DNA from: Cellulosimicrobium terreum
Lineage (GTDB): Bacteria > Actinomycetota > Actinomycetes > Actinomycetales > Cellulomonadaceae
DNA: 64,000 bases
Reading direction: 5' to 3'
Assembly (NCBI GenBank): GCA_014803435.1
Contig: JACYFD010000001.1
Coordinates: forward strand, 620,001 to 684,000
Shown here in pieces: positions 1 to 64,000 of the stretch. How positions within the stretch are numbered: the first letter of the stretch is position 1; each line of letters begins with the position of its first letter. The position numbers were made by a program, and so were the translations under genes. The notes under the pieces are model-generated. The model saw only the letters and a list, made by a program, of their open reading frames with translations. It was not told the DNA's origin and did not search any database.

Positions 1-1
1 G

Positions 2-2086
2 GAGAACAACGCGCTCATCGACGCACTACGTCCGTCGAGCCAGGCGGACGACGCGAACGCCCTGACCGCGCAGATCCTCGGCCGGATCCAGTCCGAGATC
101 CCGCCGAAGGGGGAGAAGGTCGAGAGGTTGCGCCAGGCCGTGGTCAACGCGGTCAACGACCGGGCGGCCACGTTCGCATCGACGCAGCGCGAGGCGCGCT
201 ACTCACAGGCGCGGATCTGGGTCACCGGCATCCAGGACCACCTCGCCGACCTCGTGGCGAAGCAGGTCGCGCTCAGCGGGGCCCAGGTCACGGAGCAGGT
301 CCTCCACCGGCTGGCCGCCGAGCTGAACTTCGTCAAGGAAGAGCTGAAGCAGGAGGCGTCGAAGTACCGTCGCTGGGCTGACGACGTCACCCAGCCCGTC
401 GCTCAAGCGCTCAGCGACCCGGACGGGACGACGGTGCTCGCCACGACCGAGGCGCTGCGCTCAGCGGTTCGCGGCGCCGTCAACACCCTTCTTCTCCAGG
501 CCGAGGCGGACGTGCGCGACCTCGCGCTCGCGCTGATCCCGGACCTCATCGACAACCTCCTCGAACCGCTCACCAGCGCCGTGCACGCGGCGTTCGAACG
601 CCTCGCGGTCGAGCGTCACGAGGCGGACTCCCTCGTCGGGAGCTGGCCGGAGGGAGCTGTCGTCCCGGTCCGGCTGCGCCCGGCACCCAACGAGTTCCTC
701 CTGGACCCGTACGACGAGTACCCGGCGATCCTCGCGGAGCTCGTCTCCCGCACCACCGGGTCGTCCGACCCGCGTGACGCACGCCGCGACGCGGAGATCC
801 AGGTGCTCCTCGACGCTGACGAGATCGACGGGTCTCACCAGGGGCTGGTACGTCGTGCCGTCTCCTGGGTCCCGCGCGACCACCTCGTCGTCGGCTCGGC
901 TGCCTCCGTCCCGACACGTGCCGCCTTCGACGTCGAGGCACGGTCGGGTCAGGTCCTCGCCCGGGCGCGGACCTGGTTGACGAAGGAGGGGACCGCGGTC
1001 GGCGGCTACATGGCCGAGGGCCTGCGGGACTTCCTGAACCCGGACAAGGTCTCGCCGGCCACCCTCGACAAGCGGCTCAACCGCTTCTCCGGACAGCTCG
1101 TCGCCGCGCTCAACGCTGCGGAGCCGCTGGTCTCCATCAACACCTCCGTGCTGGTGAACGTGCACGGGCGCCACGAGCCGGCACTCCTCAGCAGGTTCGG
1201 CGAGATCCCGCTCCCGGACAAGTCGCCGGGGCGGGGGGTCGTGCGGCGCGTCCTCGAGTCCCGGGGCCAGTGGACCGGCGACATCGAGAAGGCGTTCACC
1301 GACGGCGGCGGCGGCTTCATCGACGTCTTCACCCACCTGGGCGAGCCGTACGAGCCGGTCGTCTTCGACTCGCTCATGCGACCCATCGCCGCGGACTGGG
1401 GAGCGAAGAACAAGGCGGCGGACTCCCGCGCCGAGTTCTGGCGCTGGCGCCGTTCGCGCCCGCTGAGCGAGTTCCTCCCGCTCTCGCCCGACGTGCTGGA
1501 CGCCATGATCCGCGGCTGGTTCGTCGCGGGGACGCTCCAGCAGCTCCAGCTCGACGACGCGACCGCGGCGGTCTACGTCCCGGCGGACGCCGGCGTCGGC
1601 GGCAAGATGATGCCGTTCCCCTCGCCGACGCTGCGCACCCTCGACCTGACGAGCGCCGAGGGTCTGCCCGTCGTCCTCGAGTCGATCGTGCTCGCGCTCG
1701 TCGAGGTCAACGGTCAGGAGTCGCTCGCGCCCGTCCTGCCCTACAACCGCCTCGTCACCCTCGGTGGTAGCGGTGGGGTCGCGGGGGACGAGGAAGGGCT
1801 GTCCGTCGAGCTCAAGAAGTGGATTCTCGACGGCGCGAACCGGCGACCCGGGATCACCCCGGCGGCCGGCGGCTGGGAGGAGCGTCGCAAGGCCGTCCTT
1901 GTCCGGCTCGAACGGCTGCAGGACAGCTACGCCCAGCACTTCGAGACCGTCGCCATGCGGAGCGAGGCGCTCGAGTTCCCGCCCAGCTACGACCTCCGGC
2001 ACCAGATCCTCGCCGCGCTCGGCGATCTGCACCGCGCCGTCGAGACGGTCGAGGCCGCACCCGCAGGAGACTTCGGATGGGCCTGA
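2..2086 (+). CDS. C-terminal part of a large protein, possibly tubulin-like (5' end outside window)
   Basis: The reading frame is open from the first bases of the window (it reads ENNALIDALRPSSQADD before any start), so the true start lies upstream and internal TTG/ATG codons are not starts. The visible 694 residues are soluble, with a helical Glu/Ala-rich first half and a second half carrying FWRWRRSRPLSEFLPLSPD and an RGWFVAGTLQQL segment. From memory these resemble the C-terminal half of large actinobacterial proteins annotated as tubulin-like (Tubulin_2), whose GTP-binding half would be upstream; that assignment is inference. No signal peptide or membrane helix is visible. Its stop overlaps the next gene's start by 10 bases, so the two are translationally coupled. 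Confidence 0.6.
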   Translation, partial: ENNALIDALRPSSQADDANALTAQILGRIQSEIPPKGEKVERLRQAVVNAVNDRAATFASTQREARYSQARIWVTGIQDHLADLVAKQVALSGAQVTEQVLHRLAAELNFVKEELKQEASKYRRWADDVTQPVAQALSDPDGTTVLATTEALRSAVRGAVNTLLLQAEADVRDLALALIPDLIDNLLEPLTSAVHAAFERLAVERHEADSLVGSWPEGAVVPVRLRPAPNEFLLDPYDEYPAILAELVSRTTGSSDPRDARRDAEIQVLLDADEIDGSHQGLVRRAVSWVPRDHLVVGSAASVPTRAAFDVEARSGQVLARARTWLTKEGTAVGGYMAEGLRDFLNPDKVSPATLDKRLNRFSGQLVAALNAAEPLVSINTSVLVNVHGRHEPALLSRFGEIPLPDKSPGRGVVRRVLESRGQWTGDIEKAFTDGGGGFIDVFTHLGEPYEPVVFDSLMRPIAADWGAKNKAADSRAEFWRWRRSRPLSEFLPLSPDVLDAMIRGWFVAGTLQQLQLDDATAAVYVPADAGVGGKMMPFPSPTLRTLDLTSAEGLPVVLESIVLALVEVNGQESLAPVLPYNRLVTLGGSGGVAGDEEGLSVELKKWILDGANRRPGITPAAGGWEERRKAVLVRLERLQDSYAQHFETVAMRSEALEFPPSYDLRHQILAALGDLHRAVETVEAAPAGDFGWA

Positions 2087-4857
2087 GCGATCTGACGGTG
2101 TTCGTCGTCGCCGACGACGAACGGTCCCGTGGCGTGCGCGAGGCGGTCGCGGCCTGGGCCGCTCAGGACCTGGTGGACCCCTCGGTCTGGGTCACTCCGC
2201 AAGGGGTGGAGGCCATGCAGGCCGGCCCTCCCCGCGTGGAGGGCGAGTACGTCGCGAGCGACGATCGGAGCACCGACGACCTCTTCCGCATCGTCGGACG
2301 TCGGCGGCGGAGCACCGTCCGGGTCGTGGTCGGTCAGCTCATCGGGCTCGACGGCGCCCGCGACCCTGCGTTGACGGAGGCCGGCAGGCTCGTCGCTCAG
2401 GCACTGAACGACGCCGTGCCCCGCGCGACGGACGGGAACGAGTACGGCACCTCGCTGCGCCTCCTCAACGTCATCATCCCGGTGAGCGGCGCGACCGGGC
2501 TCTCTGCCGACACCCTCATCGGAGGGTGGGACCTCAACCTCGTCGTCTCCGCCGAGGACCGGCCCGACGTCGACCGGGCGAGCACGTACGTGCGCGACCC
2601 CGGGAACCTCCCGGGACACGCCGCCACCGCGCTCGCCGCGTGCGGAGGAGTCCTCACCGGGATCGACGAGGGCGTGCTCGACGTGCTGAACGCCGGGTCG
2701 TCGACCTCGAACGGCGTCGAGGTCCAGCTGTTGCGCGTCTCCGTGCGCGCCGTCGTCGGACAGAGCATGGAGAGCCGGCTCGCAGTCCGGGCGCTCGCGG
2801 CGGTCGACGACGCACCGTTGGGTGCTGGCACCTTCGTAGAGTGGGGCCGCCTCGCGGCGGACCCCCAGCGTGTCGTCGCGGACCTGACGGACCACCTGCT
2901 GAACTCCGAGCCGTGGGCGTCGGGACAGCCGGTGGCCGTGCGGAGCGCGCGGCAGAACGAGACCGCGCCGTGGGACGCGGTCAAGCAGGCAGCCAGGTTC
3001 GACGCCCGGATGTTCCCCACGGTCCTGCGCTGGGTCGTGGGCCGCAAGAAGGCACAGCTCGAGAACCGTGCGACCAGCCTCGTCGTCGGCGAGGGCGGTG
3101 ACACGGTGATCCGCTTCGAGCCCGCGTCGCCGGACCGGATCGCCGCCGATGCCGCCCGGCACCTCGACCAGGTCGACCAGAGGGCGCGCGTCGCGGAGCT
3201 CGAACGGGAGTCCGCGGCCGTGGCGTTTCCCGACCCCTCCTCGTGGGGTGCGCTGCGCGACGTCGCGTTCGCCGCTGCCGACGGTGGGGCGCTGCCGGAC
3301 TCCGTACCCGAGCCGCGCTATGCAGGAGTGCGGGAGATCCTCGCCGCCGGACGGGTGGTCCCGGACGTGCTCGACGTGTTCGTCACGTCGTCGGGGAAGC
3401 GGCTCAGCCCGACCGACCCGGTCGTCGTCCGCACCTACCGTCTGGGACTCGCGCGTCGTATCCAGGCGGCGCAGCGGCTCGCCGCACCCGATCCCGCGGC
3501 CGTCGACGGGGAGGAGAAGCCCTCGCACGCGCAGGCTCGCAAGCAGGCCGATGCGGCTGCCGAGGCCACCACCCTCGGTGACGAGCGCGATCGGCTGGAC
3601 GCATGGATCAGCGGTGTCGAGACGTCGGTCCTGTGGGGGCTCGCCGACGACGTCGGCCGACGTCGGTTCGACCACGCCGAGCAGCAGGCCTCCGCCCGGG
3701 AGCGAATGACGACGCAGGCTCCCCCGCACGAGGCGCTGGTCCGCGCCAAGAAGCACCTCACCGCCTGGTGGTACGGAACTCTAGCGACCTGGTTGCTGGT
3801 CGTCGTCGTGGCCGTCGCGCTGCTCGCCACGAACGAGTCGACGGAGATCTGGGACTGGGTCGGCTGGCTCGGCGGGATCACGGTCGCGGCCGTCGCGCTC
3901 CTCGCCGTCGGGAACCATCGGTTCTACCAGGCGGTGCGGGCCTACGAGTGGGACCTCACCAGGCTCGTGGAGCATCGGCAGCGTACGTCCGAGGAGATCA
4001 TCTTCCACGGGCGCGAGGCGCGCCGACTCGGCCAGCTGTACAGCACCCTGGTCGACTGGGTCGAGGTCATCTCCTGGGTCCTGCACCACCCGACGGGCAC
4101 AGTCGTCGAGCACGCGGACGACGTCGACGACGACGTCGTCGGAACGCTGCCGGCGGCGTTCGGCATCGCCCGCACGGCGGCTGAGGACGACATCCCGGAA
4201 GGGACCGTCGTCCAAGCGGTCCGCAGGCTGCACCATGCCGGCTGGGCAGCCAGGGACTTCGACCACGCCTACGACTCGTTCCGGACGACGCTCGCGTCCG
4301 AGGGGGACTCCGGATTCATCGCCGCCGACCTGGACACGATCTCCGGGCCGTTCAACCCGCGGCGCCTGCTGCTGAAGTTCTACGCCGAGGGCACTGCCGC
4401 GTCCGTGATCACCGAGCGCGCCGTCGAGACCCTGCGTCGGATCGTGCACGAGGAGGTCATCGTCCTCCCGACCAGGCGGGTCACACGTCTCGGCCCGCAC
4501 ACGGAGGACGCCTCCATGCCTGAGCCGGCCTTCTACGAGGCAGCGACCCGTGGCGCGACGACCTTCGTCGCGGACATGTTCTCGCCGGCGGGGATGACCG
4601 CGCGCAAGCACTACGCGGCGCGTTCGGCCGCCTGGTTGCCGCGGCTGGTCAGCGGGAGCGCGCGGGTCGACGGCATCGAGTCCCGACCGTCGGGGGCCGA
4701 CGTCGCGCTGCGAGCCGACGTCTCCCAGCTGCTGAGGCTCGAGGAGCTCCGGTTGTTCGTCGAGCCCGAACGTCCCGTTGCACGGGAGCGGGGAAGGCAC
4801 GGTGCGGGCGCGAGCGAGCGCGAGAGCACCTCGCCCTCCGACGCGGTCTTCCACTGA
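2077..4857 (+). CDS. Large membrane protein of unknown function, partner of the upstream gene
   Basis: I do not recognise this 926-residue protein. The chosen start is the ATG at 2077, inside the end of the upstream gene (shared bases ATGGGCCTGA); longer readings of this frame only run through the upstream gene. Residues 1 to about 560 are soluble and open with a folded-looking segment (DLTVFVVADDERSRG). Two adjacent membrane helices follow at about residues 568-588 (TWLLVVVVAVALLA) and 597-612 (GGITVAAVALLAVG). The last 300 residues are soluble and probably lie on the same side as the N-terminus. Coupling to the previous gene suggests that the two proteins form a complex, with this one as the membrane anchor. 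Confidence 0.75.
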   Translation: MGLSDLTVFVVADDERSRGVREAVAAWAAQDLVDPSVWVTPQGVEAMQAGPPRVEGEYVASDDRSTDDLFRIVGRRRRSTVRVVVGQLIGLDGARDPALTEAGRLVAQALNDAVPRATDGNEYGTSLRLLNVIIPVSGATGLSADTLIGGWDLNLVVSAEDRPDVDRASTYVRDPGNLPGHAATALAACGGVLTGIDEGVLDVLNAGSSTSNGVEVQLLRVSVRAVVGQSMESRLAVRALAAVDDAPLGAGTFVEWGRLAADPQRVVADLTDHLLNSEPWASGQPVAVRSARQNETAPWDAVKQAARFDARMFPTVLRWVVGRKKAQLENRATSLVVGEGGDTVIRFEPASPDRIAADAARHLDQVDQRARVAELERESAAVAFPDPSSWGALRDVAFAAADGGALPDSVPEPRYAGVREILAAGRVVPDVLDVFVTSSGKRLSPTDPVVVRTYRLGLARRIQAAQRLAAPDPAAVDGEEKPSHAQARKQADAAAEATTLGDERDRLDAWISGVETSVLWGLADDVGRRRFDHAEQQASARERMTTQAPPHEALVRAKKHLTAWWYGTLATWLLVVVVAVALLATNESTEIWDWVGWLGGITVAAVALLAVGNHRFYQAVRAYEWDLTRLVEHRQRTSEEIIFHGREARRLGQLYSTLVDWVEVISWVLHHPTGTVVEHADDVDDDVVGTLPAAFGIARTAAEDDIPEGTVVQAVRRLHHAGWAARDFDHAYDSFRTTLASEGDSGFIAADLDTISGPFNPRRLLLKFYAEGTAASVITERAVETLRRIVHEEVIVLPTRRVTRLGPHTEDASMPEPAFYEAATRGATTFVADMFSPAGMTARKHYAARSAAWLPRLVSGSARVDGIESRPSGADVALRADVSQLLRLEELRLFVEPERPVARERGRHGAGASERESTSPSDAVFH

Positions 4858-4863
4858 GATGCG

Positions 4864-6111
4864 GTGCCGTCGGTGACGCGCGCCGGAGTGTTCGGGGCAG
4901 TGGGTCTCGTGCTGTGCATGCTGCTGGGCCTGACCAGCGGCCTGCACGGCGCGCTGTTCATGGGCCTCTTCTACGTCGCGATCTGCGCGGGCTGGGCGAT
5001 CATCCGTGGCCGCACGTGGTGGGGCAGGATGCCGCGAGGCGTCGCCGCGGGAAGCGCTGCTGTCGCTCTGGTCCTCGCGGTCGTCGTGGCGGCCACTGCA
5101 CCCGACGTGGCTGCGGACGACGCGCCGTCGGCCGTGGCGTCGCCGGCCATGTCGGAGAGCACCACGCAGCCGCCGACGACGGAACCCTCTCCGCGCCGCA
5201 CGTCGCCGACCTCCGAGCCGAGCACACCCGAGGACACCGCACCATCGGTCGATCCGGTACGCGACGCCGCAGCGGGCACGGCGCTCGCCTACCTCGCCGA
5301 CCTTGACGTCAAGGGCCGCGCCCCGAAGACCGGGTACGAACGGGACGACTACGGCCAGGCCTGGGCGGATGTCGACCGCAACGGGTGCGACACCCGCAAC
5401 GACATCCTGCGCCGGGACCTCGACGACATCACGGTGAAGGCCGGCACGCGCGGATGCGTCGTGCTCACCGGCGACTTCGACGACCCGTACGGCGGTAGGT
5501 CGATCGCGTTCCAGCGAGGCCAGGGCACCTCGGAGGAGGTGCAGATCGATCACGTCGTCGCGCTCTCGGACTCCTGGCAGAAGGGCGCGCAGCAGTGGGA
5601 CGACGCGAAGCGCGAGAAGTTCGCCAACGACCCGCTCAACCTGCTCGCCTCGGACGGCCCGTTGAACCAGCAGAAGGGCGACGGGGATGCGGCGACGTGG
5701 CTCCCGCCGAACACGTCGTTCCGGTGCGACTACGTCGCGCGCCAGGTCGCGGTGAAGTCGACGTACGGGCTGTGGGTGACGTCGGCCGAGCGCGACGCGA
5801 TCGAACGGGTCCTGGTGACCTGCCCGGACGAGAAGCTTCCCGCGGCGGCGGACGTCGTCCCGCCGCCGGTGACGGCAGACAACCCGGTGGCCGAGGCGCC
5901 CGCGCCGAAGCCGGACGTCAACCCTGGCCCGTCGCAGGACGAGGCGCCGACCGGTGGGGGGTCGTGCCCGGTGAAGGGCAACCACGCGCCGTCGGGCGAG
6001 TGGATCTACCACGTGCCCGGCGGGCAGTTCTACGACGTCACGGACCCGGAGGAGTGCTTCGACACGCCGCAGGAGGCGGAGGCCGCGGGGTACCGGGCGT
6101 CCAAGCGCTGA
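4864..6111 (+). CDS. Membrane-anchored HNH nuclease (DUF1524/GmrSD C-terminal type) with C-terminal sunset-like domain
   Basis: The start is GTG at 4864, six bases after the previous stop. Residues 1-80 hold two or three hydrophobic helices, followed by a Pro/Ser/Thr-rich linker (about 85-130). The nuclease domain (about 135-325) carries the family signature: GYERDDYGQAW, then VQIDHVVALSDSWQKGA with the catalytic Asp-His, and NDPLNLLASDGPLNQQKGDGDAATWLPPN. The C-terminal 50 residues (SCPVKGNHAPSGEWIYHVPG to CFDTPQEAEAAGYRASKR) match the small sunset domain often found on secreted actinobacterial nucleases. The linker position suggests that the nuclease acts outside the membrane on extracellular DNA, perhaps for nutrition or competition. 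Whether it belongs with the two upstream genes is uncertain. Confidence 0.85.
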   Translation: MPSVTRAGVFGAVGLVLCMLLGLTSGLHGALFMGLFYVAICAGWAIIRGRTWWGRMPRGVAAGSAAVALVLAVVVAATAPDVAADDAPSAVASPAMSESTTQPPTTEPSPRRTSPTSEPSTPEDTAPSVDPVRDAAAGTALAYLADLDVKGRAPKTGYERDDYGQAWADVDRNGCDTRNDILRRDLDDITVKAGTRGCVVLTGDFDDPYGGRSIAFQRGQGTSEEVQIDHVVALSDSWQKGAQQWDDAKREKFANDPLNLLASDGPLNQQKGDGDAATWLPPNTSFRCDYVARQVAVKSTYGLWVTSAERDAIERVLVTCPDEKLPAAADVVPPPVTADNPVAEAPAPKPDVNPGPSQDEAPTGGGSCPVKGNHAPSGEWIYHVPGGQFYDVTDPEECFDTPQEAEAAGYRASKR

Positions 6112-6229
6112 CGTCGGTGTGTGCGGCTCGACGTCCCGAGTCGCGTCATGACCGAGCGGTCCGACGGTCTCGTCCATGGGCCGTGCGCCACATCGCGCAG
6201 TCCTGCCGCAGTGACCGAAGGAATGATCG

Positions 6230-6988
6230 ATGAGCAGCTTCGCCCCTCCGCCCCAGCACCAGCCGCAACCCCAGCACCAGCCCGGCCAGGGGCAGTACCG
6301 GCCGGGACCGCAGTACGCGGCACCTCAGTACGCGGCACCTCAGTACGCGGCACCGCAGTACGCTCCTGCGCCGACCGCCCCGCCCGGCGCGGTGCCTCCG
6401 CACGGGCAGGTCCCGAGCGGTGGCTGGTCGCCGCAGCCCGCGGGCGTGCCGAAGCGCAGGCGGCACTGGATGGCGCCGACGTTCGTCGGGATCGGCGCGC
6501 TCGTCGTCGGGATCCTGATCGGCACCGCCGCCGGCGGGTCGGACGAGCCCCCGGTGTTCGTGGATTCGGCGGGAAGCACCGAGAGCACGACGGAGGTCGA
6601 CGTCACCGCGTCGGACGAGTACCAGGCGCTCGTCGAGGAACGGGACGCCCTCCAAGGGCAGGTCGCGGACCTCGAGGGTCAGGTCGATGGTCTCGAGAAG
6701 GACGCGGGCGCGGCCCAGGACGAGGCCGAGAAGGCGGCCGAGAAGGCGAAGGCCCCGGCGGGACTGGGCAACGGGCAGTACATCGTCGGTGACACGATCG
6801 AGCCCGGTCGGTACACGATGAGTGTCGAGGACGACGGCATCGTCGGCTACGTCGACCAGCAGGACGGGGACGACTTCCTGGCCCAGGAGGTCGGTGAGCC
6901 GGGGGAGACGATCGTCGTCGACATCGCCGACGCACCGGGCTCGATCGTGACGTTCCGCGACGTCACGGGCATCACGAAGCTGGGCTGA
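6230..6988 (+). CDS. Pro/Gln-rich membrane protein with coiled coil
   Basis: This is a 252-residue protein starting at ATG 6230 with a GAAGGA ribosome-binding site upstream. Residues 1-75 are rich in Pro, Gln and Ala and include four QYAAP/QYAPA repeats. A membrane helix (about 84-102, FVGIGALVVGILIGTAAGG) is followed by a negatively charged coiled coil (about 127-175). The last 65 residues (GLGNGQYIVGDTIEPGRYTM onward) look like a small beta domain of the kind found at the end of secreted actinobacterial proteins. The layout is a short cytoplasmic tail and an exported C-terminus. No specific function can be assigned. Confidence 0.75.
   Translation: MSSFAPPPQHQPQPQHQPGQGQYRPGPQYAAPQYAAPQYAAPQYAPAPTAPPGAVPPHGQVPSGGWSPQPAGVPKRRRHWMAPTFVGIGALVVGILIGTAAGGSDEPPVFVDSAGSTESTTEVDVTASDEYQALVEERDALQGQVADLEGQVDGLEKDAGAAQDEAEKAAEKAKAPAGLGNGQYIVGDTIEPGRYTMSVEDDGIVGYVDQQDGDDFLAQEVGEPGETIVVDIADAPGSIVTFRDVTGITKLG
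6311..6370 (+). repeat. 15-bp tandem repeat, about four units
   Basis: The unit CAGTACGCGGCACCT occurs twice exactly, then once with a final G, then once diverged. It encodes the QYAAP repeats of the host gene and stays in frame, so copy-number changes would not disrupt the protein. Confidence 0.9.
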
Positions 6989-7026
6989 CCACAGCCGCCG
7001 CCGCGGCGGACCGACGAGGGCTGTGG
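6989..7026 (+). terminator. Hairpin after the coiled-coil gene
   Basis: It begins one base after the upstream stop. Arms CCACAGCC (6989-6996) and GGCTGTGG (7019-7026) enclose a GC-rich, self-complementary interior. There is no T tract, as is usual for high-GC actinobacterial terminators. Confidence 0.45.
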
Positions 7027-7055
7027 ACAACCCCGTCCGAGGGGTGTCCGGACAC

Positions 7056-7061
7056 TACGGT
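7056..7061 (+). promoter_or_regulatory. TACGGT -10 box of a probable leaderless transcript
   Basis: TACGGT ends 8 bases before the ATG at 7070, and no ribosome-binding site intervenes. Confidence 0.4.
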
Positions 7062-7069
7062 CCTGAACC

Positions 7070-7768
7070 ATGCTGATCTCCCTGGGAGTGGTCCTGGTCG
7101 CGCTGGGTGCGACGGTCGCCGTCGCGCCCCACGCGACCGTCCTGTCGCGGGGCCGGTGGCGCCGCTTCGAGGGCCGGGGCCCGCGGGAGGTCCGTGACCG
7201 CCGCCTCGGAGTCCGGATGCACGGGCTCGCCGTCGTGCTCGTCGGCGTGGCGGTCGCGGGGACGGGTGGAGCCGGTGCAGAGCGGGCTGCCCCTGGGCCG
7301 GAGCGCGCCGAGGCGTCGGCGGCGCAGGTCCCGCGTCCGCAGGCTCCCGCTGTACCGTCCGGGTTCTCGCGGGCGTCGGGGTACGAGGTCGTCGGTTCGT
7401 CGGGCCGGGACCTGCAGGCGGTCGCGAGGGGCGCAGAGGAGGGCGACCTGGTGATCCAGGTCGCTCCGGCCGGTTGCGACGTCGCGCAGGTCCGCGTGCA
7501 GGAGAGCCCGACGACCGTCCTGCTGGCCGTCGTCGTCGAACCGGGGCCAGCCTGGTTGCCGCTGGCCGATCCGTGGGCGGACCCGCCGTTCGGTGCGCCG
7601 GGAACGGGCGCGGCGCGCTGCACGGACCGGATCTCCGGGAGCGAGCCCGTAAGGGAGGCCGAGCTCGTCCACGTCCCGCTCCGGGCTCCGCTGGGTGGTC
7701 GTGAGGTCGTGGACTGGCCGACGGGGACGCAGGTGCCGCCCGCCGTCACGGCCGGGGCTGAGGACTGA
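7070..7768 (+). CDS. Hypothetical membrane protein
   Basis: This 232-residue protein is not recognised. There are hydrophobic stretches at residues 1-20 (MLISLGVVLVALGATVAVA) and 48-66 (GLAVVLVGVAVAGTGGAGA), separated by an Arg-rich loop. The remaining 165 residues are Ala/Pro-rich, contain one Cys at about residue 138 and another near 182, and are likely exported. There is no ribosome-binding site; a TACGGT box 8 bases upstream suggests a leaderless message. It converges with the monooxygenase gene. Confidence 0.65.
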   Translation: MLISLGVVLVALGATVAVAPHATVLSRGRWRRFEGRGPREVRDRRLGVRMHGLAVVLVGVAVAGTGGAGAERAAPGPERAEASAAQVPRPQAPAVPSGFSRASGYEVVGSSGRDLQAVARGAEEGDLVIQVAPAGCDVAQVRVQESPTTVLLAVVVEPGPAWLPLADPWADPPFGAPGTGAARCTDRISGSEPVREAELVHVPLRAPLGGREVVDWPTGTQVPPAVTAGAED

Positions 7769-7781
7769 GCGAGCCGGTGGG

Positions 7782-9029
7782 TCACGCAGTCGGTGGTGAC
7801 CAGCCGAGCACCCCGTCGAGGGCTCGTGCGCCGAGCGCCGCGCCGGCGGGCCCGAGGAGTCGTGCGCCGAGGTCGCGTGCGCTCGTCGTGATCGGAGACG
7901 TCCAGCGGGTCGGGGCGGCGACCTGGGCGGACAGCCGCATGACCCGCTCGACGCGGGGTCGGCGCTCGGCCGACCAGCGCTGCAGCGCGGCCGCGACGCC
8001 GGACCGTCCGTCCTCGACGGTGGCCGGCACGCGGATGCCGAGGACGACGGCGTCCTCGATCGCCTGGCACCCGCCCTGCCCGACGTTCGGCAGCATCGCG
8101 TGGGCGGCGTCCCCGACGAGCGCGACGCGACCGGTCGCGAGGGACGACGGCGGCGCGGGCAGCCGTCGCAGCTCGTGCCGCAGCGCGGCCTCGGGCGGTA
8201 CGGACGCGAGCAGCTCGGGGATCGGGTCGTGCCAGTCGGCGAGCCGGTCGCGCAGCTCGTCGAACGACGCGGGCACGCCGGCGGCGTCGGCGACGGACAC
8301 GTACGCGTACACGCGCCCGTCGGCGAGCGGCACGATCCCGACGATCACGCCGCGCCCCCACGTCTCGCTCCCCACGACCCCGCCGGCCGGGGCGGGCGCG
8401 ACCAGCCGCCACGCCGTCGACCCGCCGTGCACCGGGGCGGGAGCGTTCGGCCACCACGTGCCGCGGGTCGCGGAGTCGATCCCGTCCGCGGCGACGACCA
8501 GGCCGGCCTCGACCTCCTCGACGCCACCCGCGGCGTCGGGCACCCGGACACGGGCGGACGCGCCTGCGTCGCCGGGGCGTACGACGGCGGCCCGGACCCC
8601 GAGCCGCAGGGCACCCGCGGGCAGGGCGTCGGCGAGCATCGCGACGAGCTGCGCGCGGTGCACCACGAGGGTCTGGTCGCCGAACCGGGCGCCCGCCCGT
8701 GCGGTGTCGGCGCGCACGAGCCAGCGACCGTCCGGACTGCGCATGCCGACCTCGCCCTGCAGGGTCGCGAGGTCGCGCAGCTGCTCCCCGAGCCCGAGCG
8801 CGGCCAGCGCGCGCACCGCGTTGGGTGCGACGGCGATCCCGGCCCCTACCGGTTCGAGCGACGGCGACCGCTCGAGCACCGTCACGTCCCACCCGGCCCG
8901 CGAGAGCGCGACGCCCGACGCGAGCCCCCCGATGCCGCCGCCGAGCACGAGCGCCTGTCGGCCGGTCGCTGCCGTTCGTCCCGAGATCGCCACGGTGCGA
9001 CGGTACCGCCACCGGTTGGCGAGGCGCAC
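7782..9029 (-). CDS. FAD-dependent monooxygenase (PHBH/salicylate hydroxylase type)
   Basis: This protein of up to 415 residues belongs to the single-component FAD/NAD(P)H aromatic hydroxylase family. The dinucleotide-binding motif ALVLGGGIGGLASGVALSRAG and the following VTVLERSPSLEPVGAGI are near the N-terminus. The middle has VVAADGIDSATRG (the DG motif), and GRVALVGDAAHAMLPNVGQG is the second FAD-binding motif (GD). All three diagnostic motifs are intact, so an active flavoenzyme is likely. The substrate cannot be read from sequence; a hydroxylated aromatic is typical. The start may instead be the GTG at 8993, which would give 403 residues and remove an Arg-rich leader. Confidence 0.88.
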   Translation of the reverse strand: MRLANRWRYRRTVAISGRTAATGRQALVLGGGIGGLASGVALSRAGWDVTVLERSPSLEPVGAGIAVAPNAVRALAALGLGEQLRDLATLQGEVGMRSPDGRWLVRADTARAGARFGDQTLVVHRAQLVAMLADALPAGALRLGVRAAVVRPGDAGASARVRVPDAAGGVEEVEAGLVVAADGIDSATRGTWWPNAPAPVHGGSTAWRLVAPAPAGGVVGSETWGRGVIVGIVPLADGRVYAYVSVADAAGVPASFDELRDRLADWHDPIPELLASVPPEAALRHELRRLPAPPSSLATGRVALVGDAAHAMLPNVGQGGCQAIEDAVVLGIRVPATVEDGRSGVAAALQRWSAERRPRVERVMRLSAQVAAPTRWTSPITTSARDLGARLLGPAGAALGARALDGVLGWSPPTA

Positions 9030-9059
9030 CAGCCGTATGTTGACTTCTGCGAAGAGTTG

Positions 9060-9088
9060 TTGACTTTTGTGGAGCGGCGGGTCAGAAT
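9060..9088 (+). promoter_or_regulatory. Sigma-70-type promoter of the GH43 gene
   Basis: TTGACT (9060-9065) and CAGAAT (9083-9088) are separated by 17 bases and lie about 60 bases before the start at 9150. A second TTGACT occurs 20 bases further upstream at 9040. This is one of the few canonical -35/-10 pairs in the window. Confidence 0.55.
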
Positions 9089-9149
9089 CGGGGCGCCCGG
9101 GTCAACCCTGCCCTCGGGCTCCTGCCCCCTCATCGCCGAGAGGACACCT

Positions 9150-11303
9150 ATGAGGCCACGTTCCCGGTCCACCCGTTCCATCGTCTCTGCCGTCGCGGGC
9201 GCGGTCCTCGCCCTCGCCGTCGCGCTCCCCGTCACGGCCGCCGCCGCGGCCCCGGCCGCGGCCCCCACGCCCGCCGCGGCGCCGAGCATCGCGCCGGTGA
9301 TCGACGACAACTTCGCCGACCCGGACATCCTGCTGGTGGACGGCGTCTACCACGCGTACGCGACGAACTCCGACGGCGACAACGTCCAGCACCGGACGTC
9401 GACCGACCTGCAGACCTGGACCGTGCAGCCCGACGCCGCACCCGAGCTCGGCGACTGGGTCGGCGAGTGCAGCTTCGCCCCGGGCGGCGCGACGGACCAC
9501 TGCGTCTGGGCGCCGGAGGTCTCGGCCGTCGAGGGCGGGTACGCCCTCTACTACACGGCGCGCGACGCGTCGTCCCCGCGCCAGTGCATCGGCGCCGCGT
9601 TCTCCACGTCGCCCGACGGCCCGTTCGTCGCCGACGACGAGCCGATCGTGTGCCCCAACGGCCAGGACGGCACCGAGGACCTGGGTGGCGCGATCGACGC
9701 CGCCACCTACAGCGAGGACGGGCAGCTGTACCTCCTGTGGAAGTCCGACGGGAACTGCTGCGCGGGCATGACCGCGACGATCTTCCTGCAGCCGCTGTCC
9801 CCGGACGGCACCACGCTGACCGGCCCGCCGGCCGAGCTCATCCGCGTCGACACACCCTACGAGGGCAAGGTCGTGGAGGGTCCGACGCTCGTGCAGCACG
9901 ACGGCACGTACTACCTCTTCTACTCCGCCAACGACTTCTACGGCGGCGCCTACCGCACGTCGTACGCGACGTCGGACAGCCTGACGGGCCCCTGGACCAA
10001 GGCGACGACCGAGCTCATGACGTCCGACCGCTTCCAGGGCGACGTCCGCGGTCCCGGGGGGCAGGACGTCATCACCGGGCCTGACGGCGAGCCCCGCATC
10101 GTGTTCCACGGCTGGGACCCGACGTTCACGTACCGGGCGGTCTACGTCGCCGACCTCGACTGGTCCGCCGAGGGCGTGCCCTCCGTCCGCCAGGCCTCCG
10201 ACCGCTACCAGGCGGAGGACGGCGTCGTCACGAACGCGCGTGTCGTGACCGACGGCGCCGCGTCGGGCGGCGCGAAGGTCGGCGGCATGGACTTCGCCGA
10301 CAGCTCCGTCACGGTCGAGGTCCACGCCGACGAGGCCGGGCCGGCCCTGCTGGGCATCCTGTTCGGCAACGGCTCCATGGACGGCTCGACCCGCGTCCCG
10401 TCGACGGACACGCTGACCGTCAACGGCCAGGACGCCGGCACGGTCACGTTCCCGCACACCACGTGGGGCAACTGGCAGACCGTCGAGCAGCTCGTCGACC
10501 TCGTCGAGGGGACGAACACGATCACGCTGACCCGCGCCTCCTTCTACGCCGAGATCGACGCGTTCGACGTCTACCCCGCGACGCGCGAGCCGCGCGTCAC
10601 CACCCCGCCCGTGATCCCGGCCGACGCCGACCGGTACGAGTTCGAGGACGGCGTGATCGTCCGTGGCACGGTCGGGAACGCGTCCGGCGCGTCTGCCGGC
10701 AAGAAGGTCGGCGGGCTCGACTTCGCGGACAGCTCTGTCGCGCTCCCGGTCCACGCGGACGAGGCCGGCCGGTACACGCTGGCCGTCCGGTTCGCGAACG
10801 GCTCCGAGCGCGGTGGCTACCGGCTCGCGTCCACCGACACGGTCACCGTGAACGGCGAGGATGCCGGCGTCGTCACGTTCCCGCACACCACGTGGGGCAA
10901 CTGGCAGTCCGTGACGATCGACGTCGACCTCCAGCAGGGCGACAACACGGTGACGCTCACGAAGAAGACCTGGTACACCGAGCTCGACGCGCTCGACGTC
11001 TACCCGAGCGCCGACGTCCCGGCTGAGCCCGACGTCACCGTCGAGGCACAGGGCCGCTGCCTCGCCGGCACCCCGTACCTCGCCGTCCGGGCGCGCAACG
11101 TCGGCGACGACACCCTCGCGCTCACCCTGTCGACGGACCACGGCGAGAAGGCCTTCACCCAGGTCGCGCCGGGGGCGAACGCCTACCAGTCGTTCAAGGT
11201 GCGCGGCCCCCTCGTCGCGGGCGAGGCCACGGTCGTCGTGACCGACGCCGGTGGGACCGCCTCCGAGGTCACGGCCGCGTACGACGCGCTGAGCTGCGCC
11301 TGA
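9150..11303 (+). CDS. Secreted GH43-family glycosidase with two CBM35-like domains and a shared C-terminal module
   Basis: The product has 717 residues and starts at ATG 9150 with GAGAGGA upstream. A signal peptide covers residues 1 to about 33. The GH43 five-blade propeller covers about 45-350: NFADPDILLVDGVYHAY holds the likely catalytic base Asp, and GKVVEGPTLVQHDGTYY holds the likely acid Glu. Two carbohydrate-binding domains of CBM35/CBM6 type follow (about 352-475 and 492-625). They are close duplicates, sharing KVGG.DFADSSV and TFPHTTWGNWQ. The last 90 residues are the Cys-bounded module found on three other secreted proteins here. Arabinan, xylan or galactan side chains are plausible substrates; the exact one cannot be told. 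Confidence 0.88.
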   Translation: MRPRSRSTRSIVSAVAGAVLALAVALPVTAAAAAPAAAPTPAAAPSIAPVIDDNFADPDILLVDGVYHAYATNSDGDNVQHRTSTDLQTWTVQPDAAPELGDWVGECSFAPGGATDHCVWAPEVSAVEGGYALYYTARDASSPRQCIGAAFSTSPDGPFVADDEPIVCPNGQDGTEDLGGAIDAATYSEDGQLYLLWKSDGNCCAGMTATIFLQPLSPDGTTLTGPPAELIRVDTPYEGKVVEGPTLVQHDGTYYLFYSANDFYGGAYRTSYATSDSLTGPWTKATTELMTSDRFQGDVRGPGGQDVITGPDGEPRIVFHGWDPTFTYRAVYVADLDWSAEGVPSVRQASDRYQAEDGVVTNARVVTDGAASGGAKVGGMDFADSSVTVEVHADEAGPALLGILFGNGSMDGSTRVPSTDTLTVNGQDAGTVTFPHTTWGNWQTVEQLVDLVEGTNTITLTRASFYAEIDAFDVYPATREPRVTTPPVIPADADRYEFEDGVIVRGTVGNASGASAGKKVGGLDFADSSVALPVHADEAGRYTLAVRFANGSERGGYRLASTDTVTVNGEDAGVVTFPHTTWGNWQSVTIDVDLQQGDNTVTLTKKTWYTELDALDVYPSADVPAEPDVTVEAQGRCLAGTPYLAVRARNVGDDTLALTLSTDHGEKAFTQVAPGANAYQSFKVRGPLVAGEATVVVTDAGGTASEVTAAYDALSCA
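10443..10908 (+). repeat. Intragenic duplication of the CBM35-like domain
   Basis: A 36-base stretch beginning GTCACGTTCCCGCACACC is identical near 10443 and near 10873, inside the two tandem binding domains of the GH43 protein. The surrounding domains are similar throughout. This indicates a fairly recent tandem duplication or gene conversion. Confidence 0.8.
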
Positions 11304-11309
11304 CGACGG

Positions 11310-11341
11310 GGGCGCGCCGGGCACCACGGCCCGGCGCGCCC
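11310..11341 (+). terminator. Terminator of the GH43 gene
   Basis: A perfect 13-base inverted repeat, GGGCGCGCCGGGC (11310-11322) and its complement (11329-11341), has a 6-base loop and starts 7 bases after the stop codon. There is no T tract. Confidence 0.75.
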
Positions 11342-11390
11342 TCGGACCCGGTGACGGCGACCGTCGCCACCCCGTCCCCACTCCGTCGGC

Positions 11391-13379
11391 TCACGGCTCC
11401 ATGACGTCGTGCAGCACGACCCGCGACAGCTCGACGCCGCCGCCGGGCAGTCGCCAGAAGTGCAGGCGACGAGCGCTCGGGCTGTTGACCTGCAGCGACA
11501 CGCGCCAGCACGTCGCGCCGTCGTCGCGGACCGCCTGGGAGTCGTTGCCCCCGGGCCCCGAACGCAGCCGGTGCAGCTGCAGGCCCGGGATCGCCGCCGC
11601 GCGTCCCGTGACGACGTGCACGATCGCCTCCAGGACCTTCGTCCGGGAGACGCCCTCCAGGCCGAGCGAGTCGCAGAACCGCGGCCCCACCACGTAGTCG
11701 CCGAGCCCGTCGCGACCGAGCGGGAGCGCCGCCTTCTCCGCCGCGGGAACGACCCGGACCCACGTGACGTAGACGTCGTGCCGCAGCTGGTCGACGGGGT
11801 CGGCGAACTCCGGCGCCTCAGCCGGGTCCCGACCGCGTCCCGGGCCGACGCCCTCCGCGCGCGCGGCCTTCTGCCGCTTGAGGTCGGCCGACCGGTACCG
11901 CGTCTTCTGCGCGGCGATCTGCCGGTCGCGGCGGTCCACCTGCTCGCGCTGCTCCTGGACGAGCGCGCGGAGCTGGTCGACCTCCACCGCGAGGTCCGTG
12001 GCCCGCCGGGCGGCGTCGCGCGCCGTCGTCCTCGCACTCTCGGCCTCGGCGCGCGCCGTCGCGAGCGCGAGCTGGGTGTCGCTCAGCGCGGTGCTGCGAG
12101 GCACCGGAGGGTCGTCGCGGGCCGGGCTGTCGTCGCGCGTCGGGCCGGGGAGCGCCGTGACCTCGCCGCGGATCTTCGCCGCGAGCAGCGCGGGCGACGG
12201 CAGCCGAGGGCTCGTCGGCGCCGGTGGCACGGGCGCCGGGGGCGCTGGTGCGGGTGGCCCGGACTCAGGGACGAGCGCGGGCGGAGCCGGTGCCACGAGC
12301 GGGGTCGTGGGTGCGGCGGCCGGGGGTTCGGGCGGAGTCAACCAGGGCGGCCCACCGGGCAGGAGCGCCGGTGCCGGGACGACGCGGTCCTCGGACTCGT
12401 CGACGTCGTCGAGGCGCACGGAGATGCCGCCCGGGACGGCCACGGCCCGGCCGAGCACCACCTCGCCCTCGCTGAAGAGGTCCACGAGGTCGTCGAGCGC
12501 GTTGCCGGTGACCCGCTCCCGCGGGACACGGCAGTGCAGCTCGGGCAGGAGGTCGACGACGACCGCGTCGCGCTCCACCGAGCGCACGCGGGCCAGGAGG
12601 ACGTCTCCCGGCTGGTACGTCGCCTGCACGAGGACGCGCGACGCCGCGGCGTCGGGCAGCGAGCCGCGGATGTCGAGGCGCGCCGCGACGTGGTCCAGCG
12701 AGCCCTCGACCCGCTGGCCGGGCACGACGACCCGCGCCAGCGGCACCCCGGGCAGCGTGAGCTCGTCCGCGATCGTGGTCTGGGCCCCGTCGTCCAGCGT
12801 GACGATCGCGCGCCCGCCGACCACGCCACCCACCGTCCCCGCCCCGTGCGCCGCCGTCGGCGACTCCGACCGGCCGACGAGCCCCGCCCGGACGGCCGCC
12901 GCGAGCGCGTCCTCCACGAGCTTGCGGCGCACCCGCACGTCGTCGTCGCCCGACCACGCGAAGAGCAGGCGTGAGCGGTGCGGGTGCTCGACCCAGTCGT
13001 GCTCGACCCCGTACACGCGCGACGCCCCGCCGTACACCTGCGTGCGGGGCGGCATCGTGTCGGAGAACGCCCACGACGGGCCACCGGTCGGCAGGACCAC
13101 CACCTCCGCGAGCCCCACGACCTCGTGCCCGAGCGCCGACGTGTCGACGTGCGGCGCCCCGGCACCCGCCGGCGTCGTGACGACCACGACCGGCCAGGCC
13201 CGGCCGGGGCTCAGCAGGCGCCGTGCGAGCTCACGTGCCGCGTCCTCCGTGATCACGTGCCCGACGCCGCGTGGCGGGGTCTCCGGCACCGCGTGGCCGG
13301 AGGTGGGCGGCACGGCGGTGGGGGAGGCCTGCGCACGGGCCGCCTCGCGCGCGCGGTTCCGCTTCGGCACGGTCACCAC
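11391..13379 (-). CDS. Cytoplasmic protein with S1-like segment and coiled coil, unknown function
   Basis: This 662-residue protein is not recognised. An Arg-rich head (PKRNRAREAARAQ) precedes a folded N-terminal region. Residues about 255-325 (YQPGDVLLARVRSVERDAVV onward) look like an S1/OB fold. A long Pro/Ala linker (about 340-395) and a coiled coil (about 440-500, ATDLAVEVDQLRALVQEQRE) follow. The last 125 residues form a compact domain with TWVRVVPAAEKAALPLGRDG. There is no signal peptide or membrane helix. An RNA-binding or regulatory role is a guess from the S1-like part only. Confidence 0.7.
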   Translation of the reverse strand: MVTVPKRNRAREAARAQASPTAVPPTSGHAVPETPPRGVGHVITEDAARELARRLLSPGRAWPVVVVTTPAGAGAPHVDTSALGHEVVGLAEVVVLPTGGPSWAFSDTMPPRTQVYGGASRVYGVEHDWVEHPHRSRLLFAWSGDDDVRVRRKLVEDALAAAVRAGLVGRSESPTAAHGAGTVGGVVGGRAIVTLDDGAQTTIADELTLPGVPLARVVVPGQRVEGSLDHVAARLDIRGSLPDAAASRVLVQATYQPGDVLLARVRSVERDAVVVDLLPELHCRVPRERVTGNALDDLVDLFSEGEVVLGRAVAVPGGISVRLDDVDESEDRVVPAPALLPGGPPWLTPPEPPAAAPTTPLVAPAPPALVPESGPPAPAPPAPVPPAPTSPRLPSPALLAAKIRGEVTALPGPTRDDSPARDDPPVPRSTALSDTQLALATARAEAESARTTARDAARRATDLAVEVDQLRALVQEQREQVDRRDRQIAAQKTRYRSADLKRQKAARAEGVGPGRGRDPAEAPEFADPVDQLRHDVYVTWVRVVPAAEKAALPLGRDGLGDYVVGPRFCDSLGLEGVSRTKVLEAIVHVVTGRAAAIPGLQLHRLRSGPGGNDSQAVRDDGATCWRVSLQVNSPSARRLHFWRLPGGGVELSRVVLHDVMEP

Positions 13380-13508
13380 CTCCGTCGTGGGGTGCCGAGA
13401 CTACCGCCCGTCCGCCCGCACGGACGCGCGCGCCACGGGCCCGGCGGCCCTGGTAGAACGGTCCCGGACACGAGGCGTCACGCGCCGCCGACGACCCTGG
13501 GGGAGCTC

Positions 13509-14648
13509 ATGACGCAGCCTGCACCGACGACCGGCGCGACCGTGCCGCCGCCAGGACGACGACGACCCACCTCCCCGCTCGCCGTCGTGGGCCTCGTGGC
13601 CGGCGCCGTCGTGCTCCTCGTCGTGCTGCTCGTCGCCGTGCGCGCGGTCCTGAGCGCGACGGTCTTCTCGGCGGGCAAGCCGGTCGTCGCCTACCTCGAG
13701 ACGCTCGGCGCGGGGAACGCCGAGGCGGCGCTGGCGGCGAGCGCCCCGGGGCTGCCGCCCGACCAGCGCGTGCTCCTGACGGACGACGTCTACGGCGACG
13801 TCGAGGCCCGGCCGTCGTCGGTGCACGTCGACGGCGTCCGGCGGGAGGGCGGGACGGACCGGGCGTTCGTGACCGTCACGTGGGACCAGGGCGGGGAGTC
13901 CGTCGTGGACGTCTTCACGGTGCGTCGGACCGGCCGCGAGCTGGTCCTCTTCGACCGCTGGGAGCTCGTCCCGCCGCCGGTGTCCCACGCGTCGTTCCCC
14001 ATGGCCGGTGAGCTGCCCCCGGACTTCACGGTCGTCGTCGACGGCGTCGAGGTGGTGCCGGCGGTCGGCTTAGACGAGGCCCCGTGGTTCGCCGCGTTCC
14101 CCGGCCGCTACGACGTGACACTGCCCGACGGCGGCCCGCTCGTCGAGGCGCCGACCGTCCCCGTGCTGGTGGGCGGCCCCGGCGGCACCAGCTTCGTCGG
14201 CGGCGTCGGGGGTGACGAGGCGCTCCGGTACACGGTGACGGACGCGGCGCTCGAGGCCGCCGCGGAACAGGTCGGACAGACCCTCGACGCGTGCGTCGCG
14301 TCCGGGGACGCCACGCCGGAGGGCTGCGGCGAGATGTCCGAGCGGTACGCGACCCTCGACGTCGACCCCGAGATCGACGTCGAGGACTTCACCTGGGAGA
14401 TGACCGACCCGCCGCAGATCGTCGCCGAGCGCGACGTACCGTCGTCGTCCACGGGCGCACCGCCGACCATCACGGTCCACGTCGATGGCGGGACGGTCGA
14501 GGCCACCGCCACGCTCCGTCGCGTCGACGACGACCCGGGGTCGGGTTCGGCGCCGCGCGCCGTCGAGCTCGCCGAGGAGGTCGCGCTCGACTACGAGGTG
14601 CGGTTCGAGGTCCGCGACGGCGAGCTCGTGGAGGTCGACGGCCGGTGA
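13509..14648 (+). CDS. Exported membrane-anchored protein, unknown function
   Basis: The start is ATG 13509 ([20 protein letters not shown]); longer upstream readings of the frame run antisense through the neighbouring gene. It has 379 residues. A single membrane helix at about 26-48 ([19 protein letters not shown]) follows a Pro/Arg cytoplasmic tail, and the remainder is extracellular. Residues 55-140 resemble a small export-associated alpha+beta fold ([17 protein letters not shown]). Two Cys residues near 262 and 276 could pair. Its last 58 bases overlap the convergent RNase Z gene. Confidence 0.7.
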
Positions 14649-15595
14649 CCTGATCGCCGGTCGCCTGATCGCCGCGGCACGGGCACCCGGTCGAGGTCGG
14701 CCGCGACGGTCAGCGCGCCGTCGAACACCGTCCGGGCCTCGCGCTCGAACTCGCCCGGGTCCGTGTAGCGCTGCGAGAAGTGCGTGAGCACGAGGTGGCG
14801 CACGCCCGCGTCCGCCGCGACCTTCGCCGCCTGGTACGCCGTGAGGTGGCCCCAGCGCTCGGCCTGGTCGAGGTCGCGGTCGAGGAACGTCGACTCGATC
14901 ACGAGCATGTCGACACCGTCCGCGAGGTCGTGCACCGCGTCGCACAGGCGGGTGTCCATGACGAACGCGAACGACTGGCCCGGGCGCGCGCGGCTCACCT
15001 CCGCCGTCGTGACGGTCGTGCCGTCGGGCGCGCGGACCGCGCCGTCGCGCACGAGCTGCCCGACGACCGGCCCGGCGAGCCCGCGCCGCGCGAGGGCGTC
15101 CGGGTCGAGGGAGACACCGTCCGGCTCGTCCAGCCGGTACCCGACGGCGTCGATCGTGTGGTCGAGCCGCGCGGCACGGAGCGTGAAGCCGGGAGCGGGA
15201 CGGTCCGGCGACGGGGGGACGGGACCGTCGGTCGTGACGGGCTGCTCGTGCAGGTGGCCGCGACGGTGGTGCGGGCTCGCGTCGAGCAGGTGGTCGATCC
15301 AGCGCTGGCCCGTCGCGGGGTAGCTGACCGGGATGGTGTGCGGGACGCCGTCGCCGCTGATGCGCTGCGCGACGCCCGCCAGGCCCAGGCTGTGGTCGCC
15401 GTGCAGGTGGGTGATCGCGATGCGCGTCAGGTCGGTGGCGGACACGCCGGCCAGGGTCATCTGGCGCTGCGTGCCCTCGCCCGGGTCGAACAAGATCGCC
15501 TCGTCGTCCCACAGCAGGACGTAGCCGTTGTGGTTGCGGGTACGGGTCGGGACCATGCTCGCCGTCCCGAGCACCACGAGCTCCCTGCGCGACAT
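14591..15595 (-). CDS. rnz: Ribonuclease Z (tRNA 3'-end processing)
   Basis: This 334-residue metallo-beta-lactamase-fold nuclease removes 3' trailers from tRNA precursors. The zinc motif [13 protein letters not shown] is near the N-terminus. [11 protein letters not shown] supplies the bridging Asp, [20 protein letters not shown] matches the RNase Z-specific region, and [11 protein letters not shown] supplies the last His. I chose the ATG at 15595 ([10 protein letters not shown]) over an upstream in-frame ATG at 15628, because the domain begins there. The C-terminal 28 residues (Arg/Ser-rich, about [16 protein letters not shown]) are antisense to the end of the previous gene and look non-conserved. 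The gene probably lost its original stop and extended. Confidence 0.88.
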
Positions 15596-15738
15596 GCCGT
15601 CAGCCTGCCACGTCGGCCGGTTGTCCACAGACCGGGACGTGGGGTCCCACGGGCGTCCTGACTTCGCTAGGTTCTGGGGCAGTTCGTGCGGCGCGGCCCG
15701 GTGGGTCGTGGGTGCTGGTCTCGATCGCAGGGGGTCGT

Positions 15739-16380
15739 ATGCGTCTCGTTCTCCGTTCGCCCGTCCGTGCCCGACGGCGCGTGGTCGCGGCCGGTGTCGT
15801 CGTGGCGGTGGGTCTGGTGGTCGGTGGGTGCACGGGCGAGGAGCCGACCGAGCCGGATCCCTCGACCAGCACGGTCGAGGCCGAGCCCGAGCCGACGGAG
15901 GAGCCCGAGCCGACGCCGACCGAGACGGGCCCGGCGAAGCCGGAGCGCCCTGCGGCGATGGAGAAGGACGACGCAGAAGGCGCGGCCGCTGCGGCGATGT
16001 ACTTCATGGAACTAGTCCCGCGCTCGCTCCAATCGCAGGACTCGTCGGAGCTGAAGATGATGTCGCATGAGAGCTGTGGCTTCTGTGACTCGACTCTCGA
16101 GAACATCGAGTGGTTAGTCGACAACGATGGCACGTACGCAGGTGGGGAACTCGAGATCGAGATCGATGATCCGAACCGCTACGTGCGGGATGAAGCTACG
16201 GGCATCTTTCCCTTTGACGCGACGATCAACCAGGAACGGATTGAGGTCGCCGACGGCGACAGCCATGAGGTTTCAACCGTAGAGAAGAAGACGTGGGAGG
16301 CGCGGATCGAGGTCGGTCGCCAAGACGGTGACTGGGTCATTGTCGAGGTTGCGTCGCCAGATGAGGCGGACGCAGGGTGA
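15739..16380 (+). CDS. Secreted lipoprotein, DUF6318-like
   Basis: The product has 213 residues and starts at ATG 15739. A lipoprotein signal ends in the lipobox VVGGC (Cys about residue 31). A Pro/Glu/Thr spacer (about 33-70) and a domain of about 130 residues follow. The domain contains [18 protein letters not shown], with a CxxC-like Cys pair, and [19 protein letters not shown]. This architecture matches the DUF6318 family of actinobacterial lipoproteins, whose function is unknown. GC content drops sharply inside the gene (31 of 60 bases at 16081-16140), unlike its neighbours. Its stop overlaps the next start (GTGA), so the pair is translationally coupled. Confidence 0.75.
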
Positions 16381-17264
16381 TCTGGCAAGACATCACGCTC
16401 CTCGTTCTAGGCGCATCACTTTCACCAATCGTCGTCCCTCCTTCCGACGCCGATGTGTGCTCGCAGTGGGACAACGACTGCATCGCGAATGACCAGACGG
16501 TGTCCATCAGCGCGGCGCGAGACGGGACGAACGACGGGTCGACCCACGTGTCGTCGTCGGGAGGCAGCGAGCCGCAGGAGCAGTACTTCGCCGCGACGCC
16601 AGCGCTGTGCGAGCTTGTTGGTGCGTTCGATGGGTCGTCGACGCGGTACGACTACGCGTGCGACGAGGGCATGCAGCTGGCGTACGAGGGCATCGAGTGC
16701 GGTGCGGACGAGTTCGCGCAGGGTGCGTTGTTCGTCCAGGTGCGTGAGGACGACGGGTCGTGGGGCGCGCCGGAGCTGGTGGGCGACGAGGGTTGTGTGA
16801 CGCCTGCGGATCTGGTGGAGGAGGCGGCGCGGGAGTTCGCGACGTTGGAGATCGAGGCGTCGCAGATCGTGGTGCAGCCGCCGGACGGGTGGACGTTGGT
16901 GAACGTGCCGACGATCACGTACACGCAGGACACGGAGCAGGTGCTGCCGGCGACGTTGTTGGGGATCCCGGTGGAGATCCGGGCGACTCCGGAGGAGTTC
17001 GCGTGGGACTACGGGGACGGGAGCGACCTGCTGGTGACGGGGGATCCGGGTGCGGCGTATCCGGAGGAGTCGGTGACGCACACGTATGCGCAGCCGGTGG
17101 AGTCGGTGACGATCGGGTTGAGGACGACGTGGTCGGGGCAGTTCCGGATCGTGGGTTCGCCGTCGTGGACGGATGTGCCGGGGGAGGCGACGACGCAGTC
17201 GGTGGGGGATCCGTTGCGGGTGTACGAGGCGCGCTCGCGCCTGGTCGAGGACCCGGTCGGTTGA
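16377..17264 (+). CDS. Secreted PKD-like domain protein coupled to the lipoprotein
   Basis: The start is GTG 16377, overlapping the upstream stop by one codon step. It has 295 residues. A weak N-terminal export signal ([19 protein letters not shown]) is followed by a Cys-containing region (residues 27-145). A PKD/immunoglobulin-like segment near residues 195-245 has the typical FAWDYGDGS and VTHTYAQ motifs. The two proteins are probably cell-surface partners. The first 60 bases share the lower GC of the lipoprotein; GC then returns to the local norm. Confidence 0.7.
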   Translation: MIWQDITLLVLGASLSPIVVPPSDADVCSQWDNDCIANDQTVSISAARDGTNDGSTHVSSSGGSEPQEQYFAATPALCELVGAFDGSSTRYDYACDEGMQLAYEGIECGADEFAQGALFVQVREDDGSWGAPELVGDEGCVTPADLVEEAAREFATLEIEASQIVVQPPDGWTLVNVPTITYTQDTEQVLPATLLGIPVEIRATPEEFAWDYGDGSDLLVTGDPGAAYPEESVTHTYAQPVESVTIGLRTTWSGQFRIVGSPSWTDVPGEATTQSVGDPLRVYEARSRLVEDPVG

Positions 17265-17348
17265 GGTCCGGCGGGTCGTGCGACGCGACGGCCCCGTCAC
17301 GACGGTCCGCTCGTAGGCTGTGGGCACACCCTCGACCACCGGAGAACC

Positions 17349-18038
17349 ATGCGCCTGCTGCTCGTCCGTCACGGCCAGACCCCGTCCAACGTCGCCGGCT
17401 TGCTCGACACCGCGTTCCCCGGCCCGGGGCTGACCGCCCTCGGCGCTCGGCAGGCGGCGGCGATCCCGGACGCGCTCGCCGACCGCACGATCGACGGCAT
17501 CGCCGTGTCGACCCTCGTCCGGACGCTCCAGACCGCCTCGCCCCTGGCGGAGCTGCGCGAGCTGGAGCCGATCGAGCTCGACGGGTTCCGCGAGATCGAC
17601 GCGGGCGACCTGGAGGGCACCGACGACCACGACAACCACATGCAGTACCTCGAGACGGTCTTCTCGTGGGGTGGCGGCGACCTGTCACGCCGGCTCCCGG
17701 GCGGGCCGGACGGGCACGAGTTCCTCGCTCGCTTCGACGACGCGGTGGCGAAGGTCGCGGCGACGGGGTGGGCGAACGCCGTCGTCGTCTCGCACGGGGC
17801 GGCGATCCGCGCCTGGGTGTGCGCGCGGGCGACGGGTGTCGACGTCGAGGAGGTCGCGCGGACCCCGCTCGCGAACACGGGGCTGATGGAGGTCGAGGGC
17901 GACCCGGGCGGCGCATGGGTGCTGCGCCAGGCCGTGACGGACCCGCTGGGCGGCCGCTGGCTGCTCCCGAACCACGCCGACGACCCGACGGGCGAGTCGG
18001 TCGACGAGGTCGAGGAGCGCGCCGCCGACGAGGACTGA
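17349..18038 (+). CDS. Histidine phosphatase (phosphoglycerate mutase-like)
   Basis: This 229-residue protein carries the catalytic RHG motif at the start (LLLVRHGQTPSNVAG) and the second His in VVSHGAAIRAW. It belongs to the branch-1 histidine phosphatases. These act on phosphosugars, nucleotides or phosphorylated cofactors, and the substrate cannot be read here. It has a ribosome-binding site (GGAGAA) 6 bases before ATG 17349 and a TAGGCT -10-like box about 30 bases before that. It precedes kynA by 15 bases, but kynA has its own leaderless promoter, so linkage to that pathway is uncertain. Confidence 0.85.
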   Translation: MRLLLVRHGQTPSNVAGLLDTAFPGPGLTALGARQAAAIPDALADRTIDGIAVSTLVRTLQTASPLAELRELEPIELDGFREIDAGDLEGTDDHDNHMQYLETVFSWGGGDLSRRLPGGPDGHEFLARFDDAVAKVAATGWANAVVVSHGAAIRAWVCARATGVDVEEVARTPLANTGLMEVEGDPGGAWVLRQAVTDPLGGRWLLPNHADDPTGESVDEVEERAADED

Positions 18039-18040
18039 CC

Positions 18041-18046
18041 TAACCT
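18041..18046 (+). promoter_or_regulatory. TAACCT -10 box of kynA (leaderless)
   Basis: TAACCT is followed by seven bases and then the kynA ATG, with no ribosome-binding site and no clear -35. It lies three bases after the upstream stop. Confidence 0.45.
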
Positions 18047-18053
18047 CGTAGGC

Positions 18054-18926
18054 ATGCCCGACGCCCCGAACAGCCCCAACGAGCGCGCCCTCGAGCCGGA
18101 CATCGTCACCGACCTGCGCGAACGCATGACGTACGGCTCGTACCTCCAGCTCGACACGCTGCTGTCCGCGCAGGTGCCGACCAGCACCCCGGTGCACCAC
18201 GACGAGATGCTGTTCATCGTCCAGCACCAGACCACCGAGCTGTGGCTCAAGCTCGTGCTGCACGAGCTCGTGTCCGCGCGTGACCTCCTCGCCGCCGACG
18301 AGCTCCAGGCGGCGCTCAAGCGCATCGCCCGGGTCAAGCACATCCAGCGCACGCTCACCGAGCAGTGGTCGGTCCTCGCGACGCTCACCCCGAGCGAGTA
18401 CGCGCAGTTCCGCGGGTTCCTGGGGAGCTCGTCGGGTTTCCAGTCGTGGCAGTACCGCGCGGTCGAGTTCCTGCTCGGCAACAAGAACGGCGCGATGCTC
18501 CAGGTCTTCGCGTCCGACGCGGCCGCGCACGCCGAGCTCTCGCGCCTGCTCGCCGAGCCGAGCGTCTACGACGAGTTCCTGCGCTACCTCGCTCGTCACG
18601 GCCACGACGTCCCGGCGCGAGTCCTCGACCGCGACGTCACGCACGCGCACGTGCTCGACGAGGACCTGGTCGAGGTGTTCCGCCGGATCTACGAGGGCCA
18701 CGACGAGCACTGGTCCGCCTACGAGGCGTGCGAGGAGCTCGTCGACCTCGAGGACAACTTCCAGCTCTGGCGTTTCCGCCACATGAAGACCGTCCTGCGC
18801 ATCATCGGTACCAAGCGCGGCACGGGCGGGTCGAGCGGCGTCGGGTTCCTCCAGCGCGCGCTCGACCTCACGTTCTTCCCCGAGCTGTTCGCCGTCCGCA
18901 CCGAGATCGGCACCGCTCGCCCATGA
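18054..18926 (+). CDS. kynA: Tryptophan 2,3-dioxygenase
   Basis: This 290-residue cytosolic haem enzyme opens the indole ring of L-tryptophan to N-formylkynurenine, the first step of the kynurenine pathway. Recognisable family segments are [35 protein letters not shown] (with the substrate-contacting His), [17 protein letters not shown], and [20 protein letters not shown], whose His is the haem ligand. The length is normal for the bacterial tetrameric enzyme. Its stop overlaps the next gene's ATG (ATGA), so the three-gene kyn operon is read as a coupled unit. Confidence 0.97.
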
Positions 18927-19915
18927 CGCGCCTGACGCTCGGCCGGGCCGTCGAGGGTGGGACGCTCCTGCCGCCGTTCACCGACGCGCACGTCCACCTC
19001 GGCCTCGTCGACGCGACCGCGCTGCTCCCGCACGGCATCGCCGTCGTCCACGACCTCGGCTGGGTGCCCGACGTCGCAGCGTCCTGGGTCGGCACGCCCG
19101 GGCTGCCGGCGGTCGAGCTCGCGGGAGCCTTCCTCACCGCTCCGAGGGGCTACCCGTCCGACCGATCGTGGGCGCCGGACGGCTCCGTCGTGGAGATCGC
19201 CTCGCCGGAGGAGGCGGTCGCGGCAGTGGACCGACAGCTCGCGGCCGGGGCATCGTTCGTCAAGGTCGCGCTCAACAGCGTCGCCGGCCCCGTGCCGGAC
19301 GACGGCGTCCTCGCCGCGATCGTCGGGCGCGCCCACGAACGGGGCCGGTCCGTCGTCGCGCACACGGAGGGTGCGGGCCAGGCCGCGCGCGCGTTCGAGT
19401 GCGGCGTCGACCGCCTCGCTCACGCGCCGTTCTCCGAGCGGCTGCCCGACGCGCTGCTCGTCGCGATGACGGCCAGGCCGAGCAGGCCCGGCCACGCGCC
19501 GTCGGGCATGACGTGGGTCAGCACGCTCGACGTGCACGGGTACGGGACGCCGACCCCGCAGCAGGACGTCGCGATCGACAACGTCCGCCGTTTCTCGGAC
19601 GCAGGTGGCACGGTCGTCTACGGCACGGACCTGGGCAACGGCCCGCTCCCGGTCGGCGTGAACGAGCGCGAGCTGCGCGCGCTCGCGGCAGCCGGTCTCG
19701 GCCCGGACGCCCTGCTCCGGTCCCTCACCTCCGCCTCCACCCCGCCTGCCGAACACGACCTGAAGGACGCTTCGAGCCGCGGAACGACCGCCAGGTCGTT
19801 CTCGGCGGGGCGGATGACCTTCGTCCCGGGCGAACCACCGGATGATCCGTCCGACCTCCCGCGCTGGCTCGCCGGCGCCACGACCGTGCCCCGCACCGAG
19901 AAGGACCAGACATGA
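18923..19915 (+). CDS. Amidohydrolase in the kyn operon, candidate N-formylkynurenine formamidase
   Basis: The start is ATG 18923, overlapping the kynA stop (330 residues). The metal-binding set of the amidohydrolase superfamily is complete: DAHVHLG (His23, His25), SFVKVAL (likely bridging Lys), VVAHTEG, RLAHAPF and VYGTDLGNG. It sits between tryptophan dioxygenase and kynureninase with ATGA overlaps on both sides, and neither classical formamidase family (KynB or the alpha/beta hydrolase type) is seen nearby. The position strongly suggests that it hydrolyses N-formylkynurenine to kynurenine and formate. That role is inference from context; the family also contains hydantoinase-, imidazolonepropionase- and prolidase-like enzymes. 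Confidence 0.85.
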
Positions 19916-21231
19916 GCACCTCGACCGGCTCCTCGACCGGCTCCTCGACCGGCCCCTCGACCGGCCCAGCAGCGCGCGCCGCACGCGCCGCCGCCCTCGA
20001 CGCCGCGGACCCCCTCGCGCGCTACGTCGACGCGTTCGTCACGTCCGACGACGTGACCGCCTACCTCGACGGGAACTCGCTCGGCCGGCCCACGCGGGCC
20101 AGCGCGGAGCGGCTCGCGCGGTTCGCCACGGAGCAGTGGGGCGCGCGGCTCATCCGCGGCTGGGACGAGGAGTGGTACGAGCTCCCGCTGACCCTGGGCG
20201 ACCGGATCGGCGCGGCGGCTCTGGGCGCGGCGGCGGGGCAGGCGTTCGTCGCCGACTCCACGACCGTGATCCTGTACAAGCTGGTCCGGGCCGCGCTCGG
20301 GGCGCCGGCGGTCGCGGGTCGCGACGAGATCGTGCTGGACTCCGGCAACTTCCCGACCGACCGCTACGTGCTGGAGGGCGTCGCGCGCGAGCACGGCGCG
20401 ACGTTGCGCTGGATCACCCCCGACTCGGACGGGGGAGTCACCCCGGAGCAGGTCGCCGAGGTGCTGTCCGAGCGGACCGCGCTCGTCGTGCTCAGCCACG
20501 TCGCGTACCGGTCGGGCTACGTGAGCGACGTGGAGGAGATCACGCGTCTGGCGCACGACACCGGCGCGCTCGTCCTGTGGGACCTGTGCCACTCCGCGGG
20601 GGCGGTGCCCGTCGAGCTCGATGCGTGGGGGGTCGACCTGGCCGTGGGCTGCACGTACAAGTACCTCAACGGTGGCCCGGGCGCTCCCGCGTTCGGCTAC
20701 GTCCGCGCCGAGCTCCAGTCGAGCGTGTCCCAGCCGATCCAGGGCTGGATGGGCAGCGCCGCACCGTTCGAGATGGGCCCCGGCTATGCGCCGCACCCGG
20801 GTCCGCGCGGGTTCCTGTCGGGGACGCCCGCGATCGTGGGCATGCTCGCGATGCAGGACATGGTCGACCTCGTCGCCGAGGCGGGCATGGAGGCGATCCG
20901 GGCCAAGTCGGTCGCGCTCACCGAGTACGCGCTCGAGCTCGTCGACGACCTCCTCGTCCCGCTCGGCACGCGCGTCGCCTCCCCGCGGGACGCCGCCCGG
21001 CGCGGCAGCCACGTGACCGTGGACCACGACGCGTTCGAGGCCACCCTCCCGCTCCTGTGGGCGAGAGGCGTCATCCCCGATTTCCGGCGCCCCAACGGGC
21101 TGCGGCTCGGCCTGTCCCCGCTGTCGACGTCGTTCGACGAGGTGCGCGTCGGCGTCGAGGCGGTCCGCGACGCCCTCGTCGAGGTGGAGCCACGCGACCC
21201 GCAGACGGCACCGGTGGAGGCGACGGCATGA
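19912..21231 (+). CDS. kynU: Kynureninase
   Basis: This 439-residue PLP enzyme cleaves kynurenine to anthranilate and alanine. Family segments include AYLDGNSLGRPT, WDEEWYELPLTLGDRIG, VLDSGNFPTDRYV, LSHVAYRSGYV, LWDLCHSAGAVPVEL and GCTYKYLNGGPGAPAF, whose Lys holds PLP. The first 20 residues are a low-complexity STGS/STGP repeat encoded by a 12-base tandem repeat and are probably dispensable. It is the last gene of the operon, so the expected end product is anthranilate. No genes for the further 3-hydroxyanthranilate route to NAD are visible. Confidence 0.95.
   Translation: MSTSTGSSTGSSTGPSTGPAARAARAAALDAADPLARYVDAFVTSDDVTAYLDGNSLGRPTRASAERLARFATEQWGARLIRGWDEEWYELPLTLGDRIGAAALGAAAGQAFVADSTTVILYKLVRAALGAPAVAGRDEIVLDSGNFPTDRYVLEGVAREHGATLRWITPDSDGGVTPEQVAEVLSERTALVVLSHVAYRSGYVSDVEEITRLAHDTGALVLWDLCHSAGAVPVELDAWGVDLAVGCTYKYLNGGPGAPAFGYVRAELQSSVSQPIQGWMGSAAPFEMGPGYAPHPGPRGFLSGTPAIVGMLAMQDMVDLVAEAGMEAIRAKSVALTEYALELVDDLLVPLGTRVASPRDAARRGSHVTVDHDAFEATLPLLWARGVIPDFRRPNGLRLGLSPLSTSFDEVRVGVEAVRDALVEVEPRDPQTAPVEATA
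19921..19968 (+). repeat. 12-bp tandem repeat at the 5' end of kynU
   Basis: There are four units of TCGACCGGCTCC, the last two with substitutions, starting nine bases after the kynU ATG. The repeat encodes STGS/STGP and stays in frame. Confidence 0.9.
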
Positions 21232-21312
21232 CGGTCGTGGTCGAACGGGTGGGCGGTACCCGTAGCGGGACCACCTCGTAGGTCGTTTGCTACATTGTGC
21301 ATGCGGCGCAGG

Positions 21313-21318
21313 TAGGAT
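21313..21318 (+). promoter_or_regulatory. TAGGAT -10 box of vapBC (leaderless)
   Basis: TAGGAT lies 6 bases before the antitoxin ATG. It sits inside a GCAGG (21308-21312) / CCTGC (21320-21324) inverted repeat that could be an autoregulatory operator. Confidence 0.45.
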
Positions 21319-21324
21319 GCCTGC

Positions 21325-21555
21325 ATGGTCAACATCACGATCCGGGACGTCCCGCAGGACGTTCGCGACGAGCTCGCGTCCCGCGCCGCAGGCTCGGGTC
21401 GCTCGCTGCAGGAGTACCTCGCCGCTGCGCTGCGAGACCTGGCATCCCGCCCGTCGCTGGAGAGTGCGCTGGTGGAGATCCGTCGCGGCGCCCGCGGGAT
21501 GCCGGAGCTCGAGACCGGCGACGTGCTGGCCGATCTCGCGGCCGACCGCAGGTGA
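21325..21555 (+). CDS. vapB: Antitoxin, FitA/VapB ribbon-helix-helix type
   Basis: This 76-residue protein has an N-terminal ribbon-helix-helix DNA-binding domain (MVNITIRDVPQDVRDELASR, then SLQEYLAAALRDLA). The C-terminal tail (about 55-76) would block the toxin active site. It is directly followed by a PIN-domain gene with a GTGA overlap, the usual antitoxin-toxin arrangement. It should bind its own promoter together with the toxin. The upstream TAGGAT box and flanking inverted repeat fit this. Confidence 0.88.
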   Translation: MVNITIRDVPQDVRDELASRAAGSGRSLQEYLAAALRDLASRPSLESALVEIRRGARGMPELETGDVLADLAADRR

Positions 21556-21953
21556 GCGGGCCGCTCGTCGTGGACGCCTCGGCGGTGCTCGCGCTGCTCG
21601 TGGACCCCGGGGTCCGGGGGGACCGCGTCGCGCGGCAGCTCCAGGGCGTCACCGTGCTCGACGCTCCCGACCTCCTGCCGTACGAGGTGGACAACGTCCT
21701 GCGACGGCGCCGCGCCGCTGGGCTGCTCGCGGAGCGCGACGCCCAGGCGGGACGGGATGCGTTCGCGCTGCTTCGTTTCCAGCTCTGGCCGTTCGCCGTC
21801 CTCGCCGCGCGCGCCTGGGAGCTGGGGGCGAACCTCTCGACGTACGACGCGTCGTACGTCGCCCTGGCCGAGCACGTCGACGGGACGCTCCTGACGGGTG
21901 ACGCGAGGATCTCGCGCGCGGCCGGCGTCCGGTGCGCCATCCAGGTGGTCTGA
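21552..21953 (+). CDS. vapC: VapC-type PIN-domain ribonuclease toxin
   Basis: The start is GTG 21552, overlapping the antitoxin stop (133 residues). The acidic metal-binding residues of the PIN fold are present: VVDASAVLALL (Asp), PYEVDNVLRR (Glu), STYDASYVALAE (Asp) and LTGDARISRA (Asp). VapC enzymes cut tRNA or rRNA and arrest growth when the antitoxin is degraded. The pair looks intact and functional. Confidence 0.9.
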   Translation: MSGPLVVDASAVLALLVDPGVRGDRVARQLQGVTVLDAPDLLPYEVDNVLRRRRAAGLLAERDAQAGRDAFALLRFQLWPFAVLAARAWELGANLSTYDASYVALAEHVDGTLLTGDARISRAAGVRCAIQVV

Positions 21954-21972
21954 GCGGGTCAGCCGTCAGCCG

Positions 21973-22620
21973 TCATGCGGAAGCCGCCAGGACGATCGTC
22001 GTCACGACGTCGGTGACGGCCGGGCGTCGTGGTGTCGAGCCGAACCCGAACCGTACGGGTGGGTCGACCGGTGCCAGCCCACCGAGTGGTGCGCCGTCCC
22101 ACGTCGACGTCACCTCCACGACCGCGTGCACGTCCGTCGCGCCGTAGTGCTCGACCCGCCCGGCGCCGGCGCTCCCGCGCGTGCGCACGCCGTGCAGCAG
22201 GGCGCGCGCGACGGGGTCGGTCACGGCGGTGAACCGTCGTGACGTCGCGACCCGGTCCGGGACGGCCCGCAGCGCGTGGCCCAACCCGGTCCGCGGCCCG
22301 ACGGCGACCCGTGCGGCGAGCGGGCCGGCGTCGACCAGCCACGGGGCGGGGACGTGCGCACGCTCGCCGCGTCGGGGGCCGTCCTCGTCACGGACGTGCA
22401 CGGGCACGACCTCGACCCGGTCGAACCGGTACGTGCTCGCGACGAGCGCGGCGACGTCGTCGGTCGGGGCGAGGAGGATGCGCTCGCCGTCGGGCCGCTC
22501 GACCATGACGTCGGCGAACGCCCCGAACGGGGACACGTCCCACCGGCCCACGACGACGCGCGTCCCGGAGGTCGTGCCCCAGCCGGCGATGCGGCCGTGG
22601 AACAGCAGGACGCGCGCCAT
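21973..22620 (-). CDS. Conserved protein of unknown function
   Basis: This 215-residue protein reads from the ATG at 22620 (MARVLLFHGRIAGWGTTSGT). The upstream extension of the frame runs antisense through the ChaB gene and is rejected. There is no signal peptide, membrane helix or catalytic motif. Similar proteins with the start ARVLLFHGRIAG and the segment SPFGAFADVMVERPDG are, from memory, widespread in Micrococcales. Mostly beta structure is suggested. It is divergent from the ChaB-like gene. Confidence 0.7.
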   Translation of the reverse strand: MARVLLFHGRIAGWGTTSGTRVVVGRWDVSPFGAFADVMVERPDGERILLAPTDDVAALVASTYRFDRVEVVPVHVRDEDGPRRGERAHVPAPWLVDAGPLAARVAVGPRTGLGHALRAVPDRVATSRRFTAVTDPVARALLHGVRTRGSAGAGRVEHYGATDVHAVVEVTSTWDGAPLGGLAPVDPPVRFGFGSTPRRPAVTDVVTTIVLAASA

Positions 22621-22731
22621 CCGGGCAGCGTAGGCCGGTCCGCGCGGGCACGCGCCCGCTGGCGGGCGCGCGCACGCGGGTGGAGGCTCGGGTGGAGGCG
22701 GCGCACGCCGTCGGACAGGCGGAGGTGGACC

Positions 22732-23157
22732 GTGCCGAAGACCACGCGCGACGGGGACGCGAAGCAGTCCGAGATCCCCAGCACCCTGCAGCGCTCGGAC
22801 GAGAAGGCGCAGCGGACGTTCGCGAAGGCGTTCGACGCCGCGATGGAGCAGTACGGCTCCGACCAGCGCGCGCGCCGGGTCGCGTTCTCCGCGCTCAAGC
22901 ACACGCACGAGAAGATCGGTGACCACTGGGAGCCCAAGGACGAGCCGGGGCCGTCGGACGAGCGCGCCGAGGAGGGCGGGCTCGACCCGGACGCGGAGTC
23001 CGCGGGAGGCGTGGACGCGAACGCGACCAAGGAGCACCTGCTCGACGTCGCGCGACGGCTCGACGTCGACGGCCGCTCCGACATGACGAAGGACGAGCTG
23101 GTCGAGGCGATCCAGCGCGCCAACGAGCGCGAGACGCGGCACGCTCGCGGCGACTGA
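22732..23157 (+). CDS. ChaB-domain protein with C-terminal Rho-N-like helix pair
   Basis: The start is GTG 22732 with GGAGG six bases upstream (141 residues). Residues about 12-62 form a ChaB domain (PSTLQRSDEKAQRTFAKAFD then RARRVAFSALKHTHEKIGDH). An acidic linker and a small SAP/Rho-N-like segment (TKEHLLDVARRLDVDGRSDM) follow. ChaB is named for a putative regulator of cation transport in E. coli, but its true role is unclear. The C-terminal segment may bind nucleic acid. Confidence 0.8.
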   Translation: MPKTTRDGDAKQSEIPSTLQRSDEKAQRTFAKAFDAAMEQYGSDQRARRVAFSALKHTHEKIGDHWEPKDEPGPSDERAEEGGLDPDAESAGGVDANATKEHLLDVARRLDVDGRSDMTKDELVEAIQRANERETRHARGD

Positions 23158-23166
23158 CCGCTGCTC

Positions 23167-23201
23167 GGTGAACGCCACCCCACGTCCGGGTGGCGTTCAC
23201 C
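23167..23201 (+). terminator. Terminator of the ChaB-like gene
   Basis: A perfect 13-base inverted repeat, GGTGAACGCCACC (23167-23179) and its complement (23189-23201), has a 9-base loop and starts 10 bases after the stop. Confidence 0.75.
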
Positions 23202-23322
23202 GGGGCGTTCCACCTCCGCTACCTGGGTTCCCTACCGTGACAGCGCTTCCCCGAACCGGGTGGCGTGGCCACGGTGGTCCGACGACCGTCGCCGCGCGGC
23301 TCGCCGACCAGCGAAGGAACCC

Positions 23323-25476
23323 ATGACCTCGCACGCCTCCGGAACGCCTGCGCCGCTGCGCCGTGGCACGGCCTCCGCCCTCGCCCTCGCCCTGACGGGT
23401 GCCGCGGTCGCGACCGCGACCATCGTCCCGACCGGTCCCGCCACCGCAGCCGACGACGCGTCGCTCGTGACGACGTCGGGCACGACGTGGCGCTACCTCG
23501 ACGACGGGACCGACCCCGCGGGCGGCTCCGCGGACCCGCGCACCTGGGCGACGACCGCGTACGACGACTCCACGTGGAGGTCCGGCACCGGCGCGTTCGG
23601 CGCGAAGAGAGGGCAGGCGACCGGGATCGGCGACGCGTTCCCGATCACGACGCTCGTCACCCAGTACCTCCCCGGCACCACGACGGACGTCCCCACGTTC
23701 TTCTTCCGCACCGACGTCGACCTCACGGCGTCGGACCTCGACGGCGTGCCCGCGTTCGAGGGCGAGATCGTGTACGACGACGCGGCGATCGTCTATGTCA
23801 ACGGCGCGGAGGTCGCGCGTCTCGGCGACGACGCGCGCGAGATCACCGAGAACGTGCAGTACCACGGCAACGGCCGTGCAGACCCCGTGACCAGCACGTT
23901 CGTCGTCCCGGCCGACGCGTTCGTGGCGGGAGAGAACACGATCTCCGTCGCTCTGTACCAGGACGCGCCGACGAGCTCGGACATCTACCTCGACGTCCGC
24001 TCCCTGGTCCCGACGCACGGCGAGGTCCGCGACGTCACGCTGGGGATCGGGGCCGACGAGACCGAGGCGACGGTCGCCTGGTTCGCGAACCTGCCAGGCG
24101 AGGGCGAGGTGCAGTGGGCGCGCGCCGAGGACGTGGTCGACGGGGTGTTCCCCGCCGGGGCGAGCTCGGCACCGGCCGACTCCGACGCATCGGCCGACGG
24201 CGCGACGTACCACCACGCGGCGGTCACGGGACTGGAGGAGAACTCCTCGTACGCCTATCGCGTCGGCGGGGTCGGCACGGGCTGGTCCGATACCGCGACG
24301 TTCGACACGGGTACGTTCGGCGACGAGTACTCGTTCTTGTTCGTCGGCGACATCCAGATCGGCGCGAGCGGCAGCACGTCGAACGACACCGCGAGCTGGG
24401 TGCGCAACGCCGGGACGATCGACGAGCGCCACCCCGACGCCGCGTTCCTGGTCTCCGCGGGAGACCAGGTGGACAGCTCGGGCAGCTCGGAGCAGTACGC
24501 GGGCCTGTTCTCGGCCGCGTCGATGCGCACGCTGCGATTCGCTCCGGACGTCGGCAACCACGATGCCGGCAGCGCGCTCTACGACCAGCACTACGCGCGC
24601 CCGAACGCGACCGACGGCATGCGCGACTACTGGTACGCCTACGGCGACGTGCTGTTCGTGTCGCTCGACTCGAACCAGTCCTCGCCCGCCGGGATCGACG
24701 CCCGCGAGGACTACCTGCGGGACGTGCTCGCCGAGCGCGGCGACGACTACGAGTGGGTCGTCGTGTCGTTCCACCACTCGCTGTACAGCCAGGCGTTCCA
24801 CTCGCGCGACGCTGACGTCGTCCGCCTGCGCGAGCAGCTCGCGCCGGCGTTCAGCGAGCTCGGCGTCGACGTGGTCCTCGCCGGGCACGACCACATCTTC
24901 ACGCGCAGCCACCTCATGCAGGGCACGACGCCGGTGGTCCCCGCCGCCGAGCCGGCGACCGGCGACGTCCTCGACCCGCAGGACGGTGAGGTGCTGTACG
25001 TGACGGGGAACTCCTCGACGGGCAGCAAGTACTACGACTTCGACGGCGCGAAGCCATGGACCGCGCGCTGGGAGCAGTCGCACGAGCCGAGCTACTCCGA
25101 GGTGGACGTCACGCCGACGACCTTCACCGTCACCACCTACGCGACGGCCACCGAACGGGTGGTGGACCAGGTGACGGTACGGCATGACGGCGCGGCCCCT
25201 GCGCTCGACGTGGAGGCGACCTCGCGCTGCCTCGCCGGGAAGGCGTACGTCGCGGTCCGGGCGACCAACGCGGTCGACACCGCGGTCGACGTGACCCTCC
25301 GGACGCCGTTCGGGTCGCGCACCGTCACGGCCGTCGAGCCCGGCAAGGCCGCCTACCAGTCCTTCGCGGTCCGCTCGGCGTCCGTCGAGGCGGGAGCCGT
25401 CACCGTGACCGGCGCGCTGCCCGACGGCGGCGCGGCCTCGACGCAGGACGCCGCCTTCGCCGCGCTCACCTGCTGA
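23323..25476 (+). CDS. Secreted purple acid phosphatase-like metallophosphoesterase with shared C-terminal module
   Basis: The product has 717 residues, from ATG 23323 with GAAGGA upstream. A signal peptide (about 1-43) is followed by a beta-sandwich domain (about 45-225, with EIVYDDAAIVYVNGAEV) and a fibronectin-like N-terminal phosphatase domain (about 228-325). The catalytic domain (about 330-560) has every metallophosphatase motif: LFVGDIQIG, SAGDQVD, DVGNHDAG, VVSFHHSLYS and LAGHDHIFTRSH. Residues 625-717 are the Cys-bounded C-terminal module shared with the GH43, M28 and GH95 proteins. It probably releases phosphate from extracellular organic phosphates. Confidence 0.88.
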   Translation: MTSHASGTPAPLRRGTASALALALTGAAVATATIVPTGPATAADDASLVTTSGTTWRYLDDGTDPAGGSADPRTWATTAYDDSTWRSGTGAFGAKRGQATGIGDAFPITTLVTQYLPGTTTDVPTFFFRTDVDLTASDLDGVPAFEGEIVYDDAAIVYVNGAEVARLGDDAREITENVQYHGNGRADPVTSTFVVPADAFVAGENTISVALYQDAPTSSDIYLDVRSLVPTHGEVRDVTLGIGADETEATVAWFANLPGEGEVQWARAEDVVDGVFPAGASSAPADSDASADGATYHHAAVTGLEENSSYAYRVGGVGTGWSDTATFDTGTFGDEYSFLFVGDIQIGASGSTSNDTASWVRNAGTIDERHPDAAFLVSAGDQVDSSGSSEQYAGLFSAASMRTLRFAPDVGNHDAGSALYDQHYARPNATDGMRDYWYAYGDVLFVSLDSNQSSPAGIDAREDYLRDVLAERGDDYEWVVVSFHHSLYSQAFHSRDADVVRLREQLAPAFSELGVDVVLAGHDHIFTRSHLMQGTTPVVPAAEPATGDVLDPQDGEVLYVTGNSSTGSKYYDFDGAKPWTARWEQSHEPSYSEVDVTPTTFTVTTYATATERVVDQVTVRHDGAAPALDVEATSRCLAGKAYVAVRATNAVDTAVDVTLRTPFGSRTVTAVEPGKAAYQSFAVRSASVEAGAVTVTGALPDGGAASTQDAAFAALTC

Positions 25477-25538
25477 CCGGACTGCTGACCGGACCGGTGC
25501 CCCTCCGCAGCTGACCCCCCGCAGCTGACCCCTCCGCT

Positions 25539-25598
25539 GCCGAACCCCGGGTTGCAGCCCGTTCGCGACGTCGAACGGGCCGCAACCCGGGGTTCGGC
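25539..25598. repeat. 27-bp near-perfect inverted repeat (intergenic palindrome C)
   Basis: The arms at 25539-25565 and 25572-25598 pair with one mismatch around a 6-base centre. The outer edges read GCCGAACCCC and GGGGTTCGGC. It lies between two same-strand genes and could act as a terminator. The shared GCCGAAC edge with the palindrome at 40465 suggests a dispersed repeat family. Confidence 0.8.
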
Positions 25599-25647
25599 GG
25601 CAAGACGGCACCACGACCAGGGGAGCGTCGCGTGCCACGATGGGTCC

Positions 25648-26169
25648 ATGACTGCGAGCACCGGCAACGCGCCCGGGACCCCCGACGACCTGACCGCCCT
25701 CGTCGCGACGATCGAGGCGCAGGAGCGCGACCTCGTGCTCCCGGCGTTCACGCACGACGACGCGTGGCGGCTCGGCTGCGTCCTCGTCGAGCTCGCGACG
25801 GAGCGCGACCTGCCCGTGACGATCGACGTGCGCAAGGGCCACCAGCAGGTGTTCCACGCCGCGCGCGAGGGCTCGACCCCGGACAACGACACCTGGGTCG
25901 AGCGCAAGGTGCGGGTCGTGCAGCGGTTCGGGGCGTCGTCATACCTCGTGGGCCTGCGCTCCAAGCTTCGCGGGCAGACGTTCGCCGAGCAGCACCAGCT
26001 GCCGCTCCAGGAGTACGCGGCGCACGGCGGGGCGTTCCCGGTCCGTGTCGAGGGCGTCGGGCCGGTGGGCGTCGTGACGGTGTCCGGGCTCGCGCAGGCG
26101 GACGACCACGCGCTCGTCGTCGAGGCGCTGCGCGCGTTCCTCGGCCGGCCGGAGACGATGCTCGCCTGA
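25648..26169 (+). CDS. UPF0303/haem-degrading-domain family protein
   Basis: The start is ATG 25648 (173 residues). The sequence matches the small HbpS/GlcG-like family annotated as haem-degrading domain or UPF0303: LTALVATIEAQERDLVLPAF, LGCVLVELATERDLPVTIDV, HAAREGSTPDNDTWVERKVR and a C-terminal EYAAHGGAFPVRVEGVGPVG. The fold is a profilin-like alpha/beta/alpha sandwich. Real haem degradation is proven for few members, so the function is uncertain. There is no ribosome-binding site; a CACGAT box six bases before the ATG suggests a leaderless transcript. Confidence 0.82.
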   Translation: MTASTGNAPGTPDDLTALVATIEAQERDLVLPAFTHDDAWRLGCVLVELATERDLPVTIDVRKGHQQVFHAAREGSTPDNDTWVERKVRVVQRFGASSYLVGLRSKLRGQTFAEQHQLPLQEYAAHGGAFPVRVEGVGPVGVVTVSGLAQADDHALVVEALRAFLGRPETMLA

Positions 26170-26171
26170 GC

Positions 26172-26177
26172 TACGGT
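26172..26177 (+). promoter_or_regulatory. TACGGT -10 box of the zinc peptidase gene (leaderless)
   Basis: TACGGT is followed by seven bases and the GTG start at 26185, with no ribosome-binding site. Confidence 0.4.
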
Positions 26178-26184
26178 CGTCCTC

Positions 26185-27342
26185 GTGCGCGCCTTCTCCT
26201 GCTCCCGCTGCGGCAGCCTCGTCGGTTTCGAGGACATCACCTGCCTGACCTGCGGCTCCACGCTCGGCTACGTCCACGGCATCGACCGGATGCGGGCGCT
26301 GGACGACGACGGTCGTGCCCGCTGGGCCGGCGTGCCCCGGATCCTGTGCGCGAACGCGCCGCTCGGCTGCAACTGGCTCGTCCCGGAGGGGCCGGAGCTG
26401 GAGGCGTTCTGCGTCGCGTGCCGGCTGGTCCGTCGGCACCCGTCACCCGGTGACGAGCTGGCCACGGAGCAGTACGCGGCCGCGCTGGTGGCGGAGCGCC
26501 GCCTGCTGTTCCAGGTCCTGGAGAACGACCTGCCGGTCGTGAGCTACGCGGAGCGGGACGGCGGCCTGGCATTCGACCTGCTGTCCTCCACCACCGGCGA
26601 CCCGGTGACGATCGGGCACGCGGACGGCGTCGTGACGATCGACCTGTCCGAGGTGGGCGACGCCTACCGCGAGTCGCTGCGCGTCGAGCTCGGCGAGCCG
26701 TACCGGACCATGCTGGGCCACTTCCGGCACGAGATCGGGCACTACTACTGGCAGGTCCTGGTCTCGCCGGACCCGGACCTGCTGGCCCGGTGCCGCGACC
26801 TCTTCGGCGACGACACCGCGGACTACCAGGCCGCGATCGACCGCCACTACGCCCACGGCGCACCGGACGGCTGGCGCGACGAGTACATCTCCGACTACGC
26901 GACGATGCACCCGTACGAGGACTTCGCCGAGTCGTGGGCCCACTACCTGCACATCACGGACACGCTGCAGACCGCGGCGTCGTTCGGCATGAACCTGGGC
27001 GGCCTCATCGGCGACAAGCTCGCCCCCGAGCTGCAGGGCTCGCTCGCGACGCACCCCGCGTTCTCCACGACCGGGTACCGCGAGGTCTCGATGGAGGAGA
27101 TCCTCGCGCTGTGGCACCCGCTCGCGGTCGCGTTCAACCAGATCAACCGCTCGATGGGCAAGAACGACCTGTACCCGTTCGTGCTCACCGAGCCGGTGCG
27201 GACCAAGCTCGCGTTCGTGCACGCGGTGGTGTCAGGTCAGTCCCACTCGACGGGGACGTCCTCGAACGTCGGCCAGGTGGGGACGAGCGAGACGTCGAGC
27301 TCGGAGAGGTCGTCGACCGGCCGGGCGAACGCCACCTCGTAG
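26185..27342 (+). CDS. Putative zinc-binding metallopeptidase with C4 zinc ribbon
   Basis: The product has 385 residues, starting at GTG 26185. A four-Cys zinc ribbon (CSRCGSLVGFEDITCLTCGS) opens the protein, and more Cys residues follow (LCANAPLGCNW, CVACRL). The gluzincin-like motif RHEIGHYYW near residue 180 supplies His-Glu-His, and YEDFAESWAHYLHI may supply further ligands. This layout matches the actinobacterial zinc_peptidase (DUF2248-type) family of cytoplasmic proteins, whose substrate is unknown. The last 35 residues (SGQSHSTGTSSNVGQVGTSE onward) are low complexity and are read antisense to the OmpA-domain gene, an overlap of 106 bases. Confidence 0.82.
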   Translation: MRAFSCSRCGSLVGFEDITCLTCGSTLGYVHGIDRMRALDDDGRARWAGVPRILCANAPLGCNWLVPEGPELEAFCVACRLVRRHPSPGDELATEQYAAALVAERRLLFQVLENDLPVVSYAERDGGLAFDLLSSTTGDPVTIGHADGVVTIDLSEVGDAYRESLRVELGEPYRTMLGHFRHEIGHYYWQVLVSPDPDLLARCRDLFGDDTADYQAAIDRHYAHGAPDGWRDEYISDYATMHPYEDFAESWAHYLHITDTLQTAASFGMNLGGLIGDKLAPELQGSLATHPAFSTTGYREVSMEEILALWHPLAVAFNQINRSMGKNDLYPFVLTEPVRTKLAFVHAVVSGQSHSTGTSSNVGQVGTSETSSSERSSTGRANATS

Positions 27343-28397
27343 AGCACGGTCCCACCGACGGACGTGGACGCGCGGATCGGGTCCGTCTCGAGCTCCTGGC
27401 CGGACGTGGCCAGGGGCTTGTACTGCGCGAGCGTCCGCGTGTCGACGAGCACCGGGTGCAGCTCGCCGTCGCCCGTCATGTTCCACACGCTCACGTCGTC
27501 CACCTCGTCCTCGATGGCGTCGAGCGGGGTGAACGACACCCGCAGGCGGGTCGTCGAGCCACGCACGACGAGCGCCTCGACACCGACCTGCACGCGCGCG
27601 CCGCCCCCCTCGGGCACCGCCATGACCTGGTCGGCCACGGCCTCCACGTCCTCGACCGCGTGGATGGACGGCGCGTCGGCGGGGACGTACTCACCGTGCA
27701 CGGGCGTCACGTCCTGCGTCGTCACGCGCTCCTGCGTCGCACCCGGGACCGGGCCCGTGTAGCGGAGCTCGACGCGCCGGTTCTGCGCCCGGTCCTCCGC
27801 GACGTCGTCGCCGGACTCGGTGACCTTGAGGTCGCTCTCGCCGTGCCCGGTCACCGTGAGGTCAAGGTCGGGGCGGGCCGCGGCGACGGCGTCGGCGACC
27901 GACTGGGCCCGGCGCTGGGACAGGTCCTCGTTGTCCTCGTCCGTGCCGACCGAGTCGGTGTGGCCGTCGACGGCGAGCGGGGCGTCCTCGGGGACCTGCT
28001 GCACGAGCTCGCCGATCCGCCGGGCTGCGGCGTCGGACAGGTCGGCCGAGTCGACGTCGAACACGACGTCGGACGCGAGCGTGACGACCACCTCCTCGCC
28101 CTCCTCCTCGACCGTCTGCACGGTCTCGATCGAGCCCTCGAGCTCGAACGACCGGGCGTTGTCCGTCGTGTACGTCCGGGTCGCGGACTCGAGCGACTCG
28201 GCGTTCGGCTGACCACCGAGCTCGTCGACGGTCGCGGGATAGAAGCCGGGGGCGCCGGCCGACGTGTCGTCCGTCGTCTCCGCGACGGCCCGGCCCGGCA
28301 GGGTCGCGGCGCTCGTGGTGAGGGTGACGGCGACCAGCGCGACGACCGTGGCCGTCGCCGGTCCGGTCCGCCGGCGGGAGAAGGACGAGGCGCGCAC
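27237..28397 (-). CDS. Exported OmpA-domain protein with extra C-terminal domain
   Basis: The product has 386 residues. A signal peptide (about 1-40) is followed by an OmpA/MotB peptidoglycan-binding domain (about 95-215) with DVVFDVDSADLSDAAARRIG, AVDGHTDSVGTDEDN, LSQRRAQSVADAV and EDRAQNRRVELRY. The last 165 residues form a second domain ending in TWPTFEDVPVEWD. The same domain makes up most of the lipoprotein encoded directly upstream, so the two are paralogous in part. It probably binds the cell wall and may partner the lipoprotein. The stop codon of that lipoprotein gene lies four bases before this start. Confidence 0.85.
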   Translation of the reverse strand: MRASSFSRRRTGPATATVVALVAVTLTTSAATLPGRAVAETTDDTSAGAPGFYPATVDELGGQPNAESLESATRTYTTDNARSFELEGSIETVQTVEEEGEEVVVTLASDVVFDVDSADLSDAAARRIGELVQQVPEDAPLAVDGHTDSVGTDEDNEDLSQRRAQSVADAVAAARPDLDLTVTGHGESDLKVTESGDDVAEDRAQNRRVELRYTGPVPGATQERVTTQDVTPVHGEYVPADAPSIHAVEDVEAVADQVMAVPEGGGARVQVGVEALVVRGSTTRLRVSFTPLDAIEDEVDDVSVWNMTGDGELHPVLVDTRTLAQYKPLATSGQELETDPIRASTSVGGTVLYEVAFARPVDDLSELDVSLVPTWPTFEDVPVEWD

Positions 28398-28401
28398 CGG
28401 C

Positions 28402-28962
28402 TCAGTCCTCGGACTCGTACGTCACGGGCATGTCCTCGAACACCGGCCACGACGCGTGCAGCGTCAGGTCGACGGCCGCGGGGTCGCCCTTCGGTCGCGG
28501 GAACCACGCCTGGAACAGGATGGGCTCGTCGTTGCGGGCCTTCGCCCGGTTGACGTCGGTGCGCAGCGACTCCCCGCCGGACGACACCACGTCGTAGCTC
28601 GTGAGGGCGTCGACGTCGAGGATCGTGGGGAGCACGTCGTAGCCGAACATGTCGTAGATCGAGATCGTGTCCTCGGGCTCCGCCGACGCGAAGTGCGGCG
28701 TGAGCACGACCTTCAGCTCCGCGGTCGACCCCGAGGCGTCGAGCGAGACGACGCCCACGGTCACCTCGTCGTCGGGCGAGCCCGGTACCGGGACCGTCGT
28801 CGTGATGACGGGCTCGTACTCCTCGGCGCCGACCGTGACGGGCTCGGGGCCCTCGTCGTCGCCGCCGCTGCACGCCGCTGCGAGCAGCAGGACCGCCGCC
28901 AGGGTGCCGAAGGTACCGACCGATCGCACGGAACCGAGGCCGGTGCGTGGGGTTCTCGCCAT
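28402..28962 (-). CDS. Lipoprotein homologous to the C-terminal domain of the OmpA-domain protein
   Basis: The product has 186 residues, from the ATG at 28962. The lipoprotein signal ends in LLLAAACSGG (lipobox Cys about residue 31). The mature part (EPVITTTVPVPGSPDDEVTV through WPVFEDMPVTYESED) aligns with the end of the OmpA-domain protein: VLVDTRTLAQYKPLATSGQE against ILDVDALTSYDVVSSGGESL, and WPTFEDVPVEW against WPVFEDMPVTY. It is the first gene of a two-gene operon. A TAGTCT box 8 bases before the start suggests a leaderless transcript. Confidence 0.8.
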   Translation of the reverse strand: MARTPRTGLGSVRSVGTFGTLAAVLLLAAACSGGDDEGPEPVTVGAEEYEPVITTTVPVPGSPDDEVTVGVVSLDASGSTAELKVVLTPHFASAEPEDTISIYDMFGYDVLPTILDVDALTSYDVVSSGGESLRTDVNRAKARNDEPILFQAWFPRPKGDPAAVDLTLHASWPVFEDMPVTYESED

Positions 28963-29035
28963 GGTCGACGAGACTAGTGCAGCGGGCGTGCAGGGTCGAC
29001 GGCCTTTCCGGGGCAGAACTCCCCACGGCCAGGAG

Positions 29036-29962
29036 TCAGCGGCCGCGGGCCGCCCGGCGTGCTCTGCGGGCGTCAGCAGCCCGCCCGGTCGCGGTGCCGA
29101 GCTCGGCGTCGAGCGCCGCGAGCTCGCCGCGCGCCTCCTCCTCGGCACCCCGCACCTCGGCCAGCCGGTCCCGCGCGTCCTCGCGCTCGTCGGCCAGCCG
29201 CGCGAGCTCGTCCTCGATCCGGCCGAGCTCGTCCTCGACCTGCCCGACGACGTCCCCGGCCTTCCGGACACGGGCGTCGGCCGCGTCGCGCGCGGCCTCG
29301 AGACGGTCCACCTCCGCGCCGGTCTCTGCCACGGCGGCCTCCGCCGCGACGAGCGGGTCGTCGGCCCGGGCCTCCGCCTCCGCCTCTGCCGGCGCCGCGA
29401 CGACACGCAGCGCGACCACGTCCGCCGGCTCCCCGCCCTCGTCGACGATCCCGAACCCGACGTGCTGCAGGGCGCGGCCGAGGCGTCCGGCCCGGACGAT
29501 CGCGCCGGCGTCGGGATCCATGACGGCCGCGGTGAGCGTCTCGCCCAGCCGGTCGACGGCGCTCGCGGAGACCGCCCGCCCGGCCACCTCGCCCGCGGCC
29601 CGGACCGTGCGGACCAGTGCCTCGGTGCGCTCGCGCCGCAGCCGGTCGAGCGCGGTGAGGCGCCCGCGGTCGCGGTCCTCGGTGGCCGCTCGGAGCTCGT
29701 CCCCGATCGTGACGAGCGCGGCGACCTCGTCCGGGTGCTCGCGCGCGACCTGGTTGACGACCCAGGCGGCGACAGTCGGCTTCGGCAGGCGCGCGACGCG
29801 CTCCGCGCCGACCGTGTCGCCCGACGCCTTGACGCGCTTCGACGCCGCGGTGCGCGCGACGACGAACTGCTCGAGCGGCAGCGCGTACAGCTCGTCGAGC
29901 ACGGCATCGACGGCGTCGGCAGTCCCGGACGGGCTGCCAGGGCCGGGAGCGTCGGGGCTCAT
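29036..29962 (-). CDS. Coiled-coil protein of unknown function
   Basis: The product has 308 residues, reading from the ATG at 29962, which overlaps the stop of the exonuclease gene (ATGA). Residues 15-130 form a helical domain with the conserved-looking stretch LYALPLEQFVVARTAASKRV and KPTVAAWVVNQVAREHPDEV. Residues about 205-308 are a long Ala/Glu/Arg coiled coil. There is no membrane segment. Similar N-terminal regions occur in actinobacterial proteins annotated only as hypothetical. Coupling to the exonuclease hints at a nucleic-acid role, but nothing stronger can be said. Confidence 0.7.
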   Translation of the reverse strand: MSPDAPGPGSPSGTADAVDAVLDELYALPLEQFVVARTAASKRVKASGDTVGAERVARLPKPTVAAWVVNQVAREHPDEVAALVTIGDELRAATEDRDRGRLTALDRLRRERTEALVRTVRAAGEVAGRAVSASAVDRLGETLTAAVMDPDAGAIVRAGRLGRALQHVGFGIVDEGGEPADVVALRVVAAPAEAEAEARADDPLVAAEAAVAETGAEVDRLEAARDAADARVRKAGDVVGQVEDELGRIEDELARLADEREDARDRLAEVRGAEEEARGELAALDAELGTATGRAADARRARRAARGR

Positions 29963-31257
29963 GACGCCCAGCGTCGCACCGTGAGGAGCATCCGGTCGAA
30001 CGCGTCCTCGGTGACGATCGGGATCCCGTACCTGCGCGCCGTCCGCGCCTTGGTCGACAGCGAGTCGGGGTCGGCCGCGACGACGAGCCGCGTGCGGCGC
30101 GTCACGTACGCCCACGGCGCGAGCCCCGCGCCCTGCACGGTGTCCTCCCACGCGGTGCGGGTGCGGCGCATCGTCCCGGTCAGCACGACCTCGTCGCCGG
30201 CGTTCAGCACGAACGGCTCGCGCCGGACGGGCGGCGTCGTCTCGTCGACGAGCCGCGCTCCGAGCGCGGCCTGGACGGCCGCGGCGACGTCGTCGGCGTC
30301 CAGGCCGAGCTGGCCCGCGACCTCGTGCAGCGCGGGGTCCGCCGCGAGCGCGTCGTCGATCCCGTCGTCGAGCGCCTCGCGCGCGAGGACCGCGAGGTGG
30401 TCGCGGTGCAGCGTCTCGACGTCGGACCGGTCGAGGTCGGCGCGCCGGGCGGCGTCGAGCAGCGTCGCCCGCTCGCTGTGCGAGACGTACCGGTCGAGCA
30501 GCGCGAGGTCGAGCAGGGCGAGGTACTCGTCGGCGGTGCCCGCGGCGAGCGCCACCGTCCCTGACGGCGCGAGCCGCTCGTCGTCGAGCCCGGCGAGCCA
30601 GTGGCCGTGCAACCGGCTCGCGCCGCGCGGCACGGGCGCCACGTCGAGCACGGGCGGGAGCTGCCAGCGCACCCCGGCGGCCGTGGTCCGCGCGACCTCC
30701 CAGCACTCGTCGTCGGGAGCGATGCCGAGGTAGTGCGCGAGGAGCCCGGCGGTGGCGCGCGCGTCCCCGAGGGCGGAGTGGACGCCGTCGTGCACGACGC
30801 CGACCGTGGCGCAGCACGCCGCGAGACCTCGCCCGCCGGTCAGGTAGCGGCCCGCGAGCTGCTGCGTGCACAGGCACGCGAGCGGGTCGATCGCCGCGGC
30901 GACCCCGGCGCGGCCCAGCTCCGCGCGCAGGAACCGCGTGTCGAACGAGGCGTTGTGCGCCACGAGGACACGGCCGTCGAGCAGGCGCAGGAGCGCGGGG
31001 ACGACGCGGGCGAACGTCGGGGCGAGCGCGACGTCGGCGGCCGCGATGCCGTGCACGTGCTGCGGCCCGAGATCGCGCTCCGGGTTGACCAGCGTGCACC
31101 ACTCGTCCTCGACCTGGCCCGCGTCGTCGACCAGGACGACGGCGACCTCGGCGACGCGGTCGCCGAGCCGGGGGGAGAACCCGGTGGTCTCGAGGTCGAC
31201 GACGGCGAATCCGGGCACGTGCCCAGTCTGCCCGAGTCTGGGTGGATCCTGCAGCAC
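29959..31257 (-). CDS. DEDDh 3'-5' exonuclease (DnaQ-like) with C-terminal BRCT-like domain
   Basis: The product has up to 432 residues. The exonuclease domain (about 14-180) has AVVDLETTGF (Asp, Glu), VLVAHNASFDTRFLR (Asp) and GVHSALGDARATAGLL (His, Asp), the full DEDDh set. The last 85 residues (EVVLTGTMRRTRTAWEDTVQ onward, including GIPIVTEDAF) look like a BRCT domain. The middle region is helical. It resembles DNA polymerase III epsilon-like proofreading or repair nucleases of actinobacteria. The real start may be the GTG at 31218 (VPGFAVVDLE), which removes 13 unlikely residues. Confidence 0.85.
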   Translation of the reverse strand: MLQDPPRLGQTGHVPGFAVVDLETTGFSPRLGDRVAEVAVVLVDDAGQVEDEWCTLVNPERDLGPQHVHGIAAADVALAPTFARVVPALLRLLDGRVLVAHNASFDTRFLRAELGRAGVAAAIDPLACLCTQQLAGRYLTGGRGLAACCATVGVVHDGVHSALGDARATAGLLAHYLGIAPDDECWEVARTTAAGVRWQLPPVLDVAPVPRGASRLHGHWLAGLDDERLAPSGTVALAAGTADEYLALLDLALLDRYVSHSERATLLDAARRADLDRSDVETLHRDHLAVLAREALDDGIDDALAADPALHEVAGQLGLDADDVAAAVQAALGARLVDETTPPVRREPFVLNAGDEVVLTGTMRRTRTAWEDTVQGAGLAPWAYVTRRTRLVVAADPDSLSTKARTARRYGIPIVTEDAFDRMLLTVRRWAS

Positions 31258-31446
31258 CCGGGGTCGGCGGTGCGAGGTCCGTGACCGTTACCGTCGCGTG
31301 AACTCACCCGCTCAGGGGTTTCGCCGGACCCGGTCGAGACCTACGCTCACGTGCACACGGGTTTTCGCAACGTCGCGTCCTGTGCGACTCGGTCGGTCTC
31401 CGGCACCCCGGGGACGGCCGGCGGGGGCCACTGCCGAGGAGGATGC

Positions 31447-33219
31447 GTGAGACACGTGAGAGCACGAACGATCGTCCCGACCGCCGCTGCTGCGAGCCTG
31501 CTGCTCGCCGCGCTGACCGCCGCTCCCGTCGGTGCCGCACCGGGCGGTGTCCGAGCCGCTGCCGAGCCGCCGCCGCTCTCCGACCTCGTCACCGGCCCCG
31601 CCGTGATGGACCGGCTGGAGGACCTGCAGGCGATCGCGGACGCCAACGGCGGCACCCGCGCCCTGGAGACGCCGGGCTACGAGGCGAGCGCCGCCTACGT
31701 CGAGCAGGCGCTCACCGACGCCGGCTACACGCCCGAGCGCCAGTACTTCTCGTTCGAGGAGGGGGTGATCGACGCGTTGTCCGCCACCGCGGCGGGCGTC
31801 GAGGTGACCGAGTCGATCTACCCGGCCGAGTTCGCGCCCGACACCCCCGAGGGCGGGGTGACCGGCCCGCTCGTGCAGCCGTCCGACGACCTGGTGCAGG
31901 GCTGCACGGCAGACACCTGGGACGGTGTCGAGGCCACGGGTGGTGTCGCGCTCGTCAGCCGCGGGTCGTGCCCGTTCGCGGACAAGGTCCTCGCCGCGTC
32001 GCAGGCCGGCGCCGCCGCCGTCATCCTCTACAACAACGCGGACGGTGTGCTCAACCCGACGCTCGGGGCCGAGAACGACACGTGGGTGCCGACCGTCGGC
32101 ATCACGCAGGCCGACGGCCAGGCGATCCTGGCGGCGCTGGCCGACGGCGCCGCTCCGGAGGCGACCGTCGAGGTCGTCACGCACGTCGAGGAGTTCGAGA
32201 CCTTCAACGTCATCGCGCAGACGCCCGGCGGACGGGACGACAACGTCGTCATGGTCGGCGCGCACCTCGACGGTGTCGAGGACGGGCCGGGCATCAACGA
32301 CAACGGGTCGGGATCGATGGCGATCCTCGAGGTCGCGGTGCAGCTCGCGGAGGCGACCGACGGCGGGCAGGATGTGGAGAACGCGGTCCGCTTCGCGTGG
32401 TGGGGCGCCGAGGAGGTCGGGCTCGTCGGCTCGACGCACTACGTGGACGACCTCGCGGAGAACGACCCCGAGGGGCTCGACGACATCGCGACGTACCTGA
32501 ACTTCGACATGGTCGGCTCGCCGAACTACATCATCGGCGTGTACGACGCGGACGAGTCGACCTACGAGGCGCCGGTCGAGGTGCCGGCCGGGTCGATCGA
32601 GACGGAGGCCGTCTTCACGGACTACTTCGACGGGATCGACCAGGCGTGGGTGGACACCGAGTTCTCGGGCCGCTCCGACTACCAGGCGTTCATCCTCAAC
32701 GGCATCCCGGCGTCCGGACTGTTCACCGGTGCGGACGGGTCGAAGACGGCGGAAGAGGTCGCGCTGTTCGGTGGGACCGAGGGCATCTTCTACGACCCGA
32801 ACTACCACTCGCCGCTCGACACGATCGACAACGTCGACCCGACGGCTCTCGACATCATGTCGCGCGCGATCGGGAACGCGGTCGCCTCGCTGTCCGAGGA
32901 CACGTTCGCGATCAACGGCGTCGGCAAACCGCGCGTCGACGGCATCGAGGCGCAGGCCCGCTGCCTCAACGGCACGGCCTACGTCGCGGTCCGTGCGACG
33001 AACGGCGAGGCAGCTCCGGCCGACGTGCGTCTGATCACGCCGTTCGGGGAGAAGAAGGCGTCGTCGCTCGCTCCGGACAAGAACGTCTACCAGTCGTTCA
33101 ACACCCGCGCGTCGGCTGTCCCGGCGGGGACGGCCACCGTCGCCGCGTACCAGTGGCGGAACGGCGACCCGGTGTACCAGCGCTACACCGTGCCGTACGA
33201 GGCGATCAGCTGCACCTGA
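31447..33219 (+). CDS. Secreted M28 aminopeptidase with PA domain and shared C-terminal module
   Basis: The start is GTG 31447, preceded by GAGGAGG (590 residues). A signal peptide (about 1-30) is followed by an M28 domain interrupted by a protease-associated insert (about 115-250, with VALVSRGSCPFADKVLAASQ). The di-zinc ligands are present: VGAHLDGVEDGPGINDNGSG (His, Asp), WWGAEEVGLVG (Glu, Glu), LNFDMVG (Asp) and DPNYHSPLDTIDNV (His). It resembles the Streptomyces griseus aminopeptidase family and probably frees N-terminal amino acids from peptides outside the cell. Residues about 499-590 are the Cys-bounded C-terminal module found on three other secreted proteins here. Confidence 0.9.
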   Translation: MRHVRARTIVPTAAAASLLLAALTAAPVGAAPGGVRAAAEPPPLSDLVTGPAVMDRLEDLQAIADANGGTRALETPGYEASAAYVEQALTDAGYTPERQYFSFEEGVIDALSATAAGVEVTESIYPAEFAPDTPEGGVTGPLVQPSDDLVQGCTADTWDGVEATGGVALVSRGSCPFADKVLAASQAGAAAVILYNNADGVLNPTLGAENDTWVPTVGITQADGQAILAALADGAAPEATVEVVTHVEEFETFNVIAQTPGGRDDNVVMVGAHLDGVEDGPGINDNGSGSMAILEVAVQLAEATDGGQDVENAVRFAWWGAEEVGLVGSTHYVDDLAENDPEGLDDIATYLNFDMVGSPNYIIGVYDADESTYEAPVEVPAGSIETEAVFTDYFDGIDQAWVDTEFSGRSDYQAFILNGIPASGLFTGADGSKTAEEVALFGGTEGIFYDPNYHSPLDTIDNVDPTALDIMSRAIGNAVASLSEDTFAINGVGKPRVDGIEAQARCLNGTAYVAVRATNGEAAPADVRLITPFGEKKASSLAPDKNVYQSFNTRASAVPAGTATVAAYQWRNGDPVYQRYTVPYEAISCT

Positions 33220-33232
33220 CCCCGTAGCCCGC

Positions 33233-33287
33233 CGAGCACGACGTGGGGGTCGTTATCCGAGGGATAGCGACCCCCCGGTCGTGCTCG
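33233..33287. repeat. Intergenic palindrome A (nested inverted repeat)
   Basis: The outer arms CGAGCACGAC (33233-33242) and GTCGTGCTCG (33278-33287) are perfect. The inner arms 33246-33258 and 33262-33274 pair with one wobble. It starts 14 bases after the M28 stop and may serve as its terminator. However, its left arm matches palindrome B at 40468 in 25 of 29 bases, and B lies in a divergent region where no terminator is needed. Confidence 0.8.
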
Positions 33288-33420
33288 ACAGCGAGCAGGG
33301 GCGGGTTCGGCAGGGGGCGGTGCGTGGCCGCGGTGGACACCCGTGCCCGACGCCGCGCGGCGGGGTCTAGCCTGGGCCCCGCGGTGGCGGGGGGTCCGCC
33401 CGCGACATGAAGGAGTGGTC

Positions 33421-34524
33421 ATGGGTCGAGAGCCGTTCCTGACGACGACGGACGACGAACCGGGCGACGGTCCGGACCTGCCAGGGGTCGAGCAGGGGGA
33501 CACCCGAGGGCGGTTGGAGCGGCTGCTGGGCGAGCGGCGTCGGCCCACCCTCCAGCGGAGCGCGCTGCCCAAGGCCGCCTTGCCCAAGCCGTCGTTCCCG
33601 AGGCTGACGATGCCGAGACTGGCGGTGCCGAAGCGGCTGGGCCGCGAGCCCGCGGACGCCGTCGACCCGGAGCTCGACACCGCGCTGGAGGACGCGCTGG
33701 TCGAGGCGCTCTCCGACGAGGACACGACCCCGGGAGCCGAGGACGCCGAGGACGCACCCTCGACCGACGGGCCGGGCGAACCTGACGAGTCCACCGGGTT
33801 GGACGACGCCGTCGCCGAGTGGGTCCTGCGGGCCATCGCCGCGTACCCGCGCCCCGCGTACCCGGTCGAGCGCGAGTGGGACGTGTCGGTCCAGGGGATC
33901 GTGCGACTCGTCCCGTACGTGCCCCGGATCGCGACCGCACCCCTCGGTCTGCTCGACCGGTTCGGGGCGGTGACGATCGGCCCGGACCGCGTCGGTCTCG
34001 ACGGCAAGGACGTCGCGTGGGACCGCGTGGTCGAGGTCCGCACCGAGCCCGCGTGGACGTGCCTGTCCGCCGAGGCGCTCGAGGCGAACCTCGCCCAGTA
34101 CGTCGTCGCCATCCCACCAGTGCCGGGACGAGGCTGGGTCCTGCGCAAGATCAGCGAGCTGCTGCTCACTCTCTACCTCGCCGTCGTGCCGCCGGACGAC
34201 GGCGAGGACGGGCTGCTGACCCTCGCCGCGCAGCTGGAGGACCCCGACGCTCCCGGCATGTTCGACCGGGTCGTGACCGAGGTGGTCTACGAGCGGCGGT
34301 TCGGGCACGGCACCGCCCGCGCGAGCACCACGTCGGCGCTCCTGCAGCTCGTGCTCCCCGGCACGGTCGACACGATGGTCCGCACCGCGATCAGCAAGGG
34401 CGTGACGGTCGTGCACGTGCCCGCCGAGGAGACCAGCTCGGGCGGCATCGTCGCCCGCGCGGTGTCGTGGCGCAGCTCCGCGCTGGACCTGCGAGCACGC
34501 GTGAACCACCGCATCGGGCGTTGA
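33421..34524 (+). CDS. Hypothetical protein with Pro-Lys/Arg repeat segment
   Basis: The product has 367 residues, from ATG 33421 with AAGGAG five bases upstream. Residues 1-75 are disordered and contain short repeats of the form LPK/MPR/VPK (positions about 42-68). An acidic stretch (about 78-120) follows. A folded domain (about 130-367) begins LDDAVAEWVLRAIAAYPRPA and includes FGAVTIGPDRVGLDGKDVAW, which looks like a PH-type beta structure. There is no signal peptide or membrane helix. I do not recognise the family. Confidence 0.7.
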   Translation: MGREPFLTTTDDEPGDGPDLPGVEQGDTRGRLERLLGERRRPTLQRSALPKAALPKPSFPRLTMPRLAVPKRLGREPADAVDPELDTALEDALVEALSDEDTTPGAEDAEDAPSTDGPGEPDESTGLDDAVAEWVLRAIAAYPRPAYPVEREWDVSVQGIVRLVPYVPRIATAPLGLLDRFGAVTIGPDRVGLDGKDVAWDRVVEVRTEPAWTCLSAEALEANLAQYVVAIPPVPGRGWVLRKISELLLTLYLAVVPPDDGEDGLLTLAAQLEDPDAPGMFDRVVTEVVYERRFGHGTARASTTSALLQLVLPGTVDTMVRTAISKGVTVVHVPAEETSSGGIVARAVSWRSSALDLRARVNHRIGR

Positions 34525-34840
34525 AGCTGCTGCGTTCAAACCCCGCAGACCGCTTTCGACCTGAGGCTGAGACGCTCGTGCGGCCGAGCGTCCGCTGCTC
34601 GGTCATGGCCCTGCCAAGCTCGTAGGCGGACGAAGCCGTCAGACGTGCGTGCTCGCGCTCGTTGTGTGCGGCGGGTTCCGTGGACCCGGAGGATCTGGAC
34701 TAATTTGCCCAAAGCCCCGCAAGTGACGATTCGAATTCACCCGGTTGAGAGCGCATCGGCGCTCCTTTGATCCACACCTATTGCGCTGGCGGTGTCAGAA
34801 TATTGACTACATACCCGCCTCTTCCACCTGTGGAGTGCTC
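34525..34840. other. 316-bp intergenic region of falling GC content
   Basis: There is a hairpin at 34571-34592 (GACGCTCG, loop TGCGGC, CGAGCGTC) that may end the upstream transcript. The remainder becomes AT-richer toward the Ltp-like gene (32 of 60 G+C at 34801-34860). No tRNA, small gene or clear promoter pair was found. Confidence 0.5.
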
Positions 34841-35704
34841 ATGGCGCCGCGATACAATTCGCCCCCGAACTGGCCCGCCCCCCCTGCTGGCTGGACGCCT
34901 CCGCCAGGCTGGACAGCGGATCCGTCGTGGGGGCCGCCACCTCAAGGTTGGCAGTTCTGGGTGGAGGATTCTGATAACGGCTCAGCGGAGACCTCGGTGC
35001 AACCGTCCGGTCCGACGGGCGAACTTCCAGCTTTCAGTTCGACAGAGGGTGAGCTGACCAAGAAGTCATGGTTCGCTCGCCACAAAATCGTTACCGGTGC
35101 GGGGGTGGTCGTGCTTCTCGTTGTAGCGATCGCGGCTTTGAACGGTGGCAACGACGAGGCGCGGGATAATCCTGTCGCCGTAGCTGCGGACACGCAGGAC
35201 GCTCAAGAGAACGAGGAGGCGGCGGAGGAAACTGTCTCCGAGGAACAGGCTGAGGCCGAGCGCCTGGCCGAGAAGGAGGAAGAGGCCGCGGCGAAGGCCG
35301 AGGAGGAGGAAAAGGCTGCGGCGAAGGCCGAGGAAGAGCGGGTTGCAGAGGAGGAGCGGCTTGCGGAAGAAGCTGCTGCCGCTGCCGAGGAGGCACGGAT
35401 TGGTACGGTCGCTCAACAGAACGCGTATCAATCGGCTGTCGACTACCTCGATTACACCGCCTTCTCTCGTTCAGGGCTTGTCGATCAGCTCGAGTTCGAG
35501 GAATTCAGCACTGCAGATGCGGAGTTCGCCGTCGCCCGCTTGGAGGCCGAGGGCGGGGTTGACTGGAACGAACAGGCCGCGGCCAGTGCCGCGGACTACC
35601 TCGACTACACCTCCTTCTCGCGTTCCGGACTCATCGACCAGCTCCTCTTCGAGGGATTTACTGCTGAGCAGGCCGAATACGGCGTCAGTAAGACAGGCCT
35701 GTAG
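34841..35704 (+). CDS. Ltp-repeat membrane protein (superinfection-exclusion-like family)
   Basis: The product has 287 residues, from ATG 34841 with GGAG upstream. The N-terminus is a Trp/Pro-rich segment (PPNWPAPPAGWTPPPGW). A membrane helix is at about 91-109 (VTGAGVVVLLVVAIAAL) and a Glu/Ala coiled coil at about 125-188. Two Ltp helix-turn-helix repeats follow at the C-terminus (QNAYQSAVDYLDYTAFSRSG and EQAAASAADYLDYTSFSRSG, each followed by LVDQL/LIDQL). The repeats match the host cell surface-exposed lipoprotein family, whose founder, Ltp of phage TP-J34, blocks phage DNA entry. Here the anchor is a helix, not a lipid. Its GC is lower than that of the neighbours, suggesting acquisition. 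Confidence 0.85.
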   Translation: MAPRYNSPPNWPAPPAGWTPPPGWTADPSWGPPPQGWQFWVEDSDNGSAETSVQPSGPTGELPAFSSTEGELTKKSWFARHKIVTGAGVVVLLVVAIAALNGGNDEARDNPVAVAADTQDAQENEEAAEETVSEEQAEAERLAEKEEEAAAKAEEEEKAAAKAEEERVAEEERLAEEAAAAAEEARIGTVAQQNAYQSAVDYLDYTAFSRSGLVDQLEFEEFSTADAEFAVARLEAEGGVDWNEQAAASAADYLDYTSFSRSGLIDQLLFEGFTAEQAEYGVSKTGL

Positions 35705-35809
35705 CCCGTCATCGCGCGGACTCGTGCGCCCACCGGGCATGGCCGATACCACTTTTGGGCCGATCGTCTTTGTCGATGCGATCCAAAGCAGGCTTGTTCG
35801 AGCGAGGCG

Positions 35810-36472
35810 CTACTCGGAGAACGCCTCGAGGATCGGGGTCTCTCCCGAGGTGAAGCGGACGAACCTGCCCACGCTCGCGGAGGAGTGCAGGGCCTGCGCG
35901 ACGACCATCGCGACGTCGGCTCGCGGCACCTGGGATCCAGGTCCCTGCTCGACGGAGTCGTCGTCGCCGAGCAGCCGGATCGCACCGGTCGGGTCGTCGT
36001 CCGTGAGCGTCCCCGGTCCCAGGATCGTCCAGTCGAGGTCGGTGCCGCGCAGGTGGTCGTCGGCAGCGAGCTTGGCGTCGGCATAGGGGTAGAAGCCCGC
36101 GCCCTCCTCGACGCCGTGATCGGGGACGGACCCGATCCACGACACCATGACGAAGCGGCTCACCCCGGCCGACGCCGCGGCGTCCATGGTGCGTGACGCG
36201 GCATCACGGTCCACGGCGTAGGTGCGCGCGGGGTCGCCACCACCCGCACCGGCGGACCACACGACGGCGTCGGCCCCCTTCAGGGCCTCGGCGATCTGCT
36301 CGGTCGTGGAATGCTCGACGTCGAGCAGGACGGCCTTGCCCCCGAGGCTCTCGACGAGCGCGGGCTGCCCCTCCGCGCGGACGATCCCGAGGACGTCGTC
36401 ACCGCGCTCGCGCAGGATCGGGACGAGCAGGCGGCCGATCTTGCCGTGGGCTCCGACGACGGCGATCTTCAT
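35810..36472 (-). CDS. NAD(P)-binding SDR-type protein
   Basis: The product has 220 residues, from the ATG at 36472 with GGAAGGA six bases upstream. The atypical short-chain dehydrogenase motif MKIAVVGAHGKIGRLL opens the protein. VWSAGAGGGD, SRFVMVSWIGSVPDHG and FYPYADAKLAADDHLRGTDL match NAD(P)H-binding proteins of the YwnB/NmrA-like group. These are often stress-related, and enzymatic activity is unproven for most. It lies on the same strand as the ndh gene, 83 bases downstream of it. Confidence 0.85.
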   Translation of the reverse strand: MKIAVVGAHGKIGRLLVPILRERGDDVLGIVRAEGQPALVESLGGKAVLLDVEHSTTEQIAEALKGADAVVWSAGAGGGDPARTYAVDRDAASRTMDAAASAGVSRFVMVSWIGSVPDHGVEEGAGFYPYADAKLAADDHLRGTDLDWTILGPGTLTDDDPTGAIRLLGDDDSVEQGPGSQVPRADVAMVVAQALHSSASVGRFVRFTSGETPILEAFSE

Positions 36473-36555
36473 GTGGTGTCCTTCCGCAGGCAGGGATGCG
36501 TCGTCCCACCGTCTCCCGCGTCCGGGCACGCCGCCACCGGACGGCCTTCTCGTGG

Positions 36556-37839
36556 TCAGCGCGGCTCGCGCTTCGGCGGACGCATCGTGGGGACGTCGCC
36601 GACGATGGGGATGGGGCGGCGGTGGAACGGGAAGCCGTACCGGGTCACGAGGCCCGCGAGCGTCGTCAGGCGGTTGCGCGGCCCGATGAGCCCCATGATG
36701 TGCACGAACAGCCAGGCGAGCCACGCGACCCCGCGCGTGAGCCGGACCTTGCCGACGACCTCGGCGATCGCGGCACGGCGCCCGATCACGGCCATCGTGC
36801 CCTTGTCGAAGTAGTGCAGGGCCGTCGTCGGGCGGCCGTCGACGAGCGCCCGGATGTTGCGCGCGACCTGCGTGCCGGACTGGATCGCAGGCTGGGCGAG
36901 CTGCGGCAGCCCCGCGGGCGTGATCGCGATGTCGCCCGCCGCGAAGACCCCCGGCAGGCCCGCGACCTGCAGGTCCTCGCCGACGACGACGCGTCCGCCC
37001 TCGCCGCGCGGCAGCCCCCAGTCGTCGACCTCCTCGTGCGGGTGCACCCCCGCGGACCACACGGTGAGGTCGGAGCGGATCCGGGTCCCGTCCGTGAGCA
37101 CGACACCGTCCGGCAGGACCTCGGCGACGCCCGCGCCGAGGTGCAGGCCGACGTGGCGTCGGCGCAGCTCCTCGGCCGCATACGTCCGCAGCTTCGGGTG
37201 GAACGACTTGAGCACCTCGCCGCCGCGCTGGACGATCTTCACCTCGAACGCGTCGCCGCGGATCTCCGGGTAGGCGGGCCGCAGCCCGGCCGTGCGCAGC
37301 TCGGCGAGGGCACCCGCGACCTCGACGCCTGTCGCGCCGCCGCCGACGACGACCACGCGCAGCCCGTCGTCGGTCCCGGGCGTCGACGCCGCCTTCTCCA
37401 GCCGGACGAACAGCGTGTCGCGGATCTTCATCGCCTGCGAACGCGAGTACATGGGGAACGAGTTCTCCTTGGCCCCGGGGGTGCCGAAGAAGTTCGCGGT
37501 GACGCCGTTGGCGATCACGAGGTAGTCGTAGTCGACCCACTCGTCGTTGAGCAGCCGGATGCGCCGTGCGTCGTGGTCGATCCCGACGAGGTGCTCGTGC
37601 ACGACGCGCACGTTCTGCTGCCGCAGGCGCAGTCCCCGCAGGAAGTAGGTGACGTCACCCGGGTTCAGGCCGCCGGTGGCGACCTGGTAGAGCAGCGGCT
37701 GGAAGGTGTTGTAGACGCGCCGGTCCACGAGGGTGACGCGGACCGGGGCCTTCGCGAGCTCCTTGACGGTCGCGAGGCCGGCGAACCCGGCCCCGACGAC
37801 GACGACGTGCGGCAGGCGGTCGGGTTCGGGTCGTGGCAC
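36556..37839 (-). CDS. ndh: Type II NADH dehydrogenase (non-proton-pumping)
   Basis: The product has 427 residues and starts with GTG at 37839. It oxidises NADH and passes electrons to menaquinone at the membrane. Two dinucleotide-binding motifs are visible: VVVVGAGFAGLATVKELAKA (FAD) and VVVVGGGATGVEVAGALAEL (NADH). The quinone/FAD region AAGDIAITPAGLPQLAQPAI and the C-terminal membrane-binding amphipathic segment GVAWLAWLFVHIMGLIGPRN match Ndh. The length is normal for actinobacterial enzymes. Confidence 0.93.
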   Translation of the reverse strand: MPRPEPDRLPHVVVVGAGFAGLATVKELAKAPVRVTLVDRRVYNTFQPLLYQVATGGLNPGDVTYFLRGLRLRQQNVRVVHEHLVGIDHDARRIRLLNDEWVDYDYLVIANGVTANFFGTPGAKENSFPMYSRSQAMKIRDTLFVRLEKAASTPGTDDGLRVVVVGGGATGVEVAGALAELRTAGLRPAYPEIRGDAFEVKIVQRGGEVLKSFHPKLRTYAAEELRRRHVGLHLGAGVAEVLPDGVVLTDGTRIRSDLTVWSAGVHPHEEVDDWGLPRGEGGRVVVGEDLQVAGLPGVFAAGDIAITPAGLPQLAQPAIQSGTQVARNIRALVDGRPTTALHYFDKGTMAVIGRRAAIAEVVGKVRLTRGVAWLAWLFVHIMGLIGPRNRLTTLAGLVTRYGFPFHRRPIPIVGDVPTMRPPKREPR

Positions 37840-37892
37840 AGGGCCAGGTTACGGTCCAAGCCACCCGGCGGCACGGTCAGGCACCCGGACCA

Positions 37893-37898
37893 TAGGCT
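37893..37898 (+). promoter_or_regulatory. TAGGCT -10 box of the PPOX gene (leaderless)
   Basis: TAGGCT is followed by six bases and the ATG at 37905, with no ribosome-binding site. Confidence 0.45.
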
Positions 37899-37904
37899 GG
37901 CCCG

Positions 37905-38312
37905 ATGACCACGTCCGACATGTCAGTCCGCACCGCCGGCACGTCCCCGTACGTGTCGCTGACCACGTTCCGGCGCACCGGCGAGGCGGTCGCCACGCCC
38001 GTGTGGGCCGCGCACGACGACGGCACGCTCGTCGTCATGACGGGGCCCGGCTCGGGGAAAGCGAAGCGACTGCGGTCCGACCCGCGCGTCGTCGTGCAGC
38101 CGTGCGACGTGCGAGGCCAGGTGCCCGACGGCGCGCCCGTCCTGCACGGCACCGCCGAGATCCTGGCGAGCGGGGCGGGCTTCGACCGTGGGATGGACGC
38201 GCTGCGCAGGGCGTACGGGCTGCAGTTCCGCGTCGCGATCTGGGCGGGCCGGCTGCGGCGGCGAGGCGGGTCGGAGCGCGTCGTCCTGCGGATCACGCCG
38301 ACGGCGCGCTGA
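37905..38312 (+). CDS. PPOX-class flavin/F420-dependent oxidoreductase family protein
   Basis: This 135-residue split-barrel protein has the segments YVSLTTFRRTGEAVATPVWA, VVMTGPGSGKAKRLRSDPRV and VLHGTAEIL. These match the small PPOX-class F420-dependent family common in actinobacteria (Rv1155-like). The cofactor choice (F420, FMN or haem) cannot be read from sequence, and the substrate is unknown. Confidence 0.85.
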   Translation: MTTSDMSVRTAGTSPYVSLTTFRRTGEAVATPVWAAHDDGTLVVMTGPGSGKAKRLRSDPRVVVQPCDVRGQVPDGAPVLHGTAEILASGAGFDRGMDALRRAYGLQFRVAIWAGRLRRRGGSERVVLRITPTAR

Positions 38313-38315
38313 CCC

Positions 38316-40106
<1,791 letters not shown>

Positions 40107-40112
40107 TCTCCC

Positions 40113-40118
40113 ACCGTA
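40113..40118 (-). promoter_or_regulatory. TACGGT -10 box of fadD (leaderless)
   Basis: Read on the minus strand, TACGGT is followed by six bases (GGGAGA) and the GTG start. Confidence 0.45.
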
Positions 40119-40138
40119 ACCTACGGTTGCGTAGGTTA
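40117..40138. promoter_or_regulatory. TetR-type operator upstream of fadD
   Basis: Perfect 9-base arms TAACCTACG (40117-40125) and CGTAGGTTA (40130-40138) flank a 4-base centre. It overlaps the edge of the fadD -10 box. Size and symmetry are typical of TetR-family sites. Confidence 0.65.
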
Positions 40139-40147
40139 TGTGCGCGC

Positions 40148-40435
40148 TCAGGCCGGGTACCAGCGCCCTCCCCAGCGTCGGGTCAGGCGCCCGCCCGACG
40201 TCGCGGCGAGCGACCGGACGCCCGCCTCGACCGCGTCGGCGACGTCGTGCGCGGTCGCGTCGGTGTCCGCGAGGAAGCGCACGGTGATGCGTGCCTCGCC
40301 GCGCACGACGCCGACGTCGTGGGCCTCGACGGTCGTGCGCGCGCGTGCCGCCGCGGCCGCCGCCGGCAGGACCGACTCCGGGTCGACACCGGGGCGCAGC
40401 AGCCCGACGGCCAGGCTCACGCGGTAGGACGGCAC
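40148..40435 (-). CDS. Small conserved-looking alpha/beta protein
   Basis: This 95-residue protein (MPSYRVSLAVGLLRPGVDPE) alternates predicted beta strands and helices in a ferredoxin-like pattern: strand, helix (ESVLPAAAAAARARTTVEA), two strands (DVGVVRGEARITVRFLADT), helix (TAHDVADAVEAGVRSLA). There is no export signal. The function is unknown. It lies directly upstream of fadD on the same strand, so it may be transcribed before the fadD promoter. Confidence 0.65.
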   Translation of the reverse strand: MPSYRVSLAVGLLRPGVDPESVLPAAAAAARARTTVEAHDVGVVRGEARITVRFLADTDATAHDVADAVEAGVRSLAATSGGRLTRRWGGRWYPA

Positions 40436-40464
40436 GGTCCGGAGGCTATCCGACCGCTTCCCTA

Positions 40465-40551
40465 CCCGCCGAACACGACATGAGGGTCGTCATCGGGCTC
40501 AGAACGACCGCCACGTCGTGCTCGACGACGCGCCATCACGTGTTCGGCGGG
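40465..40551. repeat. Intergenic palindrome B
   Basis: The outer arms CCCGCCGAACACG (40465-40477) and CGTGTTCGGCGGG (40539-40551) are perfect. An internal GTCGTGCTCG (40515-40524) offers an alternative partner for the left arm. It lies between divergent genes and resembles palindrome A at 33230 in 25 of 29 bases at the left edge. Confidence 0.8.
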
Positions 40552-40574
40552 CGATGGGCTGCGACAATCGACGG

Positions 40575-41300
40575 ATGAGCAACGCTGCCACCGCTCCCGT
40601 GACGGAGCTCGCGTCGTCCGCACCCACGGGGGACCTGCTCGCCGTCTGCCGCGTCCACACGCTGCACCCCGACGCCGGGACCGTCGGCGTCACCGCGATC
40701 GACAAGCGCCCCGTCGACGGCGCGGTGAAGGTCCGCCGGCTCGGCCTGTACGCGGACCTCCAGGCGGACCGTGCGAACCACGGCGGCGCGGACCAGGCCG
40801 TGTACGCCTACGGCCAGGACGACGCGGACTGGTGGGCCGGACAGCTCGGGCGCGAGGTCCCGCCGGGGTTGTTCGGCGAGAACCTGCGCGTGCACGGGAT
40901 CCCCGTGAGCGAGGCGATCGTGGGGGAGCGCTGGGCCGTGGGGACGGCCCTGCTCGAGGTCACGCAGCCCCGCACCCCCTGCGCCACGTTCGCGCGTCAC
41001 CTCGGCGAGGACAGGTGGGTCAGGCGGTTCACCGAGGCCAACCGCACGGGCACGTACCTCGGTGTCCTGCAGTCCGGCGCCCTCAGCGTCGGGGACGTCG
41101 TGACCGTCTGCTACCGCCCGCAGCACGGGGTGACGATCGCCGAGTGGTTCGGTGCGTGGAACGGGCGCGGGAACGACCCCGAGCGTTCGGCCGACGTCGC
41201 GCGCCGGCTGCTCACCGCGCACCTCGACGGTGATATCGCGCTGACCGCCGAGATGCGGGAGCGGGTCGAGATCGCCGCCGGCCGCCGCATCGAGGACTGA
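40575..41300 (+). CDS. MOSC-domain protein (YiiM-like)
   Basis: The start is ATG 40575 (241 residues). The MOSC fold is recognised by LYADLQADRANHGGADQAVY, PPGLFGENLRVHG, VGTALLEVTQPRTPCATFAR (the Cys that binds the molybdenum cofactor) and GTYLGVLQSGALSVGDVV. YiiM-type proteins carry the molybdenum cofactor and reduce N-hydroxylated compounds. The natural substrate is uncertain. A GACAAT box six bases upstream fits a leaderless start. Confidence 0.88.
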   Translation: MSNAATAPVTELASSAPTGDLLAVCRVHTLHPDAGTVGVTAIDKRPVDGAVKVRRLGLYADLQADRANHGGADQAVYAYGQDDADWWAGQLGREVPPGLFGENLRVHGIPVSEAIVGERWAVGTALLEVTQPRTPCATFARHLGEDRWVRRFTEANRTGTYLGVLQSGALSVGDVVTVCYRPQHGVTIAEWFGAWNGRGNDPERSADVARRLLTAHLDGDIALTAEMRERVEIAAGRRIED

Positions 41301-41318
41301 GTCGGTCCGGTCGCCGGC

Positions 41319-41888
41319 TCAGCCGTGCTCGGCGCGGGGGATCCGCGGTGTGCGCGGTCCCCGGGGTCCGCGCGGCGGCTCGGTCGGCGGCCACTCGCCG
41401 TCGTCGGAGCCGTCGTCGGCGCTGAACAGCAGGTCGTGCAGGCGGACCTGGACGGTCTCGACGTCGGGGACGTCGTGCAGCTCGAGGCCCGGCTTGTCGG
41501 TGGCGTCGGAGATGACGAGCGTGCCGCACCCGAACATCCGGTCGATCGGGCCCTTCTCGTAGTTCACGTCGTTGATGCGGTAGAGCGGGATGTCCCGGCC
41601 GGTCCGGGTGATGATGCCGGTGCGCAACGAGATGCGCTTGTTCGTCACCGTGTACTCGGTGGTCCGCCAGCGCAGCCACGGCACGAAGACCCAGACCACG
41701 GCGGCGACGAGCGCGACGCCCGCGATCACCCAGCGCACGACGTCGTCCGTCACGAGGACCACGGCCGCGACGACCGCGACGACCAGCACGACGAGCAGCG
41801 CGAGCGGCCAGAACAGCGCCTTCGCGTGCTCCTTGAGCTCCATGACGACGTGCTCGCCCTCGGTGAGGTGCTTCTCGCTCAGACCCAT
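41319..41888 (-). CDS. PH-domain (YdbS-like) membrane protein
   Basis: The product has 189 residues, from the ATG at 41888. Two membrane helices (about 27-45, PLALLVVLVVAVVAAVVLV, and about 53-70, WVIAGVALVAAVVWVFVPW) are followed by a bacterial PH-like domain (WRTTEYTVTNKRISLRTGII, DIPLYRINDVNYEKG). A Pro/Arg-rich tail ends the protein. This family is common in actinobacterial membranes; the function is unknown. Confidence 0.85.
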   Translation of the reverse strand: MGLSEKHLTEGEHVVMELKEHAKALFWPLALLVVLVVAVVAAVVLVTDDVVRWVIAGVALVAAVVWVFVPWLRWRTTEYTVTNKRISLRTGIITRTGRDIPLYRINDVNYEKGPIDRMFGCGTLVISDATDKPGLELHDVPDVETVQVRLHDLLFSADDGSDDGEWPPTEPPRGPRGPRTPRIPRAEHG

Positions 41889-41951
41889 GGGGAGCATGGT
41901 GCCACCTCGTGGCTGGCAGGCGAAGGGGCGGTCCACAGGCGCGCCCGGGGG

Positions 41952-42599
41952 TCAGCCCGCCGGTGCGAGGTTCCAGCCCTCGACGGTGCGCAGGCCGTGC
42001 CCGTACCCGAGCAGGCAGACCGCTGCGGTGCCGAGCTCGAACCGTGCGCCGAGCGCGGGGTCGAGTCCGAGCCAGGCGGTGACGAGGACCCGCAGCAGGT
42101 GACCGTGCGCGACGAGGACGACGTCCTCGCCGCCGAGCAGCGTGGGCTCGACGCGGGCGAGCACCCGGGTCGCGCGCGCCGCGACCTCGTCGAGGTCCTC
42201 GCCGCGGTGCCCGTTCGGCGCCGCGAGGACGTTCACGCCGTCGCGGAAGACGAGCCACTCGCGGCCCAGCTCGGCAGAGATCTCGACCGAGGTCCGGCCC
42301 TCCACCGGGCCGTAGTCCCACTCGGCGAGATCGGGGTCGGTCGGCGCGTCGGGGAAGCCCGCGAGGTCGGCAGTGCGCCGCGCTCGCTCGCGCGGGCTGG
42401 AGAGCACGACGGCGGGGCGCCGTCCCCGGGCGTCGATCCAGCGCTGGATCCACACGCCCGCGGCGACCGCCTGCTGCTCGCCCGCGACGGTGAGCGCGAG
42501 ATCGGTCCGACCGGTGTGCTTGCCGCTCGCGCTCCACTCGGTCTCGCCGTGCCGCAGCAGCACGATCTGCGGGTCGGGTGCGTCCGGCTGCGCGCTCAC
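41952..42599 (-). CDS. Histidine phosphatase family protein
   Basis: The product has 215 residues, from GTG 42599 with AGGAAGG six bases upstream. It has the catalytic motif IVLLRHGETEWSASGKHTGR and the second His in VVLVAHGHLLRVLV. SSPRERARRTADLAG and AEWDYGPVEGRTSVEI complete the branch-1 histidine phosphatase signature. It is similar to phosphoglycerate mutase-like and acid phosphatase proteins; the substrate is unknown. Confidence 0.88.
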   Translation of the reverse strand: MSAQPDAPDPQIVLLRHGETEWSASGKHTGRTDLALTVAGEQQAVAAGVWIQRWIDARGRRPAVVLSSPRERARRTADLAGFPDAPTDPDLAEWDYGPVEGRTSVEISAELGREWLVFRDGVNVLAAPNGHRGEDLDEVAARATRVLARVEPTLLGGEDVVLVAHGHLLRVLVTAWLGLDPALGARFELGTAAVCLLGYGHGLRTVEGWNLAPAG

Positions 42600-42672
42600 G
42601 GGGAACCTTCCTGTCCAGGGGCCTCCCAGCAGGATCACCCCGTCGGGCCGGTGGCGCGCGGTGGAGCGGCGG

Positions 42673-42804
42673 TCAGGCGGCTGGGCCCCGCGCGTCGACC
42701 ATGCCGTCGACACCGGTTGTCGCGAGGAAGACGACGAGTGCCGCGAGGAGCACGACGGCGATCCCGGTCGAGACGAGCAGGACGGTGCGGGGGCGGACGC
42801 GCAC
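42673..42804 (-). CDS. Small single-helix membrane protein (43 residues)
   Basis: Read on the minus strand from a GTG at 42804 to a TGA at 42673. The short head VRVRPRTVLLV is followed by a clear membrane helix (about residues 8-29, VLLVSTGIAVVLLAALVVFL) and a short outside tail. A GGAG ribbon six bases before the start serves as ribosome-binding site. It is upstream of the histidine phosphatase gene on the same strand. The function is unknown. Confidence 0.5.
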   Translation of the reverse strand: MRVRPRTVLLVSTGIAVVLLAALVVFLATTGVDGMVDARGPAA

Positions 42805-42890
42805 GGTGGGCTCCGGTCTGTCGGGGGTGGAGGTGGGTGGCTCGTCCTAGTGTCGCGCACGTCGAGGTGGTCCAGGCGAGGAGGCGGACG

Positions 42891-43541
42891 ATGACAGGTG
42901 CGGACGGTGGCGCAGGCAGGGACGAGTACACGTACGGCAGCCCGGAGTTCGACTGGTCGATCCTCGAGGTCCCGACGGCTGCCGCCGTGGTGCGCGGTCA
43001 GCTCGGGTTCTCGTGGCTCGCGCTGTCGGACCGGCTGGGGACGCTCACGCAGGCGGAGCTCGGGTGGGAGCCGGGACCGGACGCGCTGCGCGTCGTGCGG
43101 CGTGGCGCCGAACGGTCGGCGCGCACCCTCGGGGTGGGCGACTGGGTGATGGAGTGGCCGGGCGTGCCGGACTCGCCGCAGCCCCGGACGATCGCCTGGT
43201 TGATCGGGCACCTCACGGAGGTCTTCCTCGAACGGTGGGAGTGGACGTTCGGAGCCCACGAGCGACGGCGCGACGCGGTGGTCGTGTCGGGCGAGGTCGA
43301 CGCCGCGGTCGCCGGGCTGCGGCACGAGGTGGACCGCTGGCGGGAGGGTGTCGACGCGCTCGCGGAGGACCAGGTGTTCACGGTGGGGCTCAGCCAGGCC
43401 ACCCCGATCGACGCGCAGTCGCCGTTCGCGCACCTGGTCGCCCACCTGAACCGCGAGCTGATCCACCACGGCGCGGAGATCATGGTGCTGCAGGACCTGT
43501 GCCGGGCGTCGCACGTCACACCCGAGCCGGGGAATCGCTGA
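42891..43541 (+). CDS. DinB-family protein
   Basis: The start is ATG 42891 with GAGGAGG six bases upstream (216 residues). It is a four-helix DinB-like fold: TIAWLIGHLTEVFLERWEWT supplies the first His, and AHLVAHLNRELIHHGAEIMV supplies the other His residues of the metal triad. This family includes mycothiol- and bacillithiol-dependent enzymes; in actinobacteria a mycothiol-linked role is plausible but unproven here. Confidence 0.85.
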   Translation: MTGADGGAGRDEYTYGSPEFDWSILEVPTAAAVVRGQLGFSWLALSDRLGTLTQAELGWEPGPDALRVVRRGAERSARTLGVGDWVMEWPGVPDSPQPRTIAWLIGHLTEVFLERWEWTFGAHERRRDAVVVSGEVDAAVAGLRHEVDRWREGVDALAEDQVFTVGLSQATPIDAQSPFAHLVAHLNRELIHHGAEIMVLQDLCRASHVTPEPGNR

Positions 43542-43566
43542 GCCCCCCGGACAGTTGAAGGTTCAC

Positions 43567-44268
43567 ATGACTGGACCTCTCTCGACATCCCCGGCCGCGC
43601 AGGTCGACACGACGGTGAAGATCGACATCTGGTCGGACATCGCGTGCCCGTGGTGCTACGTGGGCAAGCGTCGTCTCGAGACCGCCCTGAGCCGCCTCGA
43701 GGAGCGTGGCTTCGCCCCGCAGGTCGAGATCGAGTACCACTCGTTCGAGCTCTCGCCGGACACGCCGGTCGACTTCGACGGGAGCTCGGCGGACTTCCTC
43801 GCGAAGCACAAGGGCATGCCCCGCGACCAGGTCGACACGATGCTCGCCCAGATGACCGAGCTCGCGGCGGCCGAGGGCCTGTCCTACGACTTCGACGCGG
43901 TCCACCAGACGAAGACGCTCAGCGCGCACGAGCTGCTGCACCTCGCGAAGTCGCACGGCAAGCAGGCCGAGATGAAGGAGCGCCTGCTCAAGGCGTACTT
44001 CGAGGAGGGGGCGCACGTGGGCCGCGCCGACGTCCTCGTCGATCTCGCCGTCGAGGTCGGCCTCGACCGCGACGAGGTGACCGCGGCGCTCGCCGACGGC
44101 CGGTACGCCGACGACGTGCAGGCCGACATCGACCAGGCGCACGCCTACGGCATCAACGGCGTCCCGTTCTTCGTCGTCGACGGCCGGTACGGAGTCTCCG
44201 GGGCCCAGGACCCGGCCGTGTTCGTCCAGGTGCTCGAACAGGCCGCAGCCGAGGGCGCTGCTGCCTGA
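43567..44268 (+). CDS. DsbA-family oxidoreductase (FrnE-like)
   Basis: The start is ATG 43567 (233 residues). The thioredoxin-fold active site CPWC occurs in IWSDIACPWCYVGKRRLE, and the cis-Pro loop in YGINGVPFFVVDGRYGVSG. The helical insert and the lack of a signal peptide match cytoplasmic FrnE-type proteins, which handle disulfide isomerisation or act in oxidative stress. The segment YHSFELSPDTPVDF is typical. Confidence 0.93.
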   Translation: MTGPLSTSPAAQVDTTVKIDIWSDIACPWCYVGKRRLETALSRLEERGFAPQVEIEYHSFELSPDTPVDFDGSSADFLAKHKGMPRDQVDTMLAQMTELAAAEGLSYDFDAVHQTKTLSAHELLHLAKSHGKQAEMKERLLKAYFEEGAHVGRADVLVDLAVEVGLDRDEVTAALADGRYADDVQADIDQAHAYGINGVPFFVVDGRYGVSGAQDPAVFVQVLEQAAAEGAAA

Positions 44269-44393
44269 GCGACGCATCTCACACCTGGTGCGGTCGCCCT
44301 GCGACTCGGTATCACCGAGACTGGGCGCAAGCCCGCACCGTCGCCGGCGCCACCACGCGCACCGACGCCGTGCACCCCACGAGGAGAGCTCAG

Positions 44394-44570
44394 ATGACCG
44401 ACAGCACCCACCCGTTCCACTCGATCGCGAACCCGCGCCGGACGACGCTCATGACGGTCACGTCGGCCGAGGCCGCCGCACCGCAGCGCGACGGGGGCTC
44501 CGCGTTCACGATGGTCGGCGTCGACGACGCCGGCACCTGCGTCGACGGGGTCTGCGCGCTCCCGGAGTAG
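44394..44570 (+). CDS. 58-residue protein with C-terminal Cys pair
   Basis: The start is ATG 44394 with GAGGAG seven bases upstream, a good ribosome-binding site. The sequence begins MTDSTHPFHSIANPRRTT and ends VGVDDAGTCVDGVCALPE, with two Cys four residues apart (CVDGVC). It has no signal peptide or helix. It follows the DsbA-like gene by about 125 bases, which include a small hairpin (CTCGGT-ATC-ACCGAG at 44305-44319). The function is unknown; a redox-active, metal-binding or precursor peptide is possible. Confidence 0.6.
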   Translation: MTDSTHPFHSIANPRRTTLMTVTSAEAAAPQRDGGSAFTMVGVDDAGTCVDGVCALPE

Positions 44571-44596
44571 ACCGCGGACGCGCGCCCGAGCCGGCG

Positions 44597-45565
44597 TCAG
44601 CCGCCGCGGTGGTCCTGGATCGACAGCCGCGGTCCACGGCGCGGCGGACGTGCCTGTCCGGAGAGCTCCAGCAGCCGCACGACGCGGTAGCGGTGGGGCG
44701 CGTAGGGCGCGAGCAGCTCCAGCATGCGCTCGTCGTCCGCCCGTTCGCCGAGGAACGCCCACCCGACCGCCTTCGCCAGGTGGTAGTCGCCGACGGACAC
44801 CGCGTCGGCGTCCCCGAGCGCGCGCTGCGCGACCTCGGCCGCCGTCCACACCCCGACGCCCGGCACCACCTGCAGGCGCGCGTGCGTAGCCGCCGCGCCC
44901 TGCGCGTCGAGCACCGCGGTGCACTCCTCGAGCCGGCGCGCGACGCGGGCGGCCGCCACGACGGTCCGCGCCCGACCAGGGTCCACCCCCGCCCGGTGCC
45001 AGTCCCAGGACGGGATGCCCGCCCAGGTCGCGGCGTCGGGCACGACGAGCATGGCGGCCGCGCCGGCCGGTCCCGGCGCGGTCTCGCCGTAGCGGCGCAG
45101 GAGCCACGCCCACGACCGCCACGCGGCGACGGTCTGCACCCGCTGCTCGAGGATCGCAGGCACGAGCGCCTCGAGGACGCGGCCCGTGCGCGGGATGCGC
45201 AGGCCCGGGGACCGTCGGTGCGCGTCGCGCAGGAAGTCGGGCGGCGCGAAGCCGGCCGCGTCGTCGTGCTCGCCGAGCAGGTGGGGGAGCGTCTCCAGGG
45301 CTTCCTCTGAGCCTGGCCCCCACGCCTGCCCGACGACGTCCCGCGGGCCGGTCTGCACGAGCCGGCACGTGGCCGGGCCGGACGGGAGGCGGGTGGTGCG
45401 CCAGACCTCCCCGGGGGCGGTGCGTGACGTCGGGTCGTAGGGCCCGCGGGTGAGCCGGGCCAGCGTGAGGCACAGGTCGAGGGGCCGGTCCGAGACGATC
45501 CGCCGCGAGCGGGGCCCGGCGTCAGCGGCGCTCGGGCCGGTGCCGGTGCTCGCCAAGGTCGTCAC
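44597..45565 (-). CDS. DNA-3-methyladenine glycosylase-like protein (AlkA/HhH-GPD)
   Basis: The product has 322 residues, from GTG 45565. The helix-hairpin-helix motif LQVVPGVGVWTAAEVAQRAL is followed by the catalytic Asp in DADAVSVGDYHLAKAVG. LVPAILEQRVQTVAAWRSW matches the start of the glycosylase domain. It removes alkylated bases in base-excision repair. The N-terminal 110 residues resemble the AlkA-N region. It has no ribosome-binding site, and a GACGAT box six bases upstream suggests a leaderless transcript. Confidence 0.88.
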   Translation of the reverse strand: MTTLASTGTGPSAADAGPRSRRIVSDRPLDLCLTLARLTRGPYDPTSRTAPGEVWRTTRLPSGPATCRLVQTGPRDVVGQAWGPGSEEALETLPHLLGEHDDAAGFAPPDFLRDAHRRSPGLRIPRTGRVLEALVPAILEQRVQTVAAWRSWAWLLRRYGETAPGPAGAAAMLVVPDAATWAGIPSWDWHRAGVDPGRARTVVAAARVARRLEECTAVLDAQGAAATHARLQVVPGVGVWTAAEVAQRALGDADAVSVGDYHLAKAVGWAFLGERADDERMLELLAPYAPHRYRVVRLLELSGQARPPRRGPRLSIQDHRGG

Positions 45566-45609
45566 GACCCCATCGTCGCACCGGGTACCGACGGCGCCGA
45601 CGCGGAGGG

Positions 45610-46182
45610 TCAGTCGAAGAGCGTGTCCATGTCCCAGGGAGGGTCGGCCGCACCCGGCCGGACGGTCGCGGCGACCTGCGTACCGGTGCGCACCTGGGCG
45701 CCGGCACGGTCCGCCAGCTCGGGGACGAGCGTGCCGTCGAGGTGCCCGCGGCCGGCGGCCCAGTCCTGCGCGGCGAGACCGGCGAGCTGGTCGGCGCGCT
45801 CGTTGAACGGGTCGCCGACGTGGCCGCGGACCCAGCGGAACCGCACGGGGCCCACGCGCTCGGTGATCGCGTGGTCGATGGCCTGGACGAGCTCGAGGTT
45901 CTTGACCGGCTCGCCGCCGGCGGTGCGCCAGCTCTTGCGCTTCCAGCCCACGACCCACTCCGACGCGCACTTGATGGCGTACTGGGAGTCGGACTCGATG
46001 AGCAGAGGCTCGGCGCCCGGGTGGGCACGGACCGCCTGGAGGAGTGCGGTGAGCTCGGCGACCTGGTTCGTCCCGCTCGCGGCTCCGCCGGCGTCGAACG
46101 ACCCGTCGTGGTTGATCCACGCCCACCCGATCGCCCCGCCCGGGTTGCTCAGGCAGGAGCCGTCGGTGCTGACAGTGATCAC
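45610..46182 (-). CDS. rnhA: Ribonuclease HI
   Basis: The product has 190 residues, from GTG 46182 with GAGGAG four bases upstream. The catalytic carboxylates are present: VSTDGSCLSNPGGAIGWAW (Asp), VAELTALLQAV (Glu), LIESDSQYAI (Asp) and GHVGDPFNERADQLA (Asp). It degrades RNA in RNA-DNA hybrids. The C-terminal 50 residues are an extension beyond the core. A longer start at GTG 46218 is possible but lacks a better site. Confidence 0.93.
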   Translation of the reverse strand: MITVSTDGSCLSNPGGAIGWAWINHDGSFDAGGAASGTNQVAELTALLQAVRAHPGAEPLLIESDSQYAIKCASEWVVGWKRKSWRTAGGEPVKNLELVQAIDHAITERVGPVRFRWVRGHVGDPFNERADQLAGLAAQDWAAGRGHLDGTLVPELADRAGAQVRTGTQVAATVRPGAADPPWDMDTLFD

Positions 46183-46486
46183 TGCGCTCCTCGATCCACT
46201 GTGCGTCGTTGTCACGTGCCCCACCGTGGCCGCTGCGGCGCGGGGGCGTGCGTCGCGGTCCATTGTCCACGGTCCGCCGGGTGCCAGGGTCGCCGTCCCA
46301 CGACAGCACGCAATTGATCCGATGAGATGGCGATGAATCTGGCCCGAAGGGCGAGACATCTCTTGACGAGGTGCCGCGATGTCCATCACGCTACGGATAC
46401 ACATCGGATGATTCTGGGTCCCGGCGTAGTCCGACGCCGCCACCGAGCGACCGCGGCACACTGGTGTGCCGCACTGGAGGCCACTG
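46183..46486. other. 304-bp divergent region between rnhA and the GH95 gene
   Basis: It contains a TTGACG (46363-46368) without a well-spaced -10 box, and a 20-base palindrome just before the GH95 ribosome-binding site. No coding gene or RNA gene was seen. Confidence 0.5.
46453..46472. promoter_or_regulatory. 20-bp palindrome before the GH95 ribosome-binding site
   Basis: GCGGCACAC-TG-GTGTGCCGC is perfect with a 2-base centre and ends three bases before GGAGG (46476-46480). It may be a repressor operator or an RNA hairpin controlling translation of the GH95 gene. Confidence 0.65.
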
Positions 46487-49400
46487 ATGTCCCCTGTCCG
46501 ACCCCCTGCGCGACGATCCGGCGCACGCCGCGTCGTCGCCCTGTCCACAGCCGGAGCGCTGGCGGTGCCGCTCGCGTTCCTGGCGAGCCCGGCGACCGGC
46601 GCCGGCACCGCGAGCACGACGCATGCGGCGACACCGACCGCCGTCCCCGCGGACGCCCCGACGATCCCGGGCGACCCCAGCACGATCTGGTTCGACGAGC
46701 CGCTGGACGCCGCGGCGTCGAACATCCAGCAGGAGTGGGAGCAGCGGGCGCTGCCCATCGGCAACGGTGCGATGGGGGCGACCGTCTTCGGCGGGGTCGA
46801 GCGCGAGCAGATCCAGCTCAACGAGAAGACCCTGTGGTCGGGCGGCCCCGGGTCGTCGGGCTACGACTTCGGGAACTGGACGAGCCCGCGCCCCGACGCG
46901 ATCCAGGGGGTCCGCGACCGGATCGACGCCGACGGGAGCGTGAGCCCCGAGTACGTCGCATCGGTGCTCGGCCAGCCCAAGACGGGCTTCGGCTCGTACC
47001 AGACCTACGGCCACCTGATCCTCGACATGGCGGACCAGGGCGGCACGCCCACGGACTACCGCCGTGCGCTCGACATCGGCGACGCCGTCGTCACGACGAG
47101 CTACGAGCTCGACGGGACGACCTTCACCCGCGAGTACTTCGCCAGCGCGGCCGACGACGTGGTCGTCGTCCGGCTCACGGCGGACGAGCCGGGAGCGATC
47201 GGCTTCGAGGCGCGGCTCGACCTGCCGTCGGGCCGGTCGGACGTCGCGCAGGCGGCGGCGGGCGGCCGCATCACGACGTCGGGCACGCTGAGCGACAACG
47301 GCCTGCGGTTCGCGTCGCAGGCGCAGGTCCTCACCGACGGCGGTACGCGGGCCGACGGCGCGGACGGCCGCGTCACCGTCGCGGGTGCCGACGCCGCGAC
47401 GATCGTCTTCTCCGCCGCGACGGACTACGAGGGCGAGTACCCGGCGTACCGCAGCGGCGTCGCGCCGCTCGAGGTCGTCGCGCCGCGCGTCGACGCGGCC
47501 AGCCAGAAGAGCGCCGACGACCTGCGCGCCGCGCACCTCGCGGACTACCACGAGCTCTACGAGCGCGTGCGGCTCGACCTCGGCGCCGAGCTGCCCGACG
47601 TCCCGACCGACGAGCTCCTCGCCGCGTACCGCGCCGGCACGACGCCACAGAACCAGCGCGCGCTCGAGGCGCTGTACTTCCAGTTCGGGCGCTACCTGCT
47701 CGTCTCCTCCTCGCGCGACGGATCGTTGCCCGCGAACCTGCAGGGCGTGTGGAACCGCGTGAACAACCCGCCGTGGGACGCCGACTACCACGTCAACATC
47801 AACCTGCAGATGAACTACTGGCCGGCGGAGACGACCAACCTCTCGGAGACGACCGCGCCGCTGTTCGACTACGTGGACTCGATGGTCGCGCCCGGCGAGG
47901 TCACCGCGAGCACGATGTACGACGCGGACGGCTGGGTCGTGGGCAACGAGACGAACCCCTACGGGTTCACGGGCCTGCACCAGTACCCGCAGTCGTTCTG
48001 GCAGCCCGACGCCGCCGCGTGGCTCGCGCAGCACTACTGGGAGCACTACCTGTTCACGGGCGACGAGGAGTTCCTCGCCGAGCGCGCGTACCCGATGCTC
48101 CGTTCGGTCAGCGAGTTCTGGTTCGACTTCCTCGTCGTCGACCCGCGCGACGGCTCGCTCGTCGTGAGCCCGAGCTACTCGCCCGAGCAGGGCGACTTCA
48201 CGGCGGGTGCGTCGATCTCGCAGCAGATCGTCACGCAGCACCTCGCGAACACCGCGGCCGCAGCGGAGGCGCTCGGCGAGACCGACGCCGCGTTCCTCGA
48301 CCAGCTCGCCGCGACGCGAGCCGACCTCGACCCGGGCCTGCGGGTCGGGTCGTGGGGCCAGCTCCAGGAGTGGAAGGAGGACCTCGACGAGCCGAACAAC
48401 ACCCACCGGCACGTGAGCCACCTGTGGGCGCTGTTCCCGGGCGGTGCGGTCTCCTCCGCGACCTCGCCGGAGCTCGCGGACGCCGCACGCGTGTCGCTCG
48501 ACGGTCGTGGCGACGGCGGCACCGGCTGGAGCAAGGCGTGGAAGGTCAACTTCTGGGCGCGACTGCTCGACGGCGACCGCGCCCACAAGCTCCTGCGCGA
48601 GCAGCTCACCGGCAGCACGCTCGACAACCTGTGGGACAACCACCCGCCGTTCCAGATCGACGGGAACTTCGGCGGCACGTCCGGCGTCGCCGAGATGCTC
48701 CTGCAGAGCCAGGACGGCGTGGTCTCCGTGCTCCCGGCCCTGCCGTCGGCGTGGGCCGAGGGGTCGTACACCGGTCTCGTCGCACGCGGCGGCACCGAGG
48801 TCGATGCCGCGTGGACCGGCGGCGCGGCGAGCGGGCTCACGCTCCACCCGTCGCGCGACGGCGACCTCACGGTGCGCAGCGCGCTGTTCGCGTCGGGCGC
48901 GTACACGCTGGTCGACGGCGACGGTGCGCCGGTCGAGCACACGCGTGACGGAGCCGAGGTGACGTTCACCGCGGCGGCGGGGGAGGCCTACTCGGCGTCC
49001 GCGCTCGCGACCGTGAGCGTGACGGCCCCCGCGAGCGCCACGACGGGGGACGTCGTCGACGTCACCGCGACGGTGGCTGCCGTGGGCGACGCGGCCGTCG
49101 AGGGCGGCGAGCTCGCGCTCGTGCTCCCGGACGTCGAGGACGGCCAGGCGGAGTGGACCTCCGAGCCCGCGAGCGTCGAGCTCGACACCGTCCCGGCGGG
49201 GGAGACGCGCGACGTCGGGTTCCGCGTCACCGTCGGTGCGGGCAGCGCGTCGGGGACCTCGGCCGTCGTCGCCCGCCTCACCGCGGGGGACGGGACGGTC
49301 GAGGGGCGGGCCGCGATCGCGGTCCGGCCGCCGTCACCGTGCCCGGCACCGCCGGCCGCCGGCACGCTCCTCGCGTGGGACCTCGGCGAGGACCCGCTGA

Positions 49401-50266
49401 CGGACGCGTCCGGGCACGGGCGCACCCCGCGCGTCGTCGGGTCGGGTGCCGTGCTCGCCGAGGGACCGACGGGCTCGGCCCAGACGCTCGGGCCGAGCAC
49501 GTACGCCGCGAGCGAGCCGTTCCAGCTCGGCTACCTCTACCAGGCGTCGTTCGCGGGCGAGTTCCGGATCGACGCCGGGCAGTCGTCGTACCGGCGCCTG
49601 TTCGACGCGCAGCCGGTCGGGCAGGACGCGGACGGCATCCTCGTCGACCTCACCCCGTCGAACAACGTCCGGGTCATCACGGCGGGCACCGGCACCACGA
49701 CCCCGGTCACGGTGCCGACGGGCCGGTGGTTCGAGCTCGTCGTGACGATCGCGGAGAACGGCGCCATCACGGTGCACGTGGACGGGGTCGCGAGCGCGGG
49801 GGGCACGGTCGGCGGCTACGACGCGATCAACGGGTGCCAGACGCGACCGTTCCACGTCGGCGCGAACCAGGGCGGCGGCGAGGTGCAGCGGGGCGCGGTG
49901 GACCGGGTCGCGGTGTTCGCCCGCGCGCTCACCGCGGACGAGGTCGCGACCTGGCAGGAGCTCGCGTTCGACGCGGACGAGCCCGGGCCGGCCGTGAGCG
50001 TCGAGGCGCAGACCCGGTGCCTCGCCGGTCGCGCCTACGTCGCGGTCCGGGCGACCAACGACGACGACGAGGCGCTCGACGTGACCCTCGCGACGCCGTA
50101 CGGGACGCGCACGGTCACGGCGGTCGAGCCGGGGGCGAACGCGTACCAGTCGTTCGCGGTCCGCTCGGCCACGGTCGACGCGGGCTCCGCCACGGTCACC
50201 GCCCAGGTGCCCGACGGCGGACCCGCCGCGGAGCAGGACGCCCCCTTCGAGGAGCGCAGCTGCTGA
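46487..50266 (+). CDS. Secreted GH95-family alpha-L-fucosidase/galactosidase, multidomain
   Basis: The product has 1259 residues, starting at ATG 46487 with GGAGG six bases upstream. A signal peptide (1 to about 45) is followed by GH95 (about 60-800). Catalytic residues align with the Bifidobacterium AfcA scheme: Asn437 and Asn439 (HVNINLQMNYW), Glu567 (SPSYSPEQG) and Asp725 (PPFQIDGNFG). Next come a NEW3/CARDB-like beta domain (about 840-945), a LamG/concanavalin-like domain (about 955-1160) and the Cys-bounded C-terminal module (about 1170-1259). It probably removes terminal alpha-1,2-L-fucose or alpha-L-galactose from plant or host glycans. Confidence 0.92.
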   Translation: MSPVRPPARRSGARRVVALSTAGALAVPLAFLASPATGAGTASTTHAATPTAVPADAPTIPGDPSTIWFDEPLDAAASNIQQEWEQRALPIGNGAMGATVFGGVEREQIQLNEKTLWSGGPGSSGYDFGNWTSPRPDAIQGVRDRIDADGSVSPEYVASVLGQPKTGFGSYQTYGHLILDMADQGGTPTDYRRALDIGDAVVTTSYELDGTTFTREYFASAADDVVVVRLTADEPGAIGFEARLDLPSGRSDVAQAAAGGRITTSGTLSDNGLRFASQAQVLTDGGTRADGADGRVTVAGADAATIVFSAATDYEGEYPAYRSGVAPLEVVAPRVDAASQKSADDLRAAHLADYHELYERVRLDLGAELPDVPTDELLAAYRAGTTPQNQRALEALYFQFGRYLLVSSSRDGSLPANLQGVWNRVNNPPWDADYHVNINLQMNYWPAETTNLSETTAPLFDYVDSMVAPGEVTASTMYDADGWVVGNETNPYGFTGLHQYPQSFWQPDAAAWLAQHYWEHYLFTGDEEFLAERAYPMLRSVSEFWFDFLVVDPRDGSLVVSPSYSPEQGDFTAGASISQQIVTQHLANTAAAAEALGETDAAFLDQLAATRADLDPGLRVGSWGQLQEWKEDLDEPNNTHRHVSHLWALFPGGAVSSATSPELADAARVSLDGRGDGGTGWSKAWKVNFWARLLDGDRAHKLLREQLTGSTLDNLWDNHPPFQIDGNFGGTSGVAEMLLQSQDGVVSVLPALPSAWAEGSYTGLVARGGTEVDAAWTGGAASGLTLHPSRDGDLTVRSALFASGAYTLVDGDGAPVEHTRDGAEVTFTAAAGEAYSASALATVSVTAPASATTGDVVDVTATVAAVGDAAVEGGELALVLPDVEDGQAEWTSEPASVELDTVPAGETRDVGFRVTVGAGSASGTSAVVARLTAGDGTVEGRAAIAVRPPSPCPAPPAAGTLLAWDLGEDPLTDASGHGRTPRVVGSGAVLAEGPTGSAQTLGPSTYAASEPFQLGYLYQASFAGEFRIDAGQSSYRRLFDAQPVGQDADGILVDLTPSNNVRVITAGTGTTTPVTVPTGRWFELVVTIAENGAITVHVDGVASAGGTVGGYDAINGCQTRPFHVGANQGGGEVQRGAVDRVAVFARALTADEVATWQELAFDADEPGPAVSVEAQTRCLAGRAYVAVRATNDDDEALDVTLATPYGTRTVTAVEPGANAYQSFAVRSATVDAGSATVTAQVPDGGPAAEQDAPFEERSC

Positions 50267-50285
50267 CCGCCTGATCCGCTGCCAT

Positions 50286-50330
50286 GACGCGTGTGCCCCG
50301 GGCCGTCCGACGACCCGGGGCACGCGCGTC
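50286..50330 (+). terminator. Terminator of the GH95 gene
   Basis: 17-base arms (50286-50302 and 50314-50330) pair with one mismatch, forming a strong GC hairpin 20 bases after the stop. Confidence 0.7.
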
Positions 50331-50371
50331 GTGGTGGGGGTCGCCTCAGGGGCGAACCGGGGGGATACCCC

Positions 50372-51106
50372 ATGGTGCGGCGCGTCCGCGTCACGGAGCC
50401 TGGACGCATGGTCGCGTGGGGGATGCAGCTGTGGGGACAGGTCGAGGCGTGGTTGCTGGCGCTCGTCGACTCCGTGTGGGCGCTGCCGACGCTCTTCGCG
50501 ACGACCGCCGCCGACGGGTTCTTCCCGCCGATCCCCGGCGAGACGGTCATCGTCATGCTCGCGGTCGGGGCGCAGGCGGGCGGCGGCCTGCCGTGGGGGA
50601 TCGTCCTGCTCGTCGCGGCCTGCGGTGCGTGGTGCGGCGACCAGCTCGCCTACGTGCTCGGCCGGGGGGTCGGGACGCGCACCCTGCCCGTCCTGCGTGG
50701 TCCGCGCGGTCAGCGCGCCGTCGGGTGGGCGACGCGGGCCCTGGACCGTCGCGGCGCGTCCGTCGTCCTCGCGGCACGGTTCGTCCCGGTCGGTCGCACG
50801 GCGGTGAACGTGACCGCGGGGGCCGTGGGGTTCTCGCGGCGGCGGTTCATGGCGCTCTCCGCCGTCGCGTCGGTGGTGTGGTCCGCGTACTCGGTCGCGG
50901 TCGGCACGCTCGCGGCGGCCTGGCTGGGTGACAGCCCGCTGCTGGCCGTGGCGGTGGGGGTCGTCGGGGGGATCCTCGTGGGCGTCGTCGTCGACGCGGT
51001 CGTCCGCCTCCGCGCCGCCCGCCAGGAGCGGAGCGCGGAGGCGGAGACCGCCGTGGCCGAGGAGCCGGCCGCCGAGCTGGTCCCGTGCCCGGGGCCCGCG
51101 AGGTAG
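50372..51106 (+). CDS. DedA-family membrane protein (SNARE-associated type)
   Basis: The product has about 244 residues; the start is ambiguous between ATG 50372 and ATG 50408 (GGAG nine bases upstream). It has several membrane helices. The re-entrant loop motifs of the family are present: FFPPIPGETVIVML (with the functional Pro-Gly-Glu) and ARFVPVGRTAVNVTAGAVGF (Arg residues). DedA proteins flip or recycle undecaprenyl phosphate or phospholipids and maintain membrane potential; which one here is not known. Confidence 0.9.
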   Translation: MVRRVRVTEPGRMVAWGMQLWGQVEAWLLALVDSVWALPTLFATTAADGFFPPIPGETVIVMLAVGAQAGGGLPWGIVLLVAACGAWCGDQLAYVLGRGVGTRTLPVLRGPRGQRAVGWATRALDRRGASVVLAARFVPVGRTAVNVTAGAVGFSRRRFMALSAVASVVWSAYSVAVGTLAAAWLGDSPLLAVAVGVVGGILVGVVVDAVVRLRAARQERSAEAETAVAEEPAAELVPCPGPAR

Positions 51107-51119
51107 GACCCCGGGTGGG

Positions 51120-51491
51120 TCAGGAGACGCCGAGCAGGTCGATGACGAAGATGAGCGTCTTGCCGGACAGACGGTGGCCGCCACCCGTCGGGCCGTAGGC
51201 GAGCTCCGGCGGGACGACGAGCTTGCGGCGCCCGCCGACCTTCATGCCGGGGATGCCCTGCTGCCAGCCGGCGATGAGGGAGCCGAGCGGGAAGTTGATC
51301 GACTGCCCGCGGTTCCACGACGCGTCGAACTCCTCGCCGGTCTCGTACTCCACGCCGAGGTAGTGCACGTCGACGGTCGAGCCGCGCGCGGCCTCCGGGC
51401 CGTCGCCCACGGTGATGTCCTCGACGACGAGCTCCGTCGGGGCGGGGCCCTCGGGCGCGTCGAGCTCGGGGCGTTCAGGTTGAGTGGTCAT
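51120..51491 (-). CDS. FKBP-type peptidyl-prolyl isomerase
   Basis: This 123-residue single-domain FKBP has the characteristic residues of the pocket: VDVHYLGVEYETGEEFDASW, INFPLGSLIAGWQQGIPGMK, GGRRKLVVPPELAYGPTG and LIFVIDLLGV. It has no signal peptide, so it is cytoplasmic and assists protein folding. Confidence 0.93.
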   Translation of the reverse strand: MTTQPERPELDAPEGPAPTELVVEDITVGDGPEAARGSTVDVHYLGVEYETGEEFDASWNRGQSINFPLGSLIAGWQQGIPGMKVGGRRKLVVPPELAYGPTGGGHRLSGKTLIFVIDLLGVS

Positions 51492-51596
51492 GCATCGATC
51501 CAACCACGCCCGACCGGACGACGTCGCACGGAAGTCCGCGTCCGCAGGTTCGGCGGTACGAAACACCGCGAGCCCGGAATTCGTCATCATGGAACC

Positions 51597-52703
51597 ATGC
51601 CCACCACCCCTGAACCGCCGTCCGTGCTGCCCGCGGACCGCTCGCCGTCGGCGCGGGAGGTCCGCCGGTGGCGGCAGTACCTGGCGGACGAGCGCGCGGA
51701 GGCGGCGACCTACCGGGACCTGGCCGGTCGTCGTACAGGGGAGGAGCGCGAGATCCTGCTCGCGCTCGCCGAGGCGGAGAAGCGCCACGAGCAGCACTGG
51801 CTGGACCTGCTGGGGGACGACGTCGGACGGCCGCTCCTCGGCGACTGGCGCACCCGGTCGCTCGGCCTGCTCGCGCGCCGGTTCGGCGGGGTGTTCGTCC
51901 TCGCGCTCGCGCAGCGGGCCGAGGCGCGCTCGTCGTACGACACCGACGCCGACGCGACCGCGACGATGGCGGCCGACGAGCGCATCCACGAGGAGGTCGT
52001 CCGCGGCCTCGCGACCCGGGGCCGTAACCGCATGTCCGGCACGTTCCGGGCCGCGGTCTTCGGCGCGAACGACGGTCTCGTGTCCAACCTCGCGCTCATC
52101 CTCGGCATCGGCGCGTCGGGCGCGTCGAACGCGACGGTGCTGCTGTCCGGCCTGGCCGGGCTGCTCGCCGGTGCGCTGTCGATGGGTGCGGGGGAGTACG
52201 TCTCGGTCCGGTCGCAGCGCGAGCTGCTCGACGCCTCGACGCCCAGCCCGCAGGCGTCGGCCGCGCTCCCCGACCTCGACGTCGACGCGAACGAGCTCGC
52301 CCTCGTGTACCGGGCGCGCGGCATGTCGGCGCCGGCGGCCGAGGAGCACGCCGCCGACGTGCTCGCGACGTACACGTCGCAGACGGTGATCGCCCCCGCA
52401 CCGGACCGCGACGAGTTCGAGACGCACGGCACGGCGCTCGGTGCTGCGGTCTCCTCGTTCTTCTTCTTCGCCTCCGGGGCGCTGATCCCCGTGCTGCCCT
52501 ACCTGCTCGGCCTCACGGGGCTCGGGGCCGTCGCGGTCGCCGCGGCGCTCGTGGGTGTGGCGCTCGCGGCGACCGGCGCGACGGTCGGCCTCCTGTCGGG
52601 CACGTCGCCCCTCACGCGTGCGCTGCGGCAGGTCGCGATCGGGTTCGGCGCTGCGGCGGCCACCTACGTCCTGGGTCTGGTGTTCGGCGCGACCGTCGGG
52701 TGA
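51597..52703 (+). CDS. Ferritin-like/VIT1 (CCC1) family iron or manganese transporter
   Basis: The product has 368 residues, from ATG 51597. The N-terminal half is a rubrerythrin-like four-helix domain with metal-binding Glu/His (RWRQYLADERAEAATYRDLA, EAEKRHEQHWLDLL, AADERIHEEV). The C-terminal half is the VIT1/CCC1 membrane domain (FGANDGLVSNLALILGIGAS, GALSMGAGEYVSVRSQREL, LPYLLGLTGLGAVAVAAALV). Such proteins couple metal sensing or oxidation to export of iron or manganese. Confidence 0.92.
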   Translation: MPTTPEPPSVLPADRSPSAREVRRWRQYLADERAEAATYRDLAGRRTGEEREILLALAEAEKRHEQHWLDLLGDDVGRPLLGDWRTRSLGLLARRFGGVFVLALAQRAEARSSYDTDADATATMAADERIHEEVVRGLATRGRNRMSGTFRAAVFGANDGLVSNLALILGIGASGASNATVLLSGLAGLLAGALSMGAGEYVSVRSQRELLDASTPSPQASAALPDLDVDANELALVYRARGMSAPAAEEHAADVLATYTSQTVIAPAPDRDEFETHGTALGAAVSSFFFFASGALIPVLPYLLGLTGLGAVAVAAALVGVALAATGATVGLLSGTSPLTRALRQVAIGFGAAAATYVLGLVFGATVG

Positions 52704-52731
52704 CGGGTCGCCCCGTCGCCCTGGTCGCCTG

Positions 52732-54114
52732 TCACGCCAGGGCGAAGATCACCCCGGCGATGGCGAAGGCCATGAGGCCGATCGCGGTCTCCATGACGGT
52801 CCAGGTCTTCAGCGTCGTCTTGACGTCCATGTCGAAGAACCGTCCGACGAGCCAGAACCCGGAGTCGTTCACGTGGCTGAGGACGACGGACCCGGCGGCC
52901 ACCGCGACGACGATCGCGGCGAGCTCGACGGCGCCGTAGGTCCCGGCCTCGACCGCCGGAGCGATCAGGCCCGCCGCGGTGGTGAGCGCGACCGTGGCGG
53001 AACCCTGCGCGACGCGCAGGATCGCGGCGATGAGGAACCCGGCGACGATCACGGGCAGCCCGAGGTCGCCGAGGACGTCGGCGAGCGCGTCGCCGATGCC
53101 GGTGGCGCGCAGCACGCCGCCGAACATGCCGCCGGCGCCGGTGATGAGGATGACGGAGCAGACCGGGCCGAGCGCCGAGTCGAGGGTCTTCTCGAGCGCG
53201 GTGCCGCTGACGCCACGACGTCGACCCAGCACCCACGCCGCGACGAGCACCGTGATGAGGAGCGCGACCGGTGTCGCGCCGACGGCGCGCATCGCCTGGA
53301 CGGCGGGGTTCTCCCGGTCCACGACCCCGGCGGCGCCCAGGGCGTCGAGACCGGTGTTCGCGAAGATCAGCACGAGCGGGAGCAGCAGGATGAGGACGAC
53401 CGTGCTGAACCGCGGCGGGTTCGCGATCTGGTCCTCGTCGGCCTTGCCGAGGATGGCAGGGATCGGCAGGTCGATGCGCCGCCCGACGTACCGGCTGAAG
53501 AGGTACACCGTGAGGTACCAGGTGGGGATCGCGACGACGAGCCCCAGGAGGATCACGATGCCGATGTTCGCGCCGAGGAGCTCGGTCGCTGCGACAGGGC
53601 CGGGGTGCGGCGGCACGAACACGTGCATGACGGAGAAGGCACCCGCGACGGGCAGGCCGTACAGCAGGAGCGACCCGCCCAGCTTGCGGCCCACGGAGAA
53701 GACGATCGGGAGCATGACGACGAGGCCGGCGTCGAAGAAGATGGGGAAGCCGAAGATCAGCGAGGCGACGCCGAGGGCGAGGGGCGCCCGCTTCTCCCCG
53801 AACTTCCCGATGAGGTAGTCCGCCATCACCTGCGCGCCGCCGCTCGTCTCGACGAGGCGCCCGAGCATGGCGCCGAGCGCGACGAGGAGCGCGACGGTCG
53901 CCAGCGTGGTGCCGAAGCTCACGGTCAGCACGTCGATGATCGAGCCGGTCGGGATGCCCGCGACGAGAGCCGTGACCAGGCTGACGAGGATCAGGGCGAG
54001 GAACGCGTGGAGCTTGAGCTTGATGATCAGGAAGAGCAGGACCGCGATGGCGCCCGCGGCGATCGCGAGCAGGGGTCCGGCGGTCAGGGTCTGGGTCCAG
54101 TCCTCGGGGGGCAT
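52732..54114 (-). CDS. gntP: Gluconate:H+ symporter, GntP family
   Basis: This 460-residue transporter has about 12 membrane helices. Recognisable regions are LKLHAFLALILVSLVTALVA, FGFPIFFDAGLVVMLPIVFS, VMHVFVPPHPGPVAATELLG and SHVNDSGFWLVGRFF, all typical of GntP. It imports D-gluconate, and the adjacent gluconokinase and GntR regulator support this. It is the second gene of the operon after gntK, 31 bases downstream. Confidence 0.93.
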   Translation of the reverse strand: MPPEDWTQTLTAGPLLAIAAGAIAVLLFLIIKLKLHAFLALILVSLVTALVAGIPTGSIIDVLTVSFGTTLATVALLVALGAMLGRLVETSGGAQVMADYLIGKFGEKRAPLALGVASLIFGFPIFFDAGLVVMLPIVFSVGRKLGGSLLLYGLPVAGAFSVMHVFVPPHPGPVAATELLGANIGIVILLGLVVAIPTWYLTVYLFSRYVGRRIDLPIPAILGKADEDQIANPPRFSTVVLILLLPLVLIFANTGLDALGAAGVVDRENPAVQAMRAVGATPVALLITVLVAAWVLGRRRGVSGTALEKTLDSALGPVCSVILITGAGGMFGGVLRATGIGDALADVLGDLGLPVIVAGFLIAAILRVAQGSATVALTTAAGLIAPAVEAGTYGAVELAAIVVAVAAGSVVLSHVNDSGFWLVGRFFDMDVKTTLKTWTVMETAIGLMAFAIAGVIFALA

Positions 54115-54145
54115 GGTGTCTCCGTCGACAGTCGTAGGGGGTGGC

Positions 54146-54709
54146 TCAGCGGGTGCGGGTCGAGCTCCGGAGCCGGGTCCGGTCCTCGATCTCGTCGGCG
54201 AGGTCCTCGGGCGTCGCCGAGATGTCGAGCGTGAAGCCGCGCTCGTCGTCGGCCAGCGGCTCGAGCGTCGCGAGCTGGGAGGGCAGGAGCGACGTCGGCA
54301 TGAAGTGCCCGCTGCGGTGCTCCATGCGCTCGGACAGGAGCTCGACGGTGCCGTCGAGATGGACGAAGCACACGGTCCCGTACGCGGACCGCAGCAGGTC
54401 GCGGTAGGAGCGCCGCAGGGCCGAGCAGGTGACGACGCCGGAGCGGCCGGCACGTGCCTCGTCGCTCAGCCAGTCGCGGATGGCCTCGAGCCAGGGCCAG
54501 CGGTCGTCGTCGGTGAGGGGGGTGCCGGCGCTCATCTTGTCGATGTTGGCCTGCGGGTGGAACTGGTCCGCCTCGGCGTACGTGGTGTGCAGGCGGTCGG
54601 CGAGCAGCGTCGCGACGGTGGTCTTGCCCGAGCCGGCTACGCCCATGACGACGAGGTGCTCGGGTGGCGCGTCGTGCGTGCTCTCGGTGGTCCTGACGTC
54701 TGTGTCCAT
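54146..54709 (-). CDS. gntK: Gluconokinase
   Basis: The product has 187 residues, from the ATG at 54709. The P-loop MGVAGSGKTTVATLLADRL and the family signature EADQFHPQANIDKMSAGTPL identify a GntK-type kinase, which makes 6-phosphogluconate for the pentose-phosphate or Entner-Doudoroff route. RSYRDLLR and RSGHFMPTSLLPSQLATLEP are also typical. The first 20 residues are not conserved. It is the first gene of the operon; two operators lie in the divergent region upstream. Confidence 0.95.
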   Translation of the reverse strand: MDTDVRTTESTHDAPPEHLVVMGVAGSGKTTVATLLADRLHTTYAEADQFHPQANIDKMSAGTPLTDDDRWPWLEAIRDWLSDEARAGRSGVVTCSALRRSYRDLLRSAYGTVCFVHLDGTVELLSERMEHRSGHFMPTSLLPSQLATLEPLADDERGFTLDISATPEDLADEIEDRTRLRSSTRTR

Positions 54710-54755
54710 GTCGGTCGACTTCCGTGTCGGGTGTCCGGGTGATCCACCATGACGC

Positions 54756-54770
54756 ATTGGTAGCACCATT
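54756..54770. promoter_or_regulatory. GntR/FCD operator, site 1
   Basis: ATTGGTAGCACCATT has the TGGT-N3-ACCA core of FadR-subfamily operators. It lies between the divergent gntK and gntR genes, 23 bases (centre to centre) from site 2. Confidence 0.65.
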
Positions 54771-54778
54771 GGCAAGCG

Positions 54779-54793
54779 ATTGATCACACCAAT
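54779..54793. promoter_or_regulatory. GntR/FCD operator, site 2
   Basis: ATTGATCACACCAAT has the same symmetry as site 1 and overlaps the -35 of the regulator gene, implying autorepression. Confidence 0.6.
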
Positions 54794-54808
54794 GTGCAGG
54801 ACTAGGCT
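54780..54808 (+). promoter_or_regulatory. Promoter of the gntR-like gene (leaderless)
   Basis: TTGATC (54780-54785), a 17-base spacer and TAGGCT (54803-54808), followed by seven bases and the ATG. Operator site 2 covers the -35. Confidence 0.55.
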
Positions 54809-54815
54809 CGCAGCC

Positions 54816-55508
54816 ATGTCGACGACGGCCCTGCACACCACCGTGCTCGACACCCTGGGACGTCGCATCACGAGCGGCGAGGTCCCGGCCGGCACGACCC
54901 TCACGCTCGACTCGATCGGCGCCGAGTCCGGCGTCTCACGGACCGTGGCGCGCGAGGTGATGCGCCTGCTCGAAGGGCTCGGCCTCGTCCGTTCCGGCCG
55001 CCGCGTCGGGATCGTCGTGCTCGGACCCCACGAGTGGAACGTGCTCGACCCGCGGGTCATCCGCTGGCGCCTCGAGGGCCCCGGCCGCGACGCCCAGCTG
55101 CGCACGCTGACCGAGCTGCGCCACGCCGTCGAGCCCCTCGCCGCCGCCGGGGCCGCACGCAACGCGTCCCCGGAGGCGCGTGCGGAGCTGGTCGACATCG
55201 CCACCCGGATGCGTGCCCTCGGGGAGGCGGGCGAGCTCGAGGACTTCCTGCAGCTCGACATCCGCATGCACGAGGTGCTGCTCCGCTCGAGCGGCAACGA
55301 GATGTTCGGGGCGCTCGCGGGCGTCGTCGCCGCGGTCCTGTCCGGACGCACGCACCTCGGCCTCATGCCCGCCTCGCCCGTCCCGGAGGCGCTGGACCAG
55401 CACGAGGCCGTCGCGCGCGCCGTCGCCGCCGCCGACCCCGAGGCCGCGGAGGCCGCGATGGCCTCGCTCGTGGGCGAGGTGCGACGCGCGCTGCCCCCGG
55501 AAGCGTGA
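54816..55508 (+). CDS. FadR-type (FCD) GntR-family transcriptional regulator of gluconate use
   Basis: The product has 230 residues, starting at ATG 54816. The winged helix-turn-helix (about 8-72) has LTLDSIGAESGVSRTVAREV and RSGRRVGIVVL. The FCD ligand-binding domain (about 85-225) includes LRHAVEPLAAAGAA, DIRMHEVLLRSSGNEMF and LDQHEAVARAV, whose Asp and His residues normally bind a metal. It is divergent from gntK-gntP, and two matching operators lie between. It probably represses both transcripts and is released by gluconate or 6-phosphogluconate. Confidence 0.92.
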   Translation: MSTTALHTTVLDTLGRRITSGEVPAGTTLTLDSIGAESGVSRTVAREVMRLLEGLGLVRSGRRVGIVVLGPHEWNVLDPRVIRWRLEGPGRDAQLRTLTELRHAVEPLAAAGAARNASPEARAELVDIATRMRALGEAGELEDFLQLDIRMHEVLLRSSGNEMFGALAGVVAAVLSGRTHLGLMPASPVPEALDQHEAVARAVAAADPEAAEAAMASLVGEVRRALPPEA

Positions 55509-55558
55509 CCGCCGACGCACGCATGGCCCCGACCGAGGTCGAGGCCATGCGGGAGAGC

Positions 55559-55632
55559 TGGAGCGGATGACGGGAATCGAACCCGCGCTATCAGCTTGGG
55601 AAGCTGAAGTTCTACCATTGAACTACATCCGC
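55559..55632 (-). tRNA. tRNA-Gly (anticodon CCC)
   Basis: The minus strand folds into a complete cloverleaf: acceptor GCGGATG pairs with CATCCGC, the anticodon stem TCAGC/GCTGA holds the loop TTCCCAA (anticodon CCC), and the T loop is TTCGATT. The 3' CCA is encoded. It reads GGG glycine codons. Confidence 0.95.
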
Positions 55633-55746
55633 ACGACGCTGGTGGCGCTCACCCCGGAGCCTCTGCAAGGATCCTCGGCGAACCAGCGCGCGCACCGATC
55701 ATAGCGGACGCCGCGCCGGATGCCAGAACCGCAACGAGGAGGCGCC

Positions 55747-56235
55747 TTGTCCGAGAACCCGTACCAGCCGAACCCTGGCGAGCAGGGCGAGCCGGATGCG
55801 TCCCACGGTGCGCAGCAGGACGCGCCGTACGGCCAGGCGCCGCAAGGAGCTCCCTACGGGCAGCCGCCGCAGGGCCAGCCCGGCCCGACGTTCCCCGGCC
55901 AGCAGTACCCCGGTCAGCCCCAGCCCGGCCAGCAGTACCCCGGTCAGCCCTACCCCGGTCAGCCCTACCCCGGCTACCCGGTCGCCTACGACCCCCAGGC
56001 CAAGTCGCGCCTCGCGGCCGGTCTGCTCGGGATCCTCGTCGGGTCGCTGGGCATCCACCGGTTCTACCTCGGCTACACGGGGATCGGCCTGGCGATGCTG
56101 CTCGTCTCCGTGCTGTCGCTCGGGTTCCTCGCGCCGTTCATCGGCATCTGGGGCCTGGTGGAGGGCATCCTCTACCTGACCGCGAAGCAGGGGTACTACG
56201 CGGTCGACTCGACGGGCCGACCGCTGCGCTCCTGA
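55747..56235 (+). CDS. TM2-domain membrane protein with Pro/Gly/Tyr-rich N-terminus
   Basis: I chose the TTG at 55747 (MSENPYQPNPGEQ) because GAGGAGG lies four bases upstream; an ATG at 55720 has no site. The product has 162 residues. Residues 1-85 are a low-complexity segment with YPGQP repeats. The TM2 domain (about 88-155) has SRLAAGLLGILVGSLGIHRF, YLGYTGIGLAMLLV and the DRF-like motif region GIHRFYLG. TM2 proteins are small integral membrane proteins of unknown function. Confidence 0.88.
   Translation: MSENPYQPNPGEQGEPDASHGAQQDAPYGQAPQGAPYGQPPQGQPGPTFPGQQYPGQPQPGQQYPGQPYPGQPYPGYPVAYDPQAKSRLAAGLLGILVGSLGIHRFYLGYTGIGLAMLLVSVLSLGFLAPFIGIWGLVEGILYLTAKQGYYAVDSTGRPLRS
55900..55980 (+). repeat. 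15-bp tandem repeats in the TM2 gene
   Basis: Units like TACCCCGGTCAGCCC are repeated several times, encoding YPGQP. They are in frame. Confidence 0.8.
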
Positions 56236-56256
56236 CGACGGTGCCGGGCCTGGCCG

Positions 56257-56595
56257 TCAGATCCGGACGTCGTCCGCCCCGGTCGGGCGGGCGCCCGGGT
56301 CGGCGGCCGGGTCCGGCGCGTCCGACGTCTTCCCGAGCGCGTTGACCGACTGCTCCTTGATCACGTCGGCCACCTTCGCGCCCTGCTCCTTCGCGACGCC
56401 GACGACCTTGGCGCCCTGCTCCTTGGCCACGGCCGTGACCTTCTCCTGCGCGGTGCCCACGGCGGACCGGACCTCGTCGGACCGCCACAGGTCCTGTGCC
56501 TTGCCCTTGATCTCGTCGAACCGTTCGCGGCCGGCCCGGGTCCCGAGCACGTACCCGATGCCGATCCCGACGACGAGCGCGATCTTCGACTTCAT
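56257..56595 (-). CDS. YtxH-like membrane-anchored protein
   Basis: This 112-residue protein has a single N-terminal membrane segment (MKSKIALVVGIGIGYVLGTR) followed by the YtxH signature AGRERFDEIKGKAQDLW. A charged helical tail carries two VAKEQGAKV repeats. YtxH proteins are small, stress-related and of unknown mechanism. Confidence 0.85.
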   Translation of the reverse strand: MKSKIALVVGIGIGYVLGTRAGRERFDEIKGKAQDLWRSDEVRSAVGTAQEKVTAVAKEQGAKVVGVAKEQGAKVADVIKEQSVNALGKTSDAPDPAADPGARPTGADDVRI

Positions 56596-56705
56596 GGGTG
56601 GTCTCCCTCGTTCGACGTTCAGGCGAACCTAGCGAGGACCGCCCAAGCTCGCGCGCGGGAGGTGGGCACGCCGAGACGGGCTGCCGGTGGGTCGTCGGCG
56701 TCGGC

Positions 56706-56711
56706 TAGCGT
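56706..56711 (+). promoter_or_regulatory. TAGCGT -10 box of dcd (leaderless)
   Basis: TAGCGT is followed by six bases and the GTG start of dcd. Confidence 0.45.
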
Positions 56712-56717
56712 GTCCCC

Positions 56718-57293
56718 GTGCTGCTCTCCGACCGCGACATCCGTGCCGAGCTCGACGCCGGTCGCGTCCGGCTCGAGCCGTACGACCCGAGCATGCTGCA
56801 GCCGTCGAGCATCGACGTGCGCCTCGACCGGTACTTCCGGCTGTTCGACAACCACAAGTACCCGTACATCGACCCGTCCCAGGACCAGCCGGACCTCACG
56901 CGTCTCGTGGAGGTGGAGCCGTCCGAGCCGTTCGTGCTGCACCCGGGCGAGTTCGTCCTCGGGTCCACCTTCGAGGCCGTGACCCTGCCCGACGACGTCG
57001 CGGCACGGCTCGAGGGCAAGTCCAGCCTCGGCCGGCTGGGGCTCCTCACGCACTCGACCGCGGGCTTCGTCGACCCGGGCTTCTCCGGCCACGTCACCCT
57101 GGAGCTGAGCAACGTCGCGACGCTCCCGATCATGCTGTGGCCGGGCATGAAGATCGGGCAGATGTGCTTCTTCCGGCTGTCCTCGCCCGCCGAGAACCCG
57201 TACGGCTCGAGCGTCTACGGCTCGCGCTACCAGGGGCAGCGCGGCCCGACGGCCTCGCGCTCGTGGCAGAGCTTCCACCGCACGGACGTCTGA
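56718..57293 (+). CDS. dcd: dCTP deaminase, possibly bifunctional (dUMP-forming)
   Basis: This 191-residue protein starts at GTG 56718. It matches the trimeric dCTP deaminase family: [58 protein letters not shown] (active-site Arg, Ser), [20 protein letters not shown] (Asp, Glu) and [15 protein letters not shown]. The Mycobacterium tuberculosis enzyme of the same type also hydrolyses dUTP to dUMP; that activity is plausible here but unproven. It feeds dUMP into thymidylate synthesis. Confidence 0.95.
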
Positions 57294-57304
57294 GGCGAGG
57301 ACCG

Positions 57305-58378
57305 ATGACGCCGCTGCCCCCGCTCCCGAACCCCGACGGTCCCGGCCCGGCCCAGCGCTACCAGGCGCGGCACCTGCTCGGGCTGCCCGGGGACGTCGTC
57401 GTCGACGAGATCGAGACCCTCGCCCTGTCACGGTTCGCGGGCGCCCGCTGGGACGTCGCGCCGGACGGGACGGAGCCGCTGGTCCCGCCCGCCCGGGTCG
57501 CCGCCCCGGGACAGCCCGGCGTGCTGCGGACGTCCCGGCACTCGTCCCTCACCGGCCCGTACGCGTCGGCCGGTTCCGGCCTCCCGCCGGGCACGGCGCT
57601 CGTGTTCGACGTCGTGTGCCCGCGCGAGCGCGGCGAGGCTCCCTACCCGGGCGGCGGGGACCGTGACGGCGTCGGGCGTGCCTTCCCGGCGGGCCTGCCG
57701 ACGCGCGAGGAGGAGCGCCTCGTCACCTGGCTCGTCGCCGCGGCCCGCAGGCTCGGTGGCTCGGTCCGGACCGACGTCCAGGACCCCGCGGGTCCGGGTG
57801 TCGTGCTCACGCCGGACCCGGGGGTCGCGGTCGACATGACCCTGTACTCGGACGTGTGGCTCGACCCGAACGCGGCGGTGGCGCTCGTCGGTCGTACGCA
57901 GACGCGCGTGACGCTCGCGACGGAGGGCCGCTCGTACCAGGGCCCGCCGAAGGGCATCACCGAGCTCCCCCTGTACCCGGGCGAGAAGATGGACCCGGAC
58001 GTGCGCCGCGCGATCCACGCCCGCGCGGACGACGTCGACATCGAGGCGCTGACCACCGGGTCCGTCCTCGACGGCTACGGGCTGATCGTGGACCTCGGGA
58101 TGGACGGCCTCGTCGCGGTCGAGATCGGCGGCGAGGAGCAGCTCCCGCTCCTGCTCCGTGGTCTGCCGTGGGCGTCCCAGGGAGCGGTGTCCTACCGCGT
58201 GCGCTGGGAGCCGCAGGACCTCGTCGAGTCCCAGCGCGAGCAGCCGTCCCTGGACCACCGGGTCGCGCGCAAGCGTGCCGCGCAGGTCGTCGCGGACGTC
58301 ACCCGGACCCTGCACGGCGCGGTCGGCGGCGAGGTCGCGGACGAGGCCGAGTTCCTGCTCGAGCCCGAGGACCTGTGA
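57305..58378 (+). CDS. Hypothetical protein downstream of dcd
   Basis: The product has 357 residues, from ATG 57305, 12 bases after dcd. There are no membrane helices or signal peptide. Conserved-looking parts are AVDMTLYSDVWLDPNAAVAL, LATEGRSYQGPPKGITELPL, LDGYGLIVDLGMDGLVAVEI and a C-terminal helix (SLDHRVARKRAAQVVADVTR). I do not recognise a catalytic motif. The operon position after dcd may hint at nucleotide or cell-wall housekeeping. Confidence 0.75.
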   Translation: MTPLPPLPNPDGPGPAQRYQARHLLGLPGDVVVDEIETLALSRFAGARWDVAPDGTEPLVPPARVAAPGQPGVLRTSRHSSLTGPYASAGSGLPPGTALVFDVVCPRERGEAPYPGGGDRDGVGRAFPAGLPTREEERLVTWLVAAARRLGGSVRTDVQDPAGPGVVLTPDPGVAVDMTLYSDVWLDPNAAVALVGRTQTRVTLATEGRSYQGPPKGITELPLYPGEKMDPDVRRAIHARADDVDIEALTTGSVLDGYGLIVDLGMDGLVAVEIGGEEQLPLLLRGLPWASQGAVSYRVRWEPQDLVESQREQPSLDHRVARKRAAQVVADVTRTLHGAVGGEVADEAEFLLEPEDL

Positions 58379-58419
58379 CCGTGGCACAGGTCACGGACGG
58401 AGCACGGCCCAGGCAACGA

Positions 58420-58425
58420 TAAAAT
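58420..58425 (+). promoter_or_regulatory. TAAAAT -10 box of the mnh operon
   Basis: A five-of-six match to the -10 consensus, about 40 bases before the mnhA start; no good -35 at 17 bases. The AT-rich box stands out in a GC-rich context. Confidence 0.5.
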
Positions 58426-58466
58426 GGCCGCAGCCCAACCCGCCCCCGACCCGGACGGAGTGGCCC

Positions 58467-61400
58467 GTGCTCTACGTGCTTCTCGCGCACCTCGCGATGG
58501 CACTCGGCGCGCCCGCACTCGTCTCCGTCCTCGGGCGGCGCGCGTTCCTCGTCATGGCGCTCGCGCCGGCGTCCGCGGCGGCCTACGCCCTCGCGTGGAC
58601 CGGACGCGTCATGGAGGGCGACCACCCGACCGCGGTGGTCGAGTGGGTGCCCGGCCTGGGGCTCGAGCTCGCGTTCCGCATGGACACGCTGTCCTGGCTC
58701 ATGCTGCTGCTCGTCGGCGGCGTCGGGGCGCTCGTCCTCGTCTACTGCTCCGCGTACTTCTCGCCGACGGCCCAGGGGCTGCGGCGGTTCGGCGGGGTCC
58801 TCACCGCGTTCGCGGGTGCGATGGTCGGGCTGGTCGTCGCGGACGACGTGCTCCTGCTGTTCGTGTTCTGGGAGCTCACGACCGTCTTCTCCTACCTGCT
58901 GATCGGCCACTACGCGGACCGCAAGGCGAGCCGGCGGGCCGCCATGCAGGCGATCGTCGTGACGACGGCGGGCGGCCTGGCCCTGCTCGTCGGGGTGATC
59001 GTGCTCGGTGTCCAGGCGGGCACGTTCCGGCTGTCGGAGATCGTCGCCGACCCGCCCACGGGCGGTGCCGTGACGGCGGCGATCGTGTGCGTCCTCGTGG
59101 GTGCCATCAGCAAGTCGGCGCTCATCCCGCTGCACTTCTGGCTGCCCGCCGCCATGGCCGCGCCGACGCCGGTGAGCGCGTACCTCCACGCGGCCGCGAT
59201 GGTGAAGGCCGGCGTCTACCTCGTCGCGCGGTTCGCTCCCGCGTACTCCGACACGACGGTGTGGCGGGCGATCGTCATCTCGCTCGGGGCCGGGACGCTC
59301 CTGGTCGGCGGCTACCGCGCCCTGCGCCAGTACGACCTCAAGCTCGTCCTCGCGTTCGGGACCGTGAGCCAGCTCGGCCTGATCATCCTCCTCGTCGGGC
59401 TGGGCACGCGGTCGGCCGCCCTCGCCGGGCTCGCGATGATCGGCGCGCACGCGATGTTCAAGGCCGCGCTCTTCCTCGTCGTGGGTGCTGTCGACGCCGC
59501 GACCGGCACCCGTGACCTGAGACGTCTCACCGGCGTCGGGCGCGCCCTGCCGTGGACCGCGGTTGCCGGTGGGCTCGCGACGGCCTCGATGATCGGGCTG
59601 CCGCCGTTCGCGGGGTACGTCGCGAAGGAGGCTGCGCTCGAGTCGCTCCTGCACGGCGGGGGCCCGGGCTGGCTGGACGCAATCGTCCTGTGGTCCGTCG
59701 TCGTCGGGTCCATGTTCACCGTCGCCTACGGGCTGAGGTTCTGGTGGGGTGCGTTCTCGTCCCACAAGCGGCGCGGGTCGCCGGTCCCCGCGAACGAGCA
59801 CCTCGACCTCCGCGGCGGGCGCGGGCCGGCGTTCGCCGCGGACGACGCGCCCATCGACCCCACCACGATCAAGAAGCTCCCGTTCCTCCTCGTCGCGCCG
59901 GCGGTCGTCCTCGCCGTGCTCGGGCTGGCGGCGGCGCTCGTCCCGCACTTCGGGGAGGACCTCCTCCAGCCCTACGCCGAGACCTACCCGGAGGGCGAGC
60001 CCGGGCACCTCGTCCTGTGGGCCGGCGTCACGCCGGCGCTCGTCCTCACCGTCCTCGTGCTTGTCGTGGGAGCGCTGCTGTTCTGGCAGCGGTCGCGCGT
60101 CGAGCGCTTCCAGGCGTCGCTGTGGACGGTCCCGGAGGCCGACGTCACCTACCGCCGGGTCATGCGCAAGCTCGACGACCTCGCCGCGGACGTCACGGCG
60201 ATCACCCAGCGTGGTTCCCTGCCGCTGTACCTGGGCATCATCCTCACGGTGCTGGTCCTCGGGCCAGGACTGGTCATGGTCGTGCAGACGAGCTGGCCCG
60301 AGCAGGTCAAGGCCTGGGACCGGCCGGCCCAGCTGGCGGCGGTCGTCGCGATCTGCGTGTCCTCGGTCCTCGCGGCCCGGTCGCGTCGCCGGCTCAAGGC
60401 CGTGGTGCTCATCGGCATCGCCGGCTACGCCAACGCCGTGCTCTTCCTCCTGCACGGCGCCCCGGACCTCGCGCTCACCCAGGTCCTGGTCGAGACCATC
60501 ACGCTCGTCGTCATGGTGCTCGTGCTGCGCCGCCTGCCCCCCTACTTCTCCGACCGCCCGCTCGCGAGCAGCCGCTGGGTGCGGCTGGGGATCGCCGTCG
60601 CGGTGGGCGTCGTGATGATGGGCCTCGCGGTCGTCGTGCCCCTCGCACGCGTCGCGACGCCGGTCTCGGTGCACTTCCCCGCGGAGGCGTACGAGTGGGG
60701 CGGCGGGAAGAACATCGTGAACGTCACCCTGGTGGACATCCGCGCCTGGGACACGATGGGAGAGATCTCGGTCCTGCTGGCCGCGGCGACCGGCGTCGCG
60801 TCGCTCGTCTTCCTGCGCACGCGCAGCGGCGAGGTCCTGCGGACCGCGAACGCGAAGGCCGTCACGGGCGCGACGACCGGCAAGGGCTCCGGGGTCTGGG
60901 GCGGCGAGCCGGACCCGGGCGCAGCGCTGCGCCGCCGCGGCGTGGACGACACCTCGCAGCCGCGCATGTCCGTGTGGCTGCGAGCCGGCCGGACGCTCGC
61001 GCCGCAGCGGCGGTCCGTGATCTTCGAGGTCGTCACGCGCGTGCTCTTCCACTCGATGATCGTCTTCGCGCTGTTCCTGCTCTTCTCGGGCCACAACAAC
61101 CCGGGCGGCGGGTTCGCGGCCGGGCTCGTCGTCGGCGTCGCCCTGACCGTGCGGTACCTGGCGGGCGGTCGTTACGAGCTGGGTGAGGCCGCCCCCGTGC
61201 ACCCGGGCCTCCTGCTCGGGACGGGGCTGTTCCTGTCGGCCGGTGCGGGTGCCGTGCCGCTGCTCTTCGGGGGGTCGGTCCTGCAGAGCGCGATCCTCCA
61301 GCTCACGCTGCCGGTGTTCGGGCACGTCAAGTTCGTCACGACGGTGTTCTTCGACATCGGGGTCTTCCTCGTCGTCGTCGGCCTCGTCCTCGACATCCTG

Positions 61401-61523
61401 CGCACCCTCGGCGCAGAGATCGACCGACAGACGGAGCGCGCGGCCTCCGGGCAGGAGCCCGGCGAAGACACCGGCCCGCTCGAGGCCATGGAGCCGGACG
61501 CGATCGGCGGTGGTCGGCGATGA
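58467..61523 (+). CDS. mnhA: Na+/H+ antiporter subunit A fused to subunit B (MnhAB)
   Basis: The product has 1018 residues, from GTG 58467 with CGGAG six bases upstream. Residues 1 to about 780 form MnhA, related to NuoL: FVFWELTTVFSYLLIGHYAD, KSALIPLHFWLPAAMAAPTP and AHAMFKAALFLVVGAVDAAT hold the proton-path Glu, Lys and His. Residues about 840-985 form MnhB (LFHSMIVFALFLLFSGHNNP and GGGFAAGLVVGVALTVRYLA). The fusion occurs in other actinobacteria. The complex exchanges Na+ for H+ and aids alkaline and salt tolerance. The stop overlaps mnhC (ATGA). Confidence 0.95.
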   Translation: MLYVLLAHLAMALGAPALVSVLGRRAFLVMALAPASAAAYALAWTGRVMEGDHPTAVVEWVPGLGLELAFRMDTLSWLMLLLVGGVGALVLVYCSAYFSPTAQGLRRFGGVLTAFAGAMVGLVVADDVLLLFVFWELTTVFSYLLIGHYADRKASRRAAMQAIVVTTAGGLALLVGVIVLGVQAGTFRLSEIVADPPTGGAVTAAIVCVLVGAISKSALIPLHFWLPAAMAAPTPVSAYLHAAAMVKAGVYLVARFAPAYSDTTVWRAIVISLGAGTLLVGGYRALRQYDLKLVLAFGTVSQLGLIILLVGLGTRSAALAGLAMIGAHAMFKAALFLVVGAVDAATGTRDLRRLTGVGRALPWTAVAGGLATASMIGLPPFAGYVAKEAALESLLHGGGPGWLDAIVLWSVVVGSMFTVAYGLRFWWGAFSSHKRRGSPVPANEHLDLRGGRGPAFAADDAPIDPTTIKKLPFLLVAPAVVLAVLGLAAALVPHFGEDLLQPYAETYPEGEPGHLVLWAGVTPALVLTVLVLVVGALLFWQRSRVERFQASLWTVPEADVTYRRVMRKLDDLAADVTAITQRGSLPLYLGIILTVLVLGPGLVMVVQTSWPEQVKAWDRPAQLAAVVAICVSSVLAARSRRRLKAVVLIGIAGYANAVLFLLHGAPDLALTQVLVETITLVVMVLVLRRLPPYFSDRPLASSRWVRLGIAVAVGVVMMGLAVVVPLARVATPVSVHFPAEAYEWGGGKNIVNVTLVDIRAWDTMGEISVLLAAATGVASLVFLRTRSGEVLRTANAKAVTGATTGKGSGVWGGEPDPGAALRRRGVDDTSQPRMSVWLRAGRTLAPQRRSVIFEVVTRVLFHSMIVFALFLLFSGHNNPGGGFAAGLVVGVALTVRYLAGGRYELGEAAPVHPGLLLGTGLFLSAGAGAVPLLFGGSVLQSAILQLTLPVFGHVKFVTTVFFDIGVFLVVVGLVLDILRTLGAEIDRQTERAASGQEPGEDTGPLEAMEPDAIGGGRR

Positions 61524-62083
61524 CCGGTCCCGCAGGCGTGATCGACATGACCCCGAGCCTCGTGCTCGTGCTGGCGATCGGGGTGTCGTTCACCGTCGGG
61601 GTGTACCTGCTCCTCGAACGCAGCCTCACGCGCGTGCTCCTCGGCTTCATCCTGCTCAGCAACGGCGCCAACCTGCTGTTCCTCGTCGCCGGCGGCCGCC
61701 CGGGAGGCGCGCCCATCGTCGGGACGACGCCCGACGCGGAGATGAGCGACCCCCTCGTGCAGGCGATGGCGCTGACGGCGATCGTCATCACGCTCGGCCT
61801 CACGGCCTTCGTGCTCGCCATGGCCTACCGCTCGTGGCAGCTCCACGGCCACGACGAGGTGCAGGACGACCTCGAGGACCGCCGCGTCGCCCGGCACGCG
61901 GCGCGCAACGCCCCGGCGTTCGAGGACCTCGACACCGAGGAGAGCGGCCAGACGCTCGACGACGAGGCCGCCGAGGTGCACGACGAGACCGACGCCGACG
62001 GGGACGGGATCACCGACGCGCGGCTCGGCCGCAAGAGGTCCCGGCCGCACGGCACGGACGACGACGAGGGGGAGGAGCGCTGA
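61520..62083 (+). CDS. mnhC: Na+/H+ antiporter subunit C
   Basis: The product has 187 residues. The NuoK-like core has three helices: LVLVLAIGVSFTVGVYLLLE, VLLGFILLSNGANLLFLVAG and MALTAIVITLGLTAFVLAMA. An acidic cytoplasmic tail of about 70 residues (EDLDTEESGQTLDDEAAEVH) extends beyond the usual end. It overlaps mnhA and mnhD (ATGA and TGATG). Confidence 0.94.
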   Translation: MTGPAGVIDMTPSLVLVLAIGVSFTVGVYLLLERSLTRVLLGFILLSNGANLLFLVAGGRPGGAPIVGTTPDAEMSDPLVQAMALTAIVITLGLTAFVLAMAYRSWQLHGHDEVQDDLEDRRVARHAARNAPAFEDLDTEESGQTLDDEAAEVHDETDADGDGITDARLGRKRSRPHGTDDDEGEER

Positions 62084-63651
62084 TGGACCTGACCGAGGTC
62101 GCACGCACCGTCGTCCCCCTGCCCGTCGTGCTTCCGCTCATCGCGGCCGGGCTCACGCTGGCGCTGTGGCGCCACGCTCGCGCCCAGCGGATCATCGCGA
62201 CGGCGGCGCTCGCTCTCGTGCTCGCGACGTCGGTCGTGCTGCTCGTCGCGGCCGACGCGGGCCCGGTGGTCGTCGACGTCGGCGAGTGGGCGGCTCCGGT
62301 GGGCATCGACCTCGTCGCGGACCGGCTCTCGGCGCTCATGCTCACCGTCTCGAGCTTCGTCATGCTCTGCGTCCTGCTGTACTCGCTCGCCCAGGGCGTG
62401 GCCGACGGCGACGAGGAGGCGCCGGTCGCGATCTACCACCCGACGTTCATGGTGCTCGCCGCGGGCGTCTTCAACGCCTTCCTGTCCGGGGACCTGTTCA
62501 ACCTCTACGTCGGGTTCGAGATCTTCCTCGCCGCGAGCTACGTGCTGCTCACGCTCGGCGGGACGGGCGAGCGCATCCGCGCGGGGTCGATCTACGTCGT
62601 CGTCGCGCTCCTGTCGTCGATCATCTTCCTCGTCGCCATCGCGCTCACGTACGCCGCGACGGGCACGGTCAACCTCGCCCAGCTCTCGGAGCGGTTCCCC
62701 GACATCGACCCCGGGGTCCGGCTGACCATCCAGCTCCTGCTGCTCCTCGCGTTCGGGATCAAGGCCGCGCTCTTCCCGCTGTCGTCGTGGCTCCCCGACT
62801 CCTACCCGACGGCGCCCGCCCCGGTCACCGCCGTGTTCGCCGGCCTGCTCACCAAGGTCGGGGTCTACGCGATCATCCGCACGCAGACCCTGCTCTTCCC
62901 GCCCGACAGCCGCGTCGACGAGCTCCTCCTGTGGCTCGCCCTGCTGACGATGGTCGTCGGCATCCTCGGCGCCGTCGCGCAGAACGACATCAAACGACTG
63001 CTGTCCTTCACCCTCGTGAGCCACATCGGGTTCATGATCTTCGGCATCGCGCTCGCCTCCGAGCCCGGGATGTCGGCCGCGATCTTCTACGTCGTGCACC
63101 ACATCACCGTCCAGACGACGCTCTTCCTCGTCGTCGGGCTCGTGGAGCGGCGTGGCGGGTCGACGTCGCTCGACCGTCTCGGCGGGCTCGCCAAGCTCGC
63201 GCCGGGGCTCGCGATCCTCTTCTTCATCCCCGCGATGAACCTCGCCGGCATCCCGCCGCTGTCGGGGTTCCTCGGCAAGCTCGGCCTGCTCGAGGAGGGC
63301 GTCGCGCAGGGCACGCCGCTCACGTGGGCGCTCGTCGTCGGGTCCGTCGTGACGTCGCTGCTCACGCTGTACGCGATCGTCAAGGCGTGGAACAAGGCGT
63401 TCTGGCAGACGCCCCCGGTCGAGATCCCGGCCGGGATCACGATGCCGCGCGGCATGGTCGGTCCGGCCGCCGCGCTCGTGGCGTTCGGCCTCGCGCTGAC
63501 GATCGTCGCCGGGCCGCTGTACTCCTACACGGAGCGTGCCGCCCAGACGCTGCTCGACGGGCACACGTACGTCGACGCGGTCTTCCCCGACGGGTCCGAC
63601 CGGGGGCGTGGCGTGTCCAGCGACGCCACCGAGGAGGCCGAGGGCTCATGA
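62083..63651 (+). CDS. mnhD: Na+/H+ antiporter subunit D
   Basis: The product has 522 residues, NuoN/NuoM-like, with about 14 helices. Signature parts are LFNLYVGFEIFLAASYVLLT (Glu), FGIKAALFPLSSWLPDSYPT (Lys), VTAVFAGLLTKVGVYAIIRT (Lys) and MNLAGIPPLSGFLGKLGLLE. It supplies the second ion channel of the complex. Confidence 0.95.
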   Translation: MDLTEVARTVVPLPVVLPLIAAGLTLALWRHARAQRIIATAALALVLATSVVLLVAADAGPVVVDVGEWAAPVGIDLVADRLSALMLTVSSFVMLCVLLYSLAQGVADGDEEAPVAIYHPTFMVLAAGVFNAFLSGDLFNLYVGFEIFLAASYVLLTLGGTGERIRAGSIYVVVALLSSIIFLVAIALTYAATGTVNLAQLSERFPDIDPGVRLTIQLLLLLAFGIKAALFPLSSWLPDSYPTAPAPVTAVFAGLLTKVGVYAIIRTQTLLFPPDSRVDELLLWLALLTMVVGILGAVAQNDIKRLLSFTLVSHIGFMIFGIALASEPGMSAAIFYVVHHITVQTTLFLVVGLVERRGGSTSLDRLGGLAKLAPGLAILFFIPAMNLAGIPPLSGFLGKLGLLEEGVAQGTPLTWALVVGSVVTSLLTLYAIVKAWNKAFWQTPPVEIPAGITMPRGMVGPAAALVAFGLALTIVAGPLYSYTERAAQTLLDGHTYVDAVFPDGSDRGRGVSSDATEEAEGS

Positions 63652-64000
63652 GCCTGCACCCGCGGCGCAGCACCGTCGCCAGCCGGTCCTTCCGCCGGGT
63701 CACCACCCAGTGGCGCACCGTCGTCTGGCTGACCATCGTCTGGGTCATGCTCTGGGGCGACCTCTCCTGGGGCAACGTCGTGGCCGGTGCGATCCTCGGC
63801 GCGCTCGTGATCGTCGCCTTCCCGCTGCCGTCCATCACGTCCAAGGGGCGCGTGCGCCCGTGGTCGGTCCTCGTGCTCCTCGCGCGGTTCGCCGCCGATC
63901 TCGTCACGGCCTCGTTCCAGGTCAGCTTCCTCGCGTTCGACCCGCGCCGCACACCCCGGGGCGCCGTCGTGGGCGTGCGCCTGCGCAACCCGTCGGACAT
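63648..64000 (+). CDS. mnhE: Na+/H+ antiporter subunit E (3' end outside window)
   Basis: The ATG at 63648 overlaps the mnhD stop. The visible 117 residues begin MSLHPRRSTVASRSFRRVTT and contain LTIVWVMLWGDLSWGNVVAG and LLARFAADLVTASFQVSFLA, matching MnhE. The window ends inside the gene; mnhF and mnhG are expected downstream. Confidence 0.9.
   Translation, partial: MSLHPRRSTVASRSFRRVTTQWRTVVWLTIVWVMLWGDLSWGNVVAGAILGALVIVAFPLPSITSKGRVRPWSVLVLLARFAADLVTASFQVSFLAFDPRRTPRGAVVGVRLRNPSD

Follow-up and report, generated by a model that had tools for sequence, protein, structure and literature searches.

The closest described counterparts of the proteins analysed here belong to the Csc/WxL clusters of Firmicutes. 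In the sections of the reports drawn on here, Csc clusters are described as encoding CscA (a DUF916 protein with a transmembrane segment, 320-380 residues), CscB (small and acidic, 190-280 residues) and CscC (large and multidomain, with a C-terminal WxL2 domain), and the Csc proteins are proposed to build surface complexes for carbohydrate use (PMC1534035). From modelling and partial experiment, WxLIP is proposed to bind WxL as well as peptidoglycan (PMC10599100), and over 91% of 938 WxL sequences are reported to come from Firmicutes (PMC9772566). We describe a module of about 90 residues at the C termini of exported enzymes of Cellulosimicrobium terreum, a member of the Actinomycetota. In our best reading, this module stands where the WxL domain stands in the Csc/WxL clusters of Firmicutes. 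We propose, with a probability of roughly 0.55, that the module is a C-terminal non-covalent surface tether on a platform composed of a DUF916 protein and a small protein.

By the window we mean the whole stretch of 64,000 nucleotides that was analysed. A first-pass annotation had reported that a GH43 protein, a metallophosphoesterase, an M28 peptidase and a GH95 enzyme of this window end in a homologous segment. Our analysis confirmed this segment, and the motifs listed as shared among its copies were correct. All four copies lie on the + strand, are in frame and run to the stop codon. The first copy (11034..11300, ending ...LSCA) is the C-terminal domain of the GH43 protein (9150..11303; PF04616, E 5.6e-48), which presents a signal peptide and two CBM35/6-like domains. 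The second (25207..25473, ending ...ALTC) closes the metallophosphoesterase (23323..25476; PF00149, E 4.5e-12; PF16656, E 4.7e-13), which combines a signal peptide with a purple-acid-phosphatase N-domain. The third (32944..33216, ending ...ISCT) terminates the M28 peptidase (31447..33219; PF04389, E 4.3e-42), a protein with a GTG start, a signal peptide and a PA domain. The fourth (49994..50263, ending ...RSC), whose first cysteine is encoded at 50018-50020 and whose last is encoded at 50261-50263, terminates the GH95 enzyme (46487..50266; PF22124, E 2e-164), in which a signal peptide and NEW3 and LamG-like domains are also found. The starts of the four hosts were predicted heuristically. Pairwise amino-acid identity among the four copies ranges from 41 to 69%. 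Their similarity greatly exceeds what chance would produce, and a tblastn search using the GH95 copy as query recovered the other three at E 3.4e-33, 1.2e-19 and 1.0e-18.

The family proved larger than the annotation had noted, since a profile search yielded 54 matches in this genome, including the four copies of the window. The module was expected to be always the last domain of its protein. This holds for 52 of the 54 matches, which end 0-10 residues before the stop codon, and for 79/79 named relatives (the best 80 of 470 candidates were retained). It does not hold for the remaining two matches of this genome, which are weak and both located inside one 1703-residue open reading frame (C7:528339 and C7:529164), nor for the internal copies of L187/L249 and L252 (L252:5136-10412), where the module precedes two repeats that we take to be chitin-binding-like. 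The module was found in 17/17 genomes of the genus Cellulosimicrobium that were searched, with 26-65 copies each. At the family level it was detected in at least 81 of 200 genomes and at least 15 of 25 genera, and at the order level in at least 53 of 396 genomes and at least 20 of 110 genera. A sample of the phylum yielded at least 6 of 396 genomes, all six from the same order. In the family, order and phylum searches, no more than 26, 13 and 13 candidates, respectively, were evaluated in each genome, so that copy numbers are floors and some genomes were possibly missed; genomes with a single match were common in the family and order searches. The suggestion that the module is limited to Micrococcales is only partly borne out: the matches of the phylum sample all fall in one order, but Dactylosporangium (L084) and Nonomuraea (L242) also bear the module. 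The Nonomuraea record (NZ_LT559118.1) is filed as a plasmid, and its 11.85 Mb are chromosome-like in size. Several module genes of the record named Sphaerisporangium cinnabarinum ATCC 31213 (L038, L041, L057, L063, L073, L076 and L099) are identical or nearly identical to those of Cellulosimicrobium funkei (e.g., L041 versus L044), and the name of this record is probably wrong.

The module falls outside the families of Pfam and NCBIfam, in agreement with the annotation, which could not name one. In the four window hosts, the final 90 residues had no match in either database at E <= 1, and the 61 modules that were scanned alone against Pfam yielded weak, scattered matches, the best of which had an E of 5.7e-4 and none of which was common to more than 10 members (25 of 35 families listed). 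WxL did not match the four window hosts (E <= 1) and was not among these 25 families; the same was observed for CBM2 (PF00553) on the window hosts and among the 25 families. No solved structure presented sequence relatedness to the module at E < 0.01. In the largely open-access literature consulted, we found no description of it in work on Cellulosimicrobium domains or secretomes, on C-terminal sorting domains of Actinobacteria, or on WxL/DUF916 in Actinobacteria or Microbacterium. DUF916 and metallophosphatase genes are frequent neighbours of the metal-binding domain Ang-2 studied from Microbacterium, in a report whose consulted sections do not mention the module (PMC12537917). A link to the module was considered for the processed dextranase CeDex2365 of Cellulosimicrobium sp. 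THN1, which is described, in the sections consulted, as having about 100 unassigned C-terminal residues and as being apparently cut in culture (PMC9691899). Searches of 17 genomes with the GH49 and Glucodextran_C models gave no match; the GH49 model matched nowhere, so this result is uninformative on absence.

The consensus of the module is approximately VxVxAxxRCLAGKAYVAVRATN..PVDVTL.TP.G.RTF..VAPGKNAYQSFAVR...V.AG..TVTA...........YxAxxCG. Gly37 is present in 52/52 copies of this genome, and Gly12, Tyr51, Gln52, Phe54, Arg57 and both cysteines are found in 92-98% of them. In distant copies, Cys, Asn22, Gly37, Gly47, Phe54, Arg57 and Gly64 are kept at 83-97%, Gln52 is replaced by His in 53%, and Tyr51 is replaced in about 80%. 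Among Cys-bearing copies, the last cysteine is the last or next-to-last residue in 50/50 of this genome, 79/79 of the named relatives and 39/46 of the distant ones. Across 180 copies, both cysteines are present in 176, neither in 4 and a single one in none. Because the pair is kept or lost together, the two residues very probably form a disulfide. A strict twin-arginine motif was found in 2/4 hosts of Cys-less copies but in 0/162 of the Cys-bearing hosts whose N terminus could be read (Fisher p 4e-4, without correction for relatedness). Folded proteins exported by the Tat pathway could not make the bond beforehand, and these few, partly related cases are consistent with the export of folded, reduced protein.

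The module would probably adopt an Ig-like beta-sandwich fold. The main rival to the tether is that such a disulfide-closed domain acts as a structural C-terminal cap or spacer, which would shield long secreted enzymes from proteases and need no partner. Its most conserved distant positions (Cys, Gly, Asn and Phe) would suit the core and turns of a beta-sandwich, and the few weak Pfam matches of the modules include Ig-like and NEW3 models (the NEW3 match has an E of 0.079 in 1/61 members). A plain spacer could also precede the repeats that follow the internal copies, and it would be compatible with the many genomes with one match. The strand pattern of the module is similar, by eye, to that of NEW3 (NPCBM_assoc) and CARDB spacers; unlike these, the module has a Cys pair, a Y-Q-S-F-x-x-R motif and a position at the protein end. 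However, a cap or spacer does not predict that one domain is found on 52 hosts when other Ig-like domains each occur on few hosts of this genome (e.g., Big_4 on 5/27 and PKD_4 on 4/27), nor does it predict the repeated linkage to DUF916 and small-protein genes described below. We regard this explanation as rather unlikely.

The hosts are, with few unclear cases, exported proteins, as the annotation had supposed. A simple script identified a signal peptide in 50/52 hosts of this genome and one more was recognized by eye, giving 51/52; outside the genus, where 8 of the hosts of 49 copies are cut by the end of the stretch, the script found one in 40 of the 41 others. One host of this genome (C8:116303-119681, module match at C8:119396) has no recognisable signal peptide, and its start is uncertain or the gene may be frameshifted. 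Among the matches listed, the catalytic families of the hosts include GH43, GH92, GH95, GH127, GH13, GH3, GH81, GH97 and GH76, subtilase, M28, metallophosphatase, 5'-nucleotidase, GDPD, asparaginase, sugar dehydrogenase and ThuA. GH43 (10) and GH20 (6) are the commonest outside the genus (43/49 hosts scanned).

This abundance of glycoside hydrolases would suit a carbohydrate-binding module that keeps enzymes on insoluble substrate by binding fungal, plant or own-wall glycans. The CBM2 of Cellulomonas-type enzymes is a terminal, Cys-bounded carbohydrate-binding module, and the module resembles it in this layout and in its occurrence on exported enzymes of similar bacteria. The module also carries a less negative mean net charge (-3.3) than the host bodies do (-8.7 per 90 aa). 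The range of hosts, however, disfavours a shared glycan ligand: peptidases, 5'-nucleotidase, phosphatase, asparaginase and GDPD bear the module as well, and a ligand common to all of them is hard to see. In addition, the module has no conserved Trp, and the Tyr51 of the Cellulosimicrobium copies is the position so often replaced in distant ones. In the window hosts, no match to a CBM family falls on the module. Unlike the module, CBM2 is absent from the window hosts, and its 9 places in this genome all lie off the 52 hosts (coordinates compared by script). None of 8 ricin-type places coincides with a module host either (compared by eye). A glycan-binding role thus appears improbable.

Alternatively, the module could be a sorting signal that is recognised, and perhaps cleaved, by export or anchoring machinery of its own, as T9SS C-terminal domains and sortase substrates are. 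In the T9SS of Bacteroidota, dozens of unrelated exported enzymes in a single genome carry one C-terminal domain of about 80-90 residues. The module similarly marks many unrelated exported hosts and has a nearly fixed end at its last cysteine. It differs from the T9SS domain in its monoderm host, in its Cys pair and in that, for the window hosts, NCBIfam has no model matching the module part (E <= 1). Monoderm bacteria with ordinary signal peptides need no second export step, and the frequency of one-match genomes also argues against a dedicated machine. Neither a transmembrane segment nor a sorting motif follows the module, which ends at or near the stop codon, and the annotation was right that no LPXTG motif follows it: this genome has 7 LPXTG-like (Gram_pos_anchor) places, one of them above the cut-off, and the script placed 0/7 on a module host. 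We therefore rejected LPXTG anchoring of these hosts and consider a sorting signal very unlikely.

We compared 12 loci with orthologues of the M28 peptidase: 8 of them, from three genera, present the module after the catalytic domain and 4, from two other genera, do not. Because orthologues exist with and without it, the module is an addition to a complete enzyme in this case. Three of the module-less orthologues, from the fourth genus (L214-L216), end in a Gly/His/Pro-rich tail, and the one from the fifth genus stops shortly past the catalytic domain. The host has a clear orthologue in this genome for 58/79 named relatives, and the module of this orthologue is the closest module of the genome in 43/58 cases and within the top three in 52/58. 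This suggests that modules are mostly inherited along with their host. The coding DNA of the phosphatase and GH95 copies had been described as strikingly similar, as if recently shuffled. This pair does rank 3 of the 1326 pairs of the genome (77.5% DNA identity and 68.5% protein identity), but 77.5% is only a modest DNA identity at a GC3 of 96%, and recent shuffling as a general rule is rejected by the closest modules, which track the host orthologue. In L073 and L102, compared with C1:1139477-1139740 of this genome, the host body is 89% identical and the module 55-56% identical; a replacement of the module in this host is possible.

Module genes are linked to DUF916 genes outside Cellulosimicrobium chromosomes. 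When 72,556 plasmid records were searched by tblastn with the module, four matched, from Cellulosimicrobium protaetiae, Clavibacter phaseoli (two records) and Nonomuraea gerenzanensis. On the C. protaetiae plasmid and on the one Clavibacter plasmid inspected, a DUF916 protein is annotated close to the module genes. A search of the plasmids with such a DUF916 protein as query returned 11 records, and the four module records take the top four places; the 7 without a module match are from Streptomyces and Embleya. The module-bearing GH53 gene of the C. protaetiae plasmid is surrounded by genes for sugar ABC transporters, an arrangement consistent with hydrolysis taking place near uptake. Among 20 low-copy module regions of 13-20 kb, 6 contain DUF916 and 14 do not; two of the 6 were known beforehand, leaving 4/18 as the blind result. 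Five of 10 further module-rich regions (L336-L345), selected without regard to DUF916, also contain it, L345 being apparently orthologous to a region in which the small gene had been found before. By chance, about 0.1 DUF916 match would be expected in 20 regions of 20 kb, given one gene per 4-Mb genome.

The pooled set comprises 21 DUF916 genes in 20/47 genomes or named regions, and none was seen in the other 27/47 within the module regions sampled. These genes lie 0.67-5.2 kb from the nearest module, distances that are bounded by the lengths of the stretches searched. A small acidic secreted protein is encoded by the next same-strand gene after 20/94 modules (19/47 genomes), at an intergenic distance of -31 to 222 bp. 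Of the 21 DUF916 genes, 19 are accompanied on their strand by the small gene or a related domain, which is no more than 153 bp away in 17 cases. This recurrent same-strand spacing suggests that the order module enzyme, small protein, DUF916 likely represents an operon. All 21 DUF916 proteins matched PF06030 (WxLIP_PGBD) at E <= 0.1 (best 3.3e-9), and two that were scanned singly exceed its curated cut-off; the match of the DUF916 profile to EfmWxLIP1 is weak (E 1e-3). According to a hydropathy rule, 21/21 present a C-terminal hydrophobic helix followed by basic residues. DUF3324 (WxLIP_HBD) is absent from all 22 families listed for these proteins at E <= 0.1. The small proteins have about 200-250 residues, a signal peptide by eye and a net charge between -16 and -30; 0/21 match WxL (PF13731) at E <= 1. 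In L246 (4701-6806), a GH18 enzyme beside a second DUF916 gene presents a C-terminal domain related to the small acidic protein; this domain matches WxL at E 0.004, below the cut-off.

The annotation had considered a role in surface retention, wall or glycan binding, or secretion to be likely. The genomic association with a DUF916 membrane protein seen in relatives backs surface retention, but no partner was found in the part of this genome that was searched. This part amounts to 1.01 Mb (22.5%), including about 8 kb upstream and 7 kb downstream of the 52 modules (less at contig ends), and contains neither a DUF916 gene nor a true small-protein gene. The 1.19 Mb around the 79 named modules, mostly from Cellulosimicrobium, yielded just one incomplete DUF916-like tail (33 bits), from C. 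funkei (L080), in addition to the unit of Dactylosporangium. In the genus richest in copies, the platform is known here solely from a plasmid. Two candidates were rejected in this genome. A DUF916 gene at about 307 kb of C1, suggested by L080, was looked for and is absent. A small-protein match downstream of the module cluster at C1:1131-1147 kb (L282, L004) is weak and corresponds by eye to a different protein, an LPXTG-like secreted protein located after this cluster (L282:13706-14446; C1:1148751-1149491).

Overall, the module system appears to work like the Csc/WxL clusters and to miss three of their defining features. Both present a DUF916 protein with a C-terminal transmembrane segment and basic tail, an adjoining small acidic protein, and large exported proteins with a common C-terminal domain. 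In contrast to the Csc/WxL proteins, the shared domain here has about 90 residues, a Cys pair and no WxL match seen, the DUF916 proteins have no DUF3324 match and the small protein no Pfam WxL match. The system also differs in belonging to Actinomycetota, with up to 65 tags per genome that are mostly unlinked to the DUF916/small-protein pair where searched. According to the tether that we favour, the enzyme would be exported through its signal peptide and, outside the cell, the cysteine near the start of the module would pair with the terminal cysteine and close the domain. The closed module would then dock non-covalently on the membrane-anchored DUF916 protein (WxLIP-type) and the small acidic secreted protein, and enzymes releasing sugars, phosphate and peptides would thereby stay near the uptake systems of the cell. 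More tentatively, and at somewhat less than even odds, this may be an actinobacterial display system of its own, in which the platform captures up to about 65 enzymes per genome by one Cys-stapled tag, as a non-covalent counterpart of sortase and T9SS in high-GC Gram-positives.

If the proposed tether is correct, it would explain how sugar-degrading actinobacteria retain dozens of their exported enzymes and would give a function to a module that lay outside Pfam and NCBIfam coverage in our scans. It would also extend the idea of WxL and DUF916 past Firmicutes, with a different tag. Finally, the module would constitute a small genetically encoded tag for the display of enzymes on such cells.
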